From NCBI GenBank assembly GCA_017847885.1, contig JAGAUA010000009.1, positions 1 through 64,000 on the forward strand: DNA of 64,000 nt, given 5' to 3'. The translations under genes were made by a program, and so were the position numbers. Source of the stretch: Oscillospiraceae bacterium (GTDB lineage Bacteria > Bacillota > Clostridia > Oscillospirales > Ruminococcaceae). Positions 1 to 64,000 of the stretch are shown in pieces. Numbering within the stretch: position 1 is the first letter of the stretch; every line of letters starts with the position of its first letter. The notes beneath the pieces are model-generated. The model saw nothing but the letters and a program-made list of their open reading frames with translations, had not been told where the DNA came from and did no database searches.

Positions 1-526
1 CGCTGTAATTTTTAAATTCGTCGGTGAGCTGAGTCCAGATGCGCTCGTACTTGTACATGCACTCGTCCTTGTCCTTGCCGGCAAATTTCTCCCACCAGCC
101 ACCGTCCCAATGGATATTCAGGATAACGTACATATCGCTGTTCAGCGCCCAGTCAACGACCTGCTTCACTCTTGCGAGATATTGGGGGTTGATGTCGTAA
201 TTTTCGCTCATCATATTTGACCACGCCACGGGGATACGCAGAACGCCGAAGCCCGACTCGGCATAGCCCTTTATGATTTCCTCGGTAATAACGGGGCTTC
301 CCCAGCCTGTTTCGTAATTGGTCACGCTTGAGCTGTCTATCCAGCCTCCGCAGCTTTCAAAGGTATTGCCGAGATTTATGCCCAGACCCATATCCTTAAC
401 GATCTCCATAGTTGACATATCACGCATTTCTCCCTTTGATTCTGCACAGCCTGAAAGCAGAGCGGAAAGTAAAGAAATAGAAAGCACAAGCGATATAAAT
501 TTAGATAATCCTTTGATGATTTGCAT
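1..526 (-). CDS. GH5-type cellulase lipoprotein, partial (N-terminal half)
   Basis: Only the first ~175 residues are in the window; the gene runs off the left edge. The reverse-strand translation starts with a signal peptide ending in a lipobox (SALLSGC), so it should be a membrane-anchored extracellular enzyme. The mature part reads MGLGINLGNTFE, then YETGWGSP, then GFGVLRIPVAWSN and MYVILNIHWDGGWW. This is the N-terminal signature of GH5 endoglucanases and related beta-glycanases. The catalytic glutamates lie beyond the edge, so substrate is not settled. Two ATGs are possible at 532 and 526. The AAGGAG at 535-540 is 8 nt from the 526 ATG but only 2 nt from 532, so 526 is preferred. It is the last gene of the leftward strand here and has its own promoter. 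Confidence 0.85.
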   Translation of the reverse strand, partial: MQIIKGLSKFISLVLSISLLSALLSGCAESKGEMRDMSTMEIVKDMGLGINLGNTFESCGGWIDSSSVTNYETGWGSPVITEEIIKGYAESGFGVLRIPVAWSNMMSENYDINPQYLARVKQVVDWALNSDMYVILNIHWDGGWWEKFAGKDKDECMYKYERIWTQLTDEFKNYS

Positions 527-547
527 TACCATCACTCCTTTTTTTTT

Positions 548-576
548 ATTATAACGCCTTATTTCCTATTGTACAA
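548..576 (-). promoter_or_regulatory. Sigma-A-type promoter of the GH5 gene
   Basis: Reading leftward there is TTGTAC at 576-571, a 17-nt spacer, and TATAAT at 553-548. Transcription would begin around 541, leaving a very short leader that carries the AAGGAG ribosome binding site. Confidence 0.55.
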
Positions 577-624
577 TATCCTATGCAGTATGATTTACTG
601 ACTTTTTGTGCATTTTCCTTAAAT

Positions 625-712
625 TTAAGCAACATACTGACTTCGTTTTTCAGACGGAGTCAGTTTTGTTTTCAATTGAATACGCTGATTGTTGTAAAGG
701 AAAAAATCACTA
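625..712 (-). mobile_element. IS3-family transposase C-terminal remnant
   Basis: In the reverse frame ending at TAA 627-625 the peptide is FFLYNNQRIQLKTKLTPSEK followed by RSQYVA. This matches the typical C-terminal end of IS3/IS150-group OrfB integrases (FYN-x-RIQ-x-KLK-x-LTP-x-E-x-R). Only about 27 residues are recognisable and no catalytic DDE region is present. It lies directly beyond the point where corA loses its homology, so it is probably the remains of the insertion that broke corA. Confidence 0.7.
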
Positions 713-1562
713 TACCGCCATTATATGACTGTATCGTGATTTTCATAAACAACCCCAAATCGGCTTTTTTGACCGTAGATACCTTGTAATTATGAGATAT
801 TGTTGATATTGCAGTCAGAAAAGCCATATTGCTGTTCTGCTTTGCGTCGATCTGCGCCTGATATGCGTCACGGACCTGCCCCGCGTATTCAAGAAGATAT
901 ACCGTCCTGTTCATAAGCCTGTCCGCCCGGTCGAATATAGTTCCGAAATATTTTCTCTGCTTTTTGTCAAACAAATCGTTCTCGTCCTGTTCAAGCTCCT
1001 TGCCCATATCACGCAGCTCATCGTAATAGCTCCGCAGAATAAGAAGTTCCCGTCGTATCGGATTGATACTTTCGGAAAAGCCCTCCGTTTTCCCTTCGGA
1101 TATTTTTTTCTCAAGCTGCATTATCTTCTGTTCATGCTGGATAAGAAGCTCGGTATCACGCTGCATAAGCTGCGAAAAATAACTGCACACCGCACGCTGT
1201 ACAGTCAGCCGCTGATTTACTGCGCCAATTTGAACTTTTCGGAATATATTCTGCGAAAAATTATAATTATCAACGATCACTACACTTCGGCGGCTGATAA
1301 ACAGCATTATTTTATATCTGCTTCCTGCAACGTCCAGCAACTTTGGGATACAAAGAGTTCCCAGAAGAAAATCGTTCTGTGTTTCGATTTTTGAAAATGC
1401 AATGCTTTCAAGAGAAAGCTCGCCGTCATAATCAATACCCGATAATTTCAGCGCATTTGCAGCCTGCGCAGACGAAGTCAGAATTACGGCAGGACAGCTT
1501 TCGGCTTCAAGCTGCTCTGCACCCATCTGCTCGGGAAAATTTTCTAACTTATATATTATCAT
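672..1562 (-). pseudogene. corA: CorA-family Mg2+/Co2+ transporter, 3'-truncated
   Basis: The first ~255 residues read as the soluble funnel and stalk of a CorA transporter: coiled, charged helices and then DAYQAQIDAKQNSNMAFLTA and ISTI, which normally leads into the first transmembrane helix. Homology stops there (about position 795). The remaining ~40 residues are not CorA-like, and both membrane helices with the GMN selectivity motif are missing. The frame runs into IS3-like sequence at 625-712. The product cannot be a functional channel as it stands. The ATG directly follows the ppk stop codon, so it was probably the last gene of a phosphate/polyphosphate-linked operon. Confidence 0.75.
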
Positions 1563-2534
1563 TCATTTACCGCTAAGCATTTCCGCAGTCTGCGCCTGTT
1601 CGTAAGCCTTGTCGTAGAAATGCTCCTGACTGTTCATTTTTTCATTGTCATTTTCCACACGGATATAATTGCCGTCACTGTCCATCTCTCTTGCCTGAAC
1701 GTTGTCCGACATTATACTGTTGAACATATAAACGATCTGCTCTCTTATGCACTCATTATAAACGGGTGCTGCGACCTCTACTCTGCGAAGTGTATTTCGT
1801 GTCATAAAATCAGCCGAGGCAATATAAATTTTTGCCGCTTCTCCCCTGCCGAAAATGTAAATTCTTGAGTGTTCAAGAAAACGTCCCACAACGCTTATCA
1901 CCCTTATATTTTCCGTTTCGCCGGGAACGACCGGGATAAGACAGCATATTCCTCTTACGACAAGTTCAATTTTTACGCCTGCCTTTGAAGCCTTGATAAG
2001 CTCGTCAATTATGGTCTTATCGGTGAGGGAATTTATCTTCACGCCGATATATGCCTCTTCGCCTTTTTCGGCAAGTACTATCTGCTCATCAATCATTTCA
2101 ATTACCCTGTTTTGCAGACAATTGGGCGCAACAAGAAGAGCCTCGGAGTTTTTTACCGTTGTATCGGACGCAAGGGCGTTAAAAACATCGTTGGCGTTTT
2201 TTCCGATAACGCTGTCGGCGGTCATAAGGGACAGGTCGGTATAGATACGGGCAGTTTTTTCATTATAATTTCCCGTGCCTATCTGAGTGTAATACTCGGG
2301 ATTTCCGTTAATGCTTTTCGTGATAAGACACAGCTTGGAATGAACCTTGAAGCCGTTCAAACCATAGATGACAGTACAGCCCGCAGCTTCAAGACGGCGT
2401 GACCATTCGATGTTGTTTTCCTCGTCAAACCGCGCTTTCAGCTCAACAAGCACAAGCACGTCCTTGCCGTTTTCGGCGGCTTCAATGAGTGCATTTACCA
2501 CTTCACTGTTTTTTGCAACTCGGTAAAGGGTCAT
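1563..2534 (-). pseudogene. ppk: Polyphosphate kinase, C-terminal part (after in-frame stop)
   Basis: This part continues the upstream ppk segment in the same frame, starting at a methionine that is internal in the family (SIKMTLYRVAKNS). It carries the phosphotransfer domains: ARFDEENNIEW, GLNGFKVHSKL with the histidine (residue 65 here) equivalent to E. coli His435, GTGNYNEKTARIYTDLS, and FLEHSRIYIF with the third conserved histidine. The residue 19 positions after His65, His454 in E. coli, is Gln here (YTQIGTGN). No Shine-Dalgarno precedes the ATG, so separate translation is doubtful. With the N-terminal part it gives ~690 residues, the normal PPK1 length. Confidence 0.85.
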
Positions 2535-2552
2535 TTTTATTGATACAACGTC

Positions 2553-3650
2553 TTAGTCGGCTGCCGCCTCGTGAAGCATATTCAGAAATGGCTTTATGCT
2601 GTCAAAGGGGTATGCAAGCAGCTTGTCCTTTTCCTTTATCTGTTCGAGTATAGGTCTGCCGTCAATAAACTGCGCCGATTTCTGAGGTATCCTCTTGGGG
2701 TAGAAAAGCTCGGACTTCTGACTGAGGCGATCCTGCAATTCAAACACAAAGGAAAGGTCGAGAGGAGATATATTACGGAAGACATACTTCCGCTCAATGT
2801 CCATATATCTGCACAGCTTCTCCACTATTTCTTCGTCAAGTTCCCTGGAAAGCTCAAGACGAACGGGAGAAAGTCTTTTTCTCTGCTTTATGATGTCCGC
2901 CATAAATTCACGGTAGTCCAGGTCCTCATCGTAAAGTGCGTCTGCGTCAATATCGGCATTTCTTGTCACACGAAGAAGTGATTTCGATTTTACGGCATAT
3001 TCCTTGAACACCTGCGGGGCAAAATGCAAAATAAGTTCCTCGGAAAGTATATATGTACCGCTGTTTTTGCCCACCTCGATAAGTCTGGGAATAACTCCGC
3101 TGCCGCAGGGAATTATGCCTATTTTCTTCTTGCCGCTTTTCTTTTCAAGAACTGCCGCAGCATAAATATCCTTGTTTTTGAGGAATGGAAAGGGCTGTCT
3201 TTCACCCACGATAACGGGAGAAAGAAAAGGTGCAATCTCCAAGTTGAAATATTCCTCAAGATGCTCGTTTTCCTTTTTATCAATATTTCTGAAATTGACT
3301 ATCCTTACGTTATGCTCCTCAAGCCTGCCCATAAGCTTGCCGTAAACAAGGTCTTTACGCTCGTTAAGAGTATGCACCCTGTCAAGAACTGCGTCAAGCT
3401 GCTCCCCGGCGGTCATATCAGTCTTATTTTCACGGATATTTTTATCAACAAGCATCTGGTCGATAAGCGAGCCTACTCTCACCATAAAAAACTCGTCCAA
3501 GTTGCTCTGATATATGGATACAAAGGAAAGCCTTTCGCAAAGCGGATTTTTCTCGCTTTCCGCTTCCTCCAGAACTCTCTCGTTGAATTTCAGCCAGGAA
3601 ATTTCCCTGTTCATATAGACCTGCTTTTCGCAAACTGCCGATTTGCTCAT
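2553..3650 (-). pseudogene. ppk: Polyphosphate kinase, N-terminal part (ends at in-frame TAA)
   Basis: PPK1 makes polyphosphate from ATP at the membrane. The N-terminal domain is clear: MNREISWLKFNERVLEEA, then YQSNLDEFFMVRVGSL, then QPFPFLKNKDIYAAAV and HFAPQVF. The frame ends at a single TAA at 2555-2553 (codons GAC TAA GAC), where the family continues with D-x-DVVSIK. The next codon resumes perfect PPK homology in the same frame. One base change or sequencing error would explain it. The start is taken at 3650 (MSKSAVCEK), 9 nt from a GGAG and overlapping the stop of the upstream pstS fragment as ATGA. An ATG at 3665 is also possible. Confidence 0.85.
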
Positions 3651-3990
3651 TTTAAATCGCTCCATTTCTCCGCATTATTATCATAGATTTGTTTTATCTG
3701 CTTCTCAGAAAGATTTTCAACAGGATTTTCCGCATTTACAATTACGGCAATACCGTCTCTCGCCACAGCTTTTTTGGTAAGAAGTTCGTTTTCGTAATCT
3801 GCAAGTTCACGGGAGGACATAGCTATATCACATTCGCTTCTGATCGCCGAGTTAAGTCCGTCCGAGGAGTCGGTTGCCGTTATTTCAATAGTTATATTCG
3901 GGTTATAGCTTTTGTAATCCTCCGCCATTTTTTCGATAAGAGGAGCCATTGATGTTGAGCCGCATATTTTGATAACCACCTTTATAAGAA
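3647..3990 (-). pseudogene. PstS-like phosphate-binding protein fragment
   Basis: From about 3985 leftward the peptide ICGSTSMAPLIEKMAEDYKS, then NPNITIEIT, SECDIAMSSREL, and the section ending DNNAEKWSDLK is the first lobe of a PstS phosphate-binding protein. The family normally has ~250-300 residues with an N-terminal signal peptide and a second lobe; both are missing. The open frame nominally starts at 4075, but the residues before ~3985 look like an antisense shadow of the neighbouring FIST gene. Its TGA overlaps the ppk ATG, so ppk may once have been translationally coupled to it. Phosphate capture beside polyphosphate synthesis makes biological sense. Confidence 0.7.
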
Positions 3991-4087
3991 CAAGCAAAAA
4001 TTCGATATTTTTCTCAACGGCACAGGAATTGACAGAAGCAAGCAAGCACTTATCCGCATTCACAGCTCGGTTCATTCTGCAGAGGAA

Positions 4088-6421
4088 ATGGGTACATTGT
4101 CAGCGGAGATAGGCAAGCTGCTGCCAAACGCAAGAATTATCGGCTGTTCCACGCCGGGAGTAATACTTGACGGAAAAATAATTACGGATTCCTGCCTTGT
4201 GTCAATCACAACATTTGATAAATGCGAAATTGATTCTATTTTTATTGATAAGTCAAAAAATGAAAAACAATTATGCTCAGAGCTTTCAGAAAAACTTATT
4301 AAAGGCAGAAGCGGTTTTATGCTTATCTTCCTGCCTGCGGGATTTACCAAAGGAATAATGCTTGCCGATCTGATAAACGAAAAAGCTCCCGATGTAAAAA
4401 TGCTGGGCGGAGCGGCAGGCTACAAAACGAAAAAAAGCCGTGCCTATGTGCTTGAGGGCAATAAGGTCTCCGAGAAGGCAGTCTCGGCGGCGTTTATTTC
4501 TTCCGATGAACTGTTTGTTTATGAAAATTTCGTATGCGGTGCCGACAATTCGGGAAAAAGCTGCACTGTCACAAAATCCCGAAAATGCTGTCTTGAAAAA
4601 ATCGACGGTATGAGTGGTACAAGGTGGTATTCGGAATTTCTTGATAAAACAGAGCTTGAAAATGACCCGGAGCTTTCTGTTTTATTCCCGATAATAAGGG
4701 AAGCTGATATACGGATACCGTATTTTGTGAAATACGAACATAAAAAAGAAGAACAGCTGGAGCTTTCCTGCGAGTTTCCGGGTGGTTCAGCAATATATTC
4801 GGGATATTTTAACCCGCAGAAGACTCTGAGTGAAATGCGAACAGTCTATAAAGAGCTGAAACAAGCCCCCTCGGAATTGCTTTTTGCATACGATTGTCAG
4901 TCAAGAATGATAGTAATGCACAGCTGTGCAAAATGGGAGGCGGAGCAGTTTACCGCCACCAACATAAGCGGCGCGCTGCTGTCGGGAGAGATAGTTTGCA
5001 GAGAAAACAAGAATTATTTTGCAAACTTTACCTTTGCCGTTGCCTGCCTTTCGGAAAATGAAAACGCTCATATTCCACTCAGAAGCAGAGATTTTTCCGA
5101 CTCCTCCCCTATCCGTCAGAACAATGTCAAGGCAGTCAATTACCTGCTTGCTTCGGGTAACAGGCAGCTGAACGAGCAGCTTGAAAATCAGCAGAATAAG
5201 ATAAAAAATTCTCTTCTGCGGAATGAAGCGCTGGGACTGGATAACCAGTTCTGTTATCTTAATGAAAGAGAGAATATACACCTTAATAAGATAGCTCTGT
5301 ATGCCCTGAACAATGAAAAAATGGTAAAGCTGTTCGTGGGTCGAAAGGAAATTTTCGAGGAGTTGAAAAAGGTTTACGGCAATGTTTCCGCAAGACTTAA
5401 TGAGTGCGGAATTGTTCATATTTACAGCTATGAGACCTCGTCCCTGCTTGTTGCTTCCGATGATAATATCAGCACCGATGTGTTTGAAAAAATTGCAGAG
5501 GACACGCTCCGATATCTTAATTCTATCTCTTTGAATGATGTTCGTCTGTCCTATCAATGCGCTGCCGTGGAGGACAAAAAGGAACCGCTCCACAAGGCGG
5601 AAACGGCTTTGCAGTACGGCTCTGAGCATAATATGAGCTTTGTAAGATACAAACAGATAGCAGACAGCATGATGGATAAAACGGAGGAAATACACATTCT
5701 TCAGGTAATCAGGGACGCACTTTCGGAGGAGCGTGTGGTACCGTATTTTCAAGGGATATACGATAACATTGAAAAGCGCTTCGGACTGTACGAATCGCTT
5801 ATGAAAATATCGGATAAAAGCGGTAAGATATACTTTCCAAATCAATTTCTGCCTGTTGCAAAAAAGTATAATCTTTACGAATTGCTGTCGGTCGCTATGG
5901 TAAAAAAAGTAATGGAAATGTTCATTGACAGCGATGTAAAGGTGACTATAAATCTCAATGTCCGTGATATTTATGACCGTGAAATGATAAAGGTGATATT
6001 CAAATATCTGAACAAAGCCGCTCACCCCGAGAATTTTATTTTTGAGCTTGTGGAATCGGAGGAAGTCACCGATTATCAATACATAAAAGAATTTGCCGAC
6101 AGGATACACGAAAAGAACGCCAAGATAGCCATTGACGATTTCGGCAGCGGATTTTCAAATCTTATGCACATTATCAGAATAGACGCCGAGTATCTGAAAA
6201 TTGACGGCGAGATAATCCGCTCGATTTGTGATGATGAAAAGTGTATGCAGTTTGTGGGAATTATCACAAGCTGGTGCAGCAATCAGCAAAAGCAGGTAAT
6301 TGCCGAATTTGTGGAAAATGAAAAGATACAGGGTATTATCGAAGAAATGGGCATCAGATACTCCCAAGGTTATTATTTTTCAAAGCCGCAGCCGTGGGAA
6401 TTGGCGGATAAACAATCATAA
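4088..6421 (+). CDS. FIST-EAL signalling protein (probable c-di-GMP phosphodiesterase), 5'-truncated
   Basis: This is a cytoplasmic protein with an N-terminal FIST sensory region (ARIIGCSTPGVILDG; then FLPAGFTKGIMLADLINEKA, with FIST_C to ~residue 330), a degenerate GGDEF-like stretch (~400-510) and a C-terminal EAL domain (~525-775). EAL residues present are YESL (for YEAL), NLNVRD, FELVES, AIDDFGSGFSN, EYLKIDG, IAEFVE and QGYYFSKP, so catalysis looks possible. FIST homology extends upstream of this ATG: the same frame is open back to 3959 and reads ALIRIHSSVHSAEEMGT. No ATG, GTG or TTG occurs there, and no ribosome binding site is seen before 4088. The gene has therefore lost its real start at the junction with the pstS fragment. 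Confidence 0.8.
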   Translation: MGTLSAEIGKLLPNARIIGCSTPGVILDGKIITDSCLVSITTFDKCEIDSIFIDKSKNEKQLCSELSEKLIKGRSGFMLIFLPAGFTKGIMLADLINEKAPDVKMLGGAAGYKTKKSRAYVLEGNKVSEKAVSAAFISSDELFVYENFVCGADNSGKSCTVTKSRKCCLEKIDGMSGTRWYSEFLDKTELENDPELSVLFPIIREADIRIPYFVKYEHKKEEQLELSCEFPGGSAIYSGYFNPQKTLSEMRTVYKELKQAPSELLFAYDCQSRMIVMHSCAKWEAEQFTATNISGALLSGEIVCRENKNYFANFTFAVACLSENENAHIPLRSRDFSDSSPIRQNNVKAVNYLLASGNRQLNEQLENQQNKIKNSLLRNEALGLDNQFCYLNERENIHLNKIALYALNNEKMVKLFVGRKEIFEELKKVYGNVSARLNECGIVHIYSYETSSLLVASDDNISTDVFEKIAEDTLRYLNSISLNDVRLSYQCAAVEDKKEPLHKAETALQYGSEHNMSFVRYKQIADSMMDKTEEIHILQVIRDALSEERVVPYFQGIYDNIEKRFGLYESLMKISDKSGKIYFPNQFLPVAKKYNLYELLSVAMVKKVMEMFIDSDVKVTINLNVRDIYDREMIKVIFKYLNKAAHPENFIFELVESEEVTDYQYIKEFADRIHEKNAKIAIDDFGSGFSNLMHIIRIDAEYLKIDGEIIRSICDDEKCMQFVGIITSWCSNQQKQVIAEFVENEKIQGIIEEMGIRYSQGYYFSKPQPWELADKQS

Positions 6422-6480
6422 CTTTCGGAGATTATTATCATTAATATTGGGTAAAAAACAAATTGTAGGGGGATATGCAA

Positions 6481-6669
6481 ATGCGATTATACGAAAATGA
6501 CTTGTGGAGAAATTCAGATGCTTTGCAATTGCCCGACCTTTATCAGTGCAGCGGAGAACCTGTAAATCCCAAACTGAGGCGATACATATTTGACGGCGAA
6601 CCTTGCGAATATAACGAGGAACTGCGGGCGGCTCTGAAAAAGCTCACCCTGGAAATATTATCGTTATAA
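6481..6669 (+). CDS. Short N-terminal half of a split membrane-protein paralog
   Basis: It encodes a 62-residue soluble peptide. Its segment LPDLYQCSGEPVNPKLRRYI followed by FDGEPC matches the N-terminus of the protein at 7053-7709 (KPELYQMNNAPVNPSLEKYI then FNGKTC). The two are clearly paralogous. I chose the ATG at 6481 because GGGGG at ~6467-6471 is well spaced for it; the upstream ATG at 6475 is too close. The frame stops before any membrane helix. The next gene, in another frame, carries the rest of the paralog, so this copy is split by a frameshift or internal deletion. No function is recognised. Confidence 0.55.
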   Translation: MRLYENDLWRNSDALQLPDLYQCSGEPVNPKLRRYIFDGEPCEYNEELRAALKKLTLEILSL

Positions 6670-6671
6670 TC

Positions 6672-7037
6672 ATGGCAGTTAATTGTATCATATATACTGT
6701 CGCAGCTTCTCTTCAAAGTGAAAAGGATATGTCCGTTTTTGCAGTCATTATCATAAGCGTTCTTGTGCTGCTGATAACCGTGTTTGCGTGCAGAGAATAT
6801 GCAAATAATGTGGCTGTCAAAGCGGCAGACAGAGGAGAAGCACAGTGCTTCAGATATACGTTTTACGGAATTTCCCGATATGAAATACCGGACTCTGAGG
6901 GCGGCACGACCACATATTATTATGCCAAGCTGGATGATTTTCTGGTGAAAGTATCCTCGGATAACCGGCTTCCGAATAAAGTGATCGGACTTGTTATATA
7001 CGTAAAGGGAACAGAATATTTTTATCTTCTTGTATAA
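6672..7037 (+). CDS. C-terminal half of the split membrane-protein paralog
   Basis: The 121-residue protein has one membrane helix (VFAVIIISVLVLLITVFA, ~residues 22-40) and a C-terminal domain that parallels the end of the 7053-7709 protein: RYTFYGISRYEIPDSE, YYYAKLDDFLVKVSS and VIGLVIYVKGTEYFYLL. It starts 2 nt after the previous stop, in a different frame. Compared with the intact paralog the first helix is missing. It may be translated as a coupled partner or be part of a broken gene. Function unknown. Confidence 0.5.
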   Translation: MAVNCIIYTVAASLQSEKDMSVFAVIIISVLVLLITVFACREYANNVAVKAADRGEAQCFRYTFYGISRYEIPDSEGGTTTYYYAKLDDFLVKVSSDNRLPNKVIGLVIYVKGTEYFYLLV

Positions 7038-7052
7038 CAAAAGGGGTATAGT

Positions 7053-7709
7053 ATGGATAGGATGATAAATGAAAACCATGTTTCTGACATAACCGAAAAG
7101 CCGGAACTGTATCAGATGAATAATGCGCCTGTAAATCCAAGCCTTGAAAAATATATTTTCAACGGAAAGACCTGCACAATGGACGACAGGCTTTATAATG
7201 CATTTTGCGCAAGCGCGAGCAAAACAGCCAATCTCAGTGATATATTTTCCGTAATATTAAAGGTTTTTGGAATATTAACGCTTGCTTCAGTGTTTATCCC
7301 GATAATCAGCATCGTTATTCTGGTTATACAGATGATACACGACCCGGACAACATCTACCCTGCTGCCTTACTTATCCCTATATTTATAGCATTGGGAATC
7401 GTTGTGGGCGGACTGGCACTGATAAAATTATCTTCAAAAATGGAAGAACAGCACAGAACATACTCCGATATAATGGGCAGCGTAAAACCACGGTTTACAG
7501 AGTGCTATATGTACAAACGCCGTCAGATAGTCCGATATGCATATGAAGGCATTGATTCAACGGAGTACAGATACTTTATTGAGCTTAAGGATTTTTATGT
7601 TGAACTCCCCAATCCGTCCGAAAAATGGGAGCGTGCCGAATATGCCTACGCAGTTATAATAAATATTAACGGCAAGGATATGTTTTTCCTGTTTAATGAT
7701 GTGGAATGA
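7053..7709 (+). CDS. Two-helix membrane protein of unknown function (intact paralog)
   Basis: This 218-residue protein has a soluble N-terminus (PELYQMNNAPVNPSLEKYIF), two membrane helices (~residues 68-90 and 104-128), and a cytosolic C-terminal domain ending with AYAVIININGKDMFFLFN. It follows the split paralog by 15 nt with an AAGGGG ribosome binding site, so the three frames form one transcription unit downstream of the FIST-EAL gene. I do not recognise a named family. Confidence 0.6.
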   Translation: MDRMINENHVSDITEKPELYQMNNAPVNPSLEKYIFNGKTCTMDDRLYNAFCASASKTANLSDIFSVILKVFGILTLASVFIPIISIVILVIQMIHDPDNIYPAALLIPIFIALGIVVGGLALIKLSSKMEEQHRTYSDIMGSVKPRFTECYMYKRRQIVRYAYEGIDSTEYRYFIELKDFYVELPNPSEKWERAEYAYAVIININGKDMFFLFNDVE

Positions 7710-7747
7710 AAAAGGACTTTGAAATTTTACTTAAAAAATTCGGGTAT

Positions 7748-7811
7748 GAAAAATAAACTGTGTAAACGCATTTCCCACAAAAAATTTGACCATACTAAAA
7801 TTGCAGCCAAA
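7748..7811. repeat. Dispersed repeat, copy A (second copy at 36324-36387)
   Basis: A ~64-bp segment beginning GAAAAATAAACTGTGTAAA and ending CTAAAATTGCAGCCAAA recurs at 36324-36387 in the same orientation with only a few mismatches and single-base indels. Neither copy codes for a protein. It may be the end of an insertion sequence or a small non-autonomous element. Confidence 0.7.
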
Positions 7812-7842
7812 TAAGGCAACTAGGAAGGCGAAAATCAAATGG

Positions 7843-7873
7843 AAAAGCAAAACTGCCGAACTATTTTCGGCAG
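7843..7873 (-). terminator. Rho-independent terminator of the GT2 gene
   Basis: Reading leftward, CTGCCGAA, a 5-nt loop, TTCGGCAG, then TTTTGCTTTT. The stem overlaps the last codons of the GT2 gene that stops at 7861. Confidence 0.65.
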
Positions 7874-8550
7874 CCGAAGAATATGTACCGAATATGCCGC
7901 AGACCGTCCCGTATCGTCCGCAGATGTGACCTGCCGCTGCGTCCGTCGGGGGCAAGCGTAACGGGGATTTCCGCTATTTTCGCACCGGAAAGAGCAAACT
8001 TTCCGATAATTTCGGTGGCGAACTCCATGCCGCTGCAGGAAAGTCCCAAGGCAAGCGCTTTTTGCCGATCGAAGCCGCGCAGTCCGCAGTGAAAGTCACG
8101 CACCGAGGTGTGAAACCGCAGTCTACCAAGAAACGAAAGCACAGGCACGCCGATATATCGGTGCGAAAACGGCATGGCACCCGGAGCAATATTGTCCATG
8201 CGGCAGCCCATTACCAAAGGGTATCCCTCGCGCAGCTTTTCGATAAATCTGTCCAGATGCAGAAAATCGTAGCTCATATCGCAGTCGCCCATAATGATGT
8301 ATTTTCCGTGGGCAGCTTTTATTCCGCCGATAAGGGCATTACCGTAGCCCCGTTCGGTCACGTTTACCACACGCGCACCTGCCTCTTGTGCAAGTGCTGC
8401 CGAATTATCCGTGCTGCCGTTGTCGGCGACCAGCACCTCTCCGCAGACGCCGCTTTCCGCAAGAAACTGCTGCGCCAGCCGCACACATTGCGCAACGGTC
8501 TGCTGCTCGTTAAGGCAGGGCATGAGAATAGTCAGCTCAATTTCGTCCAT
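7861..8550 (-). CDS. GT2 family glycosyltransferase, DPM/DPG-synthase-like, no membrane tail
   Basis: This is a GT-A fold transferase that should move a sugar from a nucleotide donor to a polyprenyl phosphate. Visible motifs are TILMPCLNEQQTV at the N-terminus, VADNGSTDNS, the metal-binding IMGDCDMSYD, MGCRMDNIAPGAMPFSHRYI and DFHCGLRGF. The start at 8550 follows AAAAGGAGG with good spacing. At 229 residues the protein ends at YIFFGCRK, without the C-terminal helices that many relatives have. The upstream gene overlaps it by 14 bp, and that product is multi-pass and could supply membrane association. The pair is divergent from the surface protein at 10074, suggesting surface glycan or glycoprotein synthesis. 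Confidence 0.85.
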   Translation of the reverse strand: MDEIELTILMPCLNEQQTVAQCVRLAQQFLAESGVCGEVLVADNGSTDNSAALAQEAGARVVNVTERGYGNALIGGIKAAHGKYIIMGDCDMSYDFLHLDRFIEKLREGYPLVMGCRMDNIAPGAMPFSHRYIGVPVLSFLGRLRFHTSVRDFHCGLRGFDRQKALALGLSCSGMEFATEIIGKFALSGAKIAEIPVTLAPDGRSGRSHLRTIRDGLRHIRYIFFGCRK

Positions 8551-9868
8551 GCTTTTTTCCTCCTTTTGCGAGGGATTTTTTCTTTTTCGGGCGGAATTCC
8601 AGAGAGTACCACAAAATAGCCATAATCGCCAAAATAGTCGAGGCAAGCGCGCGGTATGTGAAGAACTCGTGCAGGTAGGAATGATTATTAAGCAGGAAAA
8701 ATCTCGCAAACGGCAGCATACCGAGTATCAGCATGGTAAGGTTAAAGCTGCGGTCGAATTTCTCGCTGCTGCGGAACAGGTAGAATATCGCGCCGAACAC
8801 CACCGCCGAAATAATCAGCCCTGCGGCGATATTGCCCCACGATACTCTGTCACATCCGCCAAAGAGAGTGGAGATATTGGCCATTGGGGCAAGGAAGAAC
8901 TGCTTAACAGGAGAAAGCTGCTCTGCTTCGCCTATAAGTCGCTCCTCGACAGAAGAGAGGGCTGTAACAAATTTGTTTTCGCCGGTGACAAGGCTCGCAG
9001 CGCTCCATTTCACGAGAAATGTTCCTGCGTAGGACAGCCCCCACGCCGAGCCGCATTTGAGTATCAGCAGTATATTGCTCCGCAGGTCGGGCAGTCTGTT
9101 GTCCTGCTTTCTCGTTATAAACACGATAAGCAGCGGAATAAGTATCGTCAGCGTTTCGCAGGTAAGGAAGTCGAAGAAAGCTATCATAACGCCCGAAATC
9201 ACCGCAAGAATGGAAAGTGCCCCGTCATTCTGTTCCAGCAGGATATACAGCGGAAGCAGCAGAAGCGTTACCAGCACGGCAGGCTGATATTCCATTGACA
9301 GACGGATATTCCACATATGAACGCACAGGAGCGCCGCCACAAGCCCACCTGCCGCAAAATACTGCCGCTTTTTTATAAGCAGCGCAGCGTTTACCGCAAG
9401 CAGAACGAACGCTGTTATCGTGCCTATTAGCTTGATACCGTCAATGTCGGTGAACAGCATGAATGGTCGTATAAGAGCCGCCATTCCGTGCCAGTATCGG
9501 GAGTAGTCGGTGTTCGGCTGTTCAGCACCCTCAACGGCGCAGTAAAACCCCCAGTTCTCGCCGTAGTCGTTCGTGCCGTCGTTACCGTCGTAATAGGCGG
9601 TGTTCAGCGCGGAAACAAACGGATTGCCGCTGCCCATGTTCCACGTCACATTCAGCAGTATCACATCGGCATAGTTGTCCTGAATGAGCCGCAGCTGCGA
9701 TTTGTTGACGTAAGGGGGCTTGTCCTTGAAGAACATCGCGCTCTCGTACATATTGTCATAAATGCGCTCGTTAGGGATAGCCGCCGCAGCGACCAGCGCC
9801 GCCCACAGCGCCAGCAGCACCGCAGCAAACACAGCGGCGCGGCGGAGTATTGCAGTAATTATTTTCAT
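8537..9868 (-). CDS. Multi-pass membrane protein, possible GT-C-type glycosyltransferase
   Basis: The 443-residue protein has one N-terminal helix, a ~100-residue outward loop (VILLNVTWNMGSGNPFVSAL, then YSRYWHGMAALIRPFMLF), and 8-10 further hydrophobic helices. It ends in a basic tail (RPKKKKSLAKGGKKHGRN). The topology and the neighbouring GT2 fit a GT-C transferase or polyprenyl-linked sugar transferase, but no diagnostic motif is certain. The start at 9868 is favoured by GAGG 6 nt upstream; an upstream GTG at 9880 would consume that site. It overlaps the downstream GT2 gene by 14 bp, so the two are coupled. Confidence 0.65.
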   Translation of the reverse strand: MKIITAILRRAAVFAAVLLALWAALVAAAAIPNERIYDNMYESAMFFKDKPPYVNKSQLRLIQDNYADVILLNVTWNMGSGNPFVSALNTAYYDGNDGTNDYGENWGFYCAVEGAEQPNTDYSRYWHGMAALIRPFMLFTDIDGIKLIGTITAFVLLAVNAALLIKKRQYFAAGGLVAALLCVHMWNIRLSMEYQPAVLVTLLLLPLYILLEQNDGALSILAVISGVMIAFFDFLTCETLTILIPLLIVFITRKQDNRLPDLRSNILLILKCGSAWGLSYAGTFLVKWSAASLVTGENKFVTALSSVEERLIGEAEQLSPVKQFFLAPMANISTLFGGCDRVSWGNIAAGLIISAVVFGAIFYLFRSSEKFDRSFNLTMLILGMLPFARFFLLNNHSYLHEFFTYRALASTILAIMAILWYSLEFRPKKKKSLAKGGKKHGRN

Positions 9869-9957
9869 ATCATACCTCACAGAAGTTCACTAAACTCATT
9901 TTACCACGATTTGGGGCTTTATGTCAACACAAAATCTCAGGTTTGTCATATGTTTCA

Positions 9958-9970
9958 CCTTTTTGGGTGA
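9958..9970. promoter_or_regulatory. Shared upstream motif CCTTTTTGGGTGA
   Basis: The 13-mer lies 26 bp upstream of the -35 box of the 10074 surface-protein gene. The same 13-mer occurs twice, as an inverted pair, just upstream of the promoter of the second surface-protein gene (43243-43298). Here it is preceded by TTTCA, giving a small local dyad (TCACC-TTTTT-GGGTGA). A shared regulator site is the likely explanation. Confidence 0.5.
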
Positions 9971-9996
9971 GTTGTTAAAAAGTTTTTAAAATTATC

Positions 9997-10026
9997 TTGA
10001 CACCGTATTGTTTTTTGGTGTATAAT
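9997..10026 (+). promoter_or_regulatory. Sigma-A promoter of the surface-protein gene
   Basis: TTGACA at 9997-10002 and TATAAT at 10021-10026 are separated by 18 bp. Both boxes match consensus. The predicted leader is about 40 nt and ends in AAAGGATG before a TTG start. Confidence 0.8.
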
Positions 10027-10073
10027 GTCAGTAATAATGGCATTGCTATGCAATAAAGAAAGGATGATTTGTT

Positions 10074-13013
10074 TTGTTTAAGAAACGACTAAAAGGGCTT
10101 CTTGCCATGGCGCTTGCCGGCTCGATGACAATGACGGCGATTCCGCTTTCGGCGTCGGCGACGATAAGTAGTAATTTCATTTATGATGGTGTGGCTCCTG
10201 CGAAGAGTCTGCAACAATTATGTGATGAAAATTCATTTGAAGGCACATTATGCGCAGTTTATGCAACGAATACTTCCGATATTAGCGACCAACAGCTTAC
10301 AGCTACTTATGGAAATGACGAGATTAGTGCGGAATGTACGCGTATTACGAATCTCGAGGACAGTTATGATGTAAAAATAAAAACTACGCACAAACTTTTT
10401 GTCACCACTGATGACCCGACTACGACTAAGATAAGCGCGGATTCTCCAAGTGATGTATTTTCATTCCCGCATACATTTTACCTGTCCGATTATACAATTA
10501 GCCCCCTTGAGAAGTTTTCCACGTGGTCTACATATTATGGTGTCATTTCCGACGGTTTTATTGGTTCCGGTTCTCTTCAGAAGAGTGAATATGATACAAC
10601 TATTTTTGTCGACGCTACATCAATAACCGTTTATGATGGTACTATCAAGGCTTTATATGGAACAGCTGGTATCGAAAACTCGAACTTATTTGAAAATGGT
10701 GTGACCATCATCAAGCTTAACACCGAGTACAAGACCTTTGAAATCCCCGTGTATAACGGCTGGGGCGAAGATACCAACCAAAAAATAAGCGTAACCAACA
10801 CCAGCACGGGTGATTTTGCGTCTATCGGCTTAAAGGGTAAATATGTTCTCGTTTATGACGGCGAAACATATTACCCCTCTGGTGATCTTACAACCAAGGA
10901 AGCGTTGTGGAGCGTTATTCAAATTGTTGCCAACGAAAAGGGCGCATTCGATGTCAGCAAGGCGAAGCTTGTAAGAGATGTTAAATATTTTGGTTCTGTT
11001 AATGGTTATTGGGAATGTTTCACCTCTATTGATTTGATGAATGAGGTCACAGATAACATAGGCTTAAACTATCTTAACGAAAGAAAGACTTCCCGCAGTA
11101 TCTGGCAAATACGTTGCTGTGAAATAGACCCCGAGACCTATGTTCACATATATACAAATAAACTCGTATACGGTGATTCTTTCGATGCCGGAATCAAGGA
11201 ATTTCTTAATGAAAACGACTGTGACAATGTCGATTTGTATAATAAGGAAGAAATATGTATAACCTCAATAGACCCCTCAACTCTTCAGGATGAAGACAGA
11301 GAAATCAGTCTTGATAAAGATTTAGGGCAATACAAAACCATTGATACCGACAAACAATATCCTGTAAAGGTTTCAGATCTTGCCGATAAGCTGACAACTG
11401 AAATGAGGCCGACGGCAGGTATGAAGTATAACAAGGACGAGTGGGTATTATGGCCATGCTATACCTCTACCGGCTATATAACTATGAAGAGTAAAGCGAC
11501 TGTTGCTGACCCCACAGCGGATATAGACATTACACATTACGAATTAGCCCTGGAGCAGGACTACGATGATATTCTCGTTTATTTCTCGCAGATTGCTATT
11601 GCTCCCGCTGTGAAAGTTACCGCGCCGGCTGCCGGCGAAGCCCCCTCGGCGGAATACACCACTACCGACACGATCGGCGGCTATTCCGTTACAGACGTAA
11701 GCTGGTATGACGGCGAAACAAAGCTGACCGAAAGCGACAAGTTCGCGGCAGGCAAGCAGTACACCGTTGAGGTAACGCTCAAACCCGATACAGGCTTAAC
11801 ATTTAGCGACACAACTTCCGTGACAATAAACGGCAAAACCGTAGATACCGCTCTGAAAGACGGCATGCTTATCGCTTCCTACACCTTTGAAAAGCTTAGC
11901 GAAGAAGAGGAACCGACAGATCCTGAGGAGCCGACAGATCCTGAGGAGCCGACAGATCCCGAAGAACCGACAGATCCTGAGGAGCCGACAGATCCCGAAG
12001 AACCGACAGATCCTGAGGAGCCGACAGATCCCGAAGAACCGACAGATCCTGAGGAGCCGACAAATCCTGATAAACCGACAGATCCCGAAGAACCGACAGA
12101 TCCTGAGGAGCCGATAACTCCCCCAACTCCTCCCTCGATCCCCTCTGCTCCTTCAACTCCCTCAACTCCCTCAACTCCCTCAACTCCTTCAACTCCTTCT
12201 TCAAATTCCGGCAATACCCAGAAGCCTTCTGAACCCGAGGTAAACGGAAAGACCGGCTGGGATGCGATCGCCAATGAGATTGGCAATGCCGAAGACGGTG
12301 ATAAGATCAAGATAGATATGAACGGAAACACCGAGCTTCCTAAGGATATTCTTGATTCGATAAAGGGCAAGGATATTGATATCGTACTTGATATGGGCAA
12401 TGGTTTTACATGGACCATAAACGGTAAGGATGTTGAGAATTCCCGGGATATCGACTTGAGCATAAGCAATAATACAAAAATACCCGTAAAGGTAATCAAC
12501 AATGTAACAGGCGAATGCTCATATATTACAATTTCTCTTAAGCATAACGGAAACTTTGGTTTTGAAGCTGTTCTTACCATTGATTTAGGAAATAAGAACA
12601 AGGGTCTGTATGCAAATCTTTACTATTATAATACCAAAACCAAGAAAACTGAATTCGTAGGTTCAGATAAGATCAACAGTAAAGGCGAGGCAGACTTTAG
12701 CTTTACTCATGCATCCGATTATATTATAGTTATTGATAAGGTTGATCACGGAAAACCTGTTGTAAAGGCTACCTCAACTGCAAACAGCGTAAGGCTCAGC
12801 TGGAAGGCAGTTCCCGAAGCAGAAAAGTATGCTATCTACAAGTATGTTGACGGTAAGGCAGTAAAGCTTGCCGAAACCAAAAAGCTTGCAGTAAAAATCA
12901 ACAAGCTCAAATCCGATACGGAGTACCGGTACATTGTCCGTGCATACGTTGGTGGCGAATGGACTACAATGAAAAAATCTGATATTGTGACGATTAAGAC
13001 TAAGGCAGAATAA
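10074..13013 (+). CDS. Large secreted repeat-rich surface protein with Fn3 domain
   Basis: The start is a TTG at 10074 with AAAGGATG upstream; the nearby ATG at 10064 hits a stop. Residues 1-30 are a signal peptide (LLAMALAGSMTMTAIPLSA). Residues ~30-510 are unrecognised. Residues ~515-605 form a surface-protein module (VKVTAPAAGEAPSAEYTTTD, VSWYDG, TVEVTLKPDTGLTF). Residues ~610-690 are about twelve PTDPEE units, followed by PST repeats. Residues ~728-889 are a domain also found in the 43452 protein (TGWDAIANEI, LDMGNGFTWTINGKDV, FTHASDYIIVIDK). Residues ~890-979 are fibronectin type III. No sortase motif or C-terminal membrane helix is seen, so it is probably released or bound non-covalently. 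The Ser/Thr/Pro-rich linker is a plausible glycosylation region beside the divergent glycosyltransferases. Confidence 0.75.
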   Translation: MFKKRLKGLLAMALAGSMTMTAIPLSASATISSNFIYDGVAPAKSLQQLCDENSFEGTLCAVYATNTSDISDQQLTATYGNDEISAECTRITNLEDSYDVKIKTTHKLFVTTDDPTTTKISADSPSDVFSFPHTFYLSDYTISPLEKFSTWSTYYGVISDGFIGSGSLQKSEYDTTIFVDATSITVYDGTIKALYGTAGIENSNLFENGVTIIKLNTEYKTFEIPVYNGWGEDTNQKISVTNTSTGDFASIGLKGKYVLVYDGETYYPSGDLTTKEALWSVIQIVANEKGAFDVSKAKLVRDVKYFGSVNGYWECFTSIDLMNEVTDNIGLNYLNERKTSRSIWQIRCCEIDPETYVHIYTNKLVYGDSFDAGIKEFLNENDCDNVDLYNKEEICITSIDPSTLQDEDREISLDKDLGQYKTIDTDKQYPVKVSDLADKLTTEMRPTAGMKYNKDEWVLWPCYTSTGYITMKSKATVADPTADIDITHYELALEQDYDDILVYFSQIAIAPAVKVTAPAAGEAPSAEYTTTDTIGGYSVTDVSWYDGETKLTESDKFAAGKQYTVEVTLKPDTGLTFSDTTSVTINGKTVDTALKDGMLIASYTFEKLSEEEEPTDPEEPTDPEEPTDPEEPTDPEEPTDPEEPTDPEEPTDPEEPTDPEEPTNPDKPTDPEEPTDPEEPITPPTPPSIPSAPSTPSTPSTPSTPSTPSSNSGNTQKPSEPEVNGKTGWDAIANEIGNAEDGDKIKIDMNGNTELPKDILDSIKGKDIDIVLDMGNGFTWTINGKDVENSRDIDLSISNNTKIPVKVINNVTGECSYITISLKHNGNFGFEAVLTIDLGNKNKGLYANLYYYNTKTKKTEFVGSDKINSKGEADFSFTHASDYIIVIDKVDHGKPVVKATSTANSVRLSWKAVPEAEKYAIYKYVDGKAVKLAETKKLAVKINKLKSDTEYRYIVRAYVGGEWTTMKKSDIVTIKTKAE
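11911..12112 (+). repeat. 18-bp coding minisatellite (PTDPEE)n
   Basis: About twelve tandem 18-bp units encode PTDPEE, with one variant PTNPDK. Units alternate between a CCTGAGGAG form and a CCCGAAGAA form, so the array also has a 36-bp higher-order period. Such arrays change length by slippage or recombination. The repeats create long antisense open frames that are not genes. Confidence 0.85.
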
Positions 13014-13031
13014 CTCCCCCATAATACAGAG

Positions 13032-13076
13032 CAAGGCGTACATCATACCAAAACGGTAAGGTGTACGCCTTGTTTT
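13032..13076 (+). terminator. Terminator after the surface-protein gene
   Basis: CAAGGCGTACA at 13032-13042 pairs with TGTACGCCTTG at 13062-13072, followed by TTTT. It lies just after the stop at 13013. Confidence 0.8.
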
Positions 13077-13138
13077 ATGTACTCTGCTCGCTCTTTGCTT
13101 TCAGCCGTTTTGAGAGATCCTGCAAATCTTGACAGGCA

Positions 13139-15772
13139 TCAGACTCTACCCAATACACTATGAAGCGCCTCGACAACTTCCTCCATATTTATCGGTTTGG
13201 AGATAAAGCCGTTCATACCACATTCTTTAGCATTTCTGCGGTCTTCGTCAAAGGCATTTGCTGTCATAGCAACAATGGGAACAGCTGACAGGGCAGTATC
13301 CTCCAGCGTCCTTATGCTGCGTGTGGCTTCATAACCGTCCATAACAGGCATCTGGATATCCATCAGCACAAGGTCATAATCGCCGGGCTTGGAAGCAGAT
13401 ATCATATCCACCGCCTCCTTACCGTTTTCAGCAGTATCTACAATAAATCCGTATTCATTAAGTATCTCAAATGCTATCTCACGGTTAAGCTCGTTGTCCT
13501 CAACAAGCAGCAGATGCTTACCCTTAAAGTTATCGGTTTCCTCGGTGACAGGCAGAACATTTTCTTCCTCTGCCTGCTGATGACCCAGAGCATTCAGAAG
13601 CGAATCGCGCAGGTCAGACATAAACATAGGTTTGGAGCAGAATGCGGTCACACCTGCCGCCTTGGCTTCAACCTCAATATCAGACCAATCATATGCCGTT
13701 AGAATGATTATAGGAGTATTGTCGCCAATTGCACGAATTTGTCTTGTAACCTCAATACCGTTCATATCGGGCAGACGCCAGTCGATGATATATGCGTGAA
13801 AAGCGTCGTTCATTTCAATTGCCTGCTTTGCGCGAAGAACGGCTTCCCTGCCCGACAATGTCCATTCCGAACGCATACCGATCTGAACCAGCATTTTTGT
13901 AACGCTGTCGCAGGTGTTGAAATTGTCATCAACCACAAGAGCTTTAAGTCCGGTCAGCTCGGCAATCTTTTTAATGCTTCTGCGTTCAGACTGTAATTTT
14001 AGGCATAAGGTGATAACAAACTCCGTGCCCTTGTTCTGCTCACTTTGTACATTAATTGTGCCGCCCATCATATCAATGATGTTCTTGGTTATCGCCATAC
14101 CAAGACCTGTGCCCTGTATCTTGCTGACGGTGGAGGAACGTTCACGCTCAAACGGCTCAAAGACACGCTCTGCAAACTCCGGACTCATACCGATACCCGT
14201 ATCCTTTACCCGTATCTCGTACAATCCCTTTCCCTCGGGAGCATTATGTATCTGTGTAACACGAACGGAGACCGTGCCGCCGGATGGTGTGAATTTTATT
14301 GCATTGGATAACAGATTAAGCAGCACTTGATTGATACGAGTTTTGTCGCAGATAACATCTTCGTCCGAAACATCAATAACATCCATAAACAGCTCCAGCT
14401 GTTTGGCGTGTATCTGTCCGTTGATAATGGTCTTGATGTCATGCAGCATATCCGAAAGATTTGCCTCTGTTTCATCAAGCTTTATCTTTCCGCTTTCGAT
14501 ACGGCTCATATCCAGAATATCATTAATGAGAGAAAGCAGATGATTGCTTGAAGAAAGTATTTTTGAAAGATAATCCTTTACTCTTTCGGTATTTTCCACA
14601 TTCGTCATTGCAAGTGTGGTAAATCCAATGATTGCGTTCATAGGTGTACGGATATCGTGTGACATATTGGAAAGAAATGTACTCTTAGCTTTATTCGCAT
14701 CCTCAGCCATATGGAATGATTGTTCAGCCAAATGCCTTGCATCTTCCAGTGATGCGTTGTTTTCACGAAGCTGCTCATTGAGCTTTTCAAGCTCCCTGTT
14801 CTGCGCATTTGTATTCTTCTGAGACTGATATACAACAAAGGAGATCGCAATCAAAGAAAACGCTACAATAACCATAACCGTCAAGAGTGCTGTTCTGCTT
14901 ATCTTCTCCACGCTTAAAAGTCTGGTTCCCATAACAAGGGATTGATCTATGGAAATTACAATGTGCCAATCAACATCGGGAATCTTTGAAAAACTTACGA
15001 TTTCATTTTCTCCCGAATCAAGCACAACATGAATTGCGTCGCTATTTCCCGAAAGCAGGTATTCCCTAAAGGAATCGCTGTCCTTTACAACATCATGGTG
15101 AAGAAACTCTGCATCCTTGAATGTACCGAAGAACAGATACCTGTTCTCGGAATCCGAAAGGTTATCGGAATGGAGCAAGGTCGTGCCTTTGCTGTCTATG
15201 ATCCTGATCTGTCCGTTTCCGCCAAAGGATTCCATCTTCAGAAGACTCAGATAGGAATCCAGCTTATAGTACACAAACAGATATTCCATCCGCTCTTCCT
15301 CCACATACAAAGGCTTTATCCTTGTTCCGAACATCAGAATATCCGTATCGTTATCCTGCCTCAGAAGAAGAATTCTTTCTTCACCCTGCATTAAAGGCAG
15401 AATATCCTTGGAGATCTGCTTCGTTCCCCACTCGCCGGAGCTGTCCAAATAACTGCCTTCATCAGAAAGCAGCAGCATATTATATGCGTCGGACGACGAA
15501 TTCCGCAAAAAGGAAGCAACCATATCTGCCGAATGGTTCTCCATATTCTCCAGCGCCACGCATATGGTATCTATCTGTTTCCAGTTGTTGGTCAGCTGAT
15601 TTTCTATAATGCTGTCCATCTGTACCGCATTTTCCGTCAGAAGCGCAAGTGCCTCCTGTTCGGTAACATCGTTTACGGAACTCATGGTGTTTGACATAAG
15701 AACATAGGTCAGCAGCAAAGCCAGTATGAGAACCACCGCAACGATAGGCGCTATTTTAAGCTGATTCTTCAT
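13139..15772 (-). CDS. Hybrid sensor histidine kinase with two receiver domains
   Basis: The order is: membrane helix (~7-27); extracytoplasmic sensor (~28-285, Cache-like in size); second helix (~290-312); coiled coil (~320-365); HisKA with SNMSHDIRTPMNAI (phospho-His ~372); HATPase with NLLSNAIKFTP, DTGIGM and GTGLGMAI; receiver 1 from ALVVDDN (~612) with Asp ~662 in IIDWRLPDMNG; receiver 2 from LLLVEDN (~752) with Asp ~800 in VLMDIQMPVMDG. There is no Hpt and no DNA-binding output domain. GAGGG precedes the ATG. It starts 24 nt after the binding lipoprotein stop and is co-transcribed with it, so that lipoprotein is probably its ligand-presenting partner. Confidence 0.9.
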   Translation of the reverse strand: MKNQLKIAPIVAVVLILALLLTYVLMSNTMSSVNDVTEQEALALLTENAVQMDSIIENQLTNNWKQIDTICVALENMENHSADMVASFLRNSSSDAYNMLLLSDEGSYLDSSGEWGTKQISKDILPLMQGEERILLLRQDNDTDILMFGTRIKPLYVEEERMEYLFVYYKLDSYLSLLKMESFGGNGQIRIIDSKGTTLLHSDNLSDSENRYLFFGTFKDAEFLHHDVVKDSDSFREYLLSGNSDAIHVVLDSGENEIVSFSKIPDVDWHIVISIDQSLVMGTRLLSVEKISRTALLTVMVIVAFSLIAISFVVYQSQKNTNAQNRELEKLNEQLRENNASLEDARHLAEQSFHMAEDANKAKSTFLSNMSHDIRTPMNAIIGFTTLAMTNVENTERVKDYLSKILSSSNHLLSLINDILDMSRIESGKIKLDETEANLSDMLHDIKTIINGQIHAKQLELFMDVIDVSDEDVICDKTRINQVLLNLLSNAIKFTPSGGTVSVRVTQIHNAPEGKGLYEIRVKDTGIGMSPEFAERVFEPFERERSSTVSKIQGTGLGMAITKNIIDMMGGTINVQSEQNKGTEFVITLCLKLQSERRSIKKIAELTGLKALVVDDNFNTCDSVTKMLVQIGMRSEWTLSGREAVLRAKQAIEMNDAFHAYIIDWRLPDMNGIEVTRQIRAIGDNTPIIILTAYDWSDIEVEAKAAGVTAFCSKPMFMSDLRDSLLNALGHQQAEEENVLPVTEETDNFKGKHLLLVEDNELNREIAFEILNEYGFIVDTAENGKEAVDMISASKPGDYDLVLMDIQMPVMDGYEATRSIRTLEDTALSAVPIVAMTANAFDEDRRNAKECGMNGFISKPINMEEVVEALHSVLGRV

Positions 15773-15796
15773 AAGATTTCCCTCTGAAATTCCCTT

Positions 15797-17728
15797 TTAT
15801 TCCACGATTTTCAGGCTATTCGGTGCTTCCGATATCTCTCCGCCAATGCTGTCAAGATAGCTGATGAACATATCACGGAATGCAAGCTCATCATATGATT
15901 TTACCACAGGAAGGCTCTTAACTGCACCCTTTACAGAGGCTGCGGTAAATTCGTCATCGGGCGCTATTTCCTTACCGCCAAACTTGACAGAAATATATCT
16001 TTCGCCTTCGGGCTTTGAAGGATCATACTCAACATCAAGACCTGCAAGACCGACAAATGTATACTTATTTTCTTCAAGAAGCTCCATAAGCTGCTGTCCC
16101 GTGATCTTTACGGTAACGATATTGACATGGTTCGGATCCTCGGTAACGGTACCCACACTCATTCTCGTGGTAGTAATGGTATCTATCGCCTTATCGGTAA
16201 TAGCACCTTTATACAGCCTGTTTTTCATACCGAAGCTGGCTCTGCAGGGTACAATTCCGATATCCGCGCCTGTCGCATGAAGATATGCTTCTCCCACAAC
16301 AACGGCTGTTTCCTCCACGGAAAGCATTTCTTTGACTGTACCGTATGACTCCTCTTCCACAGGCTTGTTTACAAGCGCTTCGTCCCTTACTCTGTCGGCT
16401 TCCTTTAACCAATCCTCTACAGATATATTTCCGGCTACAAGGTCAAGGGTTGACTTATGCATATACGATTCTACCGCACCGGATTTGCCTGCCAAATTAA
16501 AACGGGTTATGACTCTTCCCTGACTAAAGGTATTTCTCACTTCATCATAGAATGGGTGATCCGTTAGATTGCTTTCTTTAAGGAGATTGATCTCTCCTCC
16601 GCCGCCCTCGATCATAAGATCCTGACCCTCTGTGGTGCTGAGGACGCTGAAAATATCAAGAATTGCTTTCTTTTTAGCCTCGTCCTGTGCAGCCCTTTTG
16701 GTCATGCCGAAATAACATCTTGGCATGGAAATCAGATAATCGGAGTCTTCCTCGTCGCTTGTGTAAAAGGGCATCATGCCGATCTCATGAAGGTTATCGG
16801 GAGTTTCGCTGTTTTCACGTTCGTTGAAGCCTATTGCAGACTGACATTCAATGGTCATAAGCGATGTGTGGTAACGGTAAAGCTTGGCTGTACGCACGGG
16901 CGCTCTCATTTCCCATAAGTCGGGTGATAATATCCCGTCATCAAACAGCTTGATAAGCTTCTGTGCAGCGCCTTCCATGTGGCCTATCATGCTTTCATTA
17001 CCCTGCTGATACTTGTCCAGCCACAATGCGTTGTCAACGCCCTTAATGTAATCGTCATACATGTATGAGTCAAAAATAAACGTCCACATATCCACCCACT
17101 TGACCGTAGGCACAAACGGCTCAATATCAACCGTTAACTTCGCTTCGGGGTCGTTTTCATCGGGTTCTGTTCCTTTAAGGTTCATCTCCCTGACTTCATT
17201 AAGAAGATTTACAAATTCTGTGTAGCTGTGTGGGACTTCAAGACCAAGCTCCCGGAACGCTGTTTTATCGTACACGATGCCATAAACATATACCGGCCCC
17301 GGAAGGTAATATAGTCCCCCGTCCTCGTTGACACATTCCGAAACTGCCGAAAGATAGAAGTTGTTTGTAAATTTCTCCTGAGACAGATCGTAGAATTTAT
17401 CTGCGATGACCTTATCATCCATCTGATACAGACCCTCATAAAGATATATATCAGGCTCAATATTATGCTCCATTTCTTTTGCAATGATATAGTCGGGGAC
17501 GCCCACAAGTTCGTCCGTAACAATATCAATATCGGGGAACTTTTCCTCCAAAATCGATTCCAGATCCAGATTCATTCTGCCGCACATATACTGTACCTTG
17601 ATCCGGATCTTTTCATCTGCATTATTATTTTCGGGTTCCTGTGATGTATTGCCGTTTCCGCAGCCGCTCAGGATACCCCCCGCCATTGCAGACAAAAGCA
17701 GCACACTTACAATTTTTTTGATTTTCAT
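15797..17728 (-). CDS. Solute-binding lipoprotein fused to a 5'-nucleotidase C-terminal domain
   Basis: A signal peptide with lipobox LSGC (Cys ~23) anchors the protein outside the membrane. Residues ~40-445 look like a family 1 solute-binding protein (PDIYLYEGLYQMDDKVI, GIVYDKTAFRELGLEVPHS, LEDWLKEAD-type helix). Residues ~460-625 match the 5'-nucleotidase C-terminal domain: GADIGIVPCRASFG, TVTEDPNHVNIVTVKITGQQ, LMELLEENKY, LDVEYDPSKPEGERYISVKF, GGKEIAPDDEFTAAS. The metallophosphatase half of a real 5'-nucleotidase is absent, so this is not predicted to be an enzyme. No permease or ATPase is adjacent; the next gene is the hybrid kinase. A sensory ligand-binding role is therefore more likely than transport. 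Confidence 0.8.
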   Translation of the reverse strand: MKIKKIVSVLLLSAMAGGILSGCGNGNTSQEPENNNADEKIRIKVQYMCGRMNLDLESILEEKFPDIDIVTDELVGVPDYIIAKEMEHNIEPDIYLYEGLYQMDDKVIADKFYDLSQEKFTNNFYLSAVSECVNEDGGLYYLPGPVYVYGIVYDKTAFRELGLEVPHSYTEFVNLLNEVREMNLKGTEPDENDPEAKLTVDIEPFVPTVKWVDMWTFIFDSYMYDDYIKGVDNALWLDKYQQGNESMIGHMEGAAQKLIKLFDDGILSPDLWEMRAPVRTAKLYRYHTSLMTIECQSAIGFNERENSETPDNLHEIGMMPFYTSDEEDSDYLISMPRCYFGMTKRAAQDEAKKKAILDIFSVLSTTEGQDLMIEGGGGEINLLKESNLTDHPFYDEVRNTFSQGRVITRFNLAGKSGAVESYMHKSTLDLVAGNISVEDWLKEADRVRDEALVNKPVEEESYGTVKEMLSVEETAVVVGEAYLHATGADIGIVPCRASFGMKNRLYKGAITDKAIDTITTTRMSVGTVTEDPNHVNIVTVKITGQQLMELLEENKYTFVGLAGLDVEYDPSKPEGERYISVKFGGKEIAPDDEFTAASVKGAVKSLPVVKSYDELAFRDMFISYLDSIGGEISEAPNSLKIVE

Positions 17729-18008
17729 ATTTTTCCCCTTTCAAGGCAGCATTTCTGACGCCGTCAATAACATAGTTTTTATCCATATAGAATGTCTGAT
17801 TACAGTCTCATAAAGCATCGCACAACATATAGGTCAGCTCAGCAGCCAAATAAAAATCAAACGCCTTTAATGTTCGGACACCAAAGACGTTAAAGCAATA
17901 TAAAAATATTATCCGTCTGTATCACATTATCGTATTGTATTCATCTCGCTTTTCTGAATTTTATACAACAGTTTTGTAAACATAGATTTGCAATATATGG
18001 ATATAATT
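17729..18008 (-). other. Long untranslated leader of the binding-protein/kinase operon
   Basis: If transcription starts from the promoter at 18037-18009, about 270 nt precede the ATG at 17728. The stretch is AT-rich and contains no convincing ORF. I see short inverted repeats but no riboswitch I can name. Confidence 0.35.
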
Positions 18009-18037
18009 ATTGTAACATATTATTCCGAAATAATCAA
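18009..18037 (-). promoter_or_regulatory. Promoter of the binding-protein/hybrid-kinase operon
   Basis: Reading leftward, TTGATT at 18037-18032, a 17-nt spacer, then TACAAT at 18014-18009. Confidence 0.5.
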
Positions 18038-18056
18038 GTATTTTTAATTACAAAAC

Positions 18057-18182
18057 GACTCTATTCTCACTTTGCTTGATATTTACTCCGAATTTATGTC
18101 CGATGCAGGCAGTTCCATTTCAAGCTGTGAAAACTGCGGACAGCTTATGATAACCAAAAGGTCAACAGAAACTTCCTCATAA
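18057..18182 (+). pseudogene. Zinc-ribbon protein fragment
   Basis: A 41-codon open stretch reads ILTLLDIYSEFMSDAGSSIS then CENCGQLMITKRSTETSS and stops. The CENCG-x-L-x-I-x-K-RS pattern is like the zinc-ribbon end of larger phage- or host-type proteins, but there is no start codon or ribosome binding site. It is probably a gene remnant. Confidence 0.35.
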
Positions 18183-18212
18183 AATCCGCATTTGGACTTT
18201 GATAACAAATGA

Positions 18213-18252
18213 AAAAAGCTTCGGACATTTTTGGGAATGCCCGAAGCTTTTT
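18213..18252. terminator. Strong bidirectional terminator hairpin
   Basis: AAAAAGCTTCGG at 18213-18224 pairs with CCGAAGCTTTTT at 18241-18252. It lies downstream of the fructan operon on the reverse strand and can act on either strand. Confidence 0.75.
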
Positions 18253-18277
18253 GGAGTTAACTAAAGGTTAAATAGCC

Positions 18278-18376
18278 TTATTCAAAAACAATTACTGCCG
18301 AAATTGCCTTTAATACAGCGCTTACAAAATTCTTTATATCATTGATGGTATCAAGCTTGATAGTTACATTTTTCAA
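18278..18376 (-). pseudogene. Truncated HPr-like protein
   Basis: A TTG start at 18376 preceded by GGGAGATG gives a 32-residue peptide beginning LKNVTIKLDTINDIKNFVSA. This matches the N-terminus of small HPr-like proteins common in clostridia. The frame ends after SAVIVFE, well short of the usual ~80 residues. It begins 4 nt after the fructokinase stop, so it sits at the end of the fructan operon. Confidence 0.5.
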
Positions 18377-18380
18377 AATA

Positions 18381-19337
18381 TCATCTCCCGATAAGTTCAA
18401 GTATTTCTTCCTTTTTGGGCATTACCTTCAATGCCCCTCTGCGTGTTGTAATTATTGCAGCTGCCCCGTTTGCAAAAGTAAGAAGCTCTCTCAGGTCATT
18501 CTCTGTCAGAGAATTTATATCGTGTTCAAGAATATAATTCAGCGTACTTCCGCAGAAGGTATCTCCTGCGCCTGTGGTTTCAATGGTATCGACCTTGAAC
18601 ACTCCGCACTCTGCTTTGATATCCCCGTAATATGCACGGCTGCCATTTTTGCCGAGTGTGGCAAAGGCAAGCTTTATTTGATACTTTTCCATAAGCTCCC
18701 TTACAGCCTTGTCATAATCGGTGCTGCCCGTCATAAATTCTATCTCATTATCGGAAATTTTCAGAATATCGCATTTTTCAAGACCGTACTCTATCTCTTT
18801 CCTTGCGTCATCAAGTGAATTCCACAAGGGCGGACGGAGATTGGGGTCAAAGGAGATCAGCGCACCATTTTCCTTTGCAATATCTACCCCATATCGTGTT
18901 GCTTCACGCACACCCTTGTGTGTAGATGAAAGTGTACCGAAGTGAAATATTTTTGCAGACTTTAATATATCGGCATTGATCTCCTCTTTTCTGAGCATCA
19001 TATCTGCGCCGGGGTCACGAATAAAGCTAAACTCCCTGTCACCGCCTGCAAGTGTGTGAACAAACGCAAGAGTAGTGGGAGATTTGCTGTCCGTCACAAG
19101 ATTTGTAACGTCAATTCCGACTGTCTTTACGACCTCGGTAAGCTGTCTGCCGAAAATATCGTTACCGACCTTGCCGATAAATGCGGTTTTCTTCCCAAGC
19201 TTTTTGAGCATTGCAAGAACATTGCAGGGCGCACCGCCCGGATTTGCTTCAAATATTGGATTCCCCTGTGTGCTTATGCCGTTTTCGGTGAAATCAATAA
19301 GCAGCTCGCCAAGTGCCACAACATCATACTTTTTCAT
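18381..19337 (-). CDS. scrK: Fructokinase, PfkB family
   Basis: It phosphorylates fructose released by the neighbouring GH32 enzyme. The 318-residue protein has the PfkB signatures: ALGELLIDFTE at the N-terminus, NPGGAPCNVLAMLKKLG, KVGNDIFGRQL, DPNLRPPLW and the C-terminal ATP/anion-hole motif ETTGAGDTFCGS with the catalytic Asp. GAGGTG is 6 nt from the ATG. It lies 10 bp after GH32 in the same operon. A broader sugar specificity is possible, but the context argues for fructose. Confidence 0.9.
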   Translation of the reverse strand: MKKYDVVALGELLIDFTENGISTQGNPIFEANPGGAPCNVLAMLKKLGKKTAFIGKVGNDIFGRQLTEVVKTVGIDVTNLVTDSKSPTTLAFVHTLAGGDREFSFIRDPGADMMLRKEEINADILKSAKIFHFGTLSSTHKGVREATRYGVDIAKENGALISFDPNLRPPLWNSLDDARKEIEYGLEKCDILKISDNEIEFMTGSTDYDKAVRELMEKYQIKLAFATLGKNGSRAYYGDIKAECGVFKVDTIETTGAGDTFCGSTLNYILEHDINSLTENDLRELLTFANGAAAIITTRRGALKVMPKKEEILELIGR

Positions 19338-19347
19338 TCAAAACACC

Positions 19348-20652
19348 TCATTCCGAAACGGCGTACATCTCATAATTTTCTGCGATGATCTCGTCAGACA
19401 AGCCATAAACCGTATTTGTCAGCACATACTCGCCGCTGTTGATATATACCTCAATAAGATTAGGGTCAACGTAAATATCAAGATGATCGCCCTCTTTAAT
19501 TTCGGGAGTTTCAAATACACATTTTATCTCGTTATGTCCTGCAAAAACGTTGGAACGATCGGCGGTGATACGGTCATTATTCCTTGAAAGCTTATATCCG
19601 CCGATGTTTATCTCCTCGCCGTTTTTCATATCAAGACTCAGCTTGTAACCGCCTTCACCTGCCTCGCTCGGAGAAGTTATTTTTCGTGTAAACAGCTTTT
19701 CTGCATTCGGGTGGGGACGGAAATAAATATGCCCGTTTTTCACCTCGACAACCCTCGGAATACAGAAAATTCCGCTTCTGTTTTTCTCAAAAGGCTCGGG
19801 CATTCTTGCCCATGCAACTACTACTCTGCGTCCGTCCTTGTCTGTATTGCTCTGAGGTGCGTACAAGTCCTCGCCGCAGTCAAGGAGCTGCCAACTGTCG
19901 GCAATGTGCATTTCTCCCGTTTTCTCGTTAAAGTCGGCAAGAGTGCATATTGCAACAGCATCATAAGGCTTTTCGTCCTTTAAAAATCCCATTGGTGAGA
20001 ATACGACAACGCCCTTTCCGTCCGTTTCAAAATAATCGGGACATTCCCACATCCAGCCCATTCCGTCTTTCTCGGCAAAGTTCAGATATTCCCAATTCAC
20101 AAGGTCGGCGCTTTTGTAGAAAAGCAGACGTCCTTTTTTATTTGCGGTGCTGCCGAGAACCATATACCAAGCATCTTTTCCACGCCATACCTTCGGGTCA
20201 CGGGTGTGATTTTTGCAGCCTATATTTTTGTCCTCAATAGGGGGTATAACGGTGAATTTGTCATTTATATTATCAAAATCATAACCGTTTTCTGAGGTAA
20301 TGGAAAGCTGTGCGGCGGTAAATTCATCATTAAGACAAGCATTGATGTTTTCGGGGTTTTCCTCGGTGTAGTCAACGCCTGTGTAGAAGATATGGAGCTT
20401 GCCGTTATGCTCAACCGCACTTCCCGAAAAGCAGCCGCTGCGGTCGTGTTTTTTGGTGGGATAAAGTGCAATATCCTTATGCTCCCAGTGTACAAGGTCG
20501 GTGCTTACGGCGTGTCCCCAGTGCATTCTTCCCCACTGCGGAGCATAGGGAAAATGCTGGTAGAAAAGATGATACTCGCCCTTATAATATATAAATCCGT
20601 TGGGGTCGTTTATCCAGCCTTTTGGGGCTTTAAGACGAATAATATCAGACAT
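19348..20652 (-). CDS. GH32 beta-fructofuranosidase (sucrose/fructo-oligosaccharide hydrolase)
   Basis: Residues 10-20 contain WINDPNG with the nucleophile Asp16. RDPKVW carries the transition-state stabilising Asp, and MWECPDYF carries the acid/base Glu. A C-terminal beta-sandwich follows to residue 434. No signal peptide is present, so the enzyme is cytoplasmic and acts on imported oligosaccharides. The start at 20652 follows GGAGG by 6 nt; a longer frame upstream is only the tail of the overlapping ATPase gene. The genes overlap by 8 bp, implying translational coupling. Confidence 0.93.
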   Translation of the reverse strand: MSDIIRLKAPKGWINDPNGFIYYKGEYHLFYQHFPYAPQWGRMHWGHAVSTDLVHWEHKDIALYPTKKHDRSGCFSGSAVEHNGKLHIFYTGVDYTEENPENINACLNDEFTAAQLSITSENGYDFDNINDKFTVIPPIEDKNIGCKNHTRDPKVWRGKDAWYMVLGSTANKKGRLLFYKSADLVNWEYLNFAEKDGMGWMWECPDYFETDGKGVVVFSPMGFLKDEKPYDAVAICTLADFNEKTGEMHIADSWQLLDCGEDLYAPQSNTDKDGRRVVVAWARMPEPFEKNRSGIFCIPRVVEVKNGHIYFRPHPNAEKLFTRKITSPSEAGEGGYKLSLDMKNGEEINIGGYKLSRNNDRITADRSNVFAGHNEIKCVFETPEIKEGDHLDIYVDPNLIEVYINSGEYVLTNTVYGLSDEIIAENYEMYAVSE

Positions 20653-21739
20653 AGCAAACCTCCGTATTCTTGTCAAAGAAGTGTACTCTTGAGGGATTGA
20701 AAACAAAATCTATCATGTCGCCAACACCGCTTATCTCATATTTTGATACCCTTGCAATTGTCTGACTGCCGCCGAATGTGAAGTACAGATTGTTTTCATT
20801 TCCCATTACCTCCGCATTTTCCACAACAGCGCTCTTCTTGTCGGCTTCGTGTACGGAAATGCTCTGAGGGTCAAGCTTGATGTCCTCGCCTCTGATACCC
20901 ATTATCATCTCGCCCTCTTTGCCGCCCAGCTTTGACAGTACAGAAGCAGGAACGGTCATAGTTTCGCCGCCCTCAAACAGCACCTTATCGCCCACGAGTT
21001 TCACATTATAGAAATTCATCTGAGGAGAACCGATAAAGCCTGCAACAAACTTATTAGCAGGATGCTCGTACAGCTCCATAGGCTTGCCAACCTGCTGGAT
21101 AACGCCGTTTCTCATTATAACGATACGGTCAGCCATTGTCATAGCTTCCACCTGATCGTGTGTAACGTAAATGGTGGTGCTGCCAAGCTCTCTGTGAAGC
21201 TTGCTTATCTCGTTTCTCATACTTACTCTGAGCTTTGCGTCAAGGTTTGAAAGCGGCTCGTCCATAAGGAAAACCTTCTGATTTTTAACGATAGCTCTGC
21301 CAAGTGCAACTCTCTGACGCTGACCGCCCGATAGATTTTTCGGCTTTCTGTTACGGTATTCTTCAAGACCGAGAATGTTTATCGCCCAGTCGGTCTTGCG
21401 CTTAATCTCATCGGCAGGAACTTTCATATTTTTCAAGCCGTAGGAGATATTCTTCTCAACTGTCATATGAGGATAAAGTGCATAGTTCTGGAATACCATT
21501 GCGATACCTCTGTCACGGGGAAGAACATCGTTCACTTTCTTTCCGTCAATGTAAAGCTCGCCGCCCGTAATATCCTCAAAGCCTGCTATCATACGGAGCG
21601 TGGTGGATTTTCCGCAGCCGGAAGGACCTACAAATGCGATAAACTCGCCCTCGTTTATTTCAAGGTTAAAATCGGTAACGGATTTCTTGTCTGCACCGGG
21701 GTACTGCTTTTCAATATTTTTAAATTCAATAAAACTCAT
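20645..21739 (-). CDS. ugpC: ABC transporter ATPase, MsmX/UgpC type
   Basis: This energises carbohydrate uptake. Walker A is GPSGCGKSTTLRMIAG, the Q-loop is VFQNYALYPHMT, the signature LSGGQRQRVALGRAI, Walker B VFLMDEPLSNLD and the switch His in VTHDQVEAMT. A C-terminal OB-fold region (~residues 240-364) is the part that contacts MalF/MalG-type permeases in this family. I take the start at 21739 (MSFIEFKNI); ATGs at 21748 and 21766 fall inside a hairpin. The SD at 21767-21775 is separated from the AUG by that hairpin. This is the only sugar-ABC ATPase gene in the window. Confidence 0.92.
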   Translation of the reverse strand: MSFIEFKNIEKQYPGADKKSVTDFNLEINEGEFIAFVGPSGCGKSTTLRMIAGFEDITGGELYIDGKKVNDVLPRDRGIAMVFQNYALYPHMTVEKNISYGLKNMKVPADEIKRKTDWAINILGLEEYRNRKPKNLSGGQRQRVALGRAIVKNQKVFLMDEPLSNLDAKLRVSMRNEISKLHRELGSTTIYVTHDQVEAMTMADRIVIMRNGVIQQVGKPMELYEHPANKFVAGFIGSPQMNFYNVKLVGDKVLFEGGETMTVPASVLSKLGGKEGEMIMGIRGEDIKLDPQSISVHEADKKSAVVENAEVMGNENNLYFTFGGSQTIARVSKYEISGVGDMIDFVFNPSRVHFFDKNTEVCYV

Positions 21740-21775
21740 AATATTCATGTTCCCGTTAGGGAACATACCTCCTTT
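21740..21775 (-). promoter_or_regulatory. SD-hairpin-AUG element of ugpC
   Basis: In mRNA sense: AAAGGAGGT (21775-21767), an immediate perfect 8-bp stem ATGTTCCC / GGGAACAT with a TAAC loop (21766-21747), then GAATATT and the ATG at 21739. If the hairpin is excluded, SD-to-AUG spacing is 7 nt. The same architecture occurs at 59224 and 58173 with unrelated stem sequences. Confidence 0.65.
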
Positions 21776-21795
21776 CGATGTTTTGTACGGTTTTA

Positions 21796-21876
21796 AACTG
21801 ACAAAGTCAGTTCAGAAAATTTCGGACGACAGTCCGAAAAACAAAACTCGGATTTGAAAATCTTTGATTTTCAAAT
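21796..21876 (-). repeat. Three stacked perfect hairpins in the malG-ugpC gap
   Basis: Between malG and ugpC lie an 11-bp stem with 3-nt loop (21852-21876), an 8-bp stem with tetraloop (21820-21839, TTTCGGAC/GTCCGAAA) and a 7-bp stem with 3-nt loop (21796-21812, AACTGAC/GTCAGTT). A fourth hairpin follows at the ugpC start. None is followed by a U-run, so they are not simple terminators. Confidence 0.6.
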
Positions 21877-21877
21877 T

Positions 21878-22723
21878 TTATCCTTCCTTGGAACCTGTTG
21901 ATACAACGCCCTCGACGATCTGCTTGGAGAAAAGAGCGTAAATTATGATAACGGGGATAGTTATCATTGTGATGACCGCAAGGGTCTGTCCCATTGTTGT
22001 GTTGTCGTTTGATGTGATGGAGTTAAGACCTATCTGCGCCGTTAAAAGGTCGCTTGATGTGAATACCAGCGAGGGCCAGAGATAGTCATTCCATACGCCC
22101 AGGAATGTGAATACGCTTACCGTTGCAACGACTGTTTTTGACATAGGCAGCACCATTGTAAAGAAGTATTTCACAGGATTGCAGAAATCAAGCTGTGCAG
22201 CCTCCCACACATCGTCGGGCAGGCTTACAAACACCTGACGGAATAGGAAGATATTAAAGGGGTTTACTATCATAGGAAGTATGTAGCCGAAAATCGTGTT
22301 GAGCAGACCCATCTTTGCAACAAACAGGAAGTTTATTGTGATAATGGTTTCCGAGGGGACTATCATCAGCATCATAATGATAAGCACCCAGCGTTCTCTG
22401 AACGGGAATTTTATCTTTGCAAGAGCATACCCAGCAAGTCCGTTTACGATAACGCCTGCAACAATAAGTATCGCCGCATAGAACAGCGTGTTCAGCATAT
22501 ATCGGATAAAATCGGTATTCTTTATTACGGTAACATAATTCTCAAAGAAGCTGCCGTTCAGCGCAGGAGGAACAAAGGCTCTCAAAGAGTTCATATCCGC
22601 CGTAATTGCTGCATCCGTTTTGAAGGAATTTGCAAGCATCCATATTACGGGGAAAAGGAAGAACAGGGACATTACAAACAAAATTACTGTGAGAATTACT
22701 CTCGGGATACTATTTTTTCGCAT
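21878..22723 (-). CDS. Sugar ABC permease, MalG type (fructan locus)
   Basis: The 281-residue inner-membrane permease has six helices, the first at ~10-32. The EAA loop is VSLPDDVWEAAQLDFCNPVK YF (residues ~165-185), which docks the ATPase. The C-terminus GVVSTGSKEG is typical of MalG relatives. It overlaps the upstream MalF-type gene by 14 bp and GGAGG precedes its ATG. It belongs to the operon of binding protein, MalF, MalG, UgpC, GH32 and fructokinase. Confidence 0.92.
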   Translation of the reverse strand: MRKNSIPRVILTVILFVMSLFFLFPVIWMLANSFKTDAAITADMNSLRAFVPPALNGSFFENYVTVIKNTDFIRYMLNTLFYAAILIVAGVIVNGLAGYALAKIKFPFRERWVLIIMMLMIVPSETIITINFLFVAKMGLLNTIFGYILPMIVNPFNIFLFRQVFVSLPDDVWEAAQLDFCNPVKYFFTMVLPMSKTVVATVSVFTFLGVWNDYLWPSLVFTSSDLLTAQIGLNSITSNDNTTMGQTLAVITMITIPVIIIYALFSKQIVEGVVSTGSKEG

Positions 22724-23600
22724 TGCTCTTCGCCTCCTTATCCTTTGTCAGAACGGATTGGATAATTGTCAGAATAATTACGAATATCACAAAGATAACA
22801 GCCATTGCCGAGGCAAGTCCAATCTCCCAGTTTACCGTGCCTGTTTCGTAAATGTCGTAAACAAGGGTGTATGTGGAATGTGAAGGACCGCCGCCTGTCA
22901 TTACCATAGGCTGAACTATCATTCGGAATGCACCTATAGTAACTGTGATGAATACGAAAACGCAAAGGGGTTTAAGCTCGGGTAAGGTGATGTCCTTGAA
23001 CTGCTGCCAGGCACTTGCATGGTCCATTTCCGCAGCTTCATAAAGTGCAGGATTTATTGCCTGCAAACCGCCTAAAAAGATTATCATCTGATAGCCAACA
23101 CCCTGCCATACGCTCATTATTGCGATTGAGGGAAGTGCCTGTTCTGCGCTGTAAATAAAGGGCTGAGCTTCAATGCCTATCTGTGCAAGCATTGTGTTCA
23201 GTATTCCCTCGGGACTGTATATCTGCATCCAGAGGTTTGAAACTACCGCAAGGGACATTACAACGGGAATGAAAAACGCCACCTTGAAATATTTCTTGCA
23301 GACGGTCGCCTTGTTGATAAGAAGTGCAAGTCCAAGTGCGCCTAATGTCTGTGCAGGAACGATTATCAACACAAATTTTACCGTGTTCCAGAACGCCGTT
23401 GTGAAAAGCTCGTCTTTGAAGATGTCCGAATAGTTTTTCAGTCCCACAAAATGTGTAAGATCGGGATTAAGTGCAAAGAAATCGGTAAAGCTGAATATCA
23501 CCGTTAAAAGCATGGGCAGGAACAGAAACAGCGTCAGCAAAACAAGTGCAGGACCGAAAAACGCCATACCCATTATTGAATTTATCTTGTTACTCTTCAT
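22710..23600 (-). CDS. Sugar ABC permease, MalF type (fructan locus)
   Basis: The 296-residue permease has an N-terminal helix (~10-35) and five further helices. The EAA loop is INPALYEAAEMDHASAWQQF, and the C-terminus is basic (KDKEAKSNAKK). Its ATG lies within the last codons of the binding-protein gene (11-bp overlap), so expression is coupled. Together with MalG it should form the heterodimeric channel for fructo-oligosaccharides or sucrose. Confidence 0.92.
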   Translation of the reverse strand: MKSNKINSIMGMAFFGPALVLLTLFLFLPMLLTVIFSFTDFFALNPDLTHFVGLKNYSDIFKDELFTTAFWNTVKFVLIIVPAQTLGALGLALLINKATVCKKYFKVAFFIPVVMSLAVVSNLWMQIYSPEGILNTMLAQIGIEAQPFIYSAEQALPSIAIMSVWQGVGYQMIIFLGGLQAINPALYEAAEMDHASAWQQFKDITLPELKPLCVFVFITVTIGAFRMIVQPMVMTGGGPSHSTYTLVYDIYETGTVNWEIGLASAMAVIFVIFVIILTIIQSVLTKDKEAKSNAKK

Positions 23601-24921
23601 TTTCTCGTTTATAACGCTCCAGCTTAGCGTTTATCCTTTCTGTAGATTTATCCAATTCGCTCTGAGCGTCCTTGCCGCTGAGCGCAATGCCCTCAAGCGC
23701 CTGCTGGAAAGAGGTGCTTACCTGCGGATAAACAGGTGTCTTGGGACGGGGGTGTCCGTAATCACGAAGCTGCTCATAAAGATGGCGGTAATTTTCGTCC
23801 TCGGTGAAAACGTCGATCTTATCATATGCTCCATAGGTTGAAGGCAGGCTCTTTGTAAGCTCATAGAGAAGAAGTCCGCTTTTCTCATTGCTCATCCATT
23901 TTACAAGTTCTGTGGCAGCTTCGATGTTCTTCGCCTTTGATGTTGCCGCATATGCCCATGAGCCTGTGGGAGTGTATCTTCCACCGTCCCAATTATCGCT
24001 GACAACATAAGGTGCAACGCCAAGGTCAATGTCGGGATAACTCTGATAAATTGTATTTACCTCCCACGCACCGTCGAATTTGAATGCCGCTCTGCCGCTT
24101 TCAAAAAGCTTTTCGATAGGTGCGGCGGACATATATTTGTTTTCGACCATGCTGCGGAAATACTGCATCGCATTTGCAACAGGCTCGGAATTAAAATAAC
24201 CGCTTACCTCAAGTCCGCTTTCGCTTACAAGGTCTGTGCCGCCCGACCATACAAAGGGAGCGTAATAGTAAATGCTTGCCTCGCCGACAGGAAAGGTCAT
24301 ATCAAGAGGATAGCCGTTTTTCTCTGCCATAATCGGCTTCAGCTTTTCAAGTATTTCGGAAAATTCCGTCCAAGTCCAGGGATCATCCGGTGTGGGTATT
24401 TCAATGCCTGCTTCGGCAAGAATAGCCTTGTTGTAATACAGTCCCACGCTTGACTCCATTGCACCCAGAGCATACAACTTTCCGTTTACTGTTCCCTGCT
24501 CGATTATGGAATCAAGGTAGCGGCTCTTTTCATCTTCGGAAAGCTCTGCAAGTGGCTGTATTATGCCGTTTGCGGCATATGCGGAAACGTTTGGACCGTC
24601 CACTGTGATAACATCGGGCAGGTCACCCGACATAACGGAAGCGTTTATCTTATCGGAATAACCTCCGCCGCTGTCGTTTCTCGGGATAAATTCCACGTTT
24701 GCAAAATATTTACCATTGAAATTTTCGTTAAAGCTTTCAACAGATTTTTTATATGCCTCGCCTTCGGGAGTATCCTCAATCGTATGTACCCACATACTTA
24801 CAAGTATCTCGCCCTCGTCGAAGCCAACCACATCTCCGGGCTGAATTTCGCTTTTGCCGCAGCCGCTCAGGCACCCTGCAAGCAGCAATGCGAAAATTCC
24901 AGCCGATATTGCTTTCTTCAT
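23590..24921 (-). CDS. Sugar-binding lipoprotein of the fructan ABC transporter
   Basis: The 443-residue lipoprotein has the lipobox GCLSGC near residue 19 after MKKAISAGIFALLLA. The body is a family 1 binding protein (PDVITVDGPNVSAYAANGII, YALGAMESSVGLYYNKAI, AAFKFDGAWEVNTIY, TGSWAYAATSKAKNIEAATE). It captures substrate outside and delivers it to the adjacent permeases. AAAGGAGCAGGAGT precedes the ATG at 24921; the longer open frame to 25014 runs through the promoter and operator and is not used. It is the first gene of the operon. Confidence 0.92.
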   Translation of the reverse strand: MKKAISAGIFALLLAGCLSGCGKSEIQPGDVVGFDEGEILVSMWVHTIEDTPEGEAYKKSVESFNENFNGKYFANVEFIPRNDSGGGYSDKINASVMSGDLPDVITVDGPNVSAYAANGIIQPLAELSEDEKSRYLDSIIEQGTVNGKLYALGAMESSVGLYYNKAILAEAGIEIPTPDDPWTWTEFSEILEKLKPIMAEKNGYPLDMTFPVGEASIYYYAPFVWSGGTDLVSESGLEVSGYFNSEPVANAMQYFRSMVENKYMSAAPIEKLFESGRAAFKFDGAWEVNTIYQSYPDIDLGVAPYVVSDNWDGGRYTPTGSWAYAATSKAKNIEAATELVKWMSNEKSGLLLYELTKSLPSTYGAYDKIDVFTEDENYRHLYEQLRDYGHPRPKTPVYPQVSTSFQQALEGIALSGKDAQSELDKSTERINAKLERYKRENEE

Positions 24922-24957
24922 ACTCCTGCTCCTTTCGTCATTTAAAATCTCGTTTTC

Positions 24958-24981
24958 GTAACCGGTAAAGTAACCGGTTAC
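24958..24981. promoter_or_regulatory. LacI-family operator 1 (fructan operon)
   Basis: GTAACCGGT-AAA-GTAACCGGTTAC contains two ACCGGT half-sites and a GTAACCGGTTAC palindrome. It lies just downstream of the operon -10 box, where a bound repressor would block transcription. The same 22-mer occurs in inverted orientation at 25086-25107. Confidence 0.75.
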
Positions 24982-24992
24982 TTTATGCTTAA

Positions 24993-25021
24993 AGTATAAC
25001 CCGAATATCATCATATGTCAA
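24993..25021 (-). promoter_or_regulatory. Sigma-A promoter of the fructan operon
   Basis: Reading leftward, TTGACA at 25021-25016, a 17-nt spacer, and TATACT at 24998-24993. Operator 1 follows within about 12 bp. Confidence 0.75.
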
Positions 25022-25085
25022 TAGTTTTTTTCATCTTCATTAAAAATGTTCAAAATATTTTTTCTGTTTTGTACGCATTTCACAA

Positions 25086-25107
25086 AACCGGTTACTTTAC
25101 CGGTTAC
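25086..25107. promoter_or_regulatory. LacI-family operator 2 (regulator gene side)
   Basis: AACCGGTTACTTTACCGGTTAC is the exact inverted copy of operator 1, ~105 bp away, directly upstream of the -35 box of the regulator gene. Paired operators suggest cooperative binding or looping across the divergent promoters. Confidence 0.75.
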
Positions 25108-25111
25108 ACTA

Positions 25112-25140
25112 TTGAAATTACGGGATATTTGTGATATGAT
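25112..25140 (+). promoter_or_regulatory. Promoter of the LacI-family regulator
   Basis: TTGAAA at 25112-25117, 17-bp spacer, TATGAT at 25135-25140. It abuts operator 2, so the regulator probably controls itself. Confidence 0.6.
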
Positions 25141-25162
25141 TATCTTAACAGGAGGCTTTCAT

Positions 25163-26185
25163 ATGAAAAAGAATGTAACCTTTAATGATATAGCCGAGTA
25201 CACGGGATTTTCAAAGACTACAATATCAAGATATTTCAACGACCCCGAATCGCTGACGCTTGAAAATCAGCAGAAAATTGCAGACGCTCTTGTTGCCCTC
25301 GACTACAAGGAAAACAAAGTTGCACGTATCCTTGCAAACGGAAAGACCGAGTTTATCGGCGTTATCGTGCCAAATCTGTTTTTGCATTACTATTCGGAAA
25401 TGCTGGATAAAATACTTGCCACATACGATAAATACGGCTACAAGTTCCTCGTTTTTGCAGGCAACGAAAACAAGGACACCGAGCGGAAATATATTGCGGA
25501 GCTGCTTGCCTACAAAATTGAGGGAATGATAATTCTCAGCCACACCATTCCCTCGGAGGAGCTTGCGACCTATAATGTGCCGATAGTAACTGTCGAACGT
25601 GAGGACAAGTATGTTTGCAGCGTAAATACAGACAACTATATGGGCGGTGTGCAGGCGGCAGGTCTGCTTGTAAAAAGCGGCTGTGATGTGCTTATCCATT
25701 TAAATTCGGACGTTTCAAAGGACGTCCCCGCCTATGGCAGAATAACGGGCTTCTGCGATATATGCAAGGAACGCAATATCCCCCATGAGCTTATTCTGAC
25801 GGATATGGGAAACAGCTACTCCGAAACCTCTGCCGTTATTGAAGGGCTGCTTGAAAATATAGAAAAAAAATACAGCGGAAAATGCAAGGGTATTTTTATG
25901 TCAAACGACACCCACGCAAATATACTGCTTAATATTCTTATTAGGAAATATGGCAGGCTGCCCGAGGATTACAAAATAGTCGGTTTTGACAATTCCTCTA
26001 TTTCAAGAGAAGCAGTTATCCCCATAAGCACTGTCGGTCAGCAGATAGATGCAATGGCAAATGAAGCAATGGAGCTGCTTATGATGCAGATAAACGAGAG
26101 AAAAAAGCGTAATCCGACTCCTCTTGAAACGCCTGTCCACAAGGTTATCACGCCTGTTATTTTTCGGAGAAATACGACGGGTTAA
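25163..26185 (+). CDS. LacI-family transcriptional regulator of the fructan operon
   Basis: An N-terminal helix-turn-helix reads TFNDIAEYTGFSKTTISRYF (residues 4-23), followed by a hinge and a periplasmic-binding-like effector domain to residue 340 (FIGVIVPNLFLHYYSEMLDK, GMIILSHTIPSE, VGFDNSSIS). AGGAGG precedes the ATG at 25163 by 7 nt; upstream in-frame ATGs lie in the promoter/operator region. It is divergent from the transporter operon and flanked by two identical operators. The effector is probably a fructose-related sugar or phosphate (inference). Confidence 0.92.
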   Translation: MKKNVTFNDIAEYTGFSKTTISRYFNDPESLTLENQQKIADALVALDYKENKVARILANGKTEFIGVIVPNLFLHYYSEMLDKILATYDKYGYKFLVFAGNENKDTERKYIAELLAYKIEGMIILSHTIPSEELATYNVPIVTVEREDKYVCSVNTDNYMGGVQAAGLLVKSGCDVLIHLNSDVSKDVPAYGRITGFCDICKERNIPHELILTDMGNSYSETSAVIEGLLENIEKKYSGKCKGIFMSNDTHANILLNILIRKYGRLPEDYKIVGFDNSSISREAVIPISTVGQQIDAMANEAMELLMMQINERKKRNPTPLETPVHKVITPVIFRRNTTG

Positions 26186-26206
26186 AGAGTGTTTATATAT
26201 AAATAA

Positions 26207-26242
26207 CAAAAGAGTACCATATTCATCTGTGGTACTCTTTTG
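26207..26242. terminator. Terminator after the LacI regulator
   Basis: CAAAAGAGTACCA at 26207-26219 pairs with TGGTACTCTTTTG at 26230-26242. The A/T flanks make it usable on both strands. Confidence 0.8.
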
Positions 26243-26254
26243 CTTAAACAACGT

Positions 26255-26360
26255 AAAATCGCCGCTGTCGGCACATCCGCTTCGGACGGCGTTTCATTAT
26301 TTGCACAAGCGGTCATAGCGCAGTAATTGCTGCAAATATGAAATAATATAATTTTTTCAT
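26255..26360 (-). pseudogene. Lipoprotein 5' remnant with frameshift
   Basis: An ATG at 26360 with GGAG 8 nt upstream gives MKKLYYFIFAAITAL and then a stop. Shifting frame continues as MTACANNETPSEADVPTAA. The combined peptide is a normal lipoprotein signal with lipobox, so one indel has broken it, and nothing recognisable follows. It begins 5 nt after the MerR stop, at the end of the cupin-MerR operon. Confidence 0.5.
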
Positions 26361-26365
26361 TGTAA

Positions 26366-26683
26366 TTACTCCTTCGATTTCTTAATCATATATCTAAGAT
26401 AATCCAGACATTCAAGCTGCTTTTCATTTTTATGCATTTCATCAAGTAAGGCACTGCGTTTCACTTCAAGAATTTTAAGACGTTCCTTTACAGTCGATAC
26501 TCCTGTCTGTTCTAAAAGCATATACATCTTGATATCTTCTTTATTAAAACCAATGTCTCTCAAGGTCATTATGGTGCTTATCCGTTCAATGTCGCTGTCG
26601 TCGTACTCCTGTCCCTGCGGCTCATATTCATCAAGTATCTCCGCAGGAATTTTGTATCGGCGCAGCACTTCTTCTCTTGTCAT
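26366..26683 (-). CDS. Small MerR-like regulator
   Basis: The 105-residue protein begins MTREEVLRRYKIPAEILDEY. It has a compact MerR-type HTH, DSDIERISTIMTLRDIGFNK then EDIKMYMLLEQ, and a C-terminal coiled coil (LKILEVKRSALLDEMHKNEK). GAGAGGT precedes the ATG at 26683, and the ATG shares a base with the stop of the cupin gene (TAATG), so the genes are coupled. No cysteine-based effector site is present. It probably controls the surrounding cupin/flavodoxin-type cluster. Confidence 0.75.
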   Translation of the reverse strand: MTREEVLRRYKIPAEILDEYEPQGQEYDDSDIERISTIMTLRDIGFNKEDIKMYMLLEQTGVSTVKERLKILEVKRSALLDEMHKNEKQLECLDYLRYMIKKSKE

Positions 26684-27432
26684 TACGATACCTCTCCGGC
26701 ATTTTTGTACTGATTCTCGTCCACAGGCTCCAGCCATTCGGTTTTTGAATTATCTCCGGGCACTTCAACCGCAAGATGAGAAAACCAGCTGTTTGCCGCA
26801 GCTCCGTGCCAATGCTTTACGCCTGCAGGAATAGTGACAACATCGCCTGCTTTAAGATGACGTGCAGGCTTGTCCCATTCTTGATATATGCCCTCACCGT
26901 CAACGCAGATAAGTATCTGACCGCCGCCCTTTTTGGCGTTGTGGATATGCCAATTGTTGCGGCATTTCGGCTCAAAGGTCACATTCGCAATAAACACCGT
27001 TTCCTTTGGGTCGGTCAGCGGCTTTAAGTATGATTTCCCTGTGAAATATTTTGCATATTCGGAGTTGAACTCGCCCTGTCCGAAAAATCCGCCGTGTTCA
27101 TCGGCAGCCTGTTCGTCTTTATATACCTTCTTTGCCATTTTAAACGCTGCCCAGGCATTGGGCCAGCCTGCATAAAATGCGATATGGGTGAGTATCTCCG
27201 CCATTTCATCACGGGTAACTCCGTTGTTTTTTGCAGAAGCAAGGTGATACTCAAGGGAATTATCCACAATACCCTTTCCGATAAGCGCGGAAACCGTTAC
27301 AATACTTCTTAGCTTAAGGCTCAGCTTGTCTTCTCTTGACCATATTTCTCCGAACAGAACATCATCGTTAAGTCTTGCAAATTCGGGAGCAAAATCTCCC
27401 AGACCATCTCTTCCTGCTGTTTGTTTTACCAT
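26683..27432 (-). CDS. Carboxymuconolactone decarboxylase-like / cupin fusion
   Basis: Residues ~20-110 are an AhpD/CMD-like helical domain (RSIVTVSALIGKGIVDN, EILTHIAFYAGWPNAWAAF); a Cys-x2-Cys peroxidase motif is absent. Residues ~140-245 are a cupin (NWHIHNAKKGGGQILICVDG, AGDVVTIPAGVKHWHGA) with His ligands for a metal. GGGGAGGT lies 6 nt before the ATG at 27432. Such fusions often occur with LysR regulators, flavodoxins and aldo/keto reductases; here the LysR gene is adjacent and the other two survive only as stubs. The reaction is not known. Confidence 0.85.
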   Translation of the reverse strand: MVKQTAGRDGLGDFAPEFARLNDDVLFGEIWSREDKLSLKLRSIVTVSALIGKGIVDNSLEYHLASAKNNGVTRDEMAEILTHIAFYAGWPNAWAAFKMAKKVYKDEQAADEHGGFFGQGEFNSEYAKYFTGKSYLKPLTDPKETVFIANVTFEPKCRNNWHIHNAKKGGGQILICVDGEGIYQEWDKPARHLKAGDVVTIPAGVKHWHGAAANSWFSHLAVEVPGDNSKTEWLEPVDENQYKNAGEVS

Positions 27433-27537
27433 AATAGCACCTCCCCAAAAATCAGGCATAGCCGTTTTGACTATGCCTATATTATATATCCGATTTTTAG
27501 AAATGTAAAATACTTATATTGTATCTTCTTGTATGCC

Positions 27538-28401
27538 CTAAAGGTATTCCTCTGCAAAATCTATAAAAGCGTTTATCAGCGGAGATACTATCTGATTTTT
27601 CTTCCATACCATAACAGAGCCGATATTAAGCTGCGGCTTCATCGGTACAAAGCACAGATCGTCATATTTTGCTTCAAGACGTATACAAAGTGCTATTCCC
27701 ATTTTATGCTGCACCATTACGGCAATATTATAAAGAAGATTATATGTAGCGGCAATATCAAGGCTGTCGGCATCTTTTCCGAGCCACGCCGAAAATTCAT
27801 TCTGTACCAATGCCCTCTCCGACACAAAGAGCCGTCTGTTGATAAGATCCTGGGGAGTTACATATTCCTGCCCTGCCAGCTCATCATCACAGCGTACAAG
27901 AACGCCCCATTCTTCCTTTACAGGCATACGGATAAACTCGTATTTTCCTATGTCCACGGGTTCCGAAAGCAGCCCAAGATCGAGAAGTCCCTTTTCAAGC
28001 CTGTCCTTTATGCTGTCAGCGTTTGCGCTGAATATCCTGTATTTCACCAAGGGATTATTCTGTCCAAAGGCTGACATTATTTCGGTGAGAGAGGAAAAGC
28101 TGAGAAGCTCGCCGCTGCCTATTGCAATTTCGCCGCTTAACTGCTCAGACCTCATAAAATCCAGCTTTGTTTTTTCCGCAAGGTCTATCATTTCCTGTGC
28201 CCTGCGTTTGAGAAGCATACCCTCATCGGTCAGAACTATCCGGTGATTGCTCCGTCTGAACAGCTTTACTCCAAGCTCCTCCTCCAGCTGCATAAGCTGA
28301 CGTGACAGCGTAGGCTGAGTAACGTGCAGAAGCTGCGCCGCTTTAGTGATATTTTCCTCTCTTGCCGCCATAAGGAAGTAATTTAAGACACGAAGTTCCA
28401 T
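27538..28401 (-). CDS. LysR-family transcriptional regulator
   Basis: The 287-residue protein has the N-terminal winged HTH of LysR proteins (YFLMAAREENITKAAQLLHV, TQPTLSRQLMQLEEELG, LFRRSNHRIVLTDEG), then an effector-binding domain (IAIGSGELLSF). GGAGG is 8 nt from the ATG at 28401; an open frame to 28455 lacks such a site. Unusually it reads in the same direction as, and upstream of, the cupin gene, and is divergent from a flavodoxin stub at 28578. The conserved target was probably that flavodoxin or the cupin operon. Confidence 0.9.
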   Translation of the reverse strand: MELRVLNYFLMAAREENITKAAQLLHVTQPTLSRQLMQLEEELGVKLFRRSNHRIVLTDEGMLLKRRAQEMIDLAEKTKLDFMRSEQLSGEIAIGSGELLSFSSLTEIMSAFGQNNPLVKYRIFSANADSIKDRLEKGLLDLGLLSEPVDIGKYEFIRMPVKEEWGVLVRCDDELAGQEYVTPQDLINRRLFVSERALVQNEFSAWLGKDADSLDIAATYNLLYNIAVMVQHKMGIALCIRLEAKYDDLCFVPMKPQLNIGSVMVWKKNQIVSPLINAFIDFAEEYL

Positions 28402-28577
28402 TTTATCCGCCTCCATTTTATTCAGTATATCACACATTTTCCTCTTTTGCAACATTTCTGTTGCTTAGATATGCCTTTGAAGCATAACCCGTTATAAAAT
28501 ATGAGCATTTGCAAAATGTATCCTGCCAATGTATACTTAGGCGTTTTTTACAACAAATTCAAAGCAGAGGTATCGTT

Positions 28578-28640
28578 ATGAGTAAAAAAATAGTTGCATA
28601 TTTTTTGGCAAGCGGAGTAACAAATCAGACAGCACGCTAA
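28578..28640 (+). pseudogene. Flavodoxin 5' stub
   Basis: AGAGGT followed by ATG at 28578 gives MSKKIVAYFLASGVTNQTAR and a stop. This matches the start of flavodoxins that normally read KxxVAYFSASGxTxxxA and continue for ~140 residues. The rest is missing apart from an unassigned short open stretch to ~28699. It is divergent from the LysR gene, the usual arrangement for its target. Confidence 0.6.
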
Positions 28641-28769
28641 TTATGACAGGCGGCTATAAGGTGCTTGGCTGTTACGAGGTGATTAAGGAAAGTATGTAAA
28701 CAAAACTTTCCGAATAATTAGTTTTTCTTAAATCAAAGAATTTTCCACCTTTTCACCCACTTTGTCTAC

Positions 28770-28797
28770 TTGCAAATTCATCATGGTGTGCTATAAT
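28770..28797 (+). promoter_or_regulatory. Probable promoter of the GH127 gene
   Basis: TTGCAA at 28770-28775, 16-bp spacer, TATAAT at 28792-28797. The ATG follows ~35 nt later after CGGAGGT. Confidence 0.55.
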
Positions 28798-28831
28798 AAT
28801 TTCAGCAGATAATCATTCGGAGGTAAATACT

Positions 28832-30628
28832 ATGCTGAAACAGATAAATATTGAAAATGCACATCTTCTTCCCGGTCTTTTCAAGGAGCGTGCCGATGTA
28901 AACAGGGCATATCTTATGGAGCTGAAAACCGAAAATCTTCTCCAGAATTTCTACCTTGAAGCCTGCATACGCACCGACAGAGATATTTCCGAAATGCACC
29001 TTGGCTGGGAGTCCCCTACTTGTCAGCTGAGGGGACATTTCCTCGGTCATTGGCTGTCCGCCGCATCAATGCTCATTGCACAGAATAACGACCGTGAATT
29101 GAAGGCAAAGCTTGACAACATTATTGACGAGCTTGAACGCTGCCAGAAGCTCAACGGCGGAAAATGGATAGGCTCTGTTCCCGAGAAATATTTTGAAAGG
29201 CTTGAAAAAAACGAGTATATCTGGTCGCCCCAATACACCCTGCACAAAACGCTGCTGGGACTTTACCACAGTGCAATGTATGCCAAAAACGAAAAGGCAC
29301 TTGATATTTTAAGCAATGCCGCAGACTGGTATCTTGACTGGACTGCGGATATGCAGAATAAAAACCCCCACGCCGTTTACAGCGGCGAAGAGGGCGGAAT
29401 GCTTGATGTATGGGCAGGCTTGTATCAGCTTACGGAAAACGAAAAATTTTCCACCTTGGCAGAGAGATACTCTCACCCGTCCATTTTCAAAAAGCTTGCC
29501 GAGGACGGCGACCCGTTGTCAAACTGCCACGCAAACGCAAGTATCCCATGGGCGCAGGGTGCTGCTAAAATGTATGAGGTCACAGGCGATGAAAAGTGGC
29601 TCGGTCTTGTAAAAAGCTTCTGGAAATGCGCTGTCACAGACAGAGAAGCGTTCTGCACAGGCGGTCAGAACTCGGGCGAATTCTGGATACCTCCCCACAA
29701 GCTTGGAATGTTCATCGGCGAGCGCACCCAAGAATTTTGCACTGTCTACAATATGGTGAGGCTTGCCGATTATCTTTTCCGCTTTACGGGAGATGCCGCA
29801 TATCTTGACTACATTGAGAAAAATCTCTACAACGGTTTTCTTGCTCAGCAGAACAAATTCACGGGAATGCCTGCGTACTTCCTGCCAATGAAGTCAGGCA
29901 GCGTGAAAAAATGGGGCAGCAAGACCCACGATTTCTGGTGCTGTCACGGTACGACGGTGCAGGCACACACCATCTATCCGCAGCTTTGCTTTTATGAGGA
30001 CTGCGAGCAGAACCGCCTTATTGTTGGACAGTACATCAACTCGGAGTACAAACACAGCGAAAATGTCTCCGTCGTTCAGAGCGTTGATATGAAATATTAC
30101 AACGACGGAGCTTCCTTCGACGAGCATGATGACAGCAGAATGTCACGCTGGTATATCAAGCTGAATGTCAAGGCGGACAATCCCGAAAAATTTACCTTGT
30201 CGCTTCGTATTCCCGAATGGACGCAGGGCGCTCCCGTTATTTATATCAACGGTGAAGAAATGAAAAATGTTACTGCCGAAAACGGTTATTTTGATATAGA
30301 CCGAATTTGGGAAAATGATACCGTAAACATCTATTTCCCTGCGGTACTGACGACATCTTCTCTGCCCGATATGCCGCAGCTTACGGCGTTTGCGGAAGGT
30401 CCCGTTGTGCTTGCGGGACTGTGCGAAAAGGACTGCGGAATATATATGCAGAACAACGATCCCGAAAGTGCCCTTGCATACACTACCGAGCATACATACA
30501 GCACATTCCCGTGGCAGCAGAGCGTTTACCGTACAGTAAATCAGCCCGAAAACTTCGATTTTGTTCCGCTGTATGACATAACCGACGAGCCGTACACATT
30601 ATACTTCACAAAGAAAAATTTCAGTTGA
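28832..30628 (+). CDS. GH127 beta-L-arabinofuranosidase
   Basis: This is a cytoplasmic 598-residue enzyme with no signal peptide, removing terminal beta-L-arabinofuranose from short arabino-oligosaccharides. The N-terminal (alpha/alpha)6 barrel includes WESPTCQLRGHFLGHWLSA and YTLHKTLLGLYH. The zinc/nucleophile cluster is visible: TQEFC (Glu301, Cys303) and DFWCCHGT (Cys370, Cys371), the same pattern as Glu338, Cys340, Cys417 and Cys418 in bifidobacterial HypBA1. CGGAGGT precedes the ATG. It converges on an AraC regulator with an 8-bp overlap of the 3' ends. The pair is inserted between two decayed redox genes. Confidence 0.92.
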   Translation: MLKQINIENAHLLPGLFKERADVNRAYLMELKTENLLQNFYLEACIRTDRDISEMHLGWESPTCQLRGHFLGHWLSAASMLIAQNNDRELKAKLDNIIDELERCQKLNGGKWIGSVPEKYFERLEKNEYIWSPQYTLHKTLLGLYHSAMYAKNEKALDILSNAADWYLDWTADMQNKNPHAVYSGEEGGMLDVWAGLYQLTENEKFSTLAERYSHPSIFKKLAEDGDPLSNCHANASIPWAQGAAKMYEVTGDEKWLGLVKSFWKCAVTDREAFCTGGQNSGEFWIPPHKLGMFIGERTQEFCTVYNMVRLADYLFRFTGDAAYLDYIEKNLYNGFLAQQNKFTGMPAYFLPMKSGSVKKWGSKTHDFWCCHGTTVQAHTIYPQLCFYEDCEQNRLIVGQYINSEYKHSENVSVVQSVDMKYYNDGASFDEHDDSRMSRWYIKLNVKADNPEKFTLSLRIPEWTQGAPVIYINGEEMKNVTAENGYFDIDRIWENDTVNIYFPAVLTTSSLPDMPQLTAFAEGPVVLAGLCEKDCGIYMQNNDPESALAYTTEHTYSTFPWQQSVYRTVNQPENFDFVPLYDITDEPYTLYFTKKNFS

Positions 30629-31478
30629 TATTCTTCCGCCCAAAGGAATTTTTATACTGTGAGGGAGTAATACCCTCAAGCTGTTTAAAGACCTTCATAA
30701 AATATTTTTCGTCCGAGAAGCCGCAGGAAAATGCGGCTTCTTTTATTGTAATGTCATAGTTTGAAAGCAGCGTTTTTGCTGTTTTTATTCGCAGTCGGTT
30801 TGTATAGCGGACGATTGAAATACCCGTGCTTTGCTTGAACAGAGAGGAAAGATAATCCGAACTGTACCCCACAGCGTCCGCAAGCGATCTTACATCAAAT
30901 GGGAGATAATAGTGATTTTTTATCCATTCCCTTGCAGATACAACAGCCGAAGGAAGCTTATCGGAGCTGTCCTTGCTTTGGAAATATTCCTGCGATATTT
31001 CCATAAGCAGCAGGCTCATTGCATAGTCGGACATATTTTTTATGTACAGCTTTTCTTCAAGTGACATATCCATAAGCTGATGAAAAAGCTGTGCAGTTCG
31101 TCCCGAATCGGACAATGTAAGTGTTTCGGGCAGCAGATATGTATATTCGCCGCTTTCGTCATTCACCGTTTCAAACCCACAGTCCGACCGAAAATGCGCC
31201 CACAGATAGGACAATTTCCCCTCCGAGGGTCGTTGTCCGAAATGCTCCTCGCCTGCTTTGAGAAAAATATACTGTCCCGGAACGAGGGAAAATGGGGCGT
31301 TATTTGCGGTGATATAAAGCGTTCCCTCGGTTACCATGATAAGCACATTTTCATCGAAATTGCGGCGATGATGTACAAATCTCAACGGGCTGATAAGCTG
31401 TCCGCAGACCGAGAATTTAAGCGGTTCATTTGTTTTGCAGCCGAATATCCTCGGCTTGTTTTGTATAATTGCTGACAT
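30621..31478 (-). CDS. AraC-family regulator with cupin sensor domain
   Basis: Residues ~25-130 form an AraC-type beta-barrel sensor (YITANNAPFSLVPGQYIFLK, AGEEHFGQRPSEGKLSYLWA). Residues ~185-280 are the double HTH (DVRSLADAVGYSSDYLSSLF and IKEAAFSCGFSDEKYFMKVF). GGGGAG is 6 nt from the ATG. It converges on GH127 and probably activates it in response to an arabinose-containing sugar (inference from context). Confidence 0.88.
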   Translation of the reverse strand: MSAIIQNKPRIFGCKTNEPLKFSVCGQLISPLRFVHHRRNFDENVLIMVTEGTLYITANNAPFSLVPGQYIFLKAGEEHFGQRPSEGKLSYLWAHFRSDCGFETVNDESGEYTYLLPETLTLSDSGRTAQLFHQLMDMSLEEKLYIKNMSDYAMSLLLMEISQEYFQSKDSSDKLPSAVVSAREWIKNHYYLPFDVRSLADAVGYSSDYLSSLFKQSTGISIVRYTNRLRIKTAKTLLSNYDITIKEAAFSCGFSDEKYFMKVFKQLEGITPSQYKNSFGRKNIN

Positions 31479-31601
31479 TTTATTCTCCCCAAAAGTGAGC
31501 GTATAATCCTATAGAAATAATTTTCGATTGCTTATATTATATCACAAAAAAGAACAGCTGTCCATTATTGCAGAATAAGAAATAATGAATGGGGACTATT
31601 T

Positions 31602-31709
31602 ATGGAATATACCGCTTTAGGGAATACCAATATTTGGATTTCAATGCTTTGTATAGGCTGTATTAGCTTCGGTAAGGCAGGAAAGGTGCGTCTGCAATGC
31701 TGCTCTTGA
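31602..31709 (+). pseudogene. Aldo/keto reductase 5' stub
   Basis: GGGGA then ATG at 31602 gives MEYTALGNTNIWISMLCIGC and ISFGKAGK before a stop after 35 residues. This is the N-terminal strand of AKR family enzymes (LGxTxxxVSxLCxGxMSFG), which are ~300 residues. The rest is deleted. With the flavodoxin stub it brackets the GH127-AraC pair. Confidence 0.65.
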
Positions 31710-31770
31710 AGCTTAAATATCGTTTATACTGCTTTATCCGAACGGCAGCTTTTGCATTTTTCCCCTAAAC

Positions 31771-32433
31771 TTATTTATTTTTCAGCACTTCCTGAACATT
31801 GTACGCTATAATCGGGAAATCCTCAAGACTGTGTTCGTATATGGACGGCATTTTTATCACTTTCATTCCCTCAAAGCCGTACATTTTAACTGGTCTGTCG
31901 GGACATATTGTGAAATAGCCCTCCCTAAAGAAGCACAGCCCATAATCTCTTTCCTGATATGTTATCACTACCAAATTGCTGCCTGCGCTTGAGGTCCCGA
32001 CACGCATACCCTTCGATGCCAGAGGCTTAATAAGAAGCTGCACTATATCCGCCGCATTTTCGGAATTTATAAACGAGGCGTACTGCTCTTTTTCTATATT
32101 TCTGATAATGAACATGGTTGCTCCCGATAAAAAGTTCCAGCCCAAAAGTCCGAAAAACGCCAGTGCGAGCAAAAACATTAAAACCCAATTCTCCTCCGGA
32201 AGCGGAATAAACAGTGAAATTCCCATAAAAGCAACGATTGTTATTATTTTGCCGGTCTTGTATTTGCTTTCGATATGAGTGGTGGAATTAACCACCTTTC
32301 CTTTTGCAGGGACACTTTTTATCCTGGCAGAAACAGCGTCCGGCTGCGTGTTTGTCTGTCCGTTTGCAGTTCCGCATTTAGAGCAGAAAGCTGCTCCGTC
32401 CTCAATTTGATTTCCACATTTTGCACAAAACAT
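31771..32433 (-). CDS. Zinc-ribbon membrane protein (paralog 1)
   Basis: The 220-residue protein starts with a double-CxxC zinc ribbon (FCAKCGNQIEDGAAFCSKCG), a linker, and two helices (~residues 65-105: TIVAFMGISLFIPLPE and WVLMFLLALAFFGLLGWNFL). A C-terminal domain with YQERDYGLCFFREGYFTICP follows. AGGAGG precedes the ATG at 32433. It is similar in layout to the next upstream gene. Function unknown; zinc-ribbon membrane proteins of this kind are widespread in clostridia. Confidence 0.7.
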   Translation of the reverse strand: MFCAKCGNQIEDGAAFCSKCGTANGQTNTQPDAVSARIKSVPAKGKVVNSTTHIESKYKTGKIITIVAFMGISLFIPLPEENWVLMFLLALAFFGLLGWNFLSGATMFIIRNIEKEQYASFINSENAADIVQLLIKPLASKGMRVGTSSAGSNLVVITYQERDYGLCFFREGYFTICPDRPVKMYGFEGMKVIKMPSIYEHSLEDFPIIAYNVQEVLKNK

Positions 32434-32469
32434 AAAAAAGCCTCCTGTTATTTTTGTCACTATAATTAA

Positions 32470-33126
32470 TTATAAATTTCTTAATATATCCTGAATATAA
32501 AATGCTATTACAGGTACATCATTACACAAATTAACATACTTGTTTTCGTTATCAGCATCACTTACGACCACGAAGAAGCTGCCCGGTTCGGTAACGAAGG
32601 CTACCGCGTATTTTTTGTCACCATATGAAATGTCGATCACATTTTCGTTCCTGACTGACATTCTGATACCGTGTGTCAACATGGGTCCCATCAAGACGGA
32701 TGCTATAAGTTCTGCGTCCTGCGTATTGACATAATAACTGTATGCTGTTGCTTCAAAATTTTTCGTTTTAAAATGCTCATAGCCGAACAAAACAAGTTTC
32801 TCTAACATCTTTGATATCCAAATACACACAGCGATCACGAGTATCAAAACAATAAAGCTGTACTCTCCGAGACAGTCCCAGATCATTGCAATACAAAGGA
32901 TCACACGGAGAACCTTTATTACAGACACGACCGTTTTATAATGCGGATCGAGGACTTCGGTGGACGTCAGCTTTTCTCCGTATTCAGGGGCTTTTTCGAT
33001 ATGTGAATTTCCCCCATCAAACAACACCGCAGGAGCAGAAGTCATAGCTTCCGAAACCGAGTTACCGCACTTCGAACAAAATGACGCACTGTCCTCCATT
33101 TGATTTCCACACTTTGAACAGAACAT
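32470..33126 (-). CDS. Zinc-ribbon membrane protein (paralog 2)
   Basis: This 218-residue protein has the same plan: FCSKCGNQMEDSASFCSKCG ribbon, membrane helices at ~residues 72-108, and a C-terminal domain ending IAFYIQDILRNL, compared with IAYNVQEVLKNK in paralog 1. The two are divergent tandem duplicates 36 bp apart on the same strand. No known function. Confidence 0.7.
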   Translation of the reverse strand: MFCSKCGNQMEDSASFCSKCGNSVSEAMTSAPAVLFDGGNSHIEKAPEYGEKLTSTEVLDPHYKTVVSVIKVLRVILCIAMIWDCLGEYSFIVLILVIAVCIWISKMLEKLVLFGYEHFKTKNFEATAYSYYVNTQDAELIASVLMGPMLTHGIRMSVRNENVIDISYGDKKYAVAFVTEPGSFFVVVSDADNENKYVNLCNDVPVIAFYIQDILRNL

Positions 33127-33178
33127 AATTTTTTCCTTTCTTTTTTCAATGAGTCATATATGGTCATTCCACATCTGT

Positions 33179-33664
33179 TTAATGTAAATAATTATAATTA
33201 AAGTTAAAATTACGGTGATGCACAGATACATAATATACACCGCTGTCGATTTTTGTTTCGGCTATTTTCACAAGTCCGTAAGCAAAATCTCTGCCGGCGC
33301 TGTACATAAAATCTAGCTTCTGAGTTCCGTCATCATTGTATTCAGCTACCATATATTCCGCCTTTGCACCAATACTGAACACTGAATCCGTTTTCACTTG
33401 ACCGTATGATATGCTTTCCATGCCGACATAGCCTTTCTTGCAGGAATTAAAATCACTTCTACTTGATTCACTATCACTTTTATGGGTAATTTTGAGATAT
33501 GTATCATAATCATCGTTCATAAGCGCATTCATGTAGGTTTCTAGCGCACCGGACACAGTGCTGTCATTATAGTAGGCAGTATATGCTTCACCGCCGTCTT
33601 TGCTGCAGGACGAAAACGACATCATTAAAATCAACGAAATTATCAAACAAAAATATTTTTTCAT
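33179..33664 (-). CDS. Small lipoprotein, possibly fused to a zinc-ribbon remnant
   Basis: From 33664 the peptide MKKYFCLIISLILMMSFSSC has a lipobox, followed by a ~140-residue extracellular domain (ALETYMNALMNDDYDTYLKI, ISYGQVKTDSVFSIGAKAEY). GGAAAGGTGAG precedes this ATG. The same frame is open upstream to an ATG at 33748 that has its own good site (GGGGAGG) and reads MVCKNCGQFIGSGNT. That looks like the start of another zinc-ribbon paralog whose body has been deleted, leaving an in-frame fusion. I favour 33664 for the lipoprotein. Confidence 0.6.
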   Translation of the reverse strand: MKKYFCLIISLILMMSFSSCSKDGGEAYTAYYNDSTVSGALETYMNALMNDDYDTYLKITHKSDSESSRSDFNSCKKGYVGMESISYGQVKTDSVFSIGAKAEYMVAEYNDDGTQKLDFMYSAGRDFAYGLVKIAETKIDSGVYYVSVHHRNFNFNYNYLH

Positions 33665-33932
33665 TTTTCTCACCTTTCCTTTTGCAGCCGATAAAACAAC
33701 ATTTGTATTACCGCTTCCTATAAATTGCCCACAATTTTTACATACCATAATTAAAATCCTCCCCATTAATATATATGATAAACATTATTTTAAAAAAATC
33801 TTAAAGCAAAAGACATACTATAAGTGCAATAATTATACCCACATATTTACGCTCCCTACGTCCGCCATATTGTCCCATATTATGTTTAATATTATATCAC
33901 AAGTTTATTTGGGTGTCAACATGATATATATA

Positions 33933-33966
33933 TGATACCATACATTTATGATTAAATCTGGTATCA
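33933..33966. promoter_or_regulatory. Inverted-repeat operator upstream of the RHH gene
   Basis: TGATACCA at 33933-33940 and TGGTATCA at 33959-33966 are perfect inverted copies 18 bp apart. The first overlaps a TATGAT -10-like box (33931-33936; weak -35 TTGGGT at 33909). This is typical of an autoregulated ribbon-helix-helix gene. Confidence 0.6.
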
Positions 33967-33991
33967 TAATAATATCAAGGAGGTGACTATA

Positions 33992-34183
33992 ATGTCCGTG
34001 ATCAAAACCCAGTTCACCATGCGTCTGGACCCTGTTACACATTACAAAATAAAACAGATCGCCGCCGAAGAAAAGCGCTCCCTTACCAATATGATCGAAT
34101 ATCTCATTGCCAAGGAAATCAAGCAATATGAAAAAAACCATGGGGAGATACAATTCACAGACGACGATCTGTACACCGAATAG
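33992..34183 (+). CDS. Orphan ribbon-helix-helix DNA-binding protein
   Basis: The 63-residue protein begins MSVIKTQFTMRLDPVTHYKI with the beta-strand TQFTMRL, then helices KIKQIAAEEKRSLTNMIEYL and IAKEIKQYEK, which is the RHH fold of antitoxins and plasmid-type repressors. AAGGAGGTG precedes the ATG at 33992. An acidic tail (FTDDDLYTE) follows. No toxin gene is adjacent; a terminator follows ~70 bp later. It is either a solitary regulator or an antitoxin that has lost its partner. Confidence 0.75.
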   Translation: MSVIKTQFTMRLDPVTHYKIKQIAAEEKRSLTNMIEYLIAKEIKQYEKNHGEIQFTDDDLYTE

Positions 34184-34255
34184 CTGATCCCTTAAAAGCT
34201 ATCCACTGTCATTATACTCCATATTCCGACAAAATTGGTGTTCAAAAAAGTACAC

Positions 34256-34292
34256 AAAAATCCGTTCTGCTGTCACACAGAACGGATTTTTT
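34256..34292. terminator. Convergent terminator between RHH and HTH genes
   Basis: AAAAATCCGTTCTG (34256-34269) pairs with CAGAACGGATTTTTT (34278-34292), 8-nt loop. It serves both strands. Confidence 0.85.
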
Positions 34293-34717
34293 CATAGTAT
34301 TTCTAAATTATTATCATATAACAGCGCTGACGTTTTATCATAATCATAGCCGTTCACCAAGGCGTATATCAACACCGAATCGCGCTCGTCTTTGGGATAA
34401 AGCGGACGGTTGCAGGTGTGCTTCAAAAGTGCCTGCGTTTCTTCCAGCGAAAGCTTCATGCCCAACGCTATTGCAATAAGCTTGTTCCTCGACGGTATCT
34501 TTTTCCCCGAAAAAATATGATAGGCATAAATGCGCTCTATCCCCGAGTTTTTTACCGCGTCCTTCAGTTCAATATTTTTTTCCTCCAGCAGTTGATTAAG
34601 ATATTCCGATATACTGCCTTTTACAAAAACATCGTTGTTTTTTGCCGCAAAGCTTTCATAATCCTCTGCCGCTTTAAGCTCGTTCAGCATTTCATCCGTA
34701 TTTTTCTCATTCAGCAC
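34292..34717 (-). CDS. XRE-like helix-turn-helix protein
   Basis: A GTG start at 34717 has AAAGGGG ~9 nt upstream; an ATG at 34747 overlapping the kinase gene is the alternative. The body has an HTH-like segment (SISEYLNQLLEEKNIELKDA, VKNSGIERIYAYHIFSGKKI, PSRNKLIAIALGMKLSLEET) resembling XRE domains, and a C-terminal region with CNRPLYPKDERDSVLIYALV. It directly follows the Ser/Thr kinase gene, so it may be the kinase target or co-regulator (inference). Confidence 0.65.
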   Translation of the reverse strand: MLNEKNTDEMLNELKAAEDYESFAAKNNDVFVKGSISEYLNQLLEEKNIELKDAVKNSGIERIYAYHIFSGKKIPSRNKLIAIALGMKLSLEETQALLKHTCNRPLYPKDERDSVLIYALVNGYDYDKTSALLYDNNLEIL

Positions 34718-34733
34718 CTTTTTTACCCCTTTT

Positions 34734-36176
34734 TTAATAATTATCATTTAGATATTTTTCAGCAAAGCTGTCATAATACTCGCTGCCCCATGTATAATAC
34801 TCACCGTACTCATAAGCGGTTATGGGAATAAGCTCCCCCTCTTGATATATATAAATATTCACTCCGCCGACTTCAAGCTGTTCCTCAAGCGTAGAGCTGA
34901 ATACACGAGCCTTTGTTTCTCCCCATCCTCTGCCAACAAATGTCGGTTCCTCATCACGTATGGTAAAAAAGCCCGTAAAGTTATAATTTGCCTTATCCCC
35001 TATCGTAAGCGCAAGAATACGCTCACCTAAAATTTCAAAGCTTGTCACCTGCACAAAAGTATCCTCACCCAGACGGTCTTTATCAAATTCAAAAGGTATA
35101 ACGAAATCTACACAAGAAATGTAGTGAAATGGACCGTCCTTCGGAATTCCATAGAAAAAAGACACATCAAGATTATTGCCGGGACTTATTTGCACAGTAA
35201 CAAACTCGTCTACATTGTCACCGTCAATATCGGTATACATTGTGTATTTTTCATAATGCCCGAACAGCGATTTTCCGTCTGCCAGAAGTATTTCCGCATC
35301 CTTGTCCTCACAGAAGAATATCATATCGTCAGGGTCATATTCGGGCAAATTTTCAGCCTCGTTGTAGTAACGGATATGTTCGTTGTCAGGCAAAATCTTT
35401 TCAACGCTTGATGACGATACCGCAGGCGTAACGTTAATATCCTCCGCATTTTCCGCATTTGGCGTTACCACCGATTTAACGGCAAGCACCGCCGCTAAAA
35501 CCGCAGCCGCCGATACTGCGGCAATATATGTATACTTCCTGCGTATATTTTTCAGCGCGCATTTCAGCTCTGCCGCACTTTGATAGCGCTTGTCAGGGTC
35601 AAGAGATGTACACCGCATTATGATTTTTCTGTATGCAGGCTTTGCCGAAAGACTTCCCAGCAAAGCTTTCATTGTCTGCCCCGCGGCGTAAATATCGGAG
35701 CGGAAATCCGTCTGCGAAAAGCCGTACTGCTCGGGCGGAGCAAAGCCTTCCGTACCGAGACAGCGCGTGTCACGGTCGCTGTCCTCTCTGACAAATCTGG
35801 CGGCTTCAAAATCTATCAGCTTGATATTGCCGTTACCGTCAAGCAGTATATTTGAAGGCTTTATGTCGCGGTGGACCATGCCAAGCTTATGTATAAATTC
35901 AAGGGCGGAGCAAAGCTGCAGCATTATTTCCACCGCCTGATTTTCGGATATTTCTGCATGAGCAAGGCTTTTTCCGTCGATATATTCCTCGCATACAACG
36001 GTCTTTCCACAGGATATTTCAACCGAGTATATCTGCGGAACAAACTCGGAGGGATTATCTTTCAGCCTATTATATACAGCACATTCGGAGCATATCGTGC
36101 GGCGTATATATTTTTCTTTTTCGCATACAAGCTCAACAATGCTGCGCTCCGACGAGCGAATTATTTCCGTCTGCAA
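34734..36176 (-). CDS. Membrane Ser/Thr protein kinase with extracellular domain
   Basis: The cytoplasmic kinase domain covers ~residues 1-210: IVELVCEKEKYIRR (lysine strand), EYIDGK hinge, MVHRDIKPSNILL catalytic loop, LIDFEAARFV (DFE replaces DFG) and TEGFAPPEQYGFSQTDFRSDIYA. A single helix (AAVSAAAVLAAVLAVKSVV, ~218-236) leads to a ~240-residue outer domain without PASTA repeats (YTDIDGDNVDEFVTVQIS is calcium-loop or FG-GAP-like). The N-lobe is short and has no clear glycine loop. GGAGG is 8 nt from a TTG at 36176; a TTG at 36191 lies inside that site. The HTH gene follows, separated by 16 bp or overlapping, depending on its start. Confidence 0.82.
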   Translation of the reverse strand: MQTEIIRSSERSIVELVCEKEKYIRRTICSECAVYNRLKDNPSEFVPQIYSVEISCGKTVVCEEYIDGKSLAHAEISENQAVEIMLQLCSALEFIHKLGMVHRDIKPSNILLDGNGNIKLIDFEAARFVREDSDRDTRCLGTEGFAPPEQYGFSQTDFRSDIYAAGQTMKALLGSLSAKPAYRKIIMRCTSLDPDKRYQSAAELKCALKNIRRKYTYIAAVSAAAVLAAVLAVKSVVTPNAENAEDINVTPAVSSSSVEKILPDNEHIRYYNEAENLPEYDPDDMIFFCEDKDAEILLADGKSLFGHYEKYTMYTDIDGDNVDEFVTVQISPGNNLDVSFFYGIPKDGPFHYISCVDFVIPFEFDKDRLGEDTFVQVTSFEILGERILALTIGDKANYNFTGFFTIRDEEPTFVGRGWGETKARVFSSTLEEQLEVGGVNIYIYQEGELIPITAYEYGEYYTWGSEYYDSFAEKYLNDNY

Positions 36177-36232
36177 AACCTCACCCTCCAATCCGTTATT
36201 ATTTTACCATAAAATATATTTATATGCAAGTA

Positions 36233-36254
36233 TTAAAGAAGCGCTGATTAAATC
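36233..36254. repeat. Solo MITE terminal repeat
   Basis: TTAAAGAAGCGCTGATTAAATC matches the left terminus of the complete MITE at 38930 at 20 of 22 positions. The opposite end was not found nearby, so it is a fragment or a divergent element. Confidence 0.6.
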
Positions 36255-36323
36255 GCACTGTAGGATTACAATAGAAGCGTGGCAAAAGTTCATAAAAAAG
36301 CAGTAAAAAAGCGAAATGGTTCT

Positions 36324-36387
36324 GAAAAATAAACTGTGTAAATGAATTTCCCACAAAAATTTCGACCATACTAAAATTGCAGCCAAA
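36324..36387. repeat. Dispersed repeat, copy B
   Basis: This is the second copy of the repeat at 7748-7811. It lies 70 bp inside the solo MITE end, so the repeat may belong to the body of a larger element bounded by that terminus. Confidence 0.65.
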
Positions 36388-36570
36388 CATGGGCAAAAAC
36401 TCAGCAAGCTGAGTTCTGAGGAGCGACCCGACGCAGGCTGTGAGATAAAACGGTGGAAAGCAGCAGCAGAAAATGTCGCTGTTTTTCATTTTTCCACCGG
36501 ACATCTCCAGAGCGGATAAACCTCAGGGGTTTGGGACAGCGTTCCCATCAGCCGTCAATACTATATAATG

Positions 36571-36605
36571 AAAAAAAGCACGGAAACGGGTATACCATTT
36601 CCGTG
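36571..36605 (-). terminator. Terminator of the sulfite-reductase operon
   Basis: Reading leftward: CACGGAAA, an 11-nt loop, TTTCCGTG, then C and a run of seven T. It lies ~120 bp past the stop of the sulfite-reductase-like gene. Confidence 0.75.
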
Positions 36606-36726
36606 ATAGGTTTATACATTCATACTGTTTTCATCGCTGTCAATATTCAGCTACGTATGATCGGTTTTGCGTTGATTTGCACTCTTATACTATTGACAAA
36701 GTCTATAAGAAGATTAGTAATTAGTA

Positions 36727-38085
36727 TTAACAGCTTGCACCGCCCACAACATTTAGTCCAAGTATCTCAGTCTTACGCTTCATAAGCTCGTCACCCAGAA
36801 GCTGAGCTTCAACATTTTCAAAGCCGATACGCTCAATCGTGTCAGCAAAACGTTCGCCCGATTTACCCTGATCACGGAACAGCAGGATGGCCTTTTCCAA
36901 CGTGTCCAAAACCTCTGCCTTATCGGTAAATATCTTGTTCAGCATCTTTCCGTGAGCCACCTGTTTGCCCCAGCGTCCGCCAACATATATCTTCCAGCCA
37001 TAAGTTCCCTCATCGTTGCAATGGAACGGACACTTGCCGATGCCGCGGCCGCAGTTGTTGCACAGTTGCTGATCAATTACCAGACGTCCGTCAACCATTT
37101 TAGCCGCATTGATAGGACATGCAAGTTCAACCTGACACTTTTTGCAGCCCCTGCACTGTTCAATGTTAAAACTCGGAACATGAGCTCCCACAATGCCAAA
37201 ATCGTTCAGGTCGGGCTTGACGCAGTTGTTGGGACATCCGCCCACAGCTATCTTGAACTTGTGAGGCAGAGAGACCTCCGAATAGCCCTTGAAGAAGCGG
37301 TCGTGTATCTCGTTGCTCATAGTGTATGTATCATAAAGCCCATACTGACAGGTCGTACCCTTGCAGGACACAACAGGTCTGACCTTGCTGCCGGTACCGC
37401 CTGTCTCAAGCCCTGCTTTGCCCACATAGGCACGAAAAGCGTCAATATCATTGTAGTCGATGCCCGAGACCTCAATGGTCAGACGAGTGGTGAACACCAT
37501 ATGACCGTCGCCGTACAGTTTGGAAGCTTCAACAATAGTCTGAGCCTCGTCATTTGTAATACGTCCGTTTCGAGTAATGATACGGCCGTTGAATTTGTTT
37601 GTTCCCTTATGATTAAGAAAGCCCATTGCTTTGACACGCTTTATATCCTCGGGGCGCAGAGTACAGCCTTCGCCTGAAGGTGCGGCAGCTCGTCCCTCAA
37701 TATTTTCGATGAACTCCTCCAGTACCTCGGCAGACAGCTGCACAGCTGCCAGACAGCGGTCTGTATCAGTCTTATACCGTGCCGCAATAGCGTCACAGTC
37801 GATTGAACCGCAGGCAAGCTTCTGCTCAAATGTCTTAACAAATTTGGCGCACAGCTCTTTCAAATCATCACGACGGCTGTATTTTCTGCTGATTACGCCC
37901 ACAGCACCTGCAAGACAGCCGCAGGTGCTTCCGCAGCCCATACCTGTACGGAAGCCTGCAAAAAGATCTGCTTCCGCTTCGGTAAGTCCAAGACTGTATA
38001 CATCATTGGCAGCCAGCAGAATTGCTTCGGCACAGCCCATGTCCTGTGTGATGTAATAGTAGATTGCTTTTTCTTTCATGTCCAT
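36727..38085 (-). CDS. C_GCAxxG_C_C / siroheme sulfite-nitrite reductase-like fusion
   Basis: Residues ~1-130 are a C_GCAxxG_C_C-type domain (MGCAEAILLAANDVYSLGL; FRTGMGCGSTCGCLAGAVGV). Residues ~155-290 resemble the catalytic part of siroheme reductases (SCKGTTCQYGLYDT and AVGGCPNNCVKPDLNDFGIV, giving Cx4C and Cx3C for the siroheme-linked cluster). Residues ~295-355 carry ferredoxin clusters (CRGCKKCQVELACPINAA; CNNCGRGIGKCPFHC, irregular spacing). A C-terminal tail follows. It should reduce sulfite or nitrite in the cytoplasm, with electrons from an unidentified donor. GGGGG precedes the ATG. It is 21 bp downstream of a TauE/SafE gene, pointing to sulfur oxyanion metabolism. Confidence 0.8.
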   Translation of the reverse strand: MDMKEKAIYYYITQDMGCAEAILLAANDVYSLGLTEAEADLFAGFRTGMGCGSTCGCLAGAVGVISRKYSRRDDLKELCAKFVKTFEQKLACGSIDCDAIAARYKTDTDRCLAAVQLSAEVLEEFIENIEGRAAAPSGEGCTLRPEDIKRVKAMGFLNHKGTNKFNGRIITRNGRITNDEAQTIVEASKLYGDGHMVFTTRLTIEVSGIDYNDIDAFRAYVGKAGLETGGTGSKVRPVVSCKGTTCQYGLYDTYTMSNEIHDRFFKGYSEVSLPHKFKIAVGGCPNNCVKPDLNDFGIVGAHVPSFNIEQCRGCKKCQVELACPINAAKMVDGRLVIDQQLCNNCGRGIGKCPFHCNDEGTYGWKIYVGGRWGKQVAHGKMLNKIFTDKAEVLDTLEKAILLFRDQGKSGERFADTIERIGFENVEAQLLGDELMKRKTEILGLNVVGGASC

Positions 38086-38106
38086 ATCAATATCCCCCTT
38101 GTAAAA

Positions 38107-38895
38107 TTATCCGAAAAACTTGAACATATTATATATGCTGATACCCATAATAAGTATCATAGAGCCATCCAAGCATAGAGTTGCCTGACGTTCGTCCAAA
38201 CGGCGGTGAATACGCCGTCCGACTTCGCTTGCAACCACAGCCGCAACGATCATGCCCAGCAGAATGATTGGCTCCAACTGCGGCGCACCTGCGGTAAATA
38301 TGGTCTGGAGCGTACTTGAAAGCTGACTGAGCAGCACAATGAGCAGGCTGTTCTGCGTAGCTTTTTTTGTGGGCATAGAGAAAAAATAGCACAGAACAGC
38401 CACATTGAACGGACCGCCGCCGATACCAAGAAAAGCACCCAAAAGTCCAAGCAAAAGTCCTATCAAAAGCGCAACTGCGCGTGACTGCACCTGTTTTGGA
38501 GTAATTCTATCTTTTTTTATGGTGTAGAACAAAGTTGCAAGGGTGGCAATAAACAGAAGGCAAGCCTGTATTCCACCTGCCTTGTCAGGATAAGCAAACT
38601 GAGCAGCCGCCAGATTGAACAGCTGCTTTCCCGCAATTCCGCCCAAAGCGGCACCCACCGCCAGAAAAGGCGTGCTGCCAAGGTCAAGCACAGACTCTTT
38701 TTTTATAGCAGTCTTGCCCACGCTCCAGCAGGTCATAGCGATAACCGTGCAGCCCGACAGGAAAGTGACTTCCGACACCGACATCACACCGACTGCGTCA
38801 AGAACAGGCTTGATGATGATACCGCCGCCCATACCGCATATAGTGCCGATAACGCACGCTGCAAATGTAACCAGGAAACATATCAGATACAACAT
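38107..38895 (-). CDS. TauE/SafE-family sulfite/anion exporter
   Basis: The 262-residue integral membrane protein has eight or so helices in two similar halves. The half-repeats begin ACVIGTICGMGGGIIIKPVL and LGLLGAFLGIGGGPFNVAVL, the glycine-rich signature of the family. AGGAGAGG precedes the ATG at 38895. The longer open frame to 38961 translates the end of the upstream MITE (RFNQRFL) and is not coding. It is the first gene of the operon with the sulfite-reductase-like enzyme. Confidence 0.85.
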   Translation of the reverse strand: MLYLICFLVTFAACVIGTICGMGGGIIIKPVLDAVGVMSVSEVTFLSGCTVIAMTCWSVGKTAIKKESVLDLGSTPFLAVGAALGGIAGKQLFNLAAAQFAYPDKAGGIQACLLFIATLATLFYTIKKDRITPKQVQSRAVALLIGLLLGLLGAFLGIGGGPFNVAVLCYFFSMPTKKATQNSLLIVLLSQLSSTLQTIFTAGAPQLEPIILLGMIVAAVVASEVGRRIHRRLDERQATLCLDGSMILIMGISIYNMFKFFG

Positions 38896-38929
38896 TTCCC
38901 AACCTCTCCTTTTGGCAACCGAGTTACTG

Positions 38930-39109
38930 TTAAGGAATCGCTGATTAAATCTGGTGCGCAAATTGCGAAGTCAGATTTTTCGTCAGATTGTATAGAAATT
39001 TCGCAGGCATACTGTCGTATGTCAAGAAATTTCTATGCAAGATGACGGAAAATATGCAAGCAAGGTGCGTACCAAGCCGCAAGGCGCGATTTAATCAGCG
39101 GTTCCTTAA
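38930..39109. mobile_element. Complete 180-bp MITE with 22-bp terminal inverted repeats
   Basis: TTAAGGAATCGCTGATTAAATC (38930-38951) and GATTTAATCAGCGGTTCCTTAA (39088-39109) are inverted copies with one mismatch. The interior is itself an imperfect inverted repeat (TATAGAAATTTC at ~38990 against GAAATTTCTATG at ~39020), so the whole element can fold into one long hairpin. It has no ORF. Outer TTAA could be part of the repeat or a target duplication. Partial ends occur at 36233, 43191 and 46591. Confidence 0.8.
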
Positions 39110-39142
39110 TCAAAGGCAGCTTCCACCGCCTTTGATTTTTTT
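39110..39142 (+). terminator. Hairpin with T-run at the 3' end of the DUF134-NifX gene
   Basis: TCAAAGGC (39110-39117) pairs with GCCTTTGA (39128-39135) followed by seven T on the forward strand. On the reverse strand it lies just after the DUF134-NifX stop but lacks a U-run there, so its direction is uncertain. Confidence 0.45.
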
Positions 39143-39902
39143 ATTGACAGCCGTGATTCCCACAGCCATGGGAGCCGCAAGTATGACCGATTCCACCATG
39201 TTCGTGGCTGTGATGACTGCATTTTATATCGGGATCATATCCGAGCGTTCCGTTCAAAAGTGCGTTTACCGCTTCGTCTGCATCACCGCTGACGCCGCCG
39301 TAAAGCTTTATTCCTGCCTGTGCAAGAGCTGTCTGTGCTCCGCCGCCGATACCTCCGCATATAAGGATATCTACCATGTTTAAAGAAAGAAATCCCGCAA
39401 GTGCGCCATGACCGCTTCCGTTTGTAGGCACAAGCTCTGATTTTGCGATTTTTCCGTCAACAACATCATAAATCTTGAATGCTTCCGTATGACCGAAGTG
39501 TTGAAAAATCTGTCCGTTTTCATAAGTTACTGCAATTCTCATAGTATCTTTTCCTTTCTTATTACATACAATAGTCTGATTTTGTTTTCTGCATTGTTTT
39601 CCGCAGATACCGCCGCTGCATAGACAGTAATTTCCTCCCGAAACAACAAGCCTTTTACCGTTTACGATACAATCTGCAATTTTTATTCTTGCCGCATTGT
39701 AAATTTCTGTTGCAGTAGGTCGGGATATATTCATCTGTTCTGCCGTCTGTGCATGGGTAAGCTGTTCAAGGTCAATAAGCCGTATTACCTCATATTCATC
39801 GACAGTTAGCGTAACACAAGCATTATTCGATATTCCATCAGGAGAAAACACGTTATATTCAGGTTCTTCGCACACTCTGCGGCAACGCTGCGGTCTTGGC
39901 AT
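39141..39902 (-). CDS. DUF134 HTH / dinitrogenase cofactor (NifX-like) fusion
   Basis: Residues 1-95 are DUF134: MPRPQRCRRVCEEPEYNVFS, LTVDEYEVIRLIDLEQLTHA then QTAEQMNISRPTATEIYNAA, a sigma-70-region-4-like HTH. A cysteine-rich bridge (CLCSGGICGKQC) leads to a NifX/NifB-type domain (~120-235: RIAVTYENGQIFQHFGHTEA, ALAGFLSLNMVDILICGGIG) and a His/Cys-rich tail. GGAGGG precedes the ATG at 39902. An internal ATG at 39541 has AAAGGAAAAG upstream, so the NifX part may also be made alone. It probably handles a metal cofactor and senses it (inference). The MITE lies downstream. Confidence 0.8.
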   Translation of the reverse strand: MPRPQRCRRVCEEPEYNVFSPDGISNNACVTLTVDEYEVIRLIDLEQLTHAQTAEQMNISRPTATEIYNAARIKIADCIVNGKRLVVSGGNYCLCSGGICGKQCRKQNQTIVCNKKGKDTMRIAVTYENGQIFQHFGHTEAFKIYDVVDGKIAKSELVPTNGSGHGALAGFLSLNMVDILICGGIGGGAQTALAQAGIKLYGGVSGDADEAVNALLNGTLGYDPDIKCSHHSHEHGGIGHTCGSHGCGNHGCQ

Positions 39903-40049
39903 AATATCCCTCCGTTTCCGACTATAGCTGATTATATCACGTTTAAATTCATTTGTCAATACTTGTCATAGCAAAGCCCTCCTATGGTATTTCTATACAT
40001 ACCATAGGAGGGCTATTTTTCTATTGTCTGTTTTACAGGACTTGTGCGT

Positions 40050-40304
40050 TTACCACAGATGCTCCTCGGAAGGACAGTGCATATCCTTTTTAGCGGCTCT
40101 CAGCTCCACAAAGCAGCCGCACTTGCCACAGGTGCCTTCGCCCAAGAAGTCGCACTTTCCGCAGATATCCAAACGGCGGCGATACTCCGCATCTTCGGTG
40201 CGTTTTTCCTCGGGCATGACGGCTATCAGCTCGGAAATATCCTTGTATATCCCGTCTCTGTCGATATCGGCGAAAAAGCATTTTTTACAGAATGGTCTGC
40301 TCAT
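40050..40304 (-). CDS. Small cysteine-rich DUF6171-like protein
   Basis: The 84-residue protein has three Cys pairs ([33 protein letters not shown]) and ends CPSEEHLW. It looks like a zinc-binding protein of the DUF6171 type; the role is unknown. Its ATG overlaps the GH51 stop by four bases (ATGA), so it is translated together with GH51. Confidence 0.65.
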
Positions 40305-41776
40305 TTTACGGTCACACTTACAACAGAGCAGGGTGGCAATTCTGCGGTAAGAACGCCGTTTTCAAGCTTTACGTTATGCTCAGCAATGGTGAGTCTGTCC
40401 GGTGCGTCGAAATCGTTGCAGGTGTGAACCTCACCTGTAAGAATACGTGCAGACGCCTCTGAACATTCAAAGTTTCTGATATCGCAGGATATTTCTGCAC
40501 CATCCTCAAGAGAGCAGTTTGCAAGGGTAATAGTCATCACGCCGTCCTTAACGGAAGCAGAGCTTGAAAGAAGGGGAATTTTGACCTCTCCTCCCGCTGA
40601 TTCGTTGGTACTGAAACAGTAGACAGCCTCGCCGTTCTGATGCTCCTTGAACAGGTCGAAAACGTGATATGTAGGCGTTTTAATCATCTTTTCGCCCTCT
40701 GTGAGAATAAGTGCTTGAAGTACGTTTACAACCTGCGCAAGATTTGCCATAATTACACGCTTGCTGTGTCTGTTAAATATATTCAGATTGCAGGCTGCAA
40801 CAATAGCGTCACGCATTGTGTTCTGCTGATAGAGGAAGCCGGGGTTGGTACCCTTCTCAACATCGTACCAGCAGCCCCATTCGTCCACGATAAGACCGAT
40901 GTCATTGTCGGGGTCATATCGGTCCATAATATCTGTGTGGCGTTTAATAAGGCTATCCATGTAAAGTGTTTTGGAAATAGTACTGTAATATAGGTCGCTG
41001 TCAAATTCCAATGCGCTTCCCTTGTGAGACCAGTCTCCTGTGGGAACTGTATAGTAATGGAGAGATATGCCCTTTGTATGATACTTGTTCAGATTTTTCA
41101 TGATAACTTCTGTCCAGTTATAATCATCAGAATTAGGACCGCAGGCAATTTTGAAAAGTTCATTACCCGAGAAGTTTTTGCAGAAGCTCTGATAGCGGCG
41201 GTATTCGTCTGCATAATATTCGGGGCGCATACTTCCTCCGCAGCCCCAGTTTTCATTGCCTATACCCATATATTTCAGCTTCCACGGCTTTTCTCTTCCG
41301 TTTTTCTTTCTCAGCTCGGACATGGGAGAACCGCCTTCAAGGGTGACATATTCCACCCAATCGGAAAGCTCCTCTATCGTACCGCTGCCAAGATTTCCTG
41401 CAAGGTACGGCTCACATCCTACCAGCTCGCAAAGGCGGAAGAACTCATGGGTTCCGAAGGAATTATCTTCGGTAACTCCGCCCCAGTTTGTATTTAATAT
41501 TTTCTTGCGCTGCGATTTTTCGCCGATACCGTCTTTCCAATGATATTCGTCCGCAAAGCAGCCGCCCGGCCAGCGGAGAACAGGCAGCTTGATATTGCGG
41601 AACGCTTCGATAACATCATTTCTTATACCGTCCGTGTTCGGTATAGCAGAGTTCTCTCCCACATAGATGCCATTGTAGATGCACCTGCCCAGATGCTCGG
41701 AAAAATGTCCATAAATCTCGGGATTGATATGTGATATTCGGTCGGCAGCGTTGATTAACATTGAGATTTTTTTCAT
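40301..41776 (-). CDS. abfA: GH51 alpha-L-arabinofuranosidase
   Basis: The 491-residue cytoplasmic enzyme cleaves alpha-L-arabinofuranosyl groups from arabino- or arabinoxylo-oligosaccharides. A (beta/alpha)8 barrel carries [20 protein letters not shown], the acid/base Glu175 in [12 protein letters not shown], and the nucleophile Glu299 in [13 protein letters not shown]-terminal beta-sandwich runs from ~residue 380. No signal peptide. GGAAGAG precedes the ATG. It is divergent from an AraC regulator and coupled to a DUF6171 gene. Confidence 0.93.
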
Positions 41777-41857
41777 TTTAGCTCTTCCTTTCGGTAATGA
41801 TTAGTATACACACACAATAATTGTACGGCATTGTTCTGATATTATAATTATCTGCTA

Positions 41858-41886
41858 TTGACAAATTTTTTTCAATGACGTAATAT
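41858..41886 (+). promoter_or_regulatory. Promoter of the AraC gene
   Basis: TTGACA at 41858-41863, 17-bp spacer, TAATAT at 41881-41886. It lies in the 151-bp divergent region shared with GH51. Confidence 0.45.
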
Positions 41887-41927
41887 ATTATTATACTGAC
41901 AAATCCTACGATTACAGGTGATAGCTT

Positions 41928-42716
41928 ATGATGATATTTCACGCCATCGGAATGAATTACCGTCACGACAGTGATTTTGAAATTGACCGTCCCGATGGTT
42001 CGGGAGATGATTTACTGCTTATTTTTAAAACGGAAGCAAGGGTATTTCTTGACTCGGAAGAAGTTATTGCTCCTCCGTACAGTGCGATATTTTACAGAAA
42101 AGGCTCAAATCAGCATTATCGTGCAAATAATAAAGAATATGTAAATCATTTTCTACATATGGAGTGCAGCGGAGAAGAAGAGTTTTTTGCTTCCGCAGAA
42201 CTTCCGTTTAACAAGGTCATACCTCTTTCGGATACATATGAAGTCGAAGAGGTCCTGAGAATTATCGGTAGAGAAGAAATGACCGAGTCACCTCATAAAG
42301 AACAGTATATGAATATGCTGATAAAAATGCTGATACTGAAATTATCAGACTGCGCAAATAGATATAATCGCACACAGTCAGATTATTGTGTACACGGCTC
42401 TGCTCTGGACGGATTAAGAGCCGAGCTTTACAGCAATGCAGGAAGTTTTGGCTCTGTTAAAGAGCTTGCAAAACGAGTAAATCTAAGTCCCTCACATTTT
42501 CAACAGCTTTACAGAGAACGTTTTGGAGTGAGCTGTTATGATGACTTGCTGTCAGCACGAATAAGGTCAGCGGAATATTATCTGAAAAACACAGGTCTTA
42601 CGATAAGGGAGATAGCAGAACTGTGCGGATATGAAAATGACGTCTGTTTTATGCGCCTTTTCAAGCGGCGTACCGGCATGACTCCAAGTATGTTCAGAAA
42701 AAACAGTTCACCGTAA
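41928..42716 (+). CDS. AraC-family regulator of the GH51 gene
   Basis: The 262-residue protein has a sensor domain (~1-120; LLLIFKTEARVFLDSEEVIA, YRKGSNQHYRANN) and C-terminal double HTH (~165-260): SVKELAKRVNLSPSHFQQLY and TIREIAELCGYENDVCFMRL followed by FKRRTGMTPSMFRK. AGGTGATAG precedes the ATG. Divergence from GH51 suggests arabinose-dependent activation (inference). Confidence 0.88.
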   Translation: MMIFHAIGMNYRHDSDFEIDRPDGSGDDLLLIFKTEARVFLDSEEVIAPPYSAIFYRKGSNQHYRANNKEYVNHFLHMECSGEEEFFASAELPFNKVIPLSDTYEVEEVLRIIGREEMTESPHKEQYMNMLIKMLILKLSDCANRYNRTQSDYCVHGSALDGLRAELYSNAGSFGSVKELAKRVNLSPSHFQQLYRERFGVSCYDDLLSARIRSAEYYLKNTGLTIREIAELCGYENDVCFMRLFKRRTGMTPSMFRKNSSP

Positions 42717-42877
42717 TATATCGGAACTGCCAAATCAAACCCTGCTCACTTTTAATATCATAATAAACAATACTAATTTCTAATGACATTTTACATGATT
42801 ATGAAAAAACAAACTCGACTTAGGATTTTCATAAAAAATTATGACCTTTAGTGAGCGCAGCTCACCTCGACCAAGTT

Positions 42878-42923
42878 AAAATCCTCGCAAGCCGTGGTAA
42901 AATCAAGGTTTGCGAGGATTTTT
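42878..42923 (+). terminator. Terminator downstream of the AraC gene
   Basis: AAAATCCTCGCAA (42878-42890) pairs with TTGCGAGGATTTTT (42910-42923), followed by GTTTT. Confidence 0.8.
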
Positions 42924-43190
42924 GTTTTATATTAAAATGGATAATTTTGTGCGATAACAACCATCAAAATACAACTTTTTTTATAATATGAGTGTCAAAA
43001 TGCACCTTGTACTTGTATATCGCATATTTTTCCGCACCATCAACAGCCTTCCGGTTAAGCTTTACGCTGTTCACAGTCCGCCTGCGCCTTTGCAGCTATA
43101 TTAAGCTGCTGAAAACCATTTATTGTCAAGGCAGAAAGGCACGACCACGAAAATTATCACAAGGAAAGCCATCAGGATAAGGGGGCCTCC

Positions 43191-43212
43191 GATCAAATCA
43201 GCGTTTCCTTAA
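43191..43212. repeat. Solo MITE terminal repeat (right end)
   Basis: GATCAAATCAGCGTTTCCTTAA matches the right terminus of the MITE at 39088-39109 at 19 of 22 positions. A matching end in opposite orientation occurs at 46591-46612, so the surface-protein gene lies between two outward-facing ends. Confidence 0.55.
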
Positions 43213-43242
43213 TTTTAACATATTTTCAATAATATGTTATTG

Positions 43243-43298
43243 CCTTTTTGGGTGAAAAGCCAATTTTTTTGATTTCAATTTCATTTCACCCAAAAAGG
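43243..43298. promoter_or_regulatory. 15-bp perfect inverted repeat upstream of the surface-protein promoter
   Basis: CCTTTTTGGGTGAAA (43243-43257) and TTTCACCCAAAAAGG (43284-43298) are perfect inverted copies 26 bp apart. The similarity extends a few bases further (ATTGCC against ATTACC). The inner copy ends 2 bp before the -35 box. The core CCTTTTTGGGTGA also precedes the 10074 promoter. It is probably a regulator binding site. Confidence 0.65.
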
Positions 43299-43300
43299 TA

Positions 43301-43329
43301 ATGACAAATTCGGGGGGATATGCTATAAT
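43301..43329 (+). promoter_or_regulatory. Promoter of the second surface-protein gene
   Basis: ATGACA at 43301-43306, 17-bp spacer, TATAAT at 43324-43329. Confidence 0.65.
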
Positions 43330-43451
43330 TACATATAATTGCAAAAAATAGCCGTTTTTTAGGTATCGGACGGATAAACCATGGAATGTTGATGTTGCCC
43401 TCGGGGAGCATTATCATAAATACAAAGAACAATTACAGGAGGGAATTTAAT

Positions 43452-46400
43452 ATGTCAGCTACAAAAAGAAGAAACCTAAAGAAAAAGATAATCGGCTGCC
43501 TTTGCCTTGCGGCGATTGCGGCAAGCATGACAGCGGCGCCCGTTGTTCCCGTCATTTCAAATGTGAGCGTTATCAGCGCTTCGGCGGAAACAATTCAAAC
43601 GGCTGTTGACCTTAGCCAGATAGCTTCTTATGTAAGCGCACCGCCCGCAGGCGTTACTGTTACATACGAAGAAAGCGCCTACTATAAAATCGCACTGCAA
43701 AACGGCTATAATTACACATTTTCAGGCGAAAACTCTGCTGATGTGCAGATATATGTTCCGAGTGACGTAACCGCAGATATCAACTTTAATAATGCGACCA
43801 TTATAAATGATGAAGGAAGATATTACGTGTCCGGAGATTCTTTTTATTCATCGACGAGCATTGGCGCAAACAATTGTGTAATCGTTAATTATGTTGTACC
43901 GTTCAAGGTTGATGGAACGCTTAGAGCAAGCGGCAGCCTCAGCGTTGATACATATTCATATTACGGAGAATGTAATGCTTATCCTGATCCTCCTGTTAAT
44001 CAAACGTACCACGACGGAGGACACCAATGGACAGCACCGATTAAAGAAGGCAGCGGCGCAATTAACGGTTATGACTTCTTTATCGTAAAATATGTTGACG
44101 AAAATGGAAAGATTATCGACCAAAACTTTTATTTGAAAGACAATGTATATACTGTAACCACTCTTCCGAAATATTATAACGCTTCTAACAATCCCACAAG
44201 TATAGGTGATTTCCCCTGCCTTTCCTTCACAGGCGGAAGCGTCAGCGCAGACAAGATAGTTTACGCAAGAACGACCCACACCGACTCCGATTCAAACGGC
44301 TTATGCGACAACTGCGGCGCTGCTGTTCAACGCACGGTAACCTTTGAAACCGACGGCGGAAGCGCTATTGCTTCGGCAACAGTACCCAACGGACAAAAGC
44401 TTACCGCGCCCACAGCTCCCACAAAGACAGGCTGCACCTTTGACGGCTGGTATACCGATGCGGCATGTACAATTCCCTATGATTTCAACTCTGCCGTAAC
44501 AAGCGATTTCACCCTTTATGCAAAGTGGGTAGTTGAGGTTGACCTTAGTCAGATAGTTAACTACCGAAACGGCTCAACTACTTGCCCCGCAGGCGTTACT
44601 GCCGCTTATGGTGACGATGATCATAATATCATCGAACTTAAATTAGCTGATGGCAGCTACAAATTCAAGGGCACAAACCTTGTAAGCGGCGCTTATGTTG
44701 ACGTTAAGATAATTGTTCCCACAGGCGTTACTGCAAGCATCGAATTTGCCGAGGGTTCCTCCATTATAAATGACAACGGCATCTACGCATTGACCAACGG
44801 ATTCTATTCACAACATCATCTGGGCGACGATTGTTATATCCGTGAATATTCTGTTCCTTTCAATGTAGAAGCAGGCGGCTCTCTTACTGTAAGCGGCAGC
44901 CTCAGCGTTGATACATATTCATATTACGGGGAATGTTGTGCTAATCCTAATCCTCCTGATAATGAAACGTACCACGACGGAGGACACCGGTGGACAGTAC
45001 CGCTTAGTGAAGGCGGCGGCACATTCACAGCAAATTACTTTACCGTAAAATATGTTGACGAGAACAACAAGGTTATCGACGAAAACTATTACCTTGGCGG
45101 CAAAACATATAATATAACCACTCTTCCGAAATATTATAACGATGAAAACCAATACGATCCAAATGACCAAGCAAGTATAAATGCTTTCCCCTGCGTTTCC
45201 TTCACAGGCGGAACCGTAAGCGGAAATAAGACAGTCACAGCAAGAACGACCCACACCGACCCCGATTCAAACGGCAAATGCACAAACTGCGGCAGGCAGC
45301 TTGTAGATACTTACACCGTTACCTTTGAAACAAACGGCGGCAGCGAAGTTACTGCGGCACAGGTAACCAACGGCAATACCATTTCCGAGCCGACAGTTCC
45401 CACACGTTCGGGATACAAATTTGAAGGCTGGTATACTGACCGTGAATGCACCGTTTCCTATGATTTCAACTCTCCCGTCACGGGCGATATAACCCTTTAT
45501 GCAAAGTGGAAAAGCATGGCGATAACTTCCATTTCCGTCAATACTCCTCCTGCAAAAACATTCTATATGGAGGGATATAGCTTCGACCCGACAGGTCTTG
45601 TGATTTCTGTTACCCACGAAGACAGCACAACGGAAAATGTGGCATACAGCGCGGCTAACGCTTCCGAGTTTACATTCAGCCCAAGCGGAAAGCTTACCAC
45701 CGCCAACAGAGCCGTAACGATAACCTACGGCGGCAAAACGACTGAACAGGCAATAACCGTAAACTCAATTCCGTCGCCTCCTTCTCGTCCTTCGTCCTCT
45801 TCCGATACAACTACACCAACAACACCCATTGTTAAAGAAGACAAAGAGCCTATGATTGACGGAAAAGCAGGCTGGGACAACATTTCCGACAAGATCGACA
45901 AAACTCCCGACGGCGGCACAGTCAACGTTGATATGAACGGTACAACAGAGCTTCCCAAGGATATCGTAAAGGATATAGCAGGCAAGAACATTGACCTTGT
46001 TCTCGACATGGGCAACGGCATCACATGGACTATCAACGGCAAGGACGTTACAAACCCGAAAACTGTTGATTTGAGCGTTAAAGCCAATGTAAAGGCAATT
46101 CCTATGGATATTATCAACAATGTTACGGGCGAGAAATATTCCATTCAGATATCCCTTGCTCATGACGGTGACTTCGGCTTTACGGCAACCCTGACCGTCG
46201 ACCTCGGCAGCAAAAATAACGGTTATTATGCAAATCTGTTCTATTACAATGAAGACAAAAAGGACTTGGAATTTGCTGATTACAGCAAGATAAGCGGCGG
46301 TAAAGCAAATCTTGTCTTTACACACGCTTCCGATTGGGCTATTGTCATAGACAAGGAGGTTCTCGGCGTAACCGAGGACGTTTCCGCAGGTACAAGCATT

Positions 46401-46523
46401 GCTACGGAAACAGATACGCTCGGTACTGCCGGCAGACGCGGCATTGCAGGTGCTGTAATGTCATTGACAGCGGCGCTTGCAGCAGGAGCGGCTGTTGCTT
46501 TCAAAAGAAAAGCACGCAAGTAA
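43452..46523 (+). CDS. Large surface protein with duplicated unit, InlB repeats and C-terminal anchor
   Basis: AGGAGGG lies 8 nt before the ATG at 43452; an in-frame ATG at 43386 has no such site. A signal peptide (CLCLAAIAASMTAAPVVPV) is followed by two tandem copies of a ~320-residue unit (~46-360 and ~364-686). Each has a YVPSDVTADI/IVPTGVTASI region, SGSLSVDTYSYYGEC, TYHDGGHxWT, VKYVDENxKxID, and an InlB B-repeat (FDGWYTDAAC...LYAKW; FEGWYTDREC...LYAKW). Then come an Ig-like domain (~690-773), the domain shared with the 10074 protein (~804-966: LDMGNGITWTINGKDV, FTHASDWAIVIDK) and a C-terminal helix with basic tail (AALAAGAAVAFKRKARK). No LPxTG-type motif is visible, so anchoring is by the helix. 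Confidence 0.78.
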   Translation: MSATKRRNLKKKIIGCLCLAAIAASMTAAPVVPVISNVSVISASAETIQTAVDLSQIASYVSAPPAGVTVTYEESAYYKIALQNGYNYTFSGENSADVQIYVPSDVTADINFNNATIINDEGRYYVSGDSFYSSTSIGANNCVIVNYVVPFKVDGTLRASGSLSVDTYSYYGECNAYPDPPVNQTYHDGGHQWTAPIKEGSGAINGYDFFIVKYVDENGKIIDQNFYLKDNVYTVTTLPKYYNASNNPTSIGDFPCLSFTGGSVSADKIVYARTTHTDSDSNGLCDNCGAAVQRTVTFETDGGSAIASATVPNGQKLTAPTAPTKTGCTFDGWYTDAACTIPYDFNSAVTSDFTLYAKWVVEVDLSQIVNYRNGSTTCPAGVTAAYGDDDHNIIELKLADGSYKFKGTNLVSGAYVDVKIIVPTGVTASIEFAEGSSIINDNGIYALTNGFYSQHHLGDDCYIREYSVPFNVEAGGSLTVSGSLSVDTYSYYGECCANPNPPDNETYHDGGHRWTVPLSEGGGTFTANYFTVKYVDENNKVIDENYYLGGKTYNITTLPKYYNDENQYDPNDQASINAFPCVSFTGGTVSGNKTVTARTTHTDPDSNGKCTNCGRQLVDTYTVTFETNGGSEVTAAQVTNGNTISEPTVPTRSGYKFEGWYTDRECTVSYDFNSPVTGDITLYAKWKSMAITSISVNTPPAKTFYMEGYSFDPTGLVISVTHEDSTTENVAYSAANASEFTFSPSGKLTTANRAVTITYGGKTTEQAITVNSIPSPPSRPSSSSDTTTPTTPIVKEDKEPMIDGKAGWDNISDKIDKTPDGGTVNVDMNGTTELPKDIVKDIAGKNIDLVLDMGNGITWTINGKDVTNPKTVDLSVKANVKAIPMDIINNVTGEKYSIQISLAHDGDFGFTATLTVDLGSKNNGYYANLFYYNEDKKDLEFADYSKISGGKANLVFTHASDWAIVIDKEVLGVTEDVSAGTSIATETDTLGTAGRRGIAGAVMSLTAALAAGAAVAFKRKARK

Positions 46524-46547
46524 GTAATCTGATTGATTAATTTAAAC

Positions 46548-46587
46548 CGCCGTATTCGGAATTTCTCCGATTACGGCGTTTTTTTTA
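46548..46587 (+). terminator. Terminator after the second surface-protein gene
   Basis: CGCCGTA/TACGGCG with inner TCGGA/TCCGA pairs, followed by eight or more T. Confidence 0.85.
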
Positions 46588-46590
46588 TAA

Positions 46591-46612
46591 TTATGGAAAT
46601 GCTGATTTGATC
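46591..46612. repeat. Solo MITE-like terminal repeat (left end)
   Basis: TTATGGAAATGCTGATTTGATC matches the reverse complement of the 43191-43212 end at 20 of 22 positions. Confidence 0.45.
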
Positions 46613-46782
46613 TTCCCCAAGGTGTAAAAACGTGCCATCAGCGTGCAGATATGATAACAGCCGGACTAATTATCAATCCGGCTGTTAATGTTAATTAATC
46701 GACAATAACATTTTATATTGTATTGAAAGAAACCTTATCGTTGGGAAAAAGCGCCTCAACAGCAAATTATAGGCAATATCCT

Positions 46783-48240
46783 TTACGCAAGAATATACAT
46801 CAAACAAGAGCTGCATGAAAACATTGCAATGCACATATACAGCATATTTTTTGTAATCTTGCTTCCATAGCGCATAAGCTGCTTTGCAAGAAGTATGGCA
46901 AACGGAATTATCAAAAATGTGCTGTATCTGAAATCCATACTGCAGCCATAAGGATATCTCAGATTAAATATTACTACGGAAACAAGAAATACAGCGCAGA
47001 CAGCGGACAGAGCAGCCGTCATTTTATCCTCTGTAAAATGCTTTAACGCCGATACAGCAGCAATGACAGCCAACACCGACAACACCATCGCCGATATATA
47101 CAGGATAATGGGAATAAAAGATGGTACCTCAAACTCAAATTCGCCGAATAATGAAGATTTTACGCTGTAAACAAAGAGATTGTAATCGTCCCATACATAA
47201 TCATACGGCGATGAGAGTATATTATTGAAATCGGGTATGACAAATCTTTGAAACAATGAGTGATTACCAACATAAAGTTTGCTTTTTTCGCCCAATTCCA
47301 ATACATATCCGAACTTCTGGCTGAACAGTATGTAATTTCTTACATTGTACCATAGCCCCAGCGGCAGGCTTATGATACCGAATACCGCAAGTCTGAAAAT
47401 CACGGGCAGGGCTTTTTTCTCTTTTATAAGCTGCACAAGCTTTACCGCAAATACAACGGCGGTGAAAAAAGCAAGTACAGCTACAGAAATTTTAGTCATT
47501 ACCCCGAAGCCGTAAACAAATGCAAGAATGAGCGTATTCTTCCAATCGGGAGAAGCATGCCATCTGAATGTAAACAGCAGAGCAAGCGTCATAAAAAATG
47601 TACAGAGAATATCGGGCGTTACTCTTATACTGAGGAAGAAACAGGGCTGAAAGGCAACAATAAGCATTGCGGCAAGCTTTTCCGTATCTTTCAGCTTGAA
47701 TGTATCACATATTGAGCCGGCAATTATAAGTACCATACATGAAGCCGCACAGGATACGGTTTTTGCTGCGTCAACAAAATAGAACACATCATCAGATGAC
47801 GTTATCATATTTATCAGCTTTGAAGCAACGCTGCCAACAATATAGAAAAACGGCTGCTGATAAAACTGTATCTCGTTGCTTTGCGGCAGCGAATTATTCT
47901 GTAGAAGTCCGAGAATATAAGCCGCGTGTCCGTGTCCCTGCGTACTTATCTCCCACATATCATGGGATCTTACATTACATGGAGTATAGAGCATATATCC
48001 GATACGCATAACTATACCTGCAAATATCACAGCTTTTATCGCAGTATCGGCTGTGAATTGTTTCTTTATTCCGCATCTGATGAGGTAAGCGGCAGCAAAA
48101 ACAATAAGCTCCGCCATTATCGCTTTTATCATAGGCACAGAAATAAAGTTCTTGAATAAGCTCCATAAAGTATATGCAGCAATTACTGCCATCGAGACCA
48201 AAATGCATTGTATGTACTTTTTTTCATGTATTCTATTCAT
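46783..48240 (-). CDS. GT-C membrane glycosyltransferase (dolichol/polyprenyl-P-sugar dependent type)
   Basis: The 485-residue protein starts MNRIHEKKYIQCILVSMAVI and has about ten helices. After the first helices comes a polar loop with NVRSHDMWEISTQGHGHAAY (D-x-W/GHGH) and FYQQPFFYIVG, similar in position to the acidic loop of GT-C transferases. Later segments are FQPCFFLSIRVTPDILCTFF and TKISVAVLAFF. GGGGG precedes the ATG at 48240. It lies 13 bp downstream of a PMT-like gene, in the same operon. Likely a polyprenyl-phosphate-sugar transferase acting on the outer face; substrate unknown. Confidence 0.7.
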   Translation of the reverse strand: MNRIHEKKYIQCILVSMAVIAAYTLWSLFKNFISVPMIKAIMAELIVFAAAYLIRCGIKKQFTADTAIKAVIFAGIVMRIGYMLYTPCNVRSHDMWEISTQGHGHAAYILGLLQNNSLPQSNEIQFYQQPFFYIVGSVASKLINMITSSDDVFYFVDAAKTVSCAASCMVLIIAGSICDTFKLKDTEKLAAMLIVAFQPCFFLSIRVTPDILCTFFMTLALLFTFRWHASPDWKNTLILAFVYGFGVMTKISVAVLAFFTAVVFAVKLVQLIKEKKALPVIFRLAVFGIISLPLGLWYNVRNYILFSQKFGYVLELGEKSKLYVGNHSLFQRFVIPDFNNILSSPYDYVWDDYNLFVYSVKSSLFGEFEFEVPSFIPIILYISAMVLSVLAVIAAVSALKHFTEDKMTAALSAVCAVFLVSVVIFNLRYPYGCSMDFRYSTFLIIPFAILLAKQLMRYGSKITKNMLYMCIAMFSCSSCLMYILA

Positions 48241-48253
48241 ATATCCCCCGTTA

Positions 48254-50593
48254 TCATTCAAACACCCATGTCGGCAGCCATTCAAGATACTGCTGAACGT
48301 AACCTCTGTTAGCTTCAATTCCCGATATTACAGGGAAAAACATTATAAACAGTTGGAGCGACAAGCATATCAGTATAATTCCTGCCATTTTGGACTTTTT
48401 TAAATTCATAACGCTGTTGCATATCATAAGAATTATTATCATTATGCAGCCGAAATACTGATAGATAAACACTGTACGGTGGATAAACAGCCATGGCATA
48501 AGCATGGAAAGATACGCAATGACGAGAAATCTTGCTTTTGTACAGCCTTTGCACCGCCAGAGCCAAAAGTTATGCAGAAATGAAGCCAGACCGCAAATAA
48601 GTATAAGCGGATTTCCGAATGTCGCAACGGTGCTGATACTTCCGCGTTCCGGAACAGCCGTTACAGCGTCAAGAAGCGGCACTCTGTCTACAAGCCATTC
48701 ATACCATTCCGATTGATAAGGATGTTCCGCTTTAGCATCGGAATGGTAATTCAGCATATTAACGGAATTGGATATTGCGTGTTCAACGAAATTCTTATCG
48801 GTATAGACCTCGCTGAATTGTAAATAGGATAGGCTGTACACAACGGCGGGAATGAGAATAAACGATACAACGCATACCCCGAACAGCTTTGACAGATACG
48901 AAATATTTTTCCTGAATCCGCCGTCATTAACGCAGCGTTCTGCAACAGCAACAAAGAAAATGACCGCAATTCCTGCCGCAGCGTATATCCCCGTCCATTT
49001 TGTCGCAACGGCAAGAGCTGTGGATATTCCGCAAAGCAAAAGCCAAACGGACTGTTTCGGCAGTTTTCTGTCCGCTTTTATTTCTTCCGTAAAACAATAC
49101 ATAAAAAAGAACATCAGCAGTATAAACAACGCAACAATAATATCAATGGTCGCAATTCTCGAAAGGGTAAAATGCATGAATTCCGTACAAAACAGCGCTG
49201 CACCAAGGAATGCAGTTTCTGACCTGCGTGATAATTTCCACGCAAAAATATACATCACCGGGACCATAAGCGTTCCGAACACGGCTGAAACAAATCTCCA
49301 GCCGAACGGCGTCATTCCGAAAGATGCTATTCCAAGTGAGATAAGCGTTTTTCCGAGCGGAGGATGCGTGTTCTCGTATATCGGTAAGTCATTATAGAAT
49401 TCGTAAGCCGTCCTGCCGTGATATACTTCGTCAAACATCGTTCTGTAATAATATGTAGCGTGTTCGGGATACTTTTCCTGTTCGTCAAACAGTTCGGGGT
49501 AATCCAAGCTGTTAATGGGGGTCAGCACATTCCCCTCTTTATCGACAACGACTATTTCATTGATGAAATACTCTTTCGGCTCGGTGAAAACAATGCCGAT
49601 ATAGCGAAGATTCCAGCTCATCGGCACCTCGTTCCAGGAAAATACCGATTTCAGCGCTACATCTGTATCGATCAGAATCCATTCACGGTCGACCTCGTTG
49701 TATGCTGACAAAGCTATTTTCGCATTGTTGTTGCTTCCGAGAAAAATATCAAGCTTGGAAATTGAAACGTATTCACCGAGGTCAAGAACTATTTCCGAAT
49801 TGCCGACGCTTGAAAACTTCATCGAACTTTGAGGTGCTTCAAAGCTTCCGAGTCTGAAAAATACAGCAGCAGCGTATACTGCGGTCAATATGATTATATG
49901 CAGGCAGTTTTTCCGCCCGAAGCTTTCATGAACAAGCGGCTCACGGCTTTCCGTACAGGCTTCTTTGACTATGCTTTCCTCTGCTGTCCTGCCTTTACGC
50001 ACTCCAATAAGCTTTATCGCCGTAAAAACGCACGACAAAACCATAGCTGCAAGACCCAAAACCGTAAAAACAGGAAACTTATCTGCTGCCACAAGTTCCA
50101 TAAAGCTCAGCGAAAGACACTCTTTATCAAGAAGCATAAAATATCCGCCTGCGGTAAACAAAATGTACTCGTTCAGGAATGTCCTCAGGGGTACTTTGCG
50201 GAATTTTTTCTTAATAAAACATATGAAAGCCAAAATTGCCGTTATTACTATAAAAACAGCCAAAGTGTACACTGCATTTCCGCATACAATACTTATAACC
50301 GGTAAAGGGCTGAACAGACAGAGTGCCGCTGCCGTTTTTCTGCCGGCTACACCACATAGCTTTCCGAAAGCAGTTACCGCCGCCGCAATTAAAATTATAT
50401 CCGTAGCAAAGGCGATATAATTCATCATCGAACGTTCTTCAAGCATAAAAAGCGGACATATCCTCATAAGCAAATAGAACACCGACAGTTCAAAAAGCGA
50501 ATATCCGTTAAATGACGAACTGTTCAGTTTCTTTCGGAATAAAAAGAAAAATATAAAACAGGCAATGCCCATGTAAATGAAAACCGAAATCAA
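48254..50593 (-). CDS. PMT-like (GT39) protein O-mannosyltransferase family membrane protein
   Basis: The start is a TTG at 50593, 7 nt after GGAGG. The 779-residue protein has helices 1-6 within the first 200 residues, and a central outward beta-domain (~260-380, SVGNSEIVLDLGEYVSISKL; EWILIDTDVALKSVFSWNEV). Then comes the PMT core with FDEVYHGRTAYEFYNDLPIY, ENTHPPLGKTLISLGIASFG, SRIATIDI and WTGIYAA. The paired acidic residues and the HPPLGK motif are diagnostic of the GT39/PMT family. The extra beta-domain between the two membrane parts is unusual. It probably transfers a polyprenyl-linked sugar to proteins or glycans outside; the divergent GT2 would make the donor. Confidence 0.8.
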   Translation of the reverse strand: MISVFIYMGIACFIFFFLFRKKLNSSSFNGYSLFELSVFYLLMRICPLFMLEERSMMNYIAFATDIILIAAAVTAFGKLCGVAGRKTAAALCLFSPLPVISIVCGNAVYTLAVFIVITAILAFICFIKKKFRKVPLRTFLNEYILFTAGGYFMLLDKECLSLSFMELVAADKFPVFTVLGLAAMVLSCVFTAIKLIGVRKGRTAEESIVKEACTESREPLVHESFGRKNCLHIIILTAVYAAAVFFRLGSFEAPQSSMKFSSVGNSEIVLDLGEYVSISKLDIFLGSNNNAKIALSAYNEVDREWILIDTDVALKSVFSWNEVPMSWNLRYIGIVFTEPKEYFINEIVVVDKEGNVLTPINSLDYPELFDEQEKYPEHATYYYRTMFDEVYHGRTAYEFYNDLPIYENTHPPLGKTLISLGIASFGMTPFGWRFVSAVFGTLMVPVMYIFAWKLSRRSETAFLGAALFCTEFMHFTLSRIATIDIIVALFILLMFFFMYCFTEEIKADRKLPKQSVWLLLCGISTALAVATKWTGIYAAAGIAVIFFVAVAERCVNDGGFRKNISYLSKLFGVCVVSFILIPAVVYSLSYLQFSEVYTDKNFVEHAISNSVNMLNYHSDAKAEHPYQSEWYEWLVDRVPLLDAVTAVPERGSISTVATFGNPLILICGLASFLHNFWLWRCKGCTKARFLVIAYLSMLMPWLFIHRTVFIYQYFGCIMIIILMICNSVMNLKKSKMAGIILICLSLQLFIMFFPVISGIEANRGYVQQYLEWLPTWVFE

Positions 50594-50639
50594 AGAAACG
50601 CCTCCTTATGAAAATACCGCATTGGTAACTTTGTTAATA

Positions 50640-50668
50640 ATTATATCATAATCAAATTTTAATTACAA
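50640..50668 (-). promoter_or_regulatory. Promoter of the PMT/GT-C operon
   Basis: Reading leftward, TTGTAA at 50668-50663, 17-nt spacer, TATAAT at 50645-50640. Confidence 0.55.
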
Positions 50669-50740
50669 TATATCAAAATTAACAAAGCCTGCAATAAATC
50701 CAATAAAAGCGCCGTTAATATAAAAAAACGGCAAACTTCA

Positions 50741-50769
50741 TTGACAAAATCTGTTTGGTAAACTATAAT
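50741..50769 (+). promoter_or_regulatory. Promoter of the polyprenyl-phosphate GT2 gene
   Basis: TTGACA at 50741-50746, 17-bp spacer, TATAAT at 50764-50769; both boxes are perfect consensus. Confidence 0.8.
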
Positions 50770-50827
50770 TTTATTATAAAGAACAGCGATCACATAAAAC
50801 AAAATGAAATTTGTGAGGTAAAATACT

Positions 50828-51808
50828 ATGGCTCCTGTACTATGTATTGTCATTCCCTGCTATAATGAGGAGGAAGTTCTTCCCGTCACGTCGGAGATTT
50901 TCCTGAAGGAACTTGAAACGCTTATTGAAAAGGGAAAAATAAGCAGCGACAGCAGGATACTTTTTGTCAATGACGGCAGTAAGGATAAAACCTGGAGCCT
51001 TATCTGCGAAATGGCGGAGAAAAATACACATTTTTCCGGAATAAGCCTGAGCAGGAACAGAGGACACCAAAATGCTCTGTTAGCAGGACTTATGGATGCA
51101 AAGGAAAGCTGTGATATCACCGTTTCTATCGACTGCGACGGTCAGGATGATATCACAGCAATTGAAAAAATGGTGGACGAATACATAAACGGTTCGGAGG
51201 TTGTCTACGGCGTAAGGAGCAGGCGTGATACAGATACGTTTTTCAAGCGTTTTACGGCAGAAAGCTTTTATAAATTTATGGGTGCAATGGGAACCGAGGT
51301 CATCTACAACCACGCCGATTACAGACTTATCTCTGCAAAGGTGCTGAAAGAGCTTTCCGAATTCCGTGAGGTGAACCTGTTTCTCCGTGGAATGATACCG
51401 CTTGTAGGCTTTAAAAGCAGTACCGTCAGCTACGAACGCCATGAAAGAATAGCCGGGAAAAGCCATTATCCCCTCAGAAAAATGGCGGCGCTTGCCATGG
51501 ACGGAATTACAAGCCTGAGCGTAACGCCGCTGAGAATAATAACATCTTTGGGCATTATTATTTCAATTATAAGCTTTATCGGAACGATATGGGCAGTTGT
51601 AACACGTTTTTCAGGTTCAGCCGTTGACGGCTGGGCAAGCCTTACTTGTATCGTTTGCTTTCTCGGAGGGATACAGCTTATATGCCTTGGAGTTATCGGC
51701 GAATACATAGGAAAAATATACATGGAAGTCAAACACCGCCCGAGGTATATCATAGCCGAACGCACAGGCAGCAAAGAAAGCGAGCACAGCGGCACATATT
51801 CCAAATAA
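50828..51808 (+). CDS. Polyprenyl-phosphate glycosyltransferase, GtrB/DPM1-like GT2
   Basis: The 326-residue protein has the GT2 catalytic domain (VIPCYNEEEVLP, ILFVNDGSKDKTW, SLSRNRGHQNALLAGLMDA, SIDCDGQDD metal site, GVRSRRDTDTFFKRFTA, HADYRLISAKVL) and two C-terminal helices (~240-262 and 275-300, the latter with GGIQLICLGVIGEYIGKIYM). It makes a membrane-bound polyprenyl-phosphate sugar on the cytoplasmic side. GTGAGG precedes the ATG. Divergent from the PMT/GT-C operon, it is the expected donor-forming partner. Confidence 0.92.
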   Translation: MAPVLCIVIPCYNEEEVLPVTSEIFLKELETLIEKGKISSDSRILFVNDGSKDKTWSLICEMAEKNTHFSGISLSRNRGHQNALLAGLMDAKESCDITVSIDCDGQDDITAIEKMVDEYINGSEVVYGVRSRRDTDTFFKRFTAESFYKFMGAMGTEVIYNHADYRLISAKVLKELSEFREVNLFLRGMIPLVGFKSSTVSYERHERIAGKSHYPLRKMAALAMDGITSLSVTPLRIITSLGIIISIISFIGTIWAVVTRFSGSAVDGWASLTCIVCFLGGIQLICLGVIGEYIGKIYMEVKHRPRYIIAERTGSKESEHSGTYSK

Positions 51809-51852
51809 AGTACGGTTTAATAAATGTGTCTTCTTGAACGAAAGGACTAAAA

Positions 51853-51996
51853 ATGACAGATATAAAGAATAATAAAAAACAGGCGTTTTTCAGTTGTGAT
51901 TGTATGTGGTTTTATCACGTAAGCTTCATCTCCACCAACACGGCGTCCGCGCAGACATTCAGTTCTCTTCTTTGCGGAGGACAGAATTTTTATTGA
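51853..51996 (+). CDS. Short ORF after the GT2 gene, possibly a truncated gene
   Basis: AAAGGAC precedes an ATG at 51853 that opens 47 codons: MTDIKNNKKQAFFSCDCMWF, YHVSFIST, ending CGGQNFY. The beginning resembles the start of a membrane or lipid-linked-sugar protein, but no family is recognisable and it stops quickly. It may be the stub of a third gene of the glycosylation cluster. Confidence 0.3.
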   Translation: MTDIKNNKKQAFFSCDCMWFYHVSFISTNTASAQTFSSLLCGGQNFY

Positions 51997-52097
51997 TATA
52001 ACAAAATAACGGTTGTAAGCGCGTTCAATTTCTTATTATATATGCACAAAAAATGTTGCAAGTTATAACCGAAAAATCATGCCTGCCCAAATACTAA

Positions 52098-52133
52098 GCC
52101 GCCTTTGATGCAAACATCAAAAGCGGCTTTTGC
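52098..52133. terminator. Terminator between the GT2 unit and the SDR gene
   Basis: AGCCGC-C-TTTGATG, CAAA loop, CATCAAA-A-GCGGCT, then TTT. It lies at the convergent boundary before the SDR stop at 52151. Confidence 0.7.
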
Positions 52134-52150
52134 AATGCTTTTATTCTATA

Positions 52151-52951
52151 TTACCATGTGCGGGAATTCATCTTCTTGAATTCGCCAACGGTAGAAACGT
52201 GAGCGTTCAGACCGCCGTCAACAGTTACGACCTGACCTGTGAAGTATTCGCTTTCATCGGACGCAAGGTAAACGCACATATTTGCAATATCGGCAGGAGC
52301 GCCGTAACGGTTCACCATGATATTGTTGAGGAATATGTCTTTAAGTGCCTGGGGCACGTAAGCCTCGTTTTCGGGTGTAACTATCAGACCGGGACGAACG
52401 CAGTTGCAGCGGATATTGTCCTTGCCGCACTGAAGAGCGGTAGACTTTGTCAGCATATCAACGCCTGCCTTTGCACAAGCATAAGCTGTTGAACCGAGGT
52501 CGCCGCCGCAGGAAGCCATAGAACCGATATTGATTATGGAACCGCCCTTGTTTTCCTTCAAATAAGGTATTGCACACTTGATAGCATAGAAGGTGCCTCT
52601 TATGTCGCTCTGGAAAATGTTATCCCACATTTCAAGGGTAAGCTCGTCTACACGACCGTCTTTAAGACCGACATTAGCAGCGTTATTTACAAGAATGTCG
52701 ATCTTGCCGTATTTCTTAACGGTATCGGCAAAAAGAGCCTCAATGCTCTCGGTAACGGTTATATCCATAAAATGATAGAACGCTTCTCCGCCCTCGGCAG
52801 TAATGCTGTTTACAACAGCCTGTCCCTTTTCCTCACGACGTCCGCAGATAACGACCTTTGCGCCTTCCGCAGCAAAAAGCTTTGCAATACCAACGCCGAT
52901 TCCGCTGGTAGAGCCTGTAACGATAGCAACCTTGCCCTTTAATCTGTCCAT
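52151..52951 (-). CDS. Short-chain dehydrogenase/reductase (SDR)
   Basis: The 266-residue classical SDR has the nucleotide-binding TGSTSGIG near residue 12, an R-rich loop (CGRREEKG) suggesting NADP(H), NNAA, INIGSMAS (catalytic Ser), and YACAK (Tyr and Lys). The C-terminus FTGQVVTVDGGLNAHV is typical. Substrate is not evident; it is at the edge of the pectin region and has its own promoter. GGAGG precedes the ATG at 52951; a longer open frame to 53056 lies in the leader. Confidence 0.85.
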   Translation of the reverse strand: MDRLKGKVAIVTGSTSGIGVGIAKLFAAEGAKVVICGRREEKGQAVVNSITAEGGEAFYHFMDITVTESIEALFADTVKKYGKIDILVNNAANVGLKDGRVDELTLEMWDNIFQSDIRGTFYAIKCAIPYLKENKGGSIINIGSMASCGGDLGSTAYACAKAGVDMLTKSTALQCGKDNIRCNCVRPGLIVTPENEAYVPQALKDIFLNNIMVNRYGAPADIANMCVYLASDESEYFTGQVVTVDGGLNAHVSTVGEFKKMNSRTW

Positions 52952-53444
52952 TTTAAAGTCCTCCTTAAAAAGTGTAATATTAGATCCGAATTCAGGCAGT
53001 CGGCACGAAAAATCCCCAAAAGCTGCACATGGCATATTGCACGTCACTTTGCACAAAAAATCAAATACAGCTTTACAGTGATGATCCGCTCTGACTTTTA
53101 CCCTAATTAAATTATATTTTTATTGTAGCACATTATGTTATAACTGTCAATATCCGTAGGCTTTTTTTTATAAAATTTGTGCATTTTGAGGTAATATACG
53201 ATTTATCAATATAGCAAAAAATCCCGTAAGTGTTAGGAATGTACCGATAAAGAAGTTTTAACGATACCGTGCCGCAAACTTTGTTCACTTCACTTATTAA
53301 CAAGCGAAATGGCAAATGGGGCACCCCTTATACTACGGAATTTGGTAATTTGCGTATTTCCAAGTTTTGCATATCAAACAGCAAGAAGAATACTTTTGCT
53401 TAATAAAATACACTTTAAAGCAGAGATAAAACCAATAAATTGTT
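52952..53444. other. Leader of the SDR gene and gene-free gap
   Basis: 52952-53121 is the ~165-nt SDR leader. 53151-53444 has no supported gene; open stretches are short and lack start signals. The GH43 operon ends at 53445 with no clear terminator that I can see. Confidence 0.4.
53122..53150 (-). promoter_or_regulatory. Promoter of the SDR gene
   Basis: Reading leftward, TTGACA at 53150-53145, 17-nt spacer, TACAAT at 53127-53122. Confidence 0.75.
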
Positions 53445-54956
53445 TTATGTCACTTGCCATGAATCAAATTCTACTCCGTCCGATATTACAAAATAAATAT
53501 CGTTTACTCCGCCGAGCTTGGAATTGAACTTATTATACACCGTACTCCAATCGGTACAGTCAAATTCAAGAAAGGCAGCAGGCTCTCCCTCTGTATTGCC
53601 GATGAAAACATCTATCCTTCCTTTACCCTTCACCTTGGCTGCAAAATATTTTACATTCTCTCCGAGATCTGCTCCCCGAACGCATATCCATGCAGCTTTT
53701 CCGTCGCCGCTGCCGCAAAGCAGGGTCATTCCCTCGTCGCTCTGCCGGTAGGAAATATTGGAGCAGGCAGCTATGGTCTCCGCCTGAACGGGCTGATACG
53801 GGTCAAGATTTTTTATTTGGGAAACACCCGATTTTGTTGCAGAAACTCTTTCGATAGTTACGGTGCTTTCATCGACCTGTGCTTCATTTACGCACAAGCT
53901 TCTGAAGCCGCCGCTTGTTCCAAAGCTTTGCTGTGGAAACAACGAGTGATAGAACAGATAATATTTGCCCTGATATTTCTGAAGATGTGTATGATTATTG
54001 CTGTATTCAAGCCCCTGTTCACCGGGATTTTTGAAGTAATAGTCACGGTAGACCCAGCTTTCGGGGTCAAGAGGCGTTTCCGTCGTCATATAGGACATAC
54101 TGCAGCTTGGAGGAGCAGAAGCAGTATCTATCTTCCATTTAAGGATGTGCTTATCCCAATCGTTGTTATAGGTGTACACATAAGTGCCGTTGATATAATT
54201 CAGCTCGCTTGCCTCAAAATGACAAGGCGACGGTATTTTCGATATTTCGCTGTCAAGACTTATCATATCGCTTCCGAGCTTTACTATCCTTGCGCTGTCT
54301 GTTCCACCGCCGAAGGAGAGCCAGCCCGTGCCGTTATCGTCAATGCACACACCCGGGTCAAAAGGTGATTTACAGCCGTCCAGACCGGGAGTATTACCGT
54401 CTATAAGCGAGTGTCCCAACGGGTCGCTCCACGGTCCTGTGGGAGATGTTGAGGTAATGACGCCCGTTCCCCAGCCGCTGTTTGAAAAATATAAATAAAA
54501 ATGAGTAAGACCGTCATCCTCCACGCGGGAAACAATTGACGGCGCCCATGACGCGATTATCCACGGGCATATCTCCTCAACGTCTATCCGTCCGTGATAT
54601 GTATAATTCACCATATCGTCAGTAGAAAGCATGACCAGCGACTTTATCTTCTCATACGTATTTTTCCCGTCAGCGCCTACTGCGTCAAACTGCTGCTGGT
54701 CGCAAGTGCCATAGATATACAGCCTGCCGTCATATTCCACCGATGTCGGGTCGGCACAGAATACATTTGAGATTATGGGATTTGAATCTGTCGGATCCTT
54801 TGATTTTATCTCACTGACGGCTCCCGTATCCGTCCTGCCCGATGCAGATGAAAGCGTCTGTCCTCCTAAAGAAAACGAAGGAGCTTCACCTGCCTTATCA
54901 CAAGCACACAGTGTAAAAGCAAGAGCAGCTGTCAAGAAAATTACCCCTTTTTTCAT
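53445..54956 (-). CDS. GH43 arabinanase/arabinofuranosidase-type lipoprotein with CBM-like tail
   Basis: MKKGVIFLTAALAFTLCAC is a lipoprotein signal, so the enzyme is on the cell surface. The five-bladed GH43 domain (~65-380) shows ADPTSVEYDGRLYIYGT (general base Asp), SPFDPGVCIDDNGTGWL (pKa Asp) and CHFEASELNY (acid Glu). Residues ~395-503 look like a CBM6-type beta-sandwich (AETIAACSNISYRQSDEGMT, VKGKGRIDVFIGNTEGEPAA). It probably trims arabinan, xylan or RG-I side chains outside the cell before uptake. GGAG precedes the ATG; a palindromic operator lies 21 bp upstream. It is the last gene of the pectin cluster. Confidence 0.88.
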   Translation of the reverse strand: MKKGVIFLTAALAFTLCACDKAGEAPSFSLGGQTLSSASGRTDTGAVSEIKSKDPTDSNPIISNVFCADPTSVEYDGRLYIYGTCDQQQFDAVGADGKNTYEKIKSLVMLSTDDMVNYTYHGRIDVEEICPWIIASWAPSIVSRVEDDGLTHFYLYFSNSGWGTGVITSTSPTGPWSDPLGHSLIDGNTPGLDGCKSPFDPGVCIDDNGTGWLSFGGGTDSARIVKLGSDMISLDSEISKIPSPCHFEASELNYINGTYVYTYNNDWDKHILKWKIDTASAPPSCSMSYMTTETPLDPESWVYRDYYFKNPGEQGLEYSNNHTHLQKYQGKYYLFYHSLFPQQSFGTSGGFRSLCVNEAQVDESTVTIERVSATKSGVSQIKNLDPYQPVQAETIAACSNISYRQSDEGMTLLCGSGDGKAAWICVRGADLGENVKYFAAKVKGKGRIDVFIGNTEGEPAAFLEFDCTDWSTVYNKFNSKLGGVNDIYFVISDGVEFDSWQVT

Positions 54957-54976
54957 AAAAATACTCCTAATTTTTA

Positions 54977-54990
54977 ATTAACCGGTTAAT
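54977..54990. promoter_or_regulatory. LacI-type palindrome ATTAACCGGTTAAT
   Basis: This perfect 14-bp palindrome lies between yesL and the GH43 gene. Its AACCGGTT core is the same as in the two fructan-locus operators, with different flanks. It may be a binding site of a LacI-family pectin regulator, or of the fructan repressor. Confidence 0.55.
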
Positions 54991-55039
54991 GCAGACGAAG
55001 ATTTGCGCAAGCTGTCCCCTCCCCGACCAATTATTTACA

Positions 55040-55756
55040 CTATTTGATTATCCTGTTTTTCCGTGAAGCCTTGATTTTTACCGTGCCCTTGCTTTTGGGC
55101 TTTTCGATAGGCTCTATATCACATTCCTCGGGGCGGTCGGGTGCAAGGTCGGCATTGTATTTTCTGAAAATCACCAGAAAGCGCACCGCAAAAATCATTG
55201 TGAAAAGTCCGCTGCCCACGATAAGGAACGCATATCCCACAATGGGAAAAACATAGCAAAGGTAGGATATTCCCACGCTTACTGCCAACAGCAGCAGGCT
55301 TGTTGACCAGTTGTTCAAAGCCATAAGAAACGCAGTTTTAAGCGTTTTTTTGACGGGATTTTCAAATATCGCCTGCACGGGAAAAACAAACAGCAGCGTT
55401 ACAAGATACAGCGCGGCAATTCCAAGGCTGAGAGCGTTCATTACAAAAGCAAGCTCACCCTCGGTATGCGCCCAATAGTAAAGGTCAGCCGCAATAACAG
55501 CTCCTATCGGCAGCATAATGAGAAACAAAGCCGTTGCCTGCTTGAAATTGCTTTTGAAGGAGGTTACAAAATCCCTGAAAACGTTGGTATCCCTTGCGCG
55601 GATTATCTTAAACGCGCTGTCGTATGCCGCGGTCGTTGCCGCACCGACGGTAAAAATCGGCAGGCTCGCTATCAGCCATAGAAATGACAGGATAAACATA
55701 TCCCCTATTCTTGAAATTGCTTTGAAAACAGGATTTTCTATGCTGAATATTTTCAA
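55040..55756 (-). CDS. yesL: YesL-like DUF624 membrane protein
   Basis: The 238-residue protein has four to five helices (FILSFLWLIASLPIFTVGAA at the start; ATALFLIMLPIGAVIAA; FLIVGSGLFTMIFAVRFLVI near the end) and a basic tail. The N-terminal GD-x-F-x-L-x-LW-x-x-x-S-P-x-x-T-x-GA pattern identifies DUF624/YesL, which accompanies rhamnogalacturonan and other glycan uptake loci. The start is a TTG at 55756 with AAAGGAAGAG upstream; no ATG is suitably placed. Its precise role is unknown. Confidence 0.82.
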   Translation of the reverse strand: MKIFSIENPVFKAISRIGDMFILSFLWLIASLPIFTVGAATTAAYDSAFKIIRARDTNVFRDFVTSFKSNFKQATALFLIMLPIGAVIAADLYYWAHTEGELAFVMNALSLGIAALYLVTLLFVFPVQAIFENPVKKTLKTAFLMALNNWSTSLLLLAVSVGISYLCYVFPIVGYAFLIVGSGLFTMIFAVRFLVIFRKYNADLAPDRPEECDIEPIEKPKSKGTVKIKASRKNRIIK

Positions 55757-55770
55757 TTGCGCTCTTCCTT

Positions 55771-56613
55771 TCAGACCTTTACATTTTCCCAGATGCTTCG
55801 GATAAGTTCCTTGGCTCTGACGGCATTTTCGGGAGTTGTATTTTCAAGTGAAACGTGGATATAGGGCTTTTCCTTTTTGATGAAACGCATGATTTCGGTA
55901 TAGTCCATCTCTCCGTCGCCTGCCGCCACGGAAACAAGCTCGTTGTCTCTCACGATAAAATCCTTTATATGCACAACGGCTATATCCTTGCCCAGCAGCT
56001 CCATAGCTTCGGCAAAAATCGCATCCCTTTCTTTATAATTATTATAGCACAATAAATTTACCGGGTCAAATATAATTTGCAGATTTGGGGAGGATATTTC
56101 GTCAAGCACGGTGCGTGCGCGTCGGGGGGAATAGACAATATGCTTCCACACAGGCTCAATCGCAAGGATAACGCCCATTTTTTCGGCGTAATCAACTATC
56201 GGGCGAAGATTTTTTATGAATACCTCCAATGCCTCCTCGCTGTGGCAGGCAGGTTCGTATCTGTACTCCTTGTTGGGTGCGCCTGTTTCCGTTCCCACAA
56301 CGCCGCAGCCCAGCAGCGAAGCAAAGCGGATATGCGCCATATACTTTTCGGTAATTGCTTTGAGCGCGTCAGCGTCGGGATTGGCAAGGTTAAGGTAACA
56401 GCCGAGAACGGCAATATCAAGAGAATTCTGCGCAAAAAGCTTTTTCAGATACATCGCAAGCCCCGGCGTAAGCGCGGAAACGGCGGTGCTGTACTCCGAA
56501 ATGGATTTTGAAAGGGCGATATGTCCGCAGGTAAAGCCGCGGCTTTTTAAAATCGGCAGAAGCTCCTCCAAAGGAAGCTTTTCGCCGTCGTGAACTCTTA
56601 TTCCAAGCTGCAT
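55771..56613 (-). CDS. Sugar-phosphate isomerase/epimerase (xylose-isomerase-like TIM barrel)
   Basis: This is a 280-residue AP-endonuclease-2/IolE-type barrel: GHIALSKSISEYSTAVSALT, CGVVGTETGAPNKEY with a metal-ligand Glu, GVILAIEPVWKHIV, NLQIIFDPVNLL (Asp), VVHIKDFIV (His) and HVSLENTTPENA. These are the metal-binding residues of the family. The substrate is probably a uronate or sugar acid derived from pectin. GGAG is 7 nt from the ATG. It sits between GH28 and YesL in one operon (12-14 bp gaps). Confidence 0.85.
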   Translation of the reverse strand: MQLGIRVHDGEKLPLEELLPILKSRGFTCGHIALSKSISEYSTAVSALTPGLAMYLKKLFAQNSLDIAVLGCYLNLANPDADALKAITEKYMAHIRFASLLGCGVVGTETGAPNKEYRYEPACHSEEALEVFIKNLRPIVDYAEKMGVILAIEPVWKHIVYSPRRARTVLDEISSPNLQIIFDPVNLLCYNNYKERDAIFAEAMELLGKDIAVVHIKDFIVRDNELVSVAAGDGEMDYTEIMRFIKKEKPYIHVSLENTTPENAVRAKELIRSIWENVKV

Positions 56614-56625
56614 ATTTTCACTCCG

Positions 56626-58173
56626 TTACTTTAAAATTTCATCTACATTGCAAAGCTCCGCAGGCTCTCCCGTCTGACCGCTTATGCACACATTTGCAAG
56701 GGTCATCTTCTCAACGTTTTCCGCAATGATTCCGCGGCGCGACACCTCTTCGATACCGCAAAGCATTGCAGGATATCCCTTTTCGGCGTTTTCGGCAAAG
56801 GTGACAGCAATGTTTTTCATGCTTATCTCTTCGATTTTTCTTTCGGGCAGACCGATAAAGTATGCCGCGGCAAAATGACAGTTCCTGCACGCTATATTTT
56901 CAAAGGAAAGCTTGCCGATACGTGGTGTGCGCTCATCAACGGGAAGAGGGTTTCTGTCTTGAACATAGCTTGTTCTGCCGTCGGGGTCGCAGAAGTAAAA
57001 GCAGTTTGCGACAAAGGGAGTTTTCACGCCGTCCATAACGATATTTTTAAAGGTGATGCCGTCAATGACCGCCATATCGCCTCTGCCGCGGCGCGTTTTT
57101 ATGCGGAGTCCACGGTCTGTGCTTCGGAAAAGACATTCCTCTGTCAGAACATTTTTTATTCCTGCGGACATTTCGCTGCCAAGGGTCACAGCGCCGTGGC
57201 CGTTTTCCATGATACAGCGGCGGATAATGATATTTTCCGAGGGCACGCCGTACTTTCTGCCCATGTATATCTTGCCCGATTTTAGAGCGATGCAGTCGTC
57301 GCCCAAGGTAAAATGCACGCCCTCAATTCTAACGTTTTTGCAGGACTCAACATCAATTCCGTCTGTGTTGGGGGAATTCTGGGGATTATTTATCCTTATT
57401 GCCGCAAGGGTGACATTTTCGGAAAAATACGGGTGTATCGTCCATGAGGGGCTGTTCATAAATTTCAGACCCAACACGCTTACATTTTTACAGCGCTCAA
57501 TGAACATCAGCCGCGGACGGAACGCGCCGCGCATGACCTTTTCGTTATGCCACCAGTCCTGGTGTGAAGCGTTTCCGTTAATGCTACCGCTGCCGTAAAC
57601 AGTGATATTTTCCGCGTCAACAGCGGTTATTATCCCTGCAAACATTTTCAGCGGATTGCCCTCCCATGTGCCGAGGTTGTATTCGCTTTTTTCATCAAAA
57701 CTGCGTATCATACCGGGCATTATCGGGTGGGTGAAGCGCTCGTTATCGGCGATAAGCTCCGCTCCTGCGGCAATTTCAAGGTTTACGCCGCTTTTCAGGA
57801 AAAGGCTTGTTACCTTGTATTTTCCCTTTGTCACAAGCACGCGGCTTTTTTCGGGGCAGGACGCGATTGCCGCCTGAATGTAGACTGTATCGTCATGCAC
57901 TCCGTCGCCGTATGCGCCGAAGCTTCTTACATCAAGGGTAACAAATTCATATTCTGTGGTAAATGTCGTTTCGGCGGTCTCGTCCCCGTAAGACGCTTTA
58001 ACGGTGTATTCTGTTTCGGGAGCAAGCCCGTCAATAAAGCTTATTCCTCCGCAGAAGGAAATTTCTCTGCCGTTAATTTCGGCGGATATTTTTTTGTCAA
58101 AATCAAAGCTGCCGCAGTCCGTAATTTCTGCCGCGGCAAATCTTGCGCCGCAGCGAATTATGCTTATCTTCAT
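56626..58173 (-). CDS. GH28 polygalacturonase / rhamnogalacturonan hydrolase family enzyme
   Basis: The 515-residue enzyme has an N-terminal Fn3-like domain (~1-78), then a right-handed beta-helix from VTLDVRSFGAYGDGVHDDT. Catalytic residues of GH28 are present: NSPNTDGIDVES, FTLGDDCIALKSG, ENGHGAVTLGSE and GLRIKTRRGRG. There is no signal peptide, so it should act on imported oligogalacturonides, probably as an exo-enzyme. The ATG at 58173 is separated from its SD by an 8-bp hairpin. Confidence 0.9.
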   Translation of the reverse strand: MKISIIRCGARFAAAEITDCGSFDFDKKISAEINGREISFCGGISFIDGLAPETEYTVKASYGDETAETTFTTEYEFVTLDVRSFGAYGDGVHDDTVYIQAAIASCPEKSRVLVTKGKYKVTSLFLKSGVNLEIAAGAELIADNERFTHPIMPGMIRSFDEKSEYNLGTWEGNPLKMFAGIITAVDAENITVYGSGSINGNASHQDWWHNEKVMRGAFRPRLMFIERCKNVSVLGLKFMNSPSWTIHPYFSENVTLAAIRINNPQNSPNTDGIDVESCKNVRIEGVHFTLGDDCIALKSGKIYMGRKYGVPSENIIIRRCIMENGHGAVTLGSEMSAGIKNVLTEECLFRSTDRGLRIKTRRGRGDMAVIDGITFKNIVMDGVKTPFVANCFYFCDPDGRTSYVQDRNPLPVDERTPRIGKLSFENIACRNCHFAAAYFIGLPERKIEEISMKNIAVTFAENAEKGYPAMLCGIEEVSRRGIIAENVEKMTLANVCISGQTGEPAELCNVDEILK

Positions 58174-58210
58174 ATCTAAACGGTTTTCCGTTGGGAAAAC
58201 CCACTCCTTT
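58174..58210 (-). promoter_or_regulatory. SD-hairpin-AUG element of the GH28 gene
   Basis: In mRNA sense: AAAGGAGTG (58210-58202), an immediate 8-bp stem GGTTTTCC / GGAAAACC with loop CAAC (58201-58182), then GTTTAGAT and the ATG at 58173. Spacing without the hairpin is 8 nt. Confidence 0.65.
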
Positions 58211-58221
58211 CGCAGTATATG

Positions 58222-58323
58222 ATACTAATAACCAATAAAACTGTAGACAAAAAATCTTCGCATAATCCATATACGCAAGATTATGCTCGATTTTTTGTAC
58301 AGTTTTTAATTGGTTCTTAGTAT
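58222..58323 (-). repeat. Long (~45-bp) imperfect inverted repeat between malG and GH28
   Basis: The left arm starts ATACTAATAACCAAT and ends GCATAATC; the right arm starts GATTATGC and ends ATTGGTTCTTAGTAT. They fold into a ~45-bp stem with an 11-nt loop and few mismatches. A second hairpin (TAAGGCAGA/TCTGCCTTA) lies at ~58328-58357. They may protect or attenuate the transcript between transporter and enzyme genes, or be a decayed mobile hairpin. Confidence 0.6.
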
Positions 58324-58366
58324 GACATAAGGCAGACCGCCGAAACGCTCTGCCTTAATATTGATT

Positions 58367-59224
58367 TTAGCCTTTTACGCTTCCTGCGGAGATACCGTCG
58401 ATAAACTGGTTCTGAGCGCAGAAGAATACTACAAGAGACGGAATTATCGAAATCAGTGATACCGCAAGAACACGGTTCCAATCGAAGCCTGTGTCAGCGT
58501 CCATGGAAAGCTTAACGAAAATCGTTGCAGGATAACGGGTAGGGTCCTTAACGTAGAGCAGCGGTCCCATATAGTCGTTGGACGACCACATGAACTGGAA
58601 CAGCGCACAGCTTACGATAGCGGGCTTGAGCATCGGGCAGATAACCAATATAAGGGTCTGAAATGCGTTGCAGCCGTCAATTGTTGCAGCCTCGTCAAGC
58701 TCTCTGGGGATACCTCTGAGGAACTGAATGAGCATGAATACGAAGTATGTATCAAATGCAAACAGCGAAGGGATTATAAGAGGAAGGTAAATGGGAGAGT
58801 CTACCCAGCCGAAGCTGTTGTAAAGAATAAACTGAGGAACGTTCATTACTACCTGCGGCAGGAAGAGCGTTGCCATAAGGATAGAGAACAGCGCGTTTCT
58901 TCCGACAAACTTAAATCTTCCGAAGCCGTAAGCTGTAAGGGTACATGAGATAACGGTGAACAGCACCTTAGGAAGAACGTAGCTGTAAGTATTCACCATT
59001 GACTTGAAAAGGTTTATCTTTCCGCCGTAGTCGTTCATTGCGTTTTTGTAACCGTCAAGGGTCGGATGCGCGGTGAACGGGCTGAGGCTGCTGAAAATTT
59101 CGTTATTCGTTTTAAAGGTTGCGCCAACCATCCATATAAGCGGATATATCATTACAAAACCGACAAGAATAAGGATAATATACTTGACAACGGTTCCGAT
59201 TTTTTGTCTTTGAGTATAATTCAT
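58367..59224 (-). CDS. Sugar ABC permease, MalG type (pectin locus)
   Basis: The 285-residue permease has six helices (first: IILILVGFVMIYPLIWMVGA) and the EAA loop RGIPRELDEAATIDGCNAFQ. The C-terminus FIDGISAGSVKG is typical. I take the start at 59224 (MNYTQRQK); the ATG at 59236 lies in the right arm of a hairpin. It is downstream of MalF in the operon. No ATPase gene is nearby. Confidence 0.92.
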   Translation of the reverse strand: MNYTQRQKIGTVVKYIILILVGFVMIYPLIWMVGATFKTNNEIFSSLSPFTAHPTLDGYKNAMNDYGGKINLFKSMVNTYSYVLPKVLFTVISCTLTAYGFGRFKFVGRNALFSILMATLFLPQVVMNVPQFILYNSFGWVDSPIYLPLIIPSLFAFDTYFVFMLIQFLRGIPRELDEAATIDGCNAFQTLILVICPMLKPAIVSCALFQFMWSSNDYMGPLLYVKDPTRYPATIFVKLSMDADTGFDWNRVLAVSLISIIPSLVVFFCAQNQFIDGISAGSVKG

Positions 59225-59264
59225 ACTTATAACCATTTTCCCGAAAAGGAAAATGCACTCCTTT
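59225..59264 (-). promoter_or_regulatory. SD-hairpin-AUG element of the pectin malG gene
   Basis: In mRNA sense: AAAGGAGTG (59264-59256), an immediate 8-bp stem CATTTTCC / GGAAAATG with a 6-nt loop (59255-59234), then GTTATAAGT and the ATG at 59224. Spacing without the hairpin is 9 nt. Confidence 0.65.
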
Positions 59265-59296
59265 CAACATTTTGTGGTTTCAGCAGGTAACTGCGG

Positions 59297-60208
59297 TTAC
59301 TTTTCGTCGCCGTAGTATACCCAGAATTTCTGGCTGAGGAATGCGATAAGGCTCAATACCATTACGATGACGAACAGTACCCATGCCATTGCGCTTGCCA
59401 TACCCATTTCGTTCATCTTGAACGCTCTGTTGTATATAAGGAGCGAGAAAAGGGTCGTTGCGCCTCTCGGACCGCCCTGGGTGATGATGTACGGACCGTT
59501 GAATTCCTGGAACGCCTGACAAAGCTGTGTTACAAGGTTGTAGAAAACTACGGGAGTGATAAGGGGAACTGTTATGCTAAAAAACTGTCTTGCCTTGCTT
59601 GCTCCGTCGATGGTCGCAGCCTCGTAGAGATCTTGCGGAACACCCTTTAGCGCTGCAAGGAAGAGTACCATTGCCGAACCGAACTGCCATACTCTGAGCA
59701 GCGAAATGATGAACAGCGCATAGTCGGGGTCTGAAAGCCAGTTTACGCCCTGACCGCCGAACGCTCTGATGATCGCGTTGATAAGACCTTCGTCACGGAA
59801 AAGCGCTTTCCAGAGAACAGCTATTGCTACCGAGCCGCCGAGGATAGACGGGATGTAGTATGCGGTTCTGAAAAAGTTTACGCCCTTGATCTTGTAGTTG
59901 AGTATGTATGCAATGAAGAGTGCGAAAACCAGCTTCAGCGGAACTGTGATGAACGCATAGGAGAAGGTTATTCCCAGCGAACTCATGATTTTTTTGTTGC
60001 TGAAAATTTCCTGATAGTTCATTAAGCCCCAATTTTTTATGCCGTTGAAAAGGTGGAAATCCGAGAAGCTGTACACAAACGAGGAAATGAACGGATAAAG
60101 TCTGAAGATCAAAAATCCCACAAGCCACACAAGGATGAACAGAAAACCGAAATTTTTCCTGCAGAACAGCTTGAATTTGCTTGGCTCGTTAACGTTTTTA
60201 CTTGCCAT
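59297..60208 (-). CDS. Sugar ABC permease, MalF type (pectin locus)
   Basis: The 303-residue permease has a basic N-terminus, helix 1 at ~18-40 (FGFLFILVWLVGFLIFRLYP), five more helices, and the EAA loop KGVPQDLYEAATIDGASKAR. GGGAGG precedes the ATG. It follows GH105 in the operon. With MalG it should import oligogalacturonides or rhamnogalacturonan oligosaccharides. Confidence 0.92.
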   Translation of the reverse strand: MASKNVNEPSKFKLFCRKNFGFLFILVWLVGFLIFRLYPFISSFVYSFSDFHLFNGIKNWGLMNYQEIFSNKKIMSSLGITFSYAFITVPLKLVFALFIAYILNYKIKGVNFFRTAYYIPSILGGSVAIAVLWKALFRDEGLINAIIRAFGGQGVNWLSDPDYALFIISLLRVWQFGSAMVLFLAALKGVPQDLYEAATIDGASKARQFFSITVPLITPVVFYNLVTQLCQAFQEFNGPYIITQGGPRGATTLFSLLIYNRAFKMNEMGMASAMAWVLFVIVMVLSLIAFLSQKFWVYYGDEK

Positions 60209-60233
60209 AGTAACCTCCCTGAATAATTATTGA

Positions 60234-61328
60234 TTATAAGCTTTTTTCAAGCATAAGCTTTTGGGCGTATGCCATCATAAAAGGTCCTGTGCCTTTGGAG
60301 TCGTCGGATACGATCTTTTCGGAAAGATAATATTCAACGCTTCCGTCCCGCTTTTCTCCGGGACCGAGTCCCGCTACCCAGCAGATGTCTTTAAGTTCAA
60401 AGCCGTCTCCCTTGGGAACAAGCTTTTCTCTTACGATGCCGTCGAAAATCTCTATGCCGCGCTGTGCGTATTTCTCACGGCTTATCACTTCAAGGCGTGC
60501 AGCCTTCATTACCGCGTATGCGACCATTGCAGAGCCCGATGTCTCGGTGTAATTTCCCTCCGTATCCGCATGGTCGATGACTTGGAAGAAAAGCCCTGTA
60601 TCGGCATCTTGATATTGCAGGATACCGTCTATCGCTTCCTTGAAAAGGTCGCCGTACTCGCGGTACTGCTCGTAAATTTCCGGGGACATATTATCTATAA
60701 CGTCGATAAGCGCCATAAGATACCAGCCCATTGACCTAAGCCAGAAGTTTGGGGAAAGCCCTGTGGACTTGTCCGCCCACGGCTGCACCTTTGCCTCGTC
60801 ATAGCCGTGGTAATAAAGCTTCTTTTTGGGGTCATACATATATTTTCTGACATTTCTGAACTGATTCAGAATGTCATTGTAATTTTCTTTTTTATTGAAT
60901 TTTGTTTCGTACTCCATATAAAACGGCTGAGCCATATAGAGTCCGTCAAGCCAGACCTGATCGGGGTATATCGCCTTGTGGAAGAAGTTCCCCTCTTTTG
61001 TGCGGGGCTGTTCCTTTAGGTTTCCGATCAAAAAGTCGATCGCTTTTCTGTATTTTTCGTTTCCCGTTTCATCGTATGCAAAGAACAAAACCTTTCCTGC
61101 ATTGAAACTGTCGATGTTATGCTTTCCGAATTCAAAGTTTGTGATAGTTCCATCCCCATCGATAAGGGGTTCGAGATAGTTTAGGATAAAATCCTTATAC
61201 CGTGCGTCGCCCGTTGCCGCATAAAGCTGTCGGCAGCCCATAAGCACGCAGCCGTCTTCGTAGTTCCAGTAATCCTTATAGTTATGATAGCTGTCGAGAA
61301 AATCGTTGATATATTTTAGTTCTGACAT
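60234..61328 (-). CDS. GH105 unsaturated rhamnogalacturonyl/galacturonyl hydrolase
   Basis: The 364-residue cytoplasmic (alpha/alpha)6 barrel is of the YteR/YesR type. It removes the unsaturated uronic acid left by pectate or rhamnogalacturonan lyases, feeding the KduI-KduD route. The general acid lies in PDQVWLDGLYMAQPFYMEY (Asp128, equivalent to Asp143 of YteR). Other family segments are WADKSTGLSPNFWLRSMGWY and TETSGSAMVAYAVMKAARL. CAGGAG precedes the ATG. Its presence implies that lyase products enter the cell, although no lyase gene is in the window. Confidence 0.93.
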   Translation of the reverse strand: MSELKYINDFLDSYHNYKDYWNYEDGCVLMGCRQLYAATGDARYKDFILNYLEPLIDGDGTITNFEFGKHNIDSFNAGKVLFFAYDETGNEKYRKAIDFLIGNLKEQPRTKEGNFFHKAIYPDQVWLDGLYMAQPFYMEYETKFNKKENYNDILNQFRNVRKYMYDPKKKLYYHGYDEAKVQPWADKSTGLSPNFWLRSMGWYLMALIDVIDNMSPEIYEQYREYGDLFKEAIDGILQYQDADTGLFFQVIDHADTEGNYTETSGSAMVAYAVMKAARLEVISREKYAQRGIEIFDGIVREKLVPKGDGFELKDICWVAGLGPGEKRDGSVEYYLSEKIVSDDSKGTGPFMMAYAQKLMLEKSL

Positions 61329-61351
61329 ATAATTCTCCTGTCCGGCTTATC

Positions 61352-61381
61352 TTTCACCGTTCCGAAAGCGGAACGGTGAAA
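61352..61381 (-). promoter_or_regulatory. Intercistronic stem-loop after the pectin binding-protein gene
   Basis: TTTCACCGTTCC pairs perfectly with GGAACGGTGAAA (12 bp, 6-nt loop). No U-run follows on the reverse strand. A stem here would protect the binding-protein mRNA and reduce read-through into GH105, the usual way to make excess binding protein. Confidence 0.65.
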
Positions 61382-61434
61382 AAACCGGGTATAAAATAAA
61401 GGAATTAAAAGGGGGATGAAGCAATCGTGCCAAA

Positions 61435-62814
61435 TCAGCCGTTAAGTACAGCTGTTACACCGTCAGCAAGGATCTGAGCAGCTTCTTCAACAGAGTACTC
61501 GTCATAGCTGAGACCGCCGAATACATCGTAGTAAACGCCGTCGGGGTTGCCCTTAAGCTTGGAGTTTTCGAACTGTGTATCGAGAGCAAATGTTACCCAA
61601 TCAAGTACCTTGCCGTTAGCCTCTGCAACCATAGGATTGAGGAGGGACTGTGAAGTACAAGTTTCGAGAGCTGCCTTGCTGAGAGGAATACCGCGCTCGG
61701 AAGCCATGATAGCTGTACCCTCGGGATCGTTGAGGAGGTACTGGAGAAGCATTGCGGACTCTGTGGGATGAGCTGTATTCTCGGAGATAGCAAATGCGAG
61801 AGAAACCTTTGCAAAGCCGCCCTGATATTCGCCCATATCCTTGAAGTAATCGCCAACGATAAGGGTCTGACCTTCGTTAAGTGCGGAGTTGAACTTTGAA
61901 GCGGAGGAATCCCACTCAAAGATACCTGCATATTTGCCGTCCATCCACTTGGGGTTCTTGTCGAGGGACTCTGCGCCGTCGCCGAGAATTGTTGCAATGG
62001 TAGGAATTACGTGCTTATCCTCAAGAGACTGGATAAACTCAAGACCCTTTGCAATTTCCTCGGTTGTGTAGTTGAGCTGACCGTTCTCAACCCAAGCCTT
62101 GCCGTATACAGACTCAAGATAGTAAACCATGAGGATCATTCTGTCGTATTCGCCTGCTGCGAGAGGATAGTACTCGTCGCCAAGCTTTGTCTTGAAGGTC
62201 TCGCCTGCTGCATAAAGTTCTTCAAGAGATGTAGGAGTGGAAATACCTGCGTTTTCAAATGTTGTCTGGTTCCAGTAGAAGATACGGCCTGTCATGGATA
62301 CAGGGATAGCCTGAAGCTCGCCTGCAACAGTACACTGATCGAGAGCGGACTGGCTGTACTGTGTAAGGTCGAATGTATCGGATACCTTGTTCATGTCGAG
62401 GAAGATGCTTCCATCAGCGCTGTAGTTGGAGATCCAGTTCCAGTTAACCTGGTTAACGTCGGGAGCTGTGCCTGCATAGAATGCTGTGGACATTGAATCC
62501 TCCCAGCCTGACCATGCACCGAAGTTAGGCTCAACGGTAATGTTGGTGTTCTTCTTCATGAAAGCGTCGATAGCGTTCTGAGTAGCTTCATGTCTGGAGT
62601 CGCCGCCCCACCATGAGATCTTGATGGTAACAGGCTCATTGCTTGCAGGAGCAACGGTTTCATCAGCCTTTGCAGCTGTTGTTTCCGCAGCGTCGTTGCC
62701 GCCGGCAGCAGCTGTTGTCTCATCGGTGTTTGCTGTTGATGTGCCGCAGGCTGTAAGTGAAGCGAGCATTGCCATGCCCATAACGCCTGCGAGAACTTTC
62801 TTCATCATTCTCAT
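61435..62814 (-). CDS. Sugar-binding lipoprotein of the pectin ABC transporter
   Basis: The signal peptide ends in LASLTAC (Cys ~23), followed by a Thr/Ala-rich linker and a family 1 binding domain (TIKISWWGGDSRHEATQNAI, GTAPDVNQVNWNWISNYSAD, YAGIFEWDSSASKFNSALNE). AAGGAG is 9 nt before the ATG. It binds pectic oligosaccharides outside the cell and docks to the permeases downstream. KduD is the next gene upstream. Confidence 0.92.
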   Translation of the reverse strand: MRMMKKVLAGVMGMAMLASLTACGTSTANTDETTAAAGGNDAAETTAAKADETVAPASNEPVTIKISWWGGDSRHEATQNAIDAFMKKNTNITVEPNFGAWSGWEDSMSTAFYAGTAPDVNQVNWNWISNYSADGSIFLDMNKVSDTFDLTQYSQSALDQCTVAGELQAIPVSMTGRIFYWNQTTFENAGISTPTSLEELYAAGETFKTKLGDEYYPLAAGEYDRMILMVYYLESVYGKAWVENGQLNYTTEEIAKGLEFIQSLEDKHVIPTIATILGDGAESLDKNPKWMDGKYAGIFEWDSSASKFNSALNEGQTLIVGDYFKDMGEYQGGFAKVSLAFAISENTAHPTESAMLLQYLLNDPEGTAIMASERGIPLSKAALETCTSQSLLNPMVAEANGKVLDWVTFALDTQFENSKLKGNPDGVYYDVFGGLSYDEYSVEEAAQILADGVTAVLNG

Positions 62815-62846
62815 AATAATTTTCTCCTTAAATTTAATTTTATTTA

Positions 62847-62866
62847 ATATACGGTACGCCGTATAT
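62847..62866. promoter_or_regulatory. Palindrome upstream of the pectin binding-protein gene
   Basis: ATATACGG-TACG-CCGTATAT is an 8-bp perfect dyad in the 67-bp gap between kduD and the binding-protein gene. It could be an RNA stem-loop, or an operator for an internal promoter. Confidence 0.45.
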
Positions 62867-62881
62867 TTTTACTGTTTTACT

Positions 62882-63682
62882 TTACGGCTGCTTTCCGATA
62901 TATGCGAGGATTCCTCCGTCAACATAAAGAACATGACCGTTTACGAAATTGGAAGCGTCTGACGCAAGGAAAACTGCTGGACCTCCCAAATCTTCGGGAT
63001 TACCCCATCTTGCAGCAGGTGTCTTTGCGATAATGAAGCTGTCGAAGGGGTGACTGGAGCCGTCGGGCTGCTTTTCTCTCAAAGGTGCGGTCTGGGGCGT
63101 TGCGATATAGCCGGGACCGATACCGTTGCACTGAATGTTGAACTCGCCGTACTCGGAAGCAATGTTCCTTGTAAGCATTTTGAGTCCGCCCTTTGCAGCC
63201 GCATAAGCGGAAACCGTTTCACGTCCAAGCTCGGACATCATTGAGCAGATGTTGATTATCTTGCCGTGACCCTTCTTTATCATAGAGGGGATAACTGCCT
63301 TTGCAACGATGAAAGGCGCGTTAAGGTCTACGTCGATTACCTGGCGGAACTCCGCTGCGGACATTTCGCACATAGGAATTCTTTTGATGATACCTGCGTT
63401 GTTGACAAGAATGTCGATTACGCCGATCTCCTTTTCGATTTTTGCAACAAGTTCGTTGACCTGTTCCTCGCTTGTAACGTCGCAGACATATCCTGTGGCG
63501 TCGATGCCCTTTTCCTTGTAAGCTGCAAGTCCCTTGTCAACAAGCTCCTGCTTGATATCGTTGAACACTATCTTTGCACCTGCCGAAGCCATAGCCTCTG
63601 CGATAGCAAAGCCTATACCGTAAGAAGCTCCCGTTATAAGTGCAATTTTGCCTTTAAGTGAAAACTGTTCGGAAAAATCCAT
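62882..63682 (-). CDS. kduD: 2-dehydro-3-deoxy-D-gluconate 5-dehydrogenase (KduD-type SDR)
   Basis: This enzyme reduces the diketo-deoxyuronate produced by KduI to KDG. The 266-residue SDR shows ITGASYGIGFAIAEAMASAG, DVTSEEQVNELVAKIEKEIG, NNAGI, INICSMMSELG (Ser), SAYAAAKGG (Tyr, Lys) and NGIGPGYIATPQTAPLR. The gluconate 5-dehydrogenase group is close in sequence, but the adjacent KduI settles the call. AAGGAGG precedes the ATG. Confidence 0.88.
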   Translation of the reverse strand: MDFSEQFSLKGKIALITGASYGIGFAIAEAMASAGAKIVFNDIKQELVDKGLAAYKEKGIDATGYVCDVTSEEQVNELVAKIEKEIGVIDILVNNAGIIKRIPMCEMSAAEFRQVIDVDLNAPFIVAKAVIPSMIKKGHGKIINICSMMSELGRETVSAYAAAKGGLKMLTRNIASEYGEFNIQCNGIGPGYIATPQTAPLREKQPDGSSHPFDSFIIAKTPAARWGNPEDLGGPAVFLASDASNFVNGHVLYVDGGILAYIGKQP

Positions 63683-63697
63683 TTCTGTTGAACCTCC

Positions 63698-64000
63698 TTA
63701 TCTCAAATCCTGCATAGCAACTGCGTCCATGTCATCAAACGCCTGGTTTTCGCCTGCCATACCCCAGATAAAGGTGTATGCACGCGTACCCGAAGCGCTG
63801 TGTATCGACCAGCTGGGCGAGATGACAGCCTCTTGGTTTCTCATAACGATGTGACGGGTCTCGGTAGGCTCGCCCATGTAGTGGAACACTACCGCGTCGT
63901 CGCTTACTTCAAAATAGAGGTAAACCTCCATTCTTCTGTCGTGAGTGTGGCAGGGCATCGTGTTCCAAACACTGCCGGGTTTAAGGGCGGTCATACCCAT
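63698..64000 (-). CDS. kduI: 5-dehydro-4-deoxy-D-glucuronate isomerase KduI, C-terminal part (partial)
   Basis: The gene enters from the right edge; only the last ~100 residues are present. The zinc site of KduI is visible: [18 protein letters not shown] (His-x-His...Glu) and [20 protein letters not shown] (third His). It isomerises the unsaturated galacturonate derivative released by GH105. It ends 15 bp before kduD, as the upstream gene of the pectin operon. Confidence 0.9.

Follow-up and report, generated by a model that had tools for sequence, protein, structure and literature searches.

The start codons of malG and of a GH28 gene, both located in the 64,000-nucleotide stretch of DNA analysed here (hereafter the window), are each separated from their Shine-Dalgarno (SD) sequence by a short hairpin. 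With a probability of about 0.75, judged from sequence comparison and folding, such units derive from a mobile element that carries its own ribosome binding site (RBS) and whose terminal hairpin would stay folded on the ribosome, thus forming a split RBS. A broader proposition, for which the odds are considered roughly even, is that a mobile RNA-structured family of Ruminococcus-like bacteria targets the SD-AUG gap with a self-contained, hairpin-bridged RBS, each insertion leading to a translation start across a folded stem, and that insertion may recognise initiation sites.

Hairpin units upstream of malG and GH28

The features of both leaders, all on the minus strand, are the following.

59265..59296, minus strand: putative decayed element remnant 5' of the malG SD, intergenic from the malF stop, in which GAAACCACAAAATGTTG resembles the 3' end of the element core
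59258..59264, minus strand: SD AAAGGAG of the malG leader, AAAGGAG being also the SD of nearly all type A copies described below
59234..59255, minus strand: hairpin HP3 of the malG leader, CATTTTCC(T)/(G)GGAAAATG (sequence, folding, family covariation)
59222..59233, minus strand: spacer GTTATAAGT and malG start ATG (59224-59222); the gap from stem to start has a mode of 9 in 53 copies
58367..59224, minus strand: malG-type ABC permease gene (PF00528)
58204..58210, minus strand: SD AAAGGAG of the GH28 leader (sequence)
58182..58201, minus strand: hairpin HP3 of the GH28 leader, GGTTTTCC CAAC GGAAAACC (sequence, folding, stem-agnostic scan)
58171..58181, minus strand: spacer GTTTAGAT and GH28 start codon (58173-58171), following a stem without ATG
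56626..58173, minus strand: GH28 (polygalacturonase-type) gene (PF00295)

Read along the minus strand, the malG leader consists of AAAGGAG, TG, CATTTTCC (59255-59248), the loop TTTTCG, GGAAAATG (59241-59234), GTTATAAGT and the ATG at 59224, and the GH28 leader of AAAGGAG, TG, GGTTTTCC (58201-58194), the loop CAAC, GGAAAACC (58189-58182), GTTTAGAT and the ATG at 58173. Both stems comprise eight perfect pairs, with loops of 6 and 4 nt and gaps to the ATG of 9 and 8 nt, respectively; an extra T-G pair is possible in the malG stem, which would then reach 9 bp with a 4-nt loop. This common layout had been described in an earlier note on the same DNA, and its stem lengths, loops and gaps are all verified in the sequence. 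The stem was also said to follow the SD with no gap, which is right if TG is counted within the SD, as it was there, but not when counting from AAAGGAG, as TG then intervenes.

Folded alone, the malG hairpin displays an ordinary stability (z -0.74), so that its significance lies in its recurrence, position and covariation. Both leaders look like decayed copies of which only the SD-hairpin-spacer unit has been kept. A long and very stable hairpin, unlike the element core, is also found 5' of GH28 at 58238-58305 of the window on the minus strand (z -5.9 with the GH28 leader).

A complete copy in the same window

A third unit in the window, at 21739-21876, precedes the gene of a MalK/MsmX-like ATPase and belongs to a complete copy of the element.

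21852..21876, minus strand: hairpin HP0, ATTTGAAAATC AAA GATTTTCAAAT (sequence, fold)
21776..21850, minus strand: three-way-junction core CGAGTTTTGT ... ACAAAACATCG with HP1 and a second arm (fold z -5.5; match to the model R1 with E 2e-13, this copy having belonged to the training set of the model)
21768..21775, minus strand: SD AAAGGAGG (sequence)
21746..21767, minus strand: hairpin HP3, TATGTTCCC TAAC GGGAACATG (sequence, stem-agnostic scan, fold)
20645..21739, minus strand: MalK/MsmX-like ABC ATPase gene started by this copy (PF00005, PF17912)

Recurrence, architecture and distribution of the family

A scan indifferent to stem sequence (AGGAG, 0-3 nt, a stem of at least 8 bp, 6-11 nt and ATG) detects 9 units in 428 kb of the window's genome versus a single one in 12 dinucleotide-preserving shuffles combined. 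The 2.71-Mb genome contains 16 matches to the pattern AAGGAG-N(1-8)-TTTTCC-N(3-9)-GGAAAA, versus 0 in the reversed control, and these copies lie directly 5' of start codons. Reading outward from the units, many of them turn out to close a longer dispersed sequence at its 3' end. The hairpin seen in the earlier note is real, but what was missed there is that it ends a dispersed element, itself inserted 3' of an older SD and ahead of the AUG.

Type A copies, around 125 nt long with a range of about 110-140 nt, are ordered as HP0 (GTTTGAAAA..TTTTCAAAC), three-way-junction core, SD AAAGGAG as the linker between core and HP3, HP3, about 9 nt and AUG. The core (CGAGTTTTGT ... ACAAAACATCG) is a three-way junction, of 10 bp with one bulged A, that encloses HP1 and HP2, and HP3 is followed by the spacer GTYATAA (about 7 nt of element) and 0-3 target nt before the start codon. 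Type B copies share HP0 and the core with type A, carry no SD and are intergenic. They are found at loci L160, L161, L163, L164 and L233-L238 of genome G000 and at L353 of G235, and form tandem arrays in some genera, as in C25 of G235 with a 143-bp period.

According to covariance models (R1 and R2, with E-values to be taken as rough), the element family is present in 19 of the 21 genomes of the genus, with 38 matches of types A and B together in the window's genome, and the core is present in 42 of the 298 genomes and 23 of the 126 genera of the taxonomic family. The Rfam 15 covariance models gave no match for the window or the element copies. Named records with the element include Ruminococcus sp., among them Ruminococcus sp. 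Marseille-P6503, Oscillospiraceae and Clostridia, and are mostly metagenome-assembled genomes, several of them from deer or goat gut.

Some variations were observed around the core. Its HP1 loop carries added hairpins at L079, L096 and L103 (e.g. ATCGAGTGAAACTCGAT), as if modular additions were tolerated. In other genera (L299, L309, L345, L323, L354), the core stands before short ORFs starting like MSVIEVL..., which by eye resemble small holin-like membrane peptides, and at some of these copies the SD lies in or beside a CCTCC..GGAGG hairpin. Besides, an identical sequence, ACCACAAAAAATCGGAGGAAGAAAATGAAAGCAAGACAG, occurs at or near several contig ends (L141, L143, L145, L148) and is probably an insertion sequence breaking the assembly.

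Conserved structure and variable sequence

The HP3 stems are unrelated in sequence (CATTTTCC, GGTTTTCC, TATGTTCCC, TACGCTTC, TGCTTGC, ATGCTCC, GGCACCC). In an alignment of core and HP3 from 31 copies, 94.8% of the cells are paired, slid registers giving at most 53%, and 13 of the 32 pairs show changes on both sides. Double-changed cells number 57 in this alignment versus 14.6 after shuffling, and 93 versus 22.7 for the core across other genera, counts that are inflated by the kinship among copies and are thus taken as support, not as probabilities. The DUF1385 unit is confined to two sister species; here, two substitutions in the stem move the pairing to another register, in which the stem is again perfect. 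Unrelated stems that stay paired and double changes in excess of shuffles support what the earlier note had supposed, namely that structure, not sequence, is conserved in the SD-hairpin-AUG unit. Such covariation can also be maintained by hairpins that act in mobility at the DNA level.

In some species (L043, L053, L058, L066, L086 and others), a GTTAG before the SD is complementary to the HP3 loop CTAAC; this may reflect a pseudoknot or an alternative fold, or only the shared descent of recent copies.

Position relative to genes

The start codon stands 7-10 nt after HP3 in 43 of the 53 parsed copies, and exactly 9 nt after it in 30, an ORF start being found in such a range at 5% of random positions. 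A broken SD (AAAGAAG, AAAGTAG) is seen in two copies that look intact but serve no gene start. Genes 3' of the copies include hisA, obgE and those for an M16 peptidase, a kinase, MATE, a sortase, YbaK and MobC, among others. In view of this diversity, a specificity for sugar operons, to which the earlier note had tied the class, was rejected.

Empty sites and insertion

Orthologous sites lacking the element exist for several genes. In the sister species G003, whose malG ortholog is 89% identical, nothing but a plain SD, GGGGGTTAATAT, separates the malF stop from the ATG. The stem and its distance to the AUG, whose loss from orthologs the earlier note had taken to count against it, are thus literally absent there, the reason being that this species lacks the element altogether at malG and uses a plain SD. 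The M16 peptidase gene has the element in the window's genome and a plain leader, typically GGAAAGGAG...ATG, in 17 relatives; GH36 shows AAGGAGGTAAA, the element and TTATG versus AAGGAGGTTACTATG in G001; the obgE unit is found in 2 of 18 species, with a plain leader in the others; and orthologs of YbaK and MATE without the element are also known. Element-free sites of malG, GH36, M16, MATE and YbaK thus consist of a plain leader, mostly with an ordinary RBS. No target duplication is evident at the insertion sites.

In 77% of 52 copies, the 18 nt preceding HP0 contain an older SD-like motif, compared with 8% and 19% in adjacent upstream intervals and 32% in shuffles. With the element removed and its flanks joined, the start codon follows this older SD at a distance of 4-8 nt in 34 of 50 joined sequences. 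As an older SD precedes HP0 in most copies and the joined flanks recreate an ordinary RBS, the element sits between the original SD of the gene and its AUG.

From these sequence comparisons, the dispersed element is probably mobile. The location of type A in the SD-AUG gap may result from targeted insertion or from a selection sparing only such insertions. Genes for Y1 transposases number 0 in G000, G002 and G011, whereas they are present in G004 and G020, which have no R1 match, and in G016. A RAYT/IS200-type Y1 transposase was accordingly rejected as the driver, being absent from element-rich genomes, and the search for Y1 transposases in the element-rich genomes yielded no mobilising enzyme.

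Spacing and proposed initiation across the folded hairpin

AAAGGA and AUG lie 26-39 nt apart in total, mostly 30-38 nt. With the hairpin excised, the mode of this distance is 12 nt, versus 10 nt in ordinary genes of the window's genome, in agreement with the earlier claim that spacing is near-normal only without the hairpin. Type A relatives devoid of HP3, six copies from two genomes of two other genera, have SD-AUG distances of 7, 8, 11, 12, 12 and 12 nt, mostly the hairpin-excised spacing. Initiation across a folded stem, already suggested in the earlier note, is the best reading. The predicted pairing probability of HP3 is 0.93, and the mean unpaired probability of the SD is 0.60.

In the proposed mechanism, the element would occupy the gap between the original SD of a gene and its start codon and would bring a substitute SD as a single-stranded linker leading from the three-way-junction core to the terminal HP3. 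Translation of the host gene would then start from the SD of the element with HP3 folded out, the ribosome seeing an effective SD-AUG distance of 10-14 nt instead of about 30-38 nt. Decayed copies such as those of malG and GH28 would have lost most of the element while keeping SD, hairpin and spacing, presumably since the gene, deprived of its old SD, depends on the unit.

HP3 might instead be only a right-end structure for movement, at the DNA or RNA level, that the ribosome tolerates or unwinds and that has no translational role. Such a function would suit the SD-less type B copies, which lie in intergenic DNA and carry different tails in the corresponding position, and palindromic repeats can covary without any RNA role. 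It is nevertheless unlikely, since immobile-looking decayed copies (GH28, DUF1385, obgE in G001) keep the SD, a perfect stem and the spacing although the core is lost, relatives without HP3 fit the excised spacing, and unwinding HP3 would leave the SD about 30-38 nt from the AUG.

Even less probable is a regulatory switch, in which a protein, an RNA or temperature would open or close the stem and thereby regulate a group of genes. The unit is indeed common to many genes, and a stable stem adjoining the SD is a common layout of switches, but the downstream genes share no pathway, the unrelated stem sequences leave no conserved binding site, and a conserved alternative pairing is not demonstrated. 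The switch by stem opening that the earlier note had put forward finds no positive evidence.

Many copies carry an ATG in the 3' arm of HP3 that frequently shares the reading frame of the downstream ATG (MVII-M...) and could serve as an alternative start. That it would be the true start, masked by the hairpin, is very improbable and is excluded where this ATG is absent (GH28, TrmH, DUF1385 and some other stems) or out of frame (the YbaK and histidine kinase copies); as, moreover, the homologous proteins at empty sites begin at the equivalent of the downstream ATG, the latter is likely the start codon.

Comparison with known systems

The split RBS proposed here has a precedent in T4 genes 25 and 38, in which a hairpin between SD and AUG cuts the spacing from 27 to 11 and from 22 to 5 nt, respectively, a layout that the ribosome does use (PMC3014915). 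The reduction would be from about 30-38 to 10-14 nt in the present case. Whereas the T4 examples are single phage leaders, the unit described here belongs to a dispersed element found in front of dozens of chromosomal genes unrelated to one another, and its stem sequences are unrelated too.

MIRUs, the mycobacterial interspersed repetitive units, are short dispersed repeats that seem to be mobile and that, inserted at start codons, hardly affect the gene (PMC12548453), and the element resembles them by its dispersed copies at start codons and its orthologous empty sites. However, a MIRU keeps expression by an ORF inside the repeat to which the gene is coupled, whereas the element is structured and supplies an SD of its own, together with a hairpin that bridges the distance to the AUG. 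In the copies read by eye, no internal ORF running into the gene is evident, except for a few codons from the stem ATG.

Type B is reminiscent of REP/BIME sequences, which are dispersed, sometimes tandem, palindromic intergenic repeats. The REP/RAYT system differs in that element-rich genomes have no Y1 transposase genes and that type A stands at start codons with an SD. The hairpin of E. coli thrS lies upstream of the SD, between the SD and a distal binding region. It differs in this from HP3, which stands between SD and AUG. The thrS split RBS is comparable in that its hairpin domain is accommodated on the ribosome and stays folded there (PMC3936740), as proposed for HP3. No described repeat of this kind was found in the searched open-access literature, and the combination of two known kinds, a T4-type split RBS and MIRU-like behaviour, is to our knowledge undescribed.

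Significance

Initiation across a folded stem has so far been represented by few single cases. With its dozens of copies, unrelated stems, matched empty sites and hairpin-less relatives, the family offers a natural experiment on how far the 30S subunit can accommodate structure placed in the SD-AUG interval. It raises the question of how the element finds the SD-AUG gap. It also suggests that, beside that of MIRUs, there is a second route by which repeats enter operons at start codons without silencing genes, and the element may thus show how mobile DNA can interrupt genes and yet leave them unsilenced.
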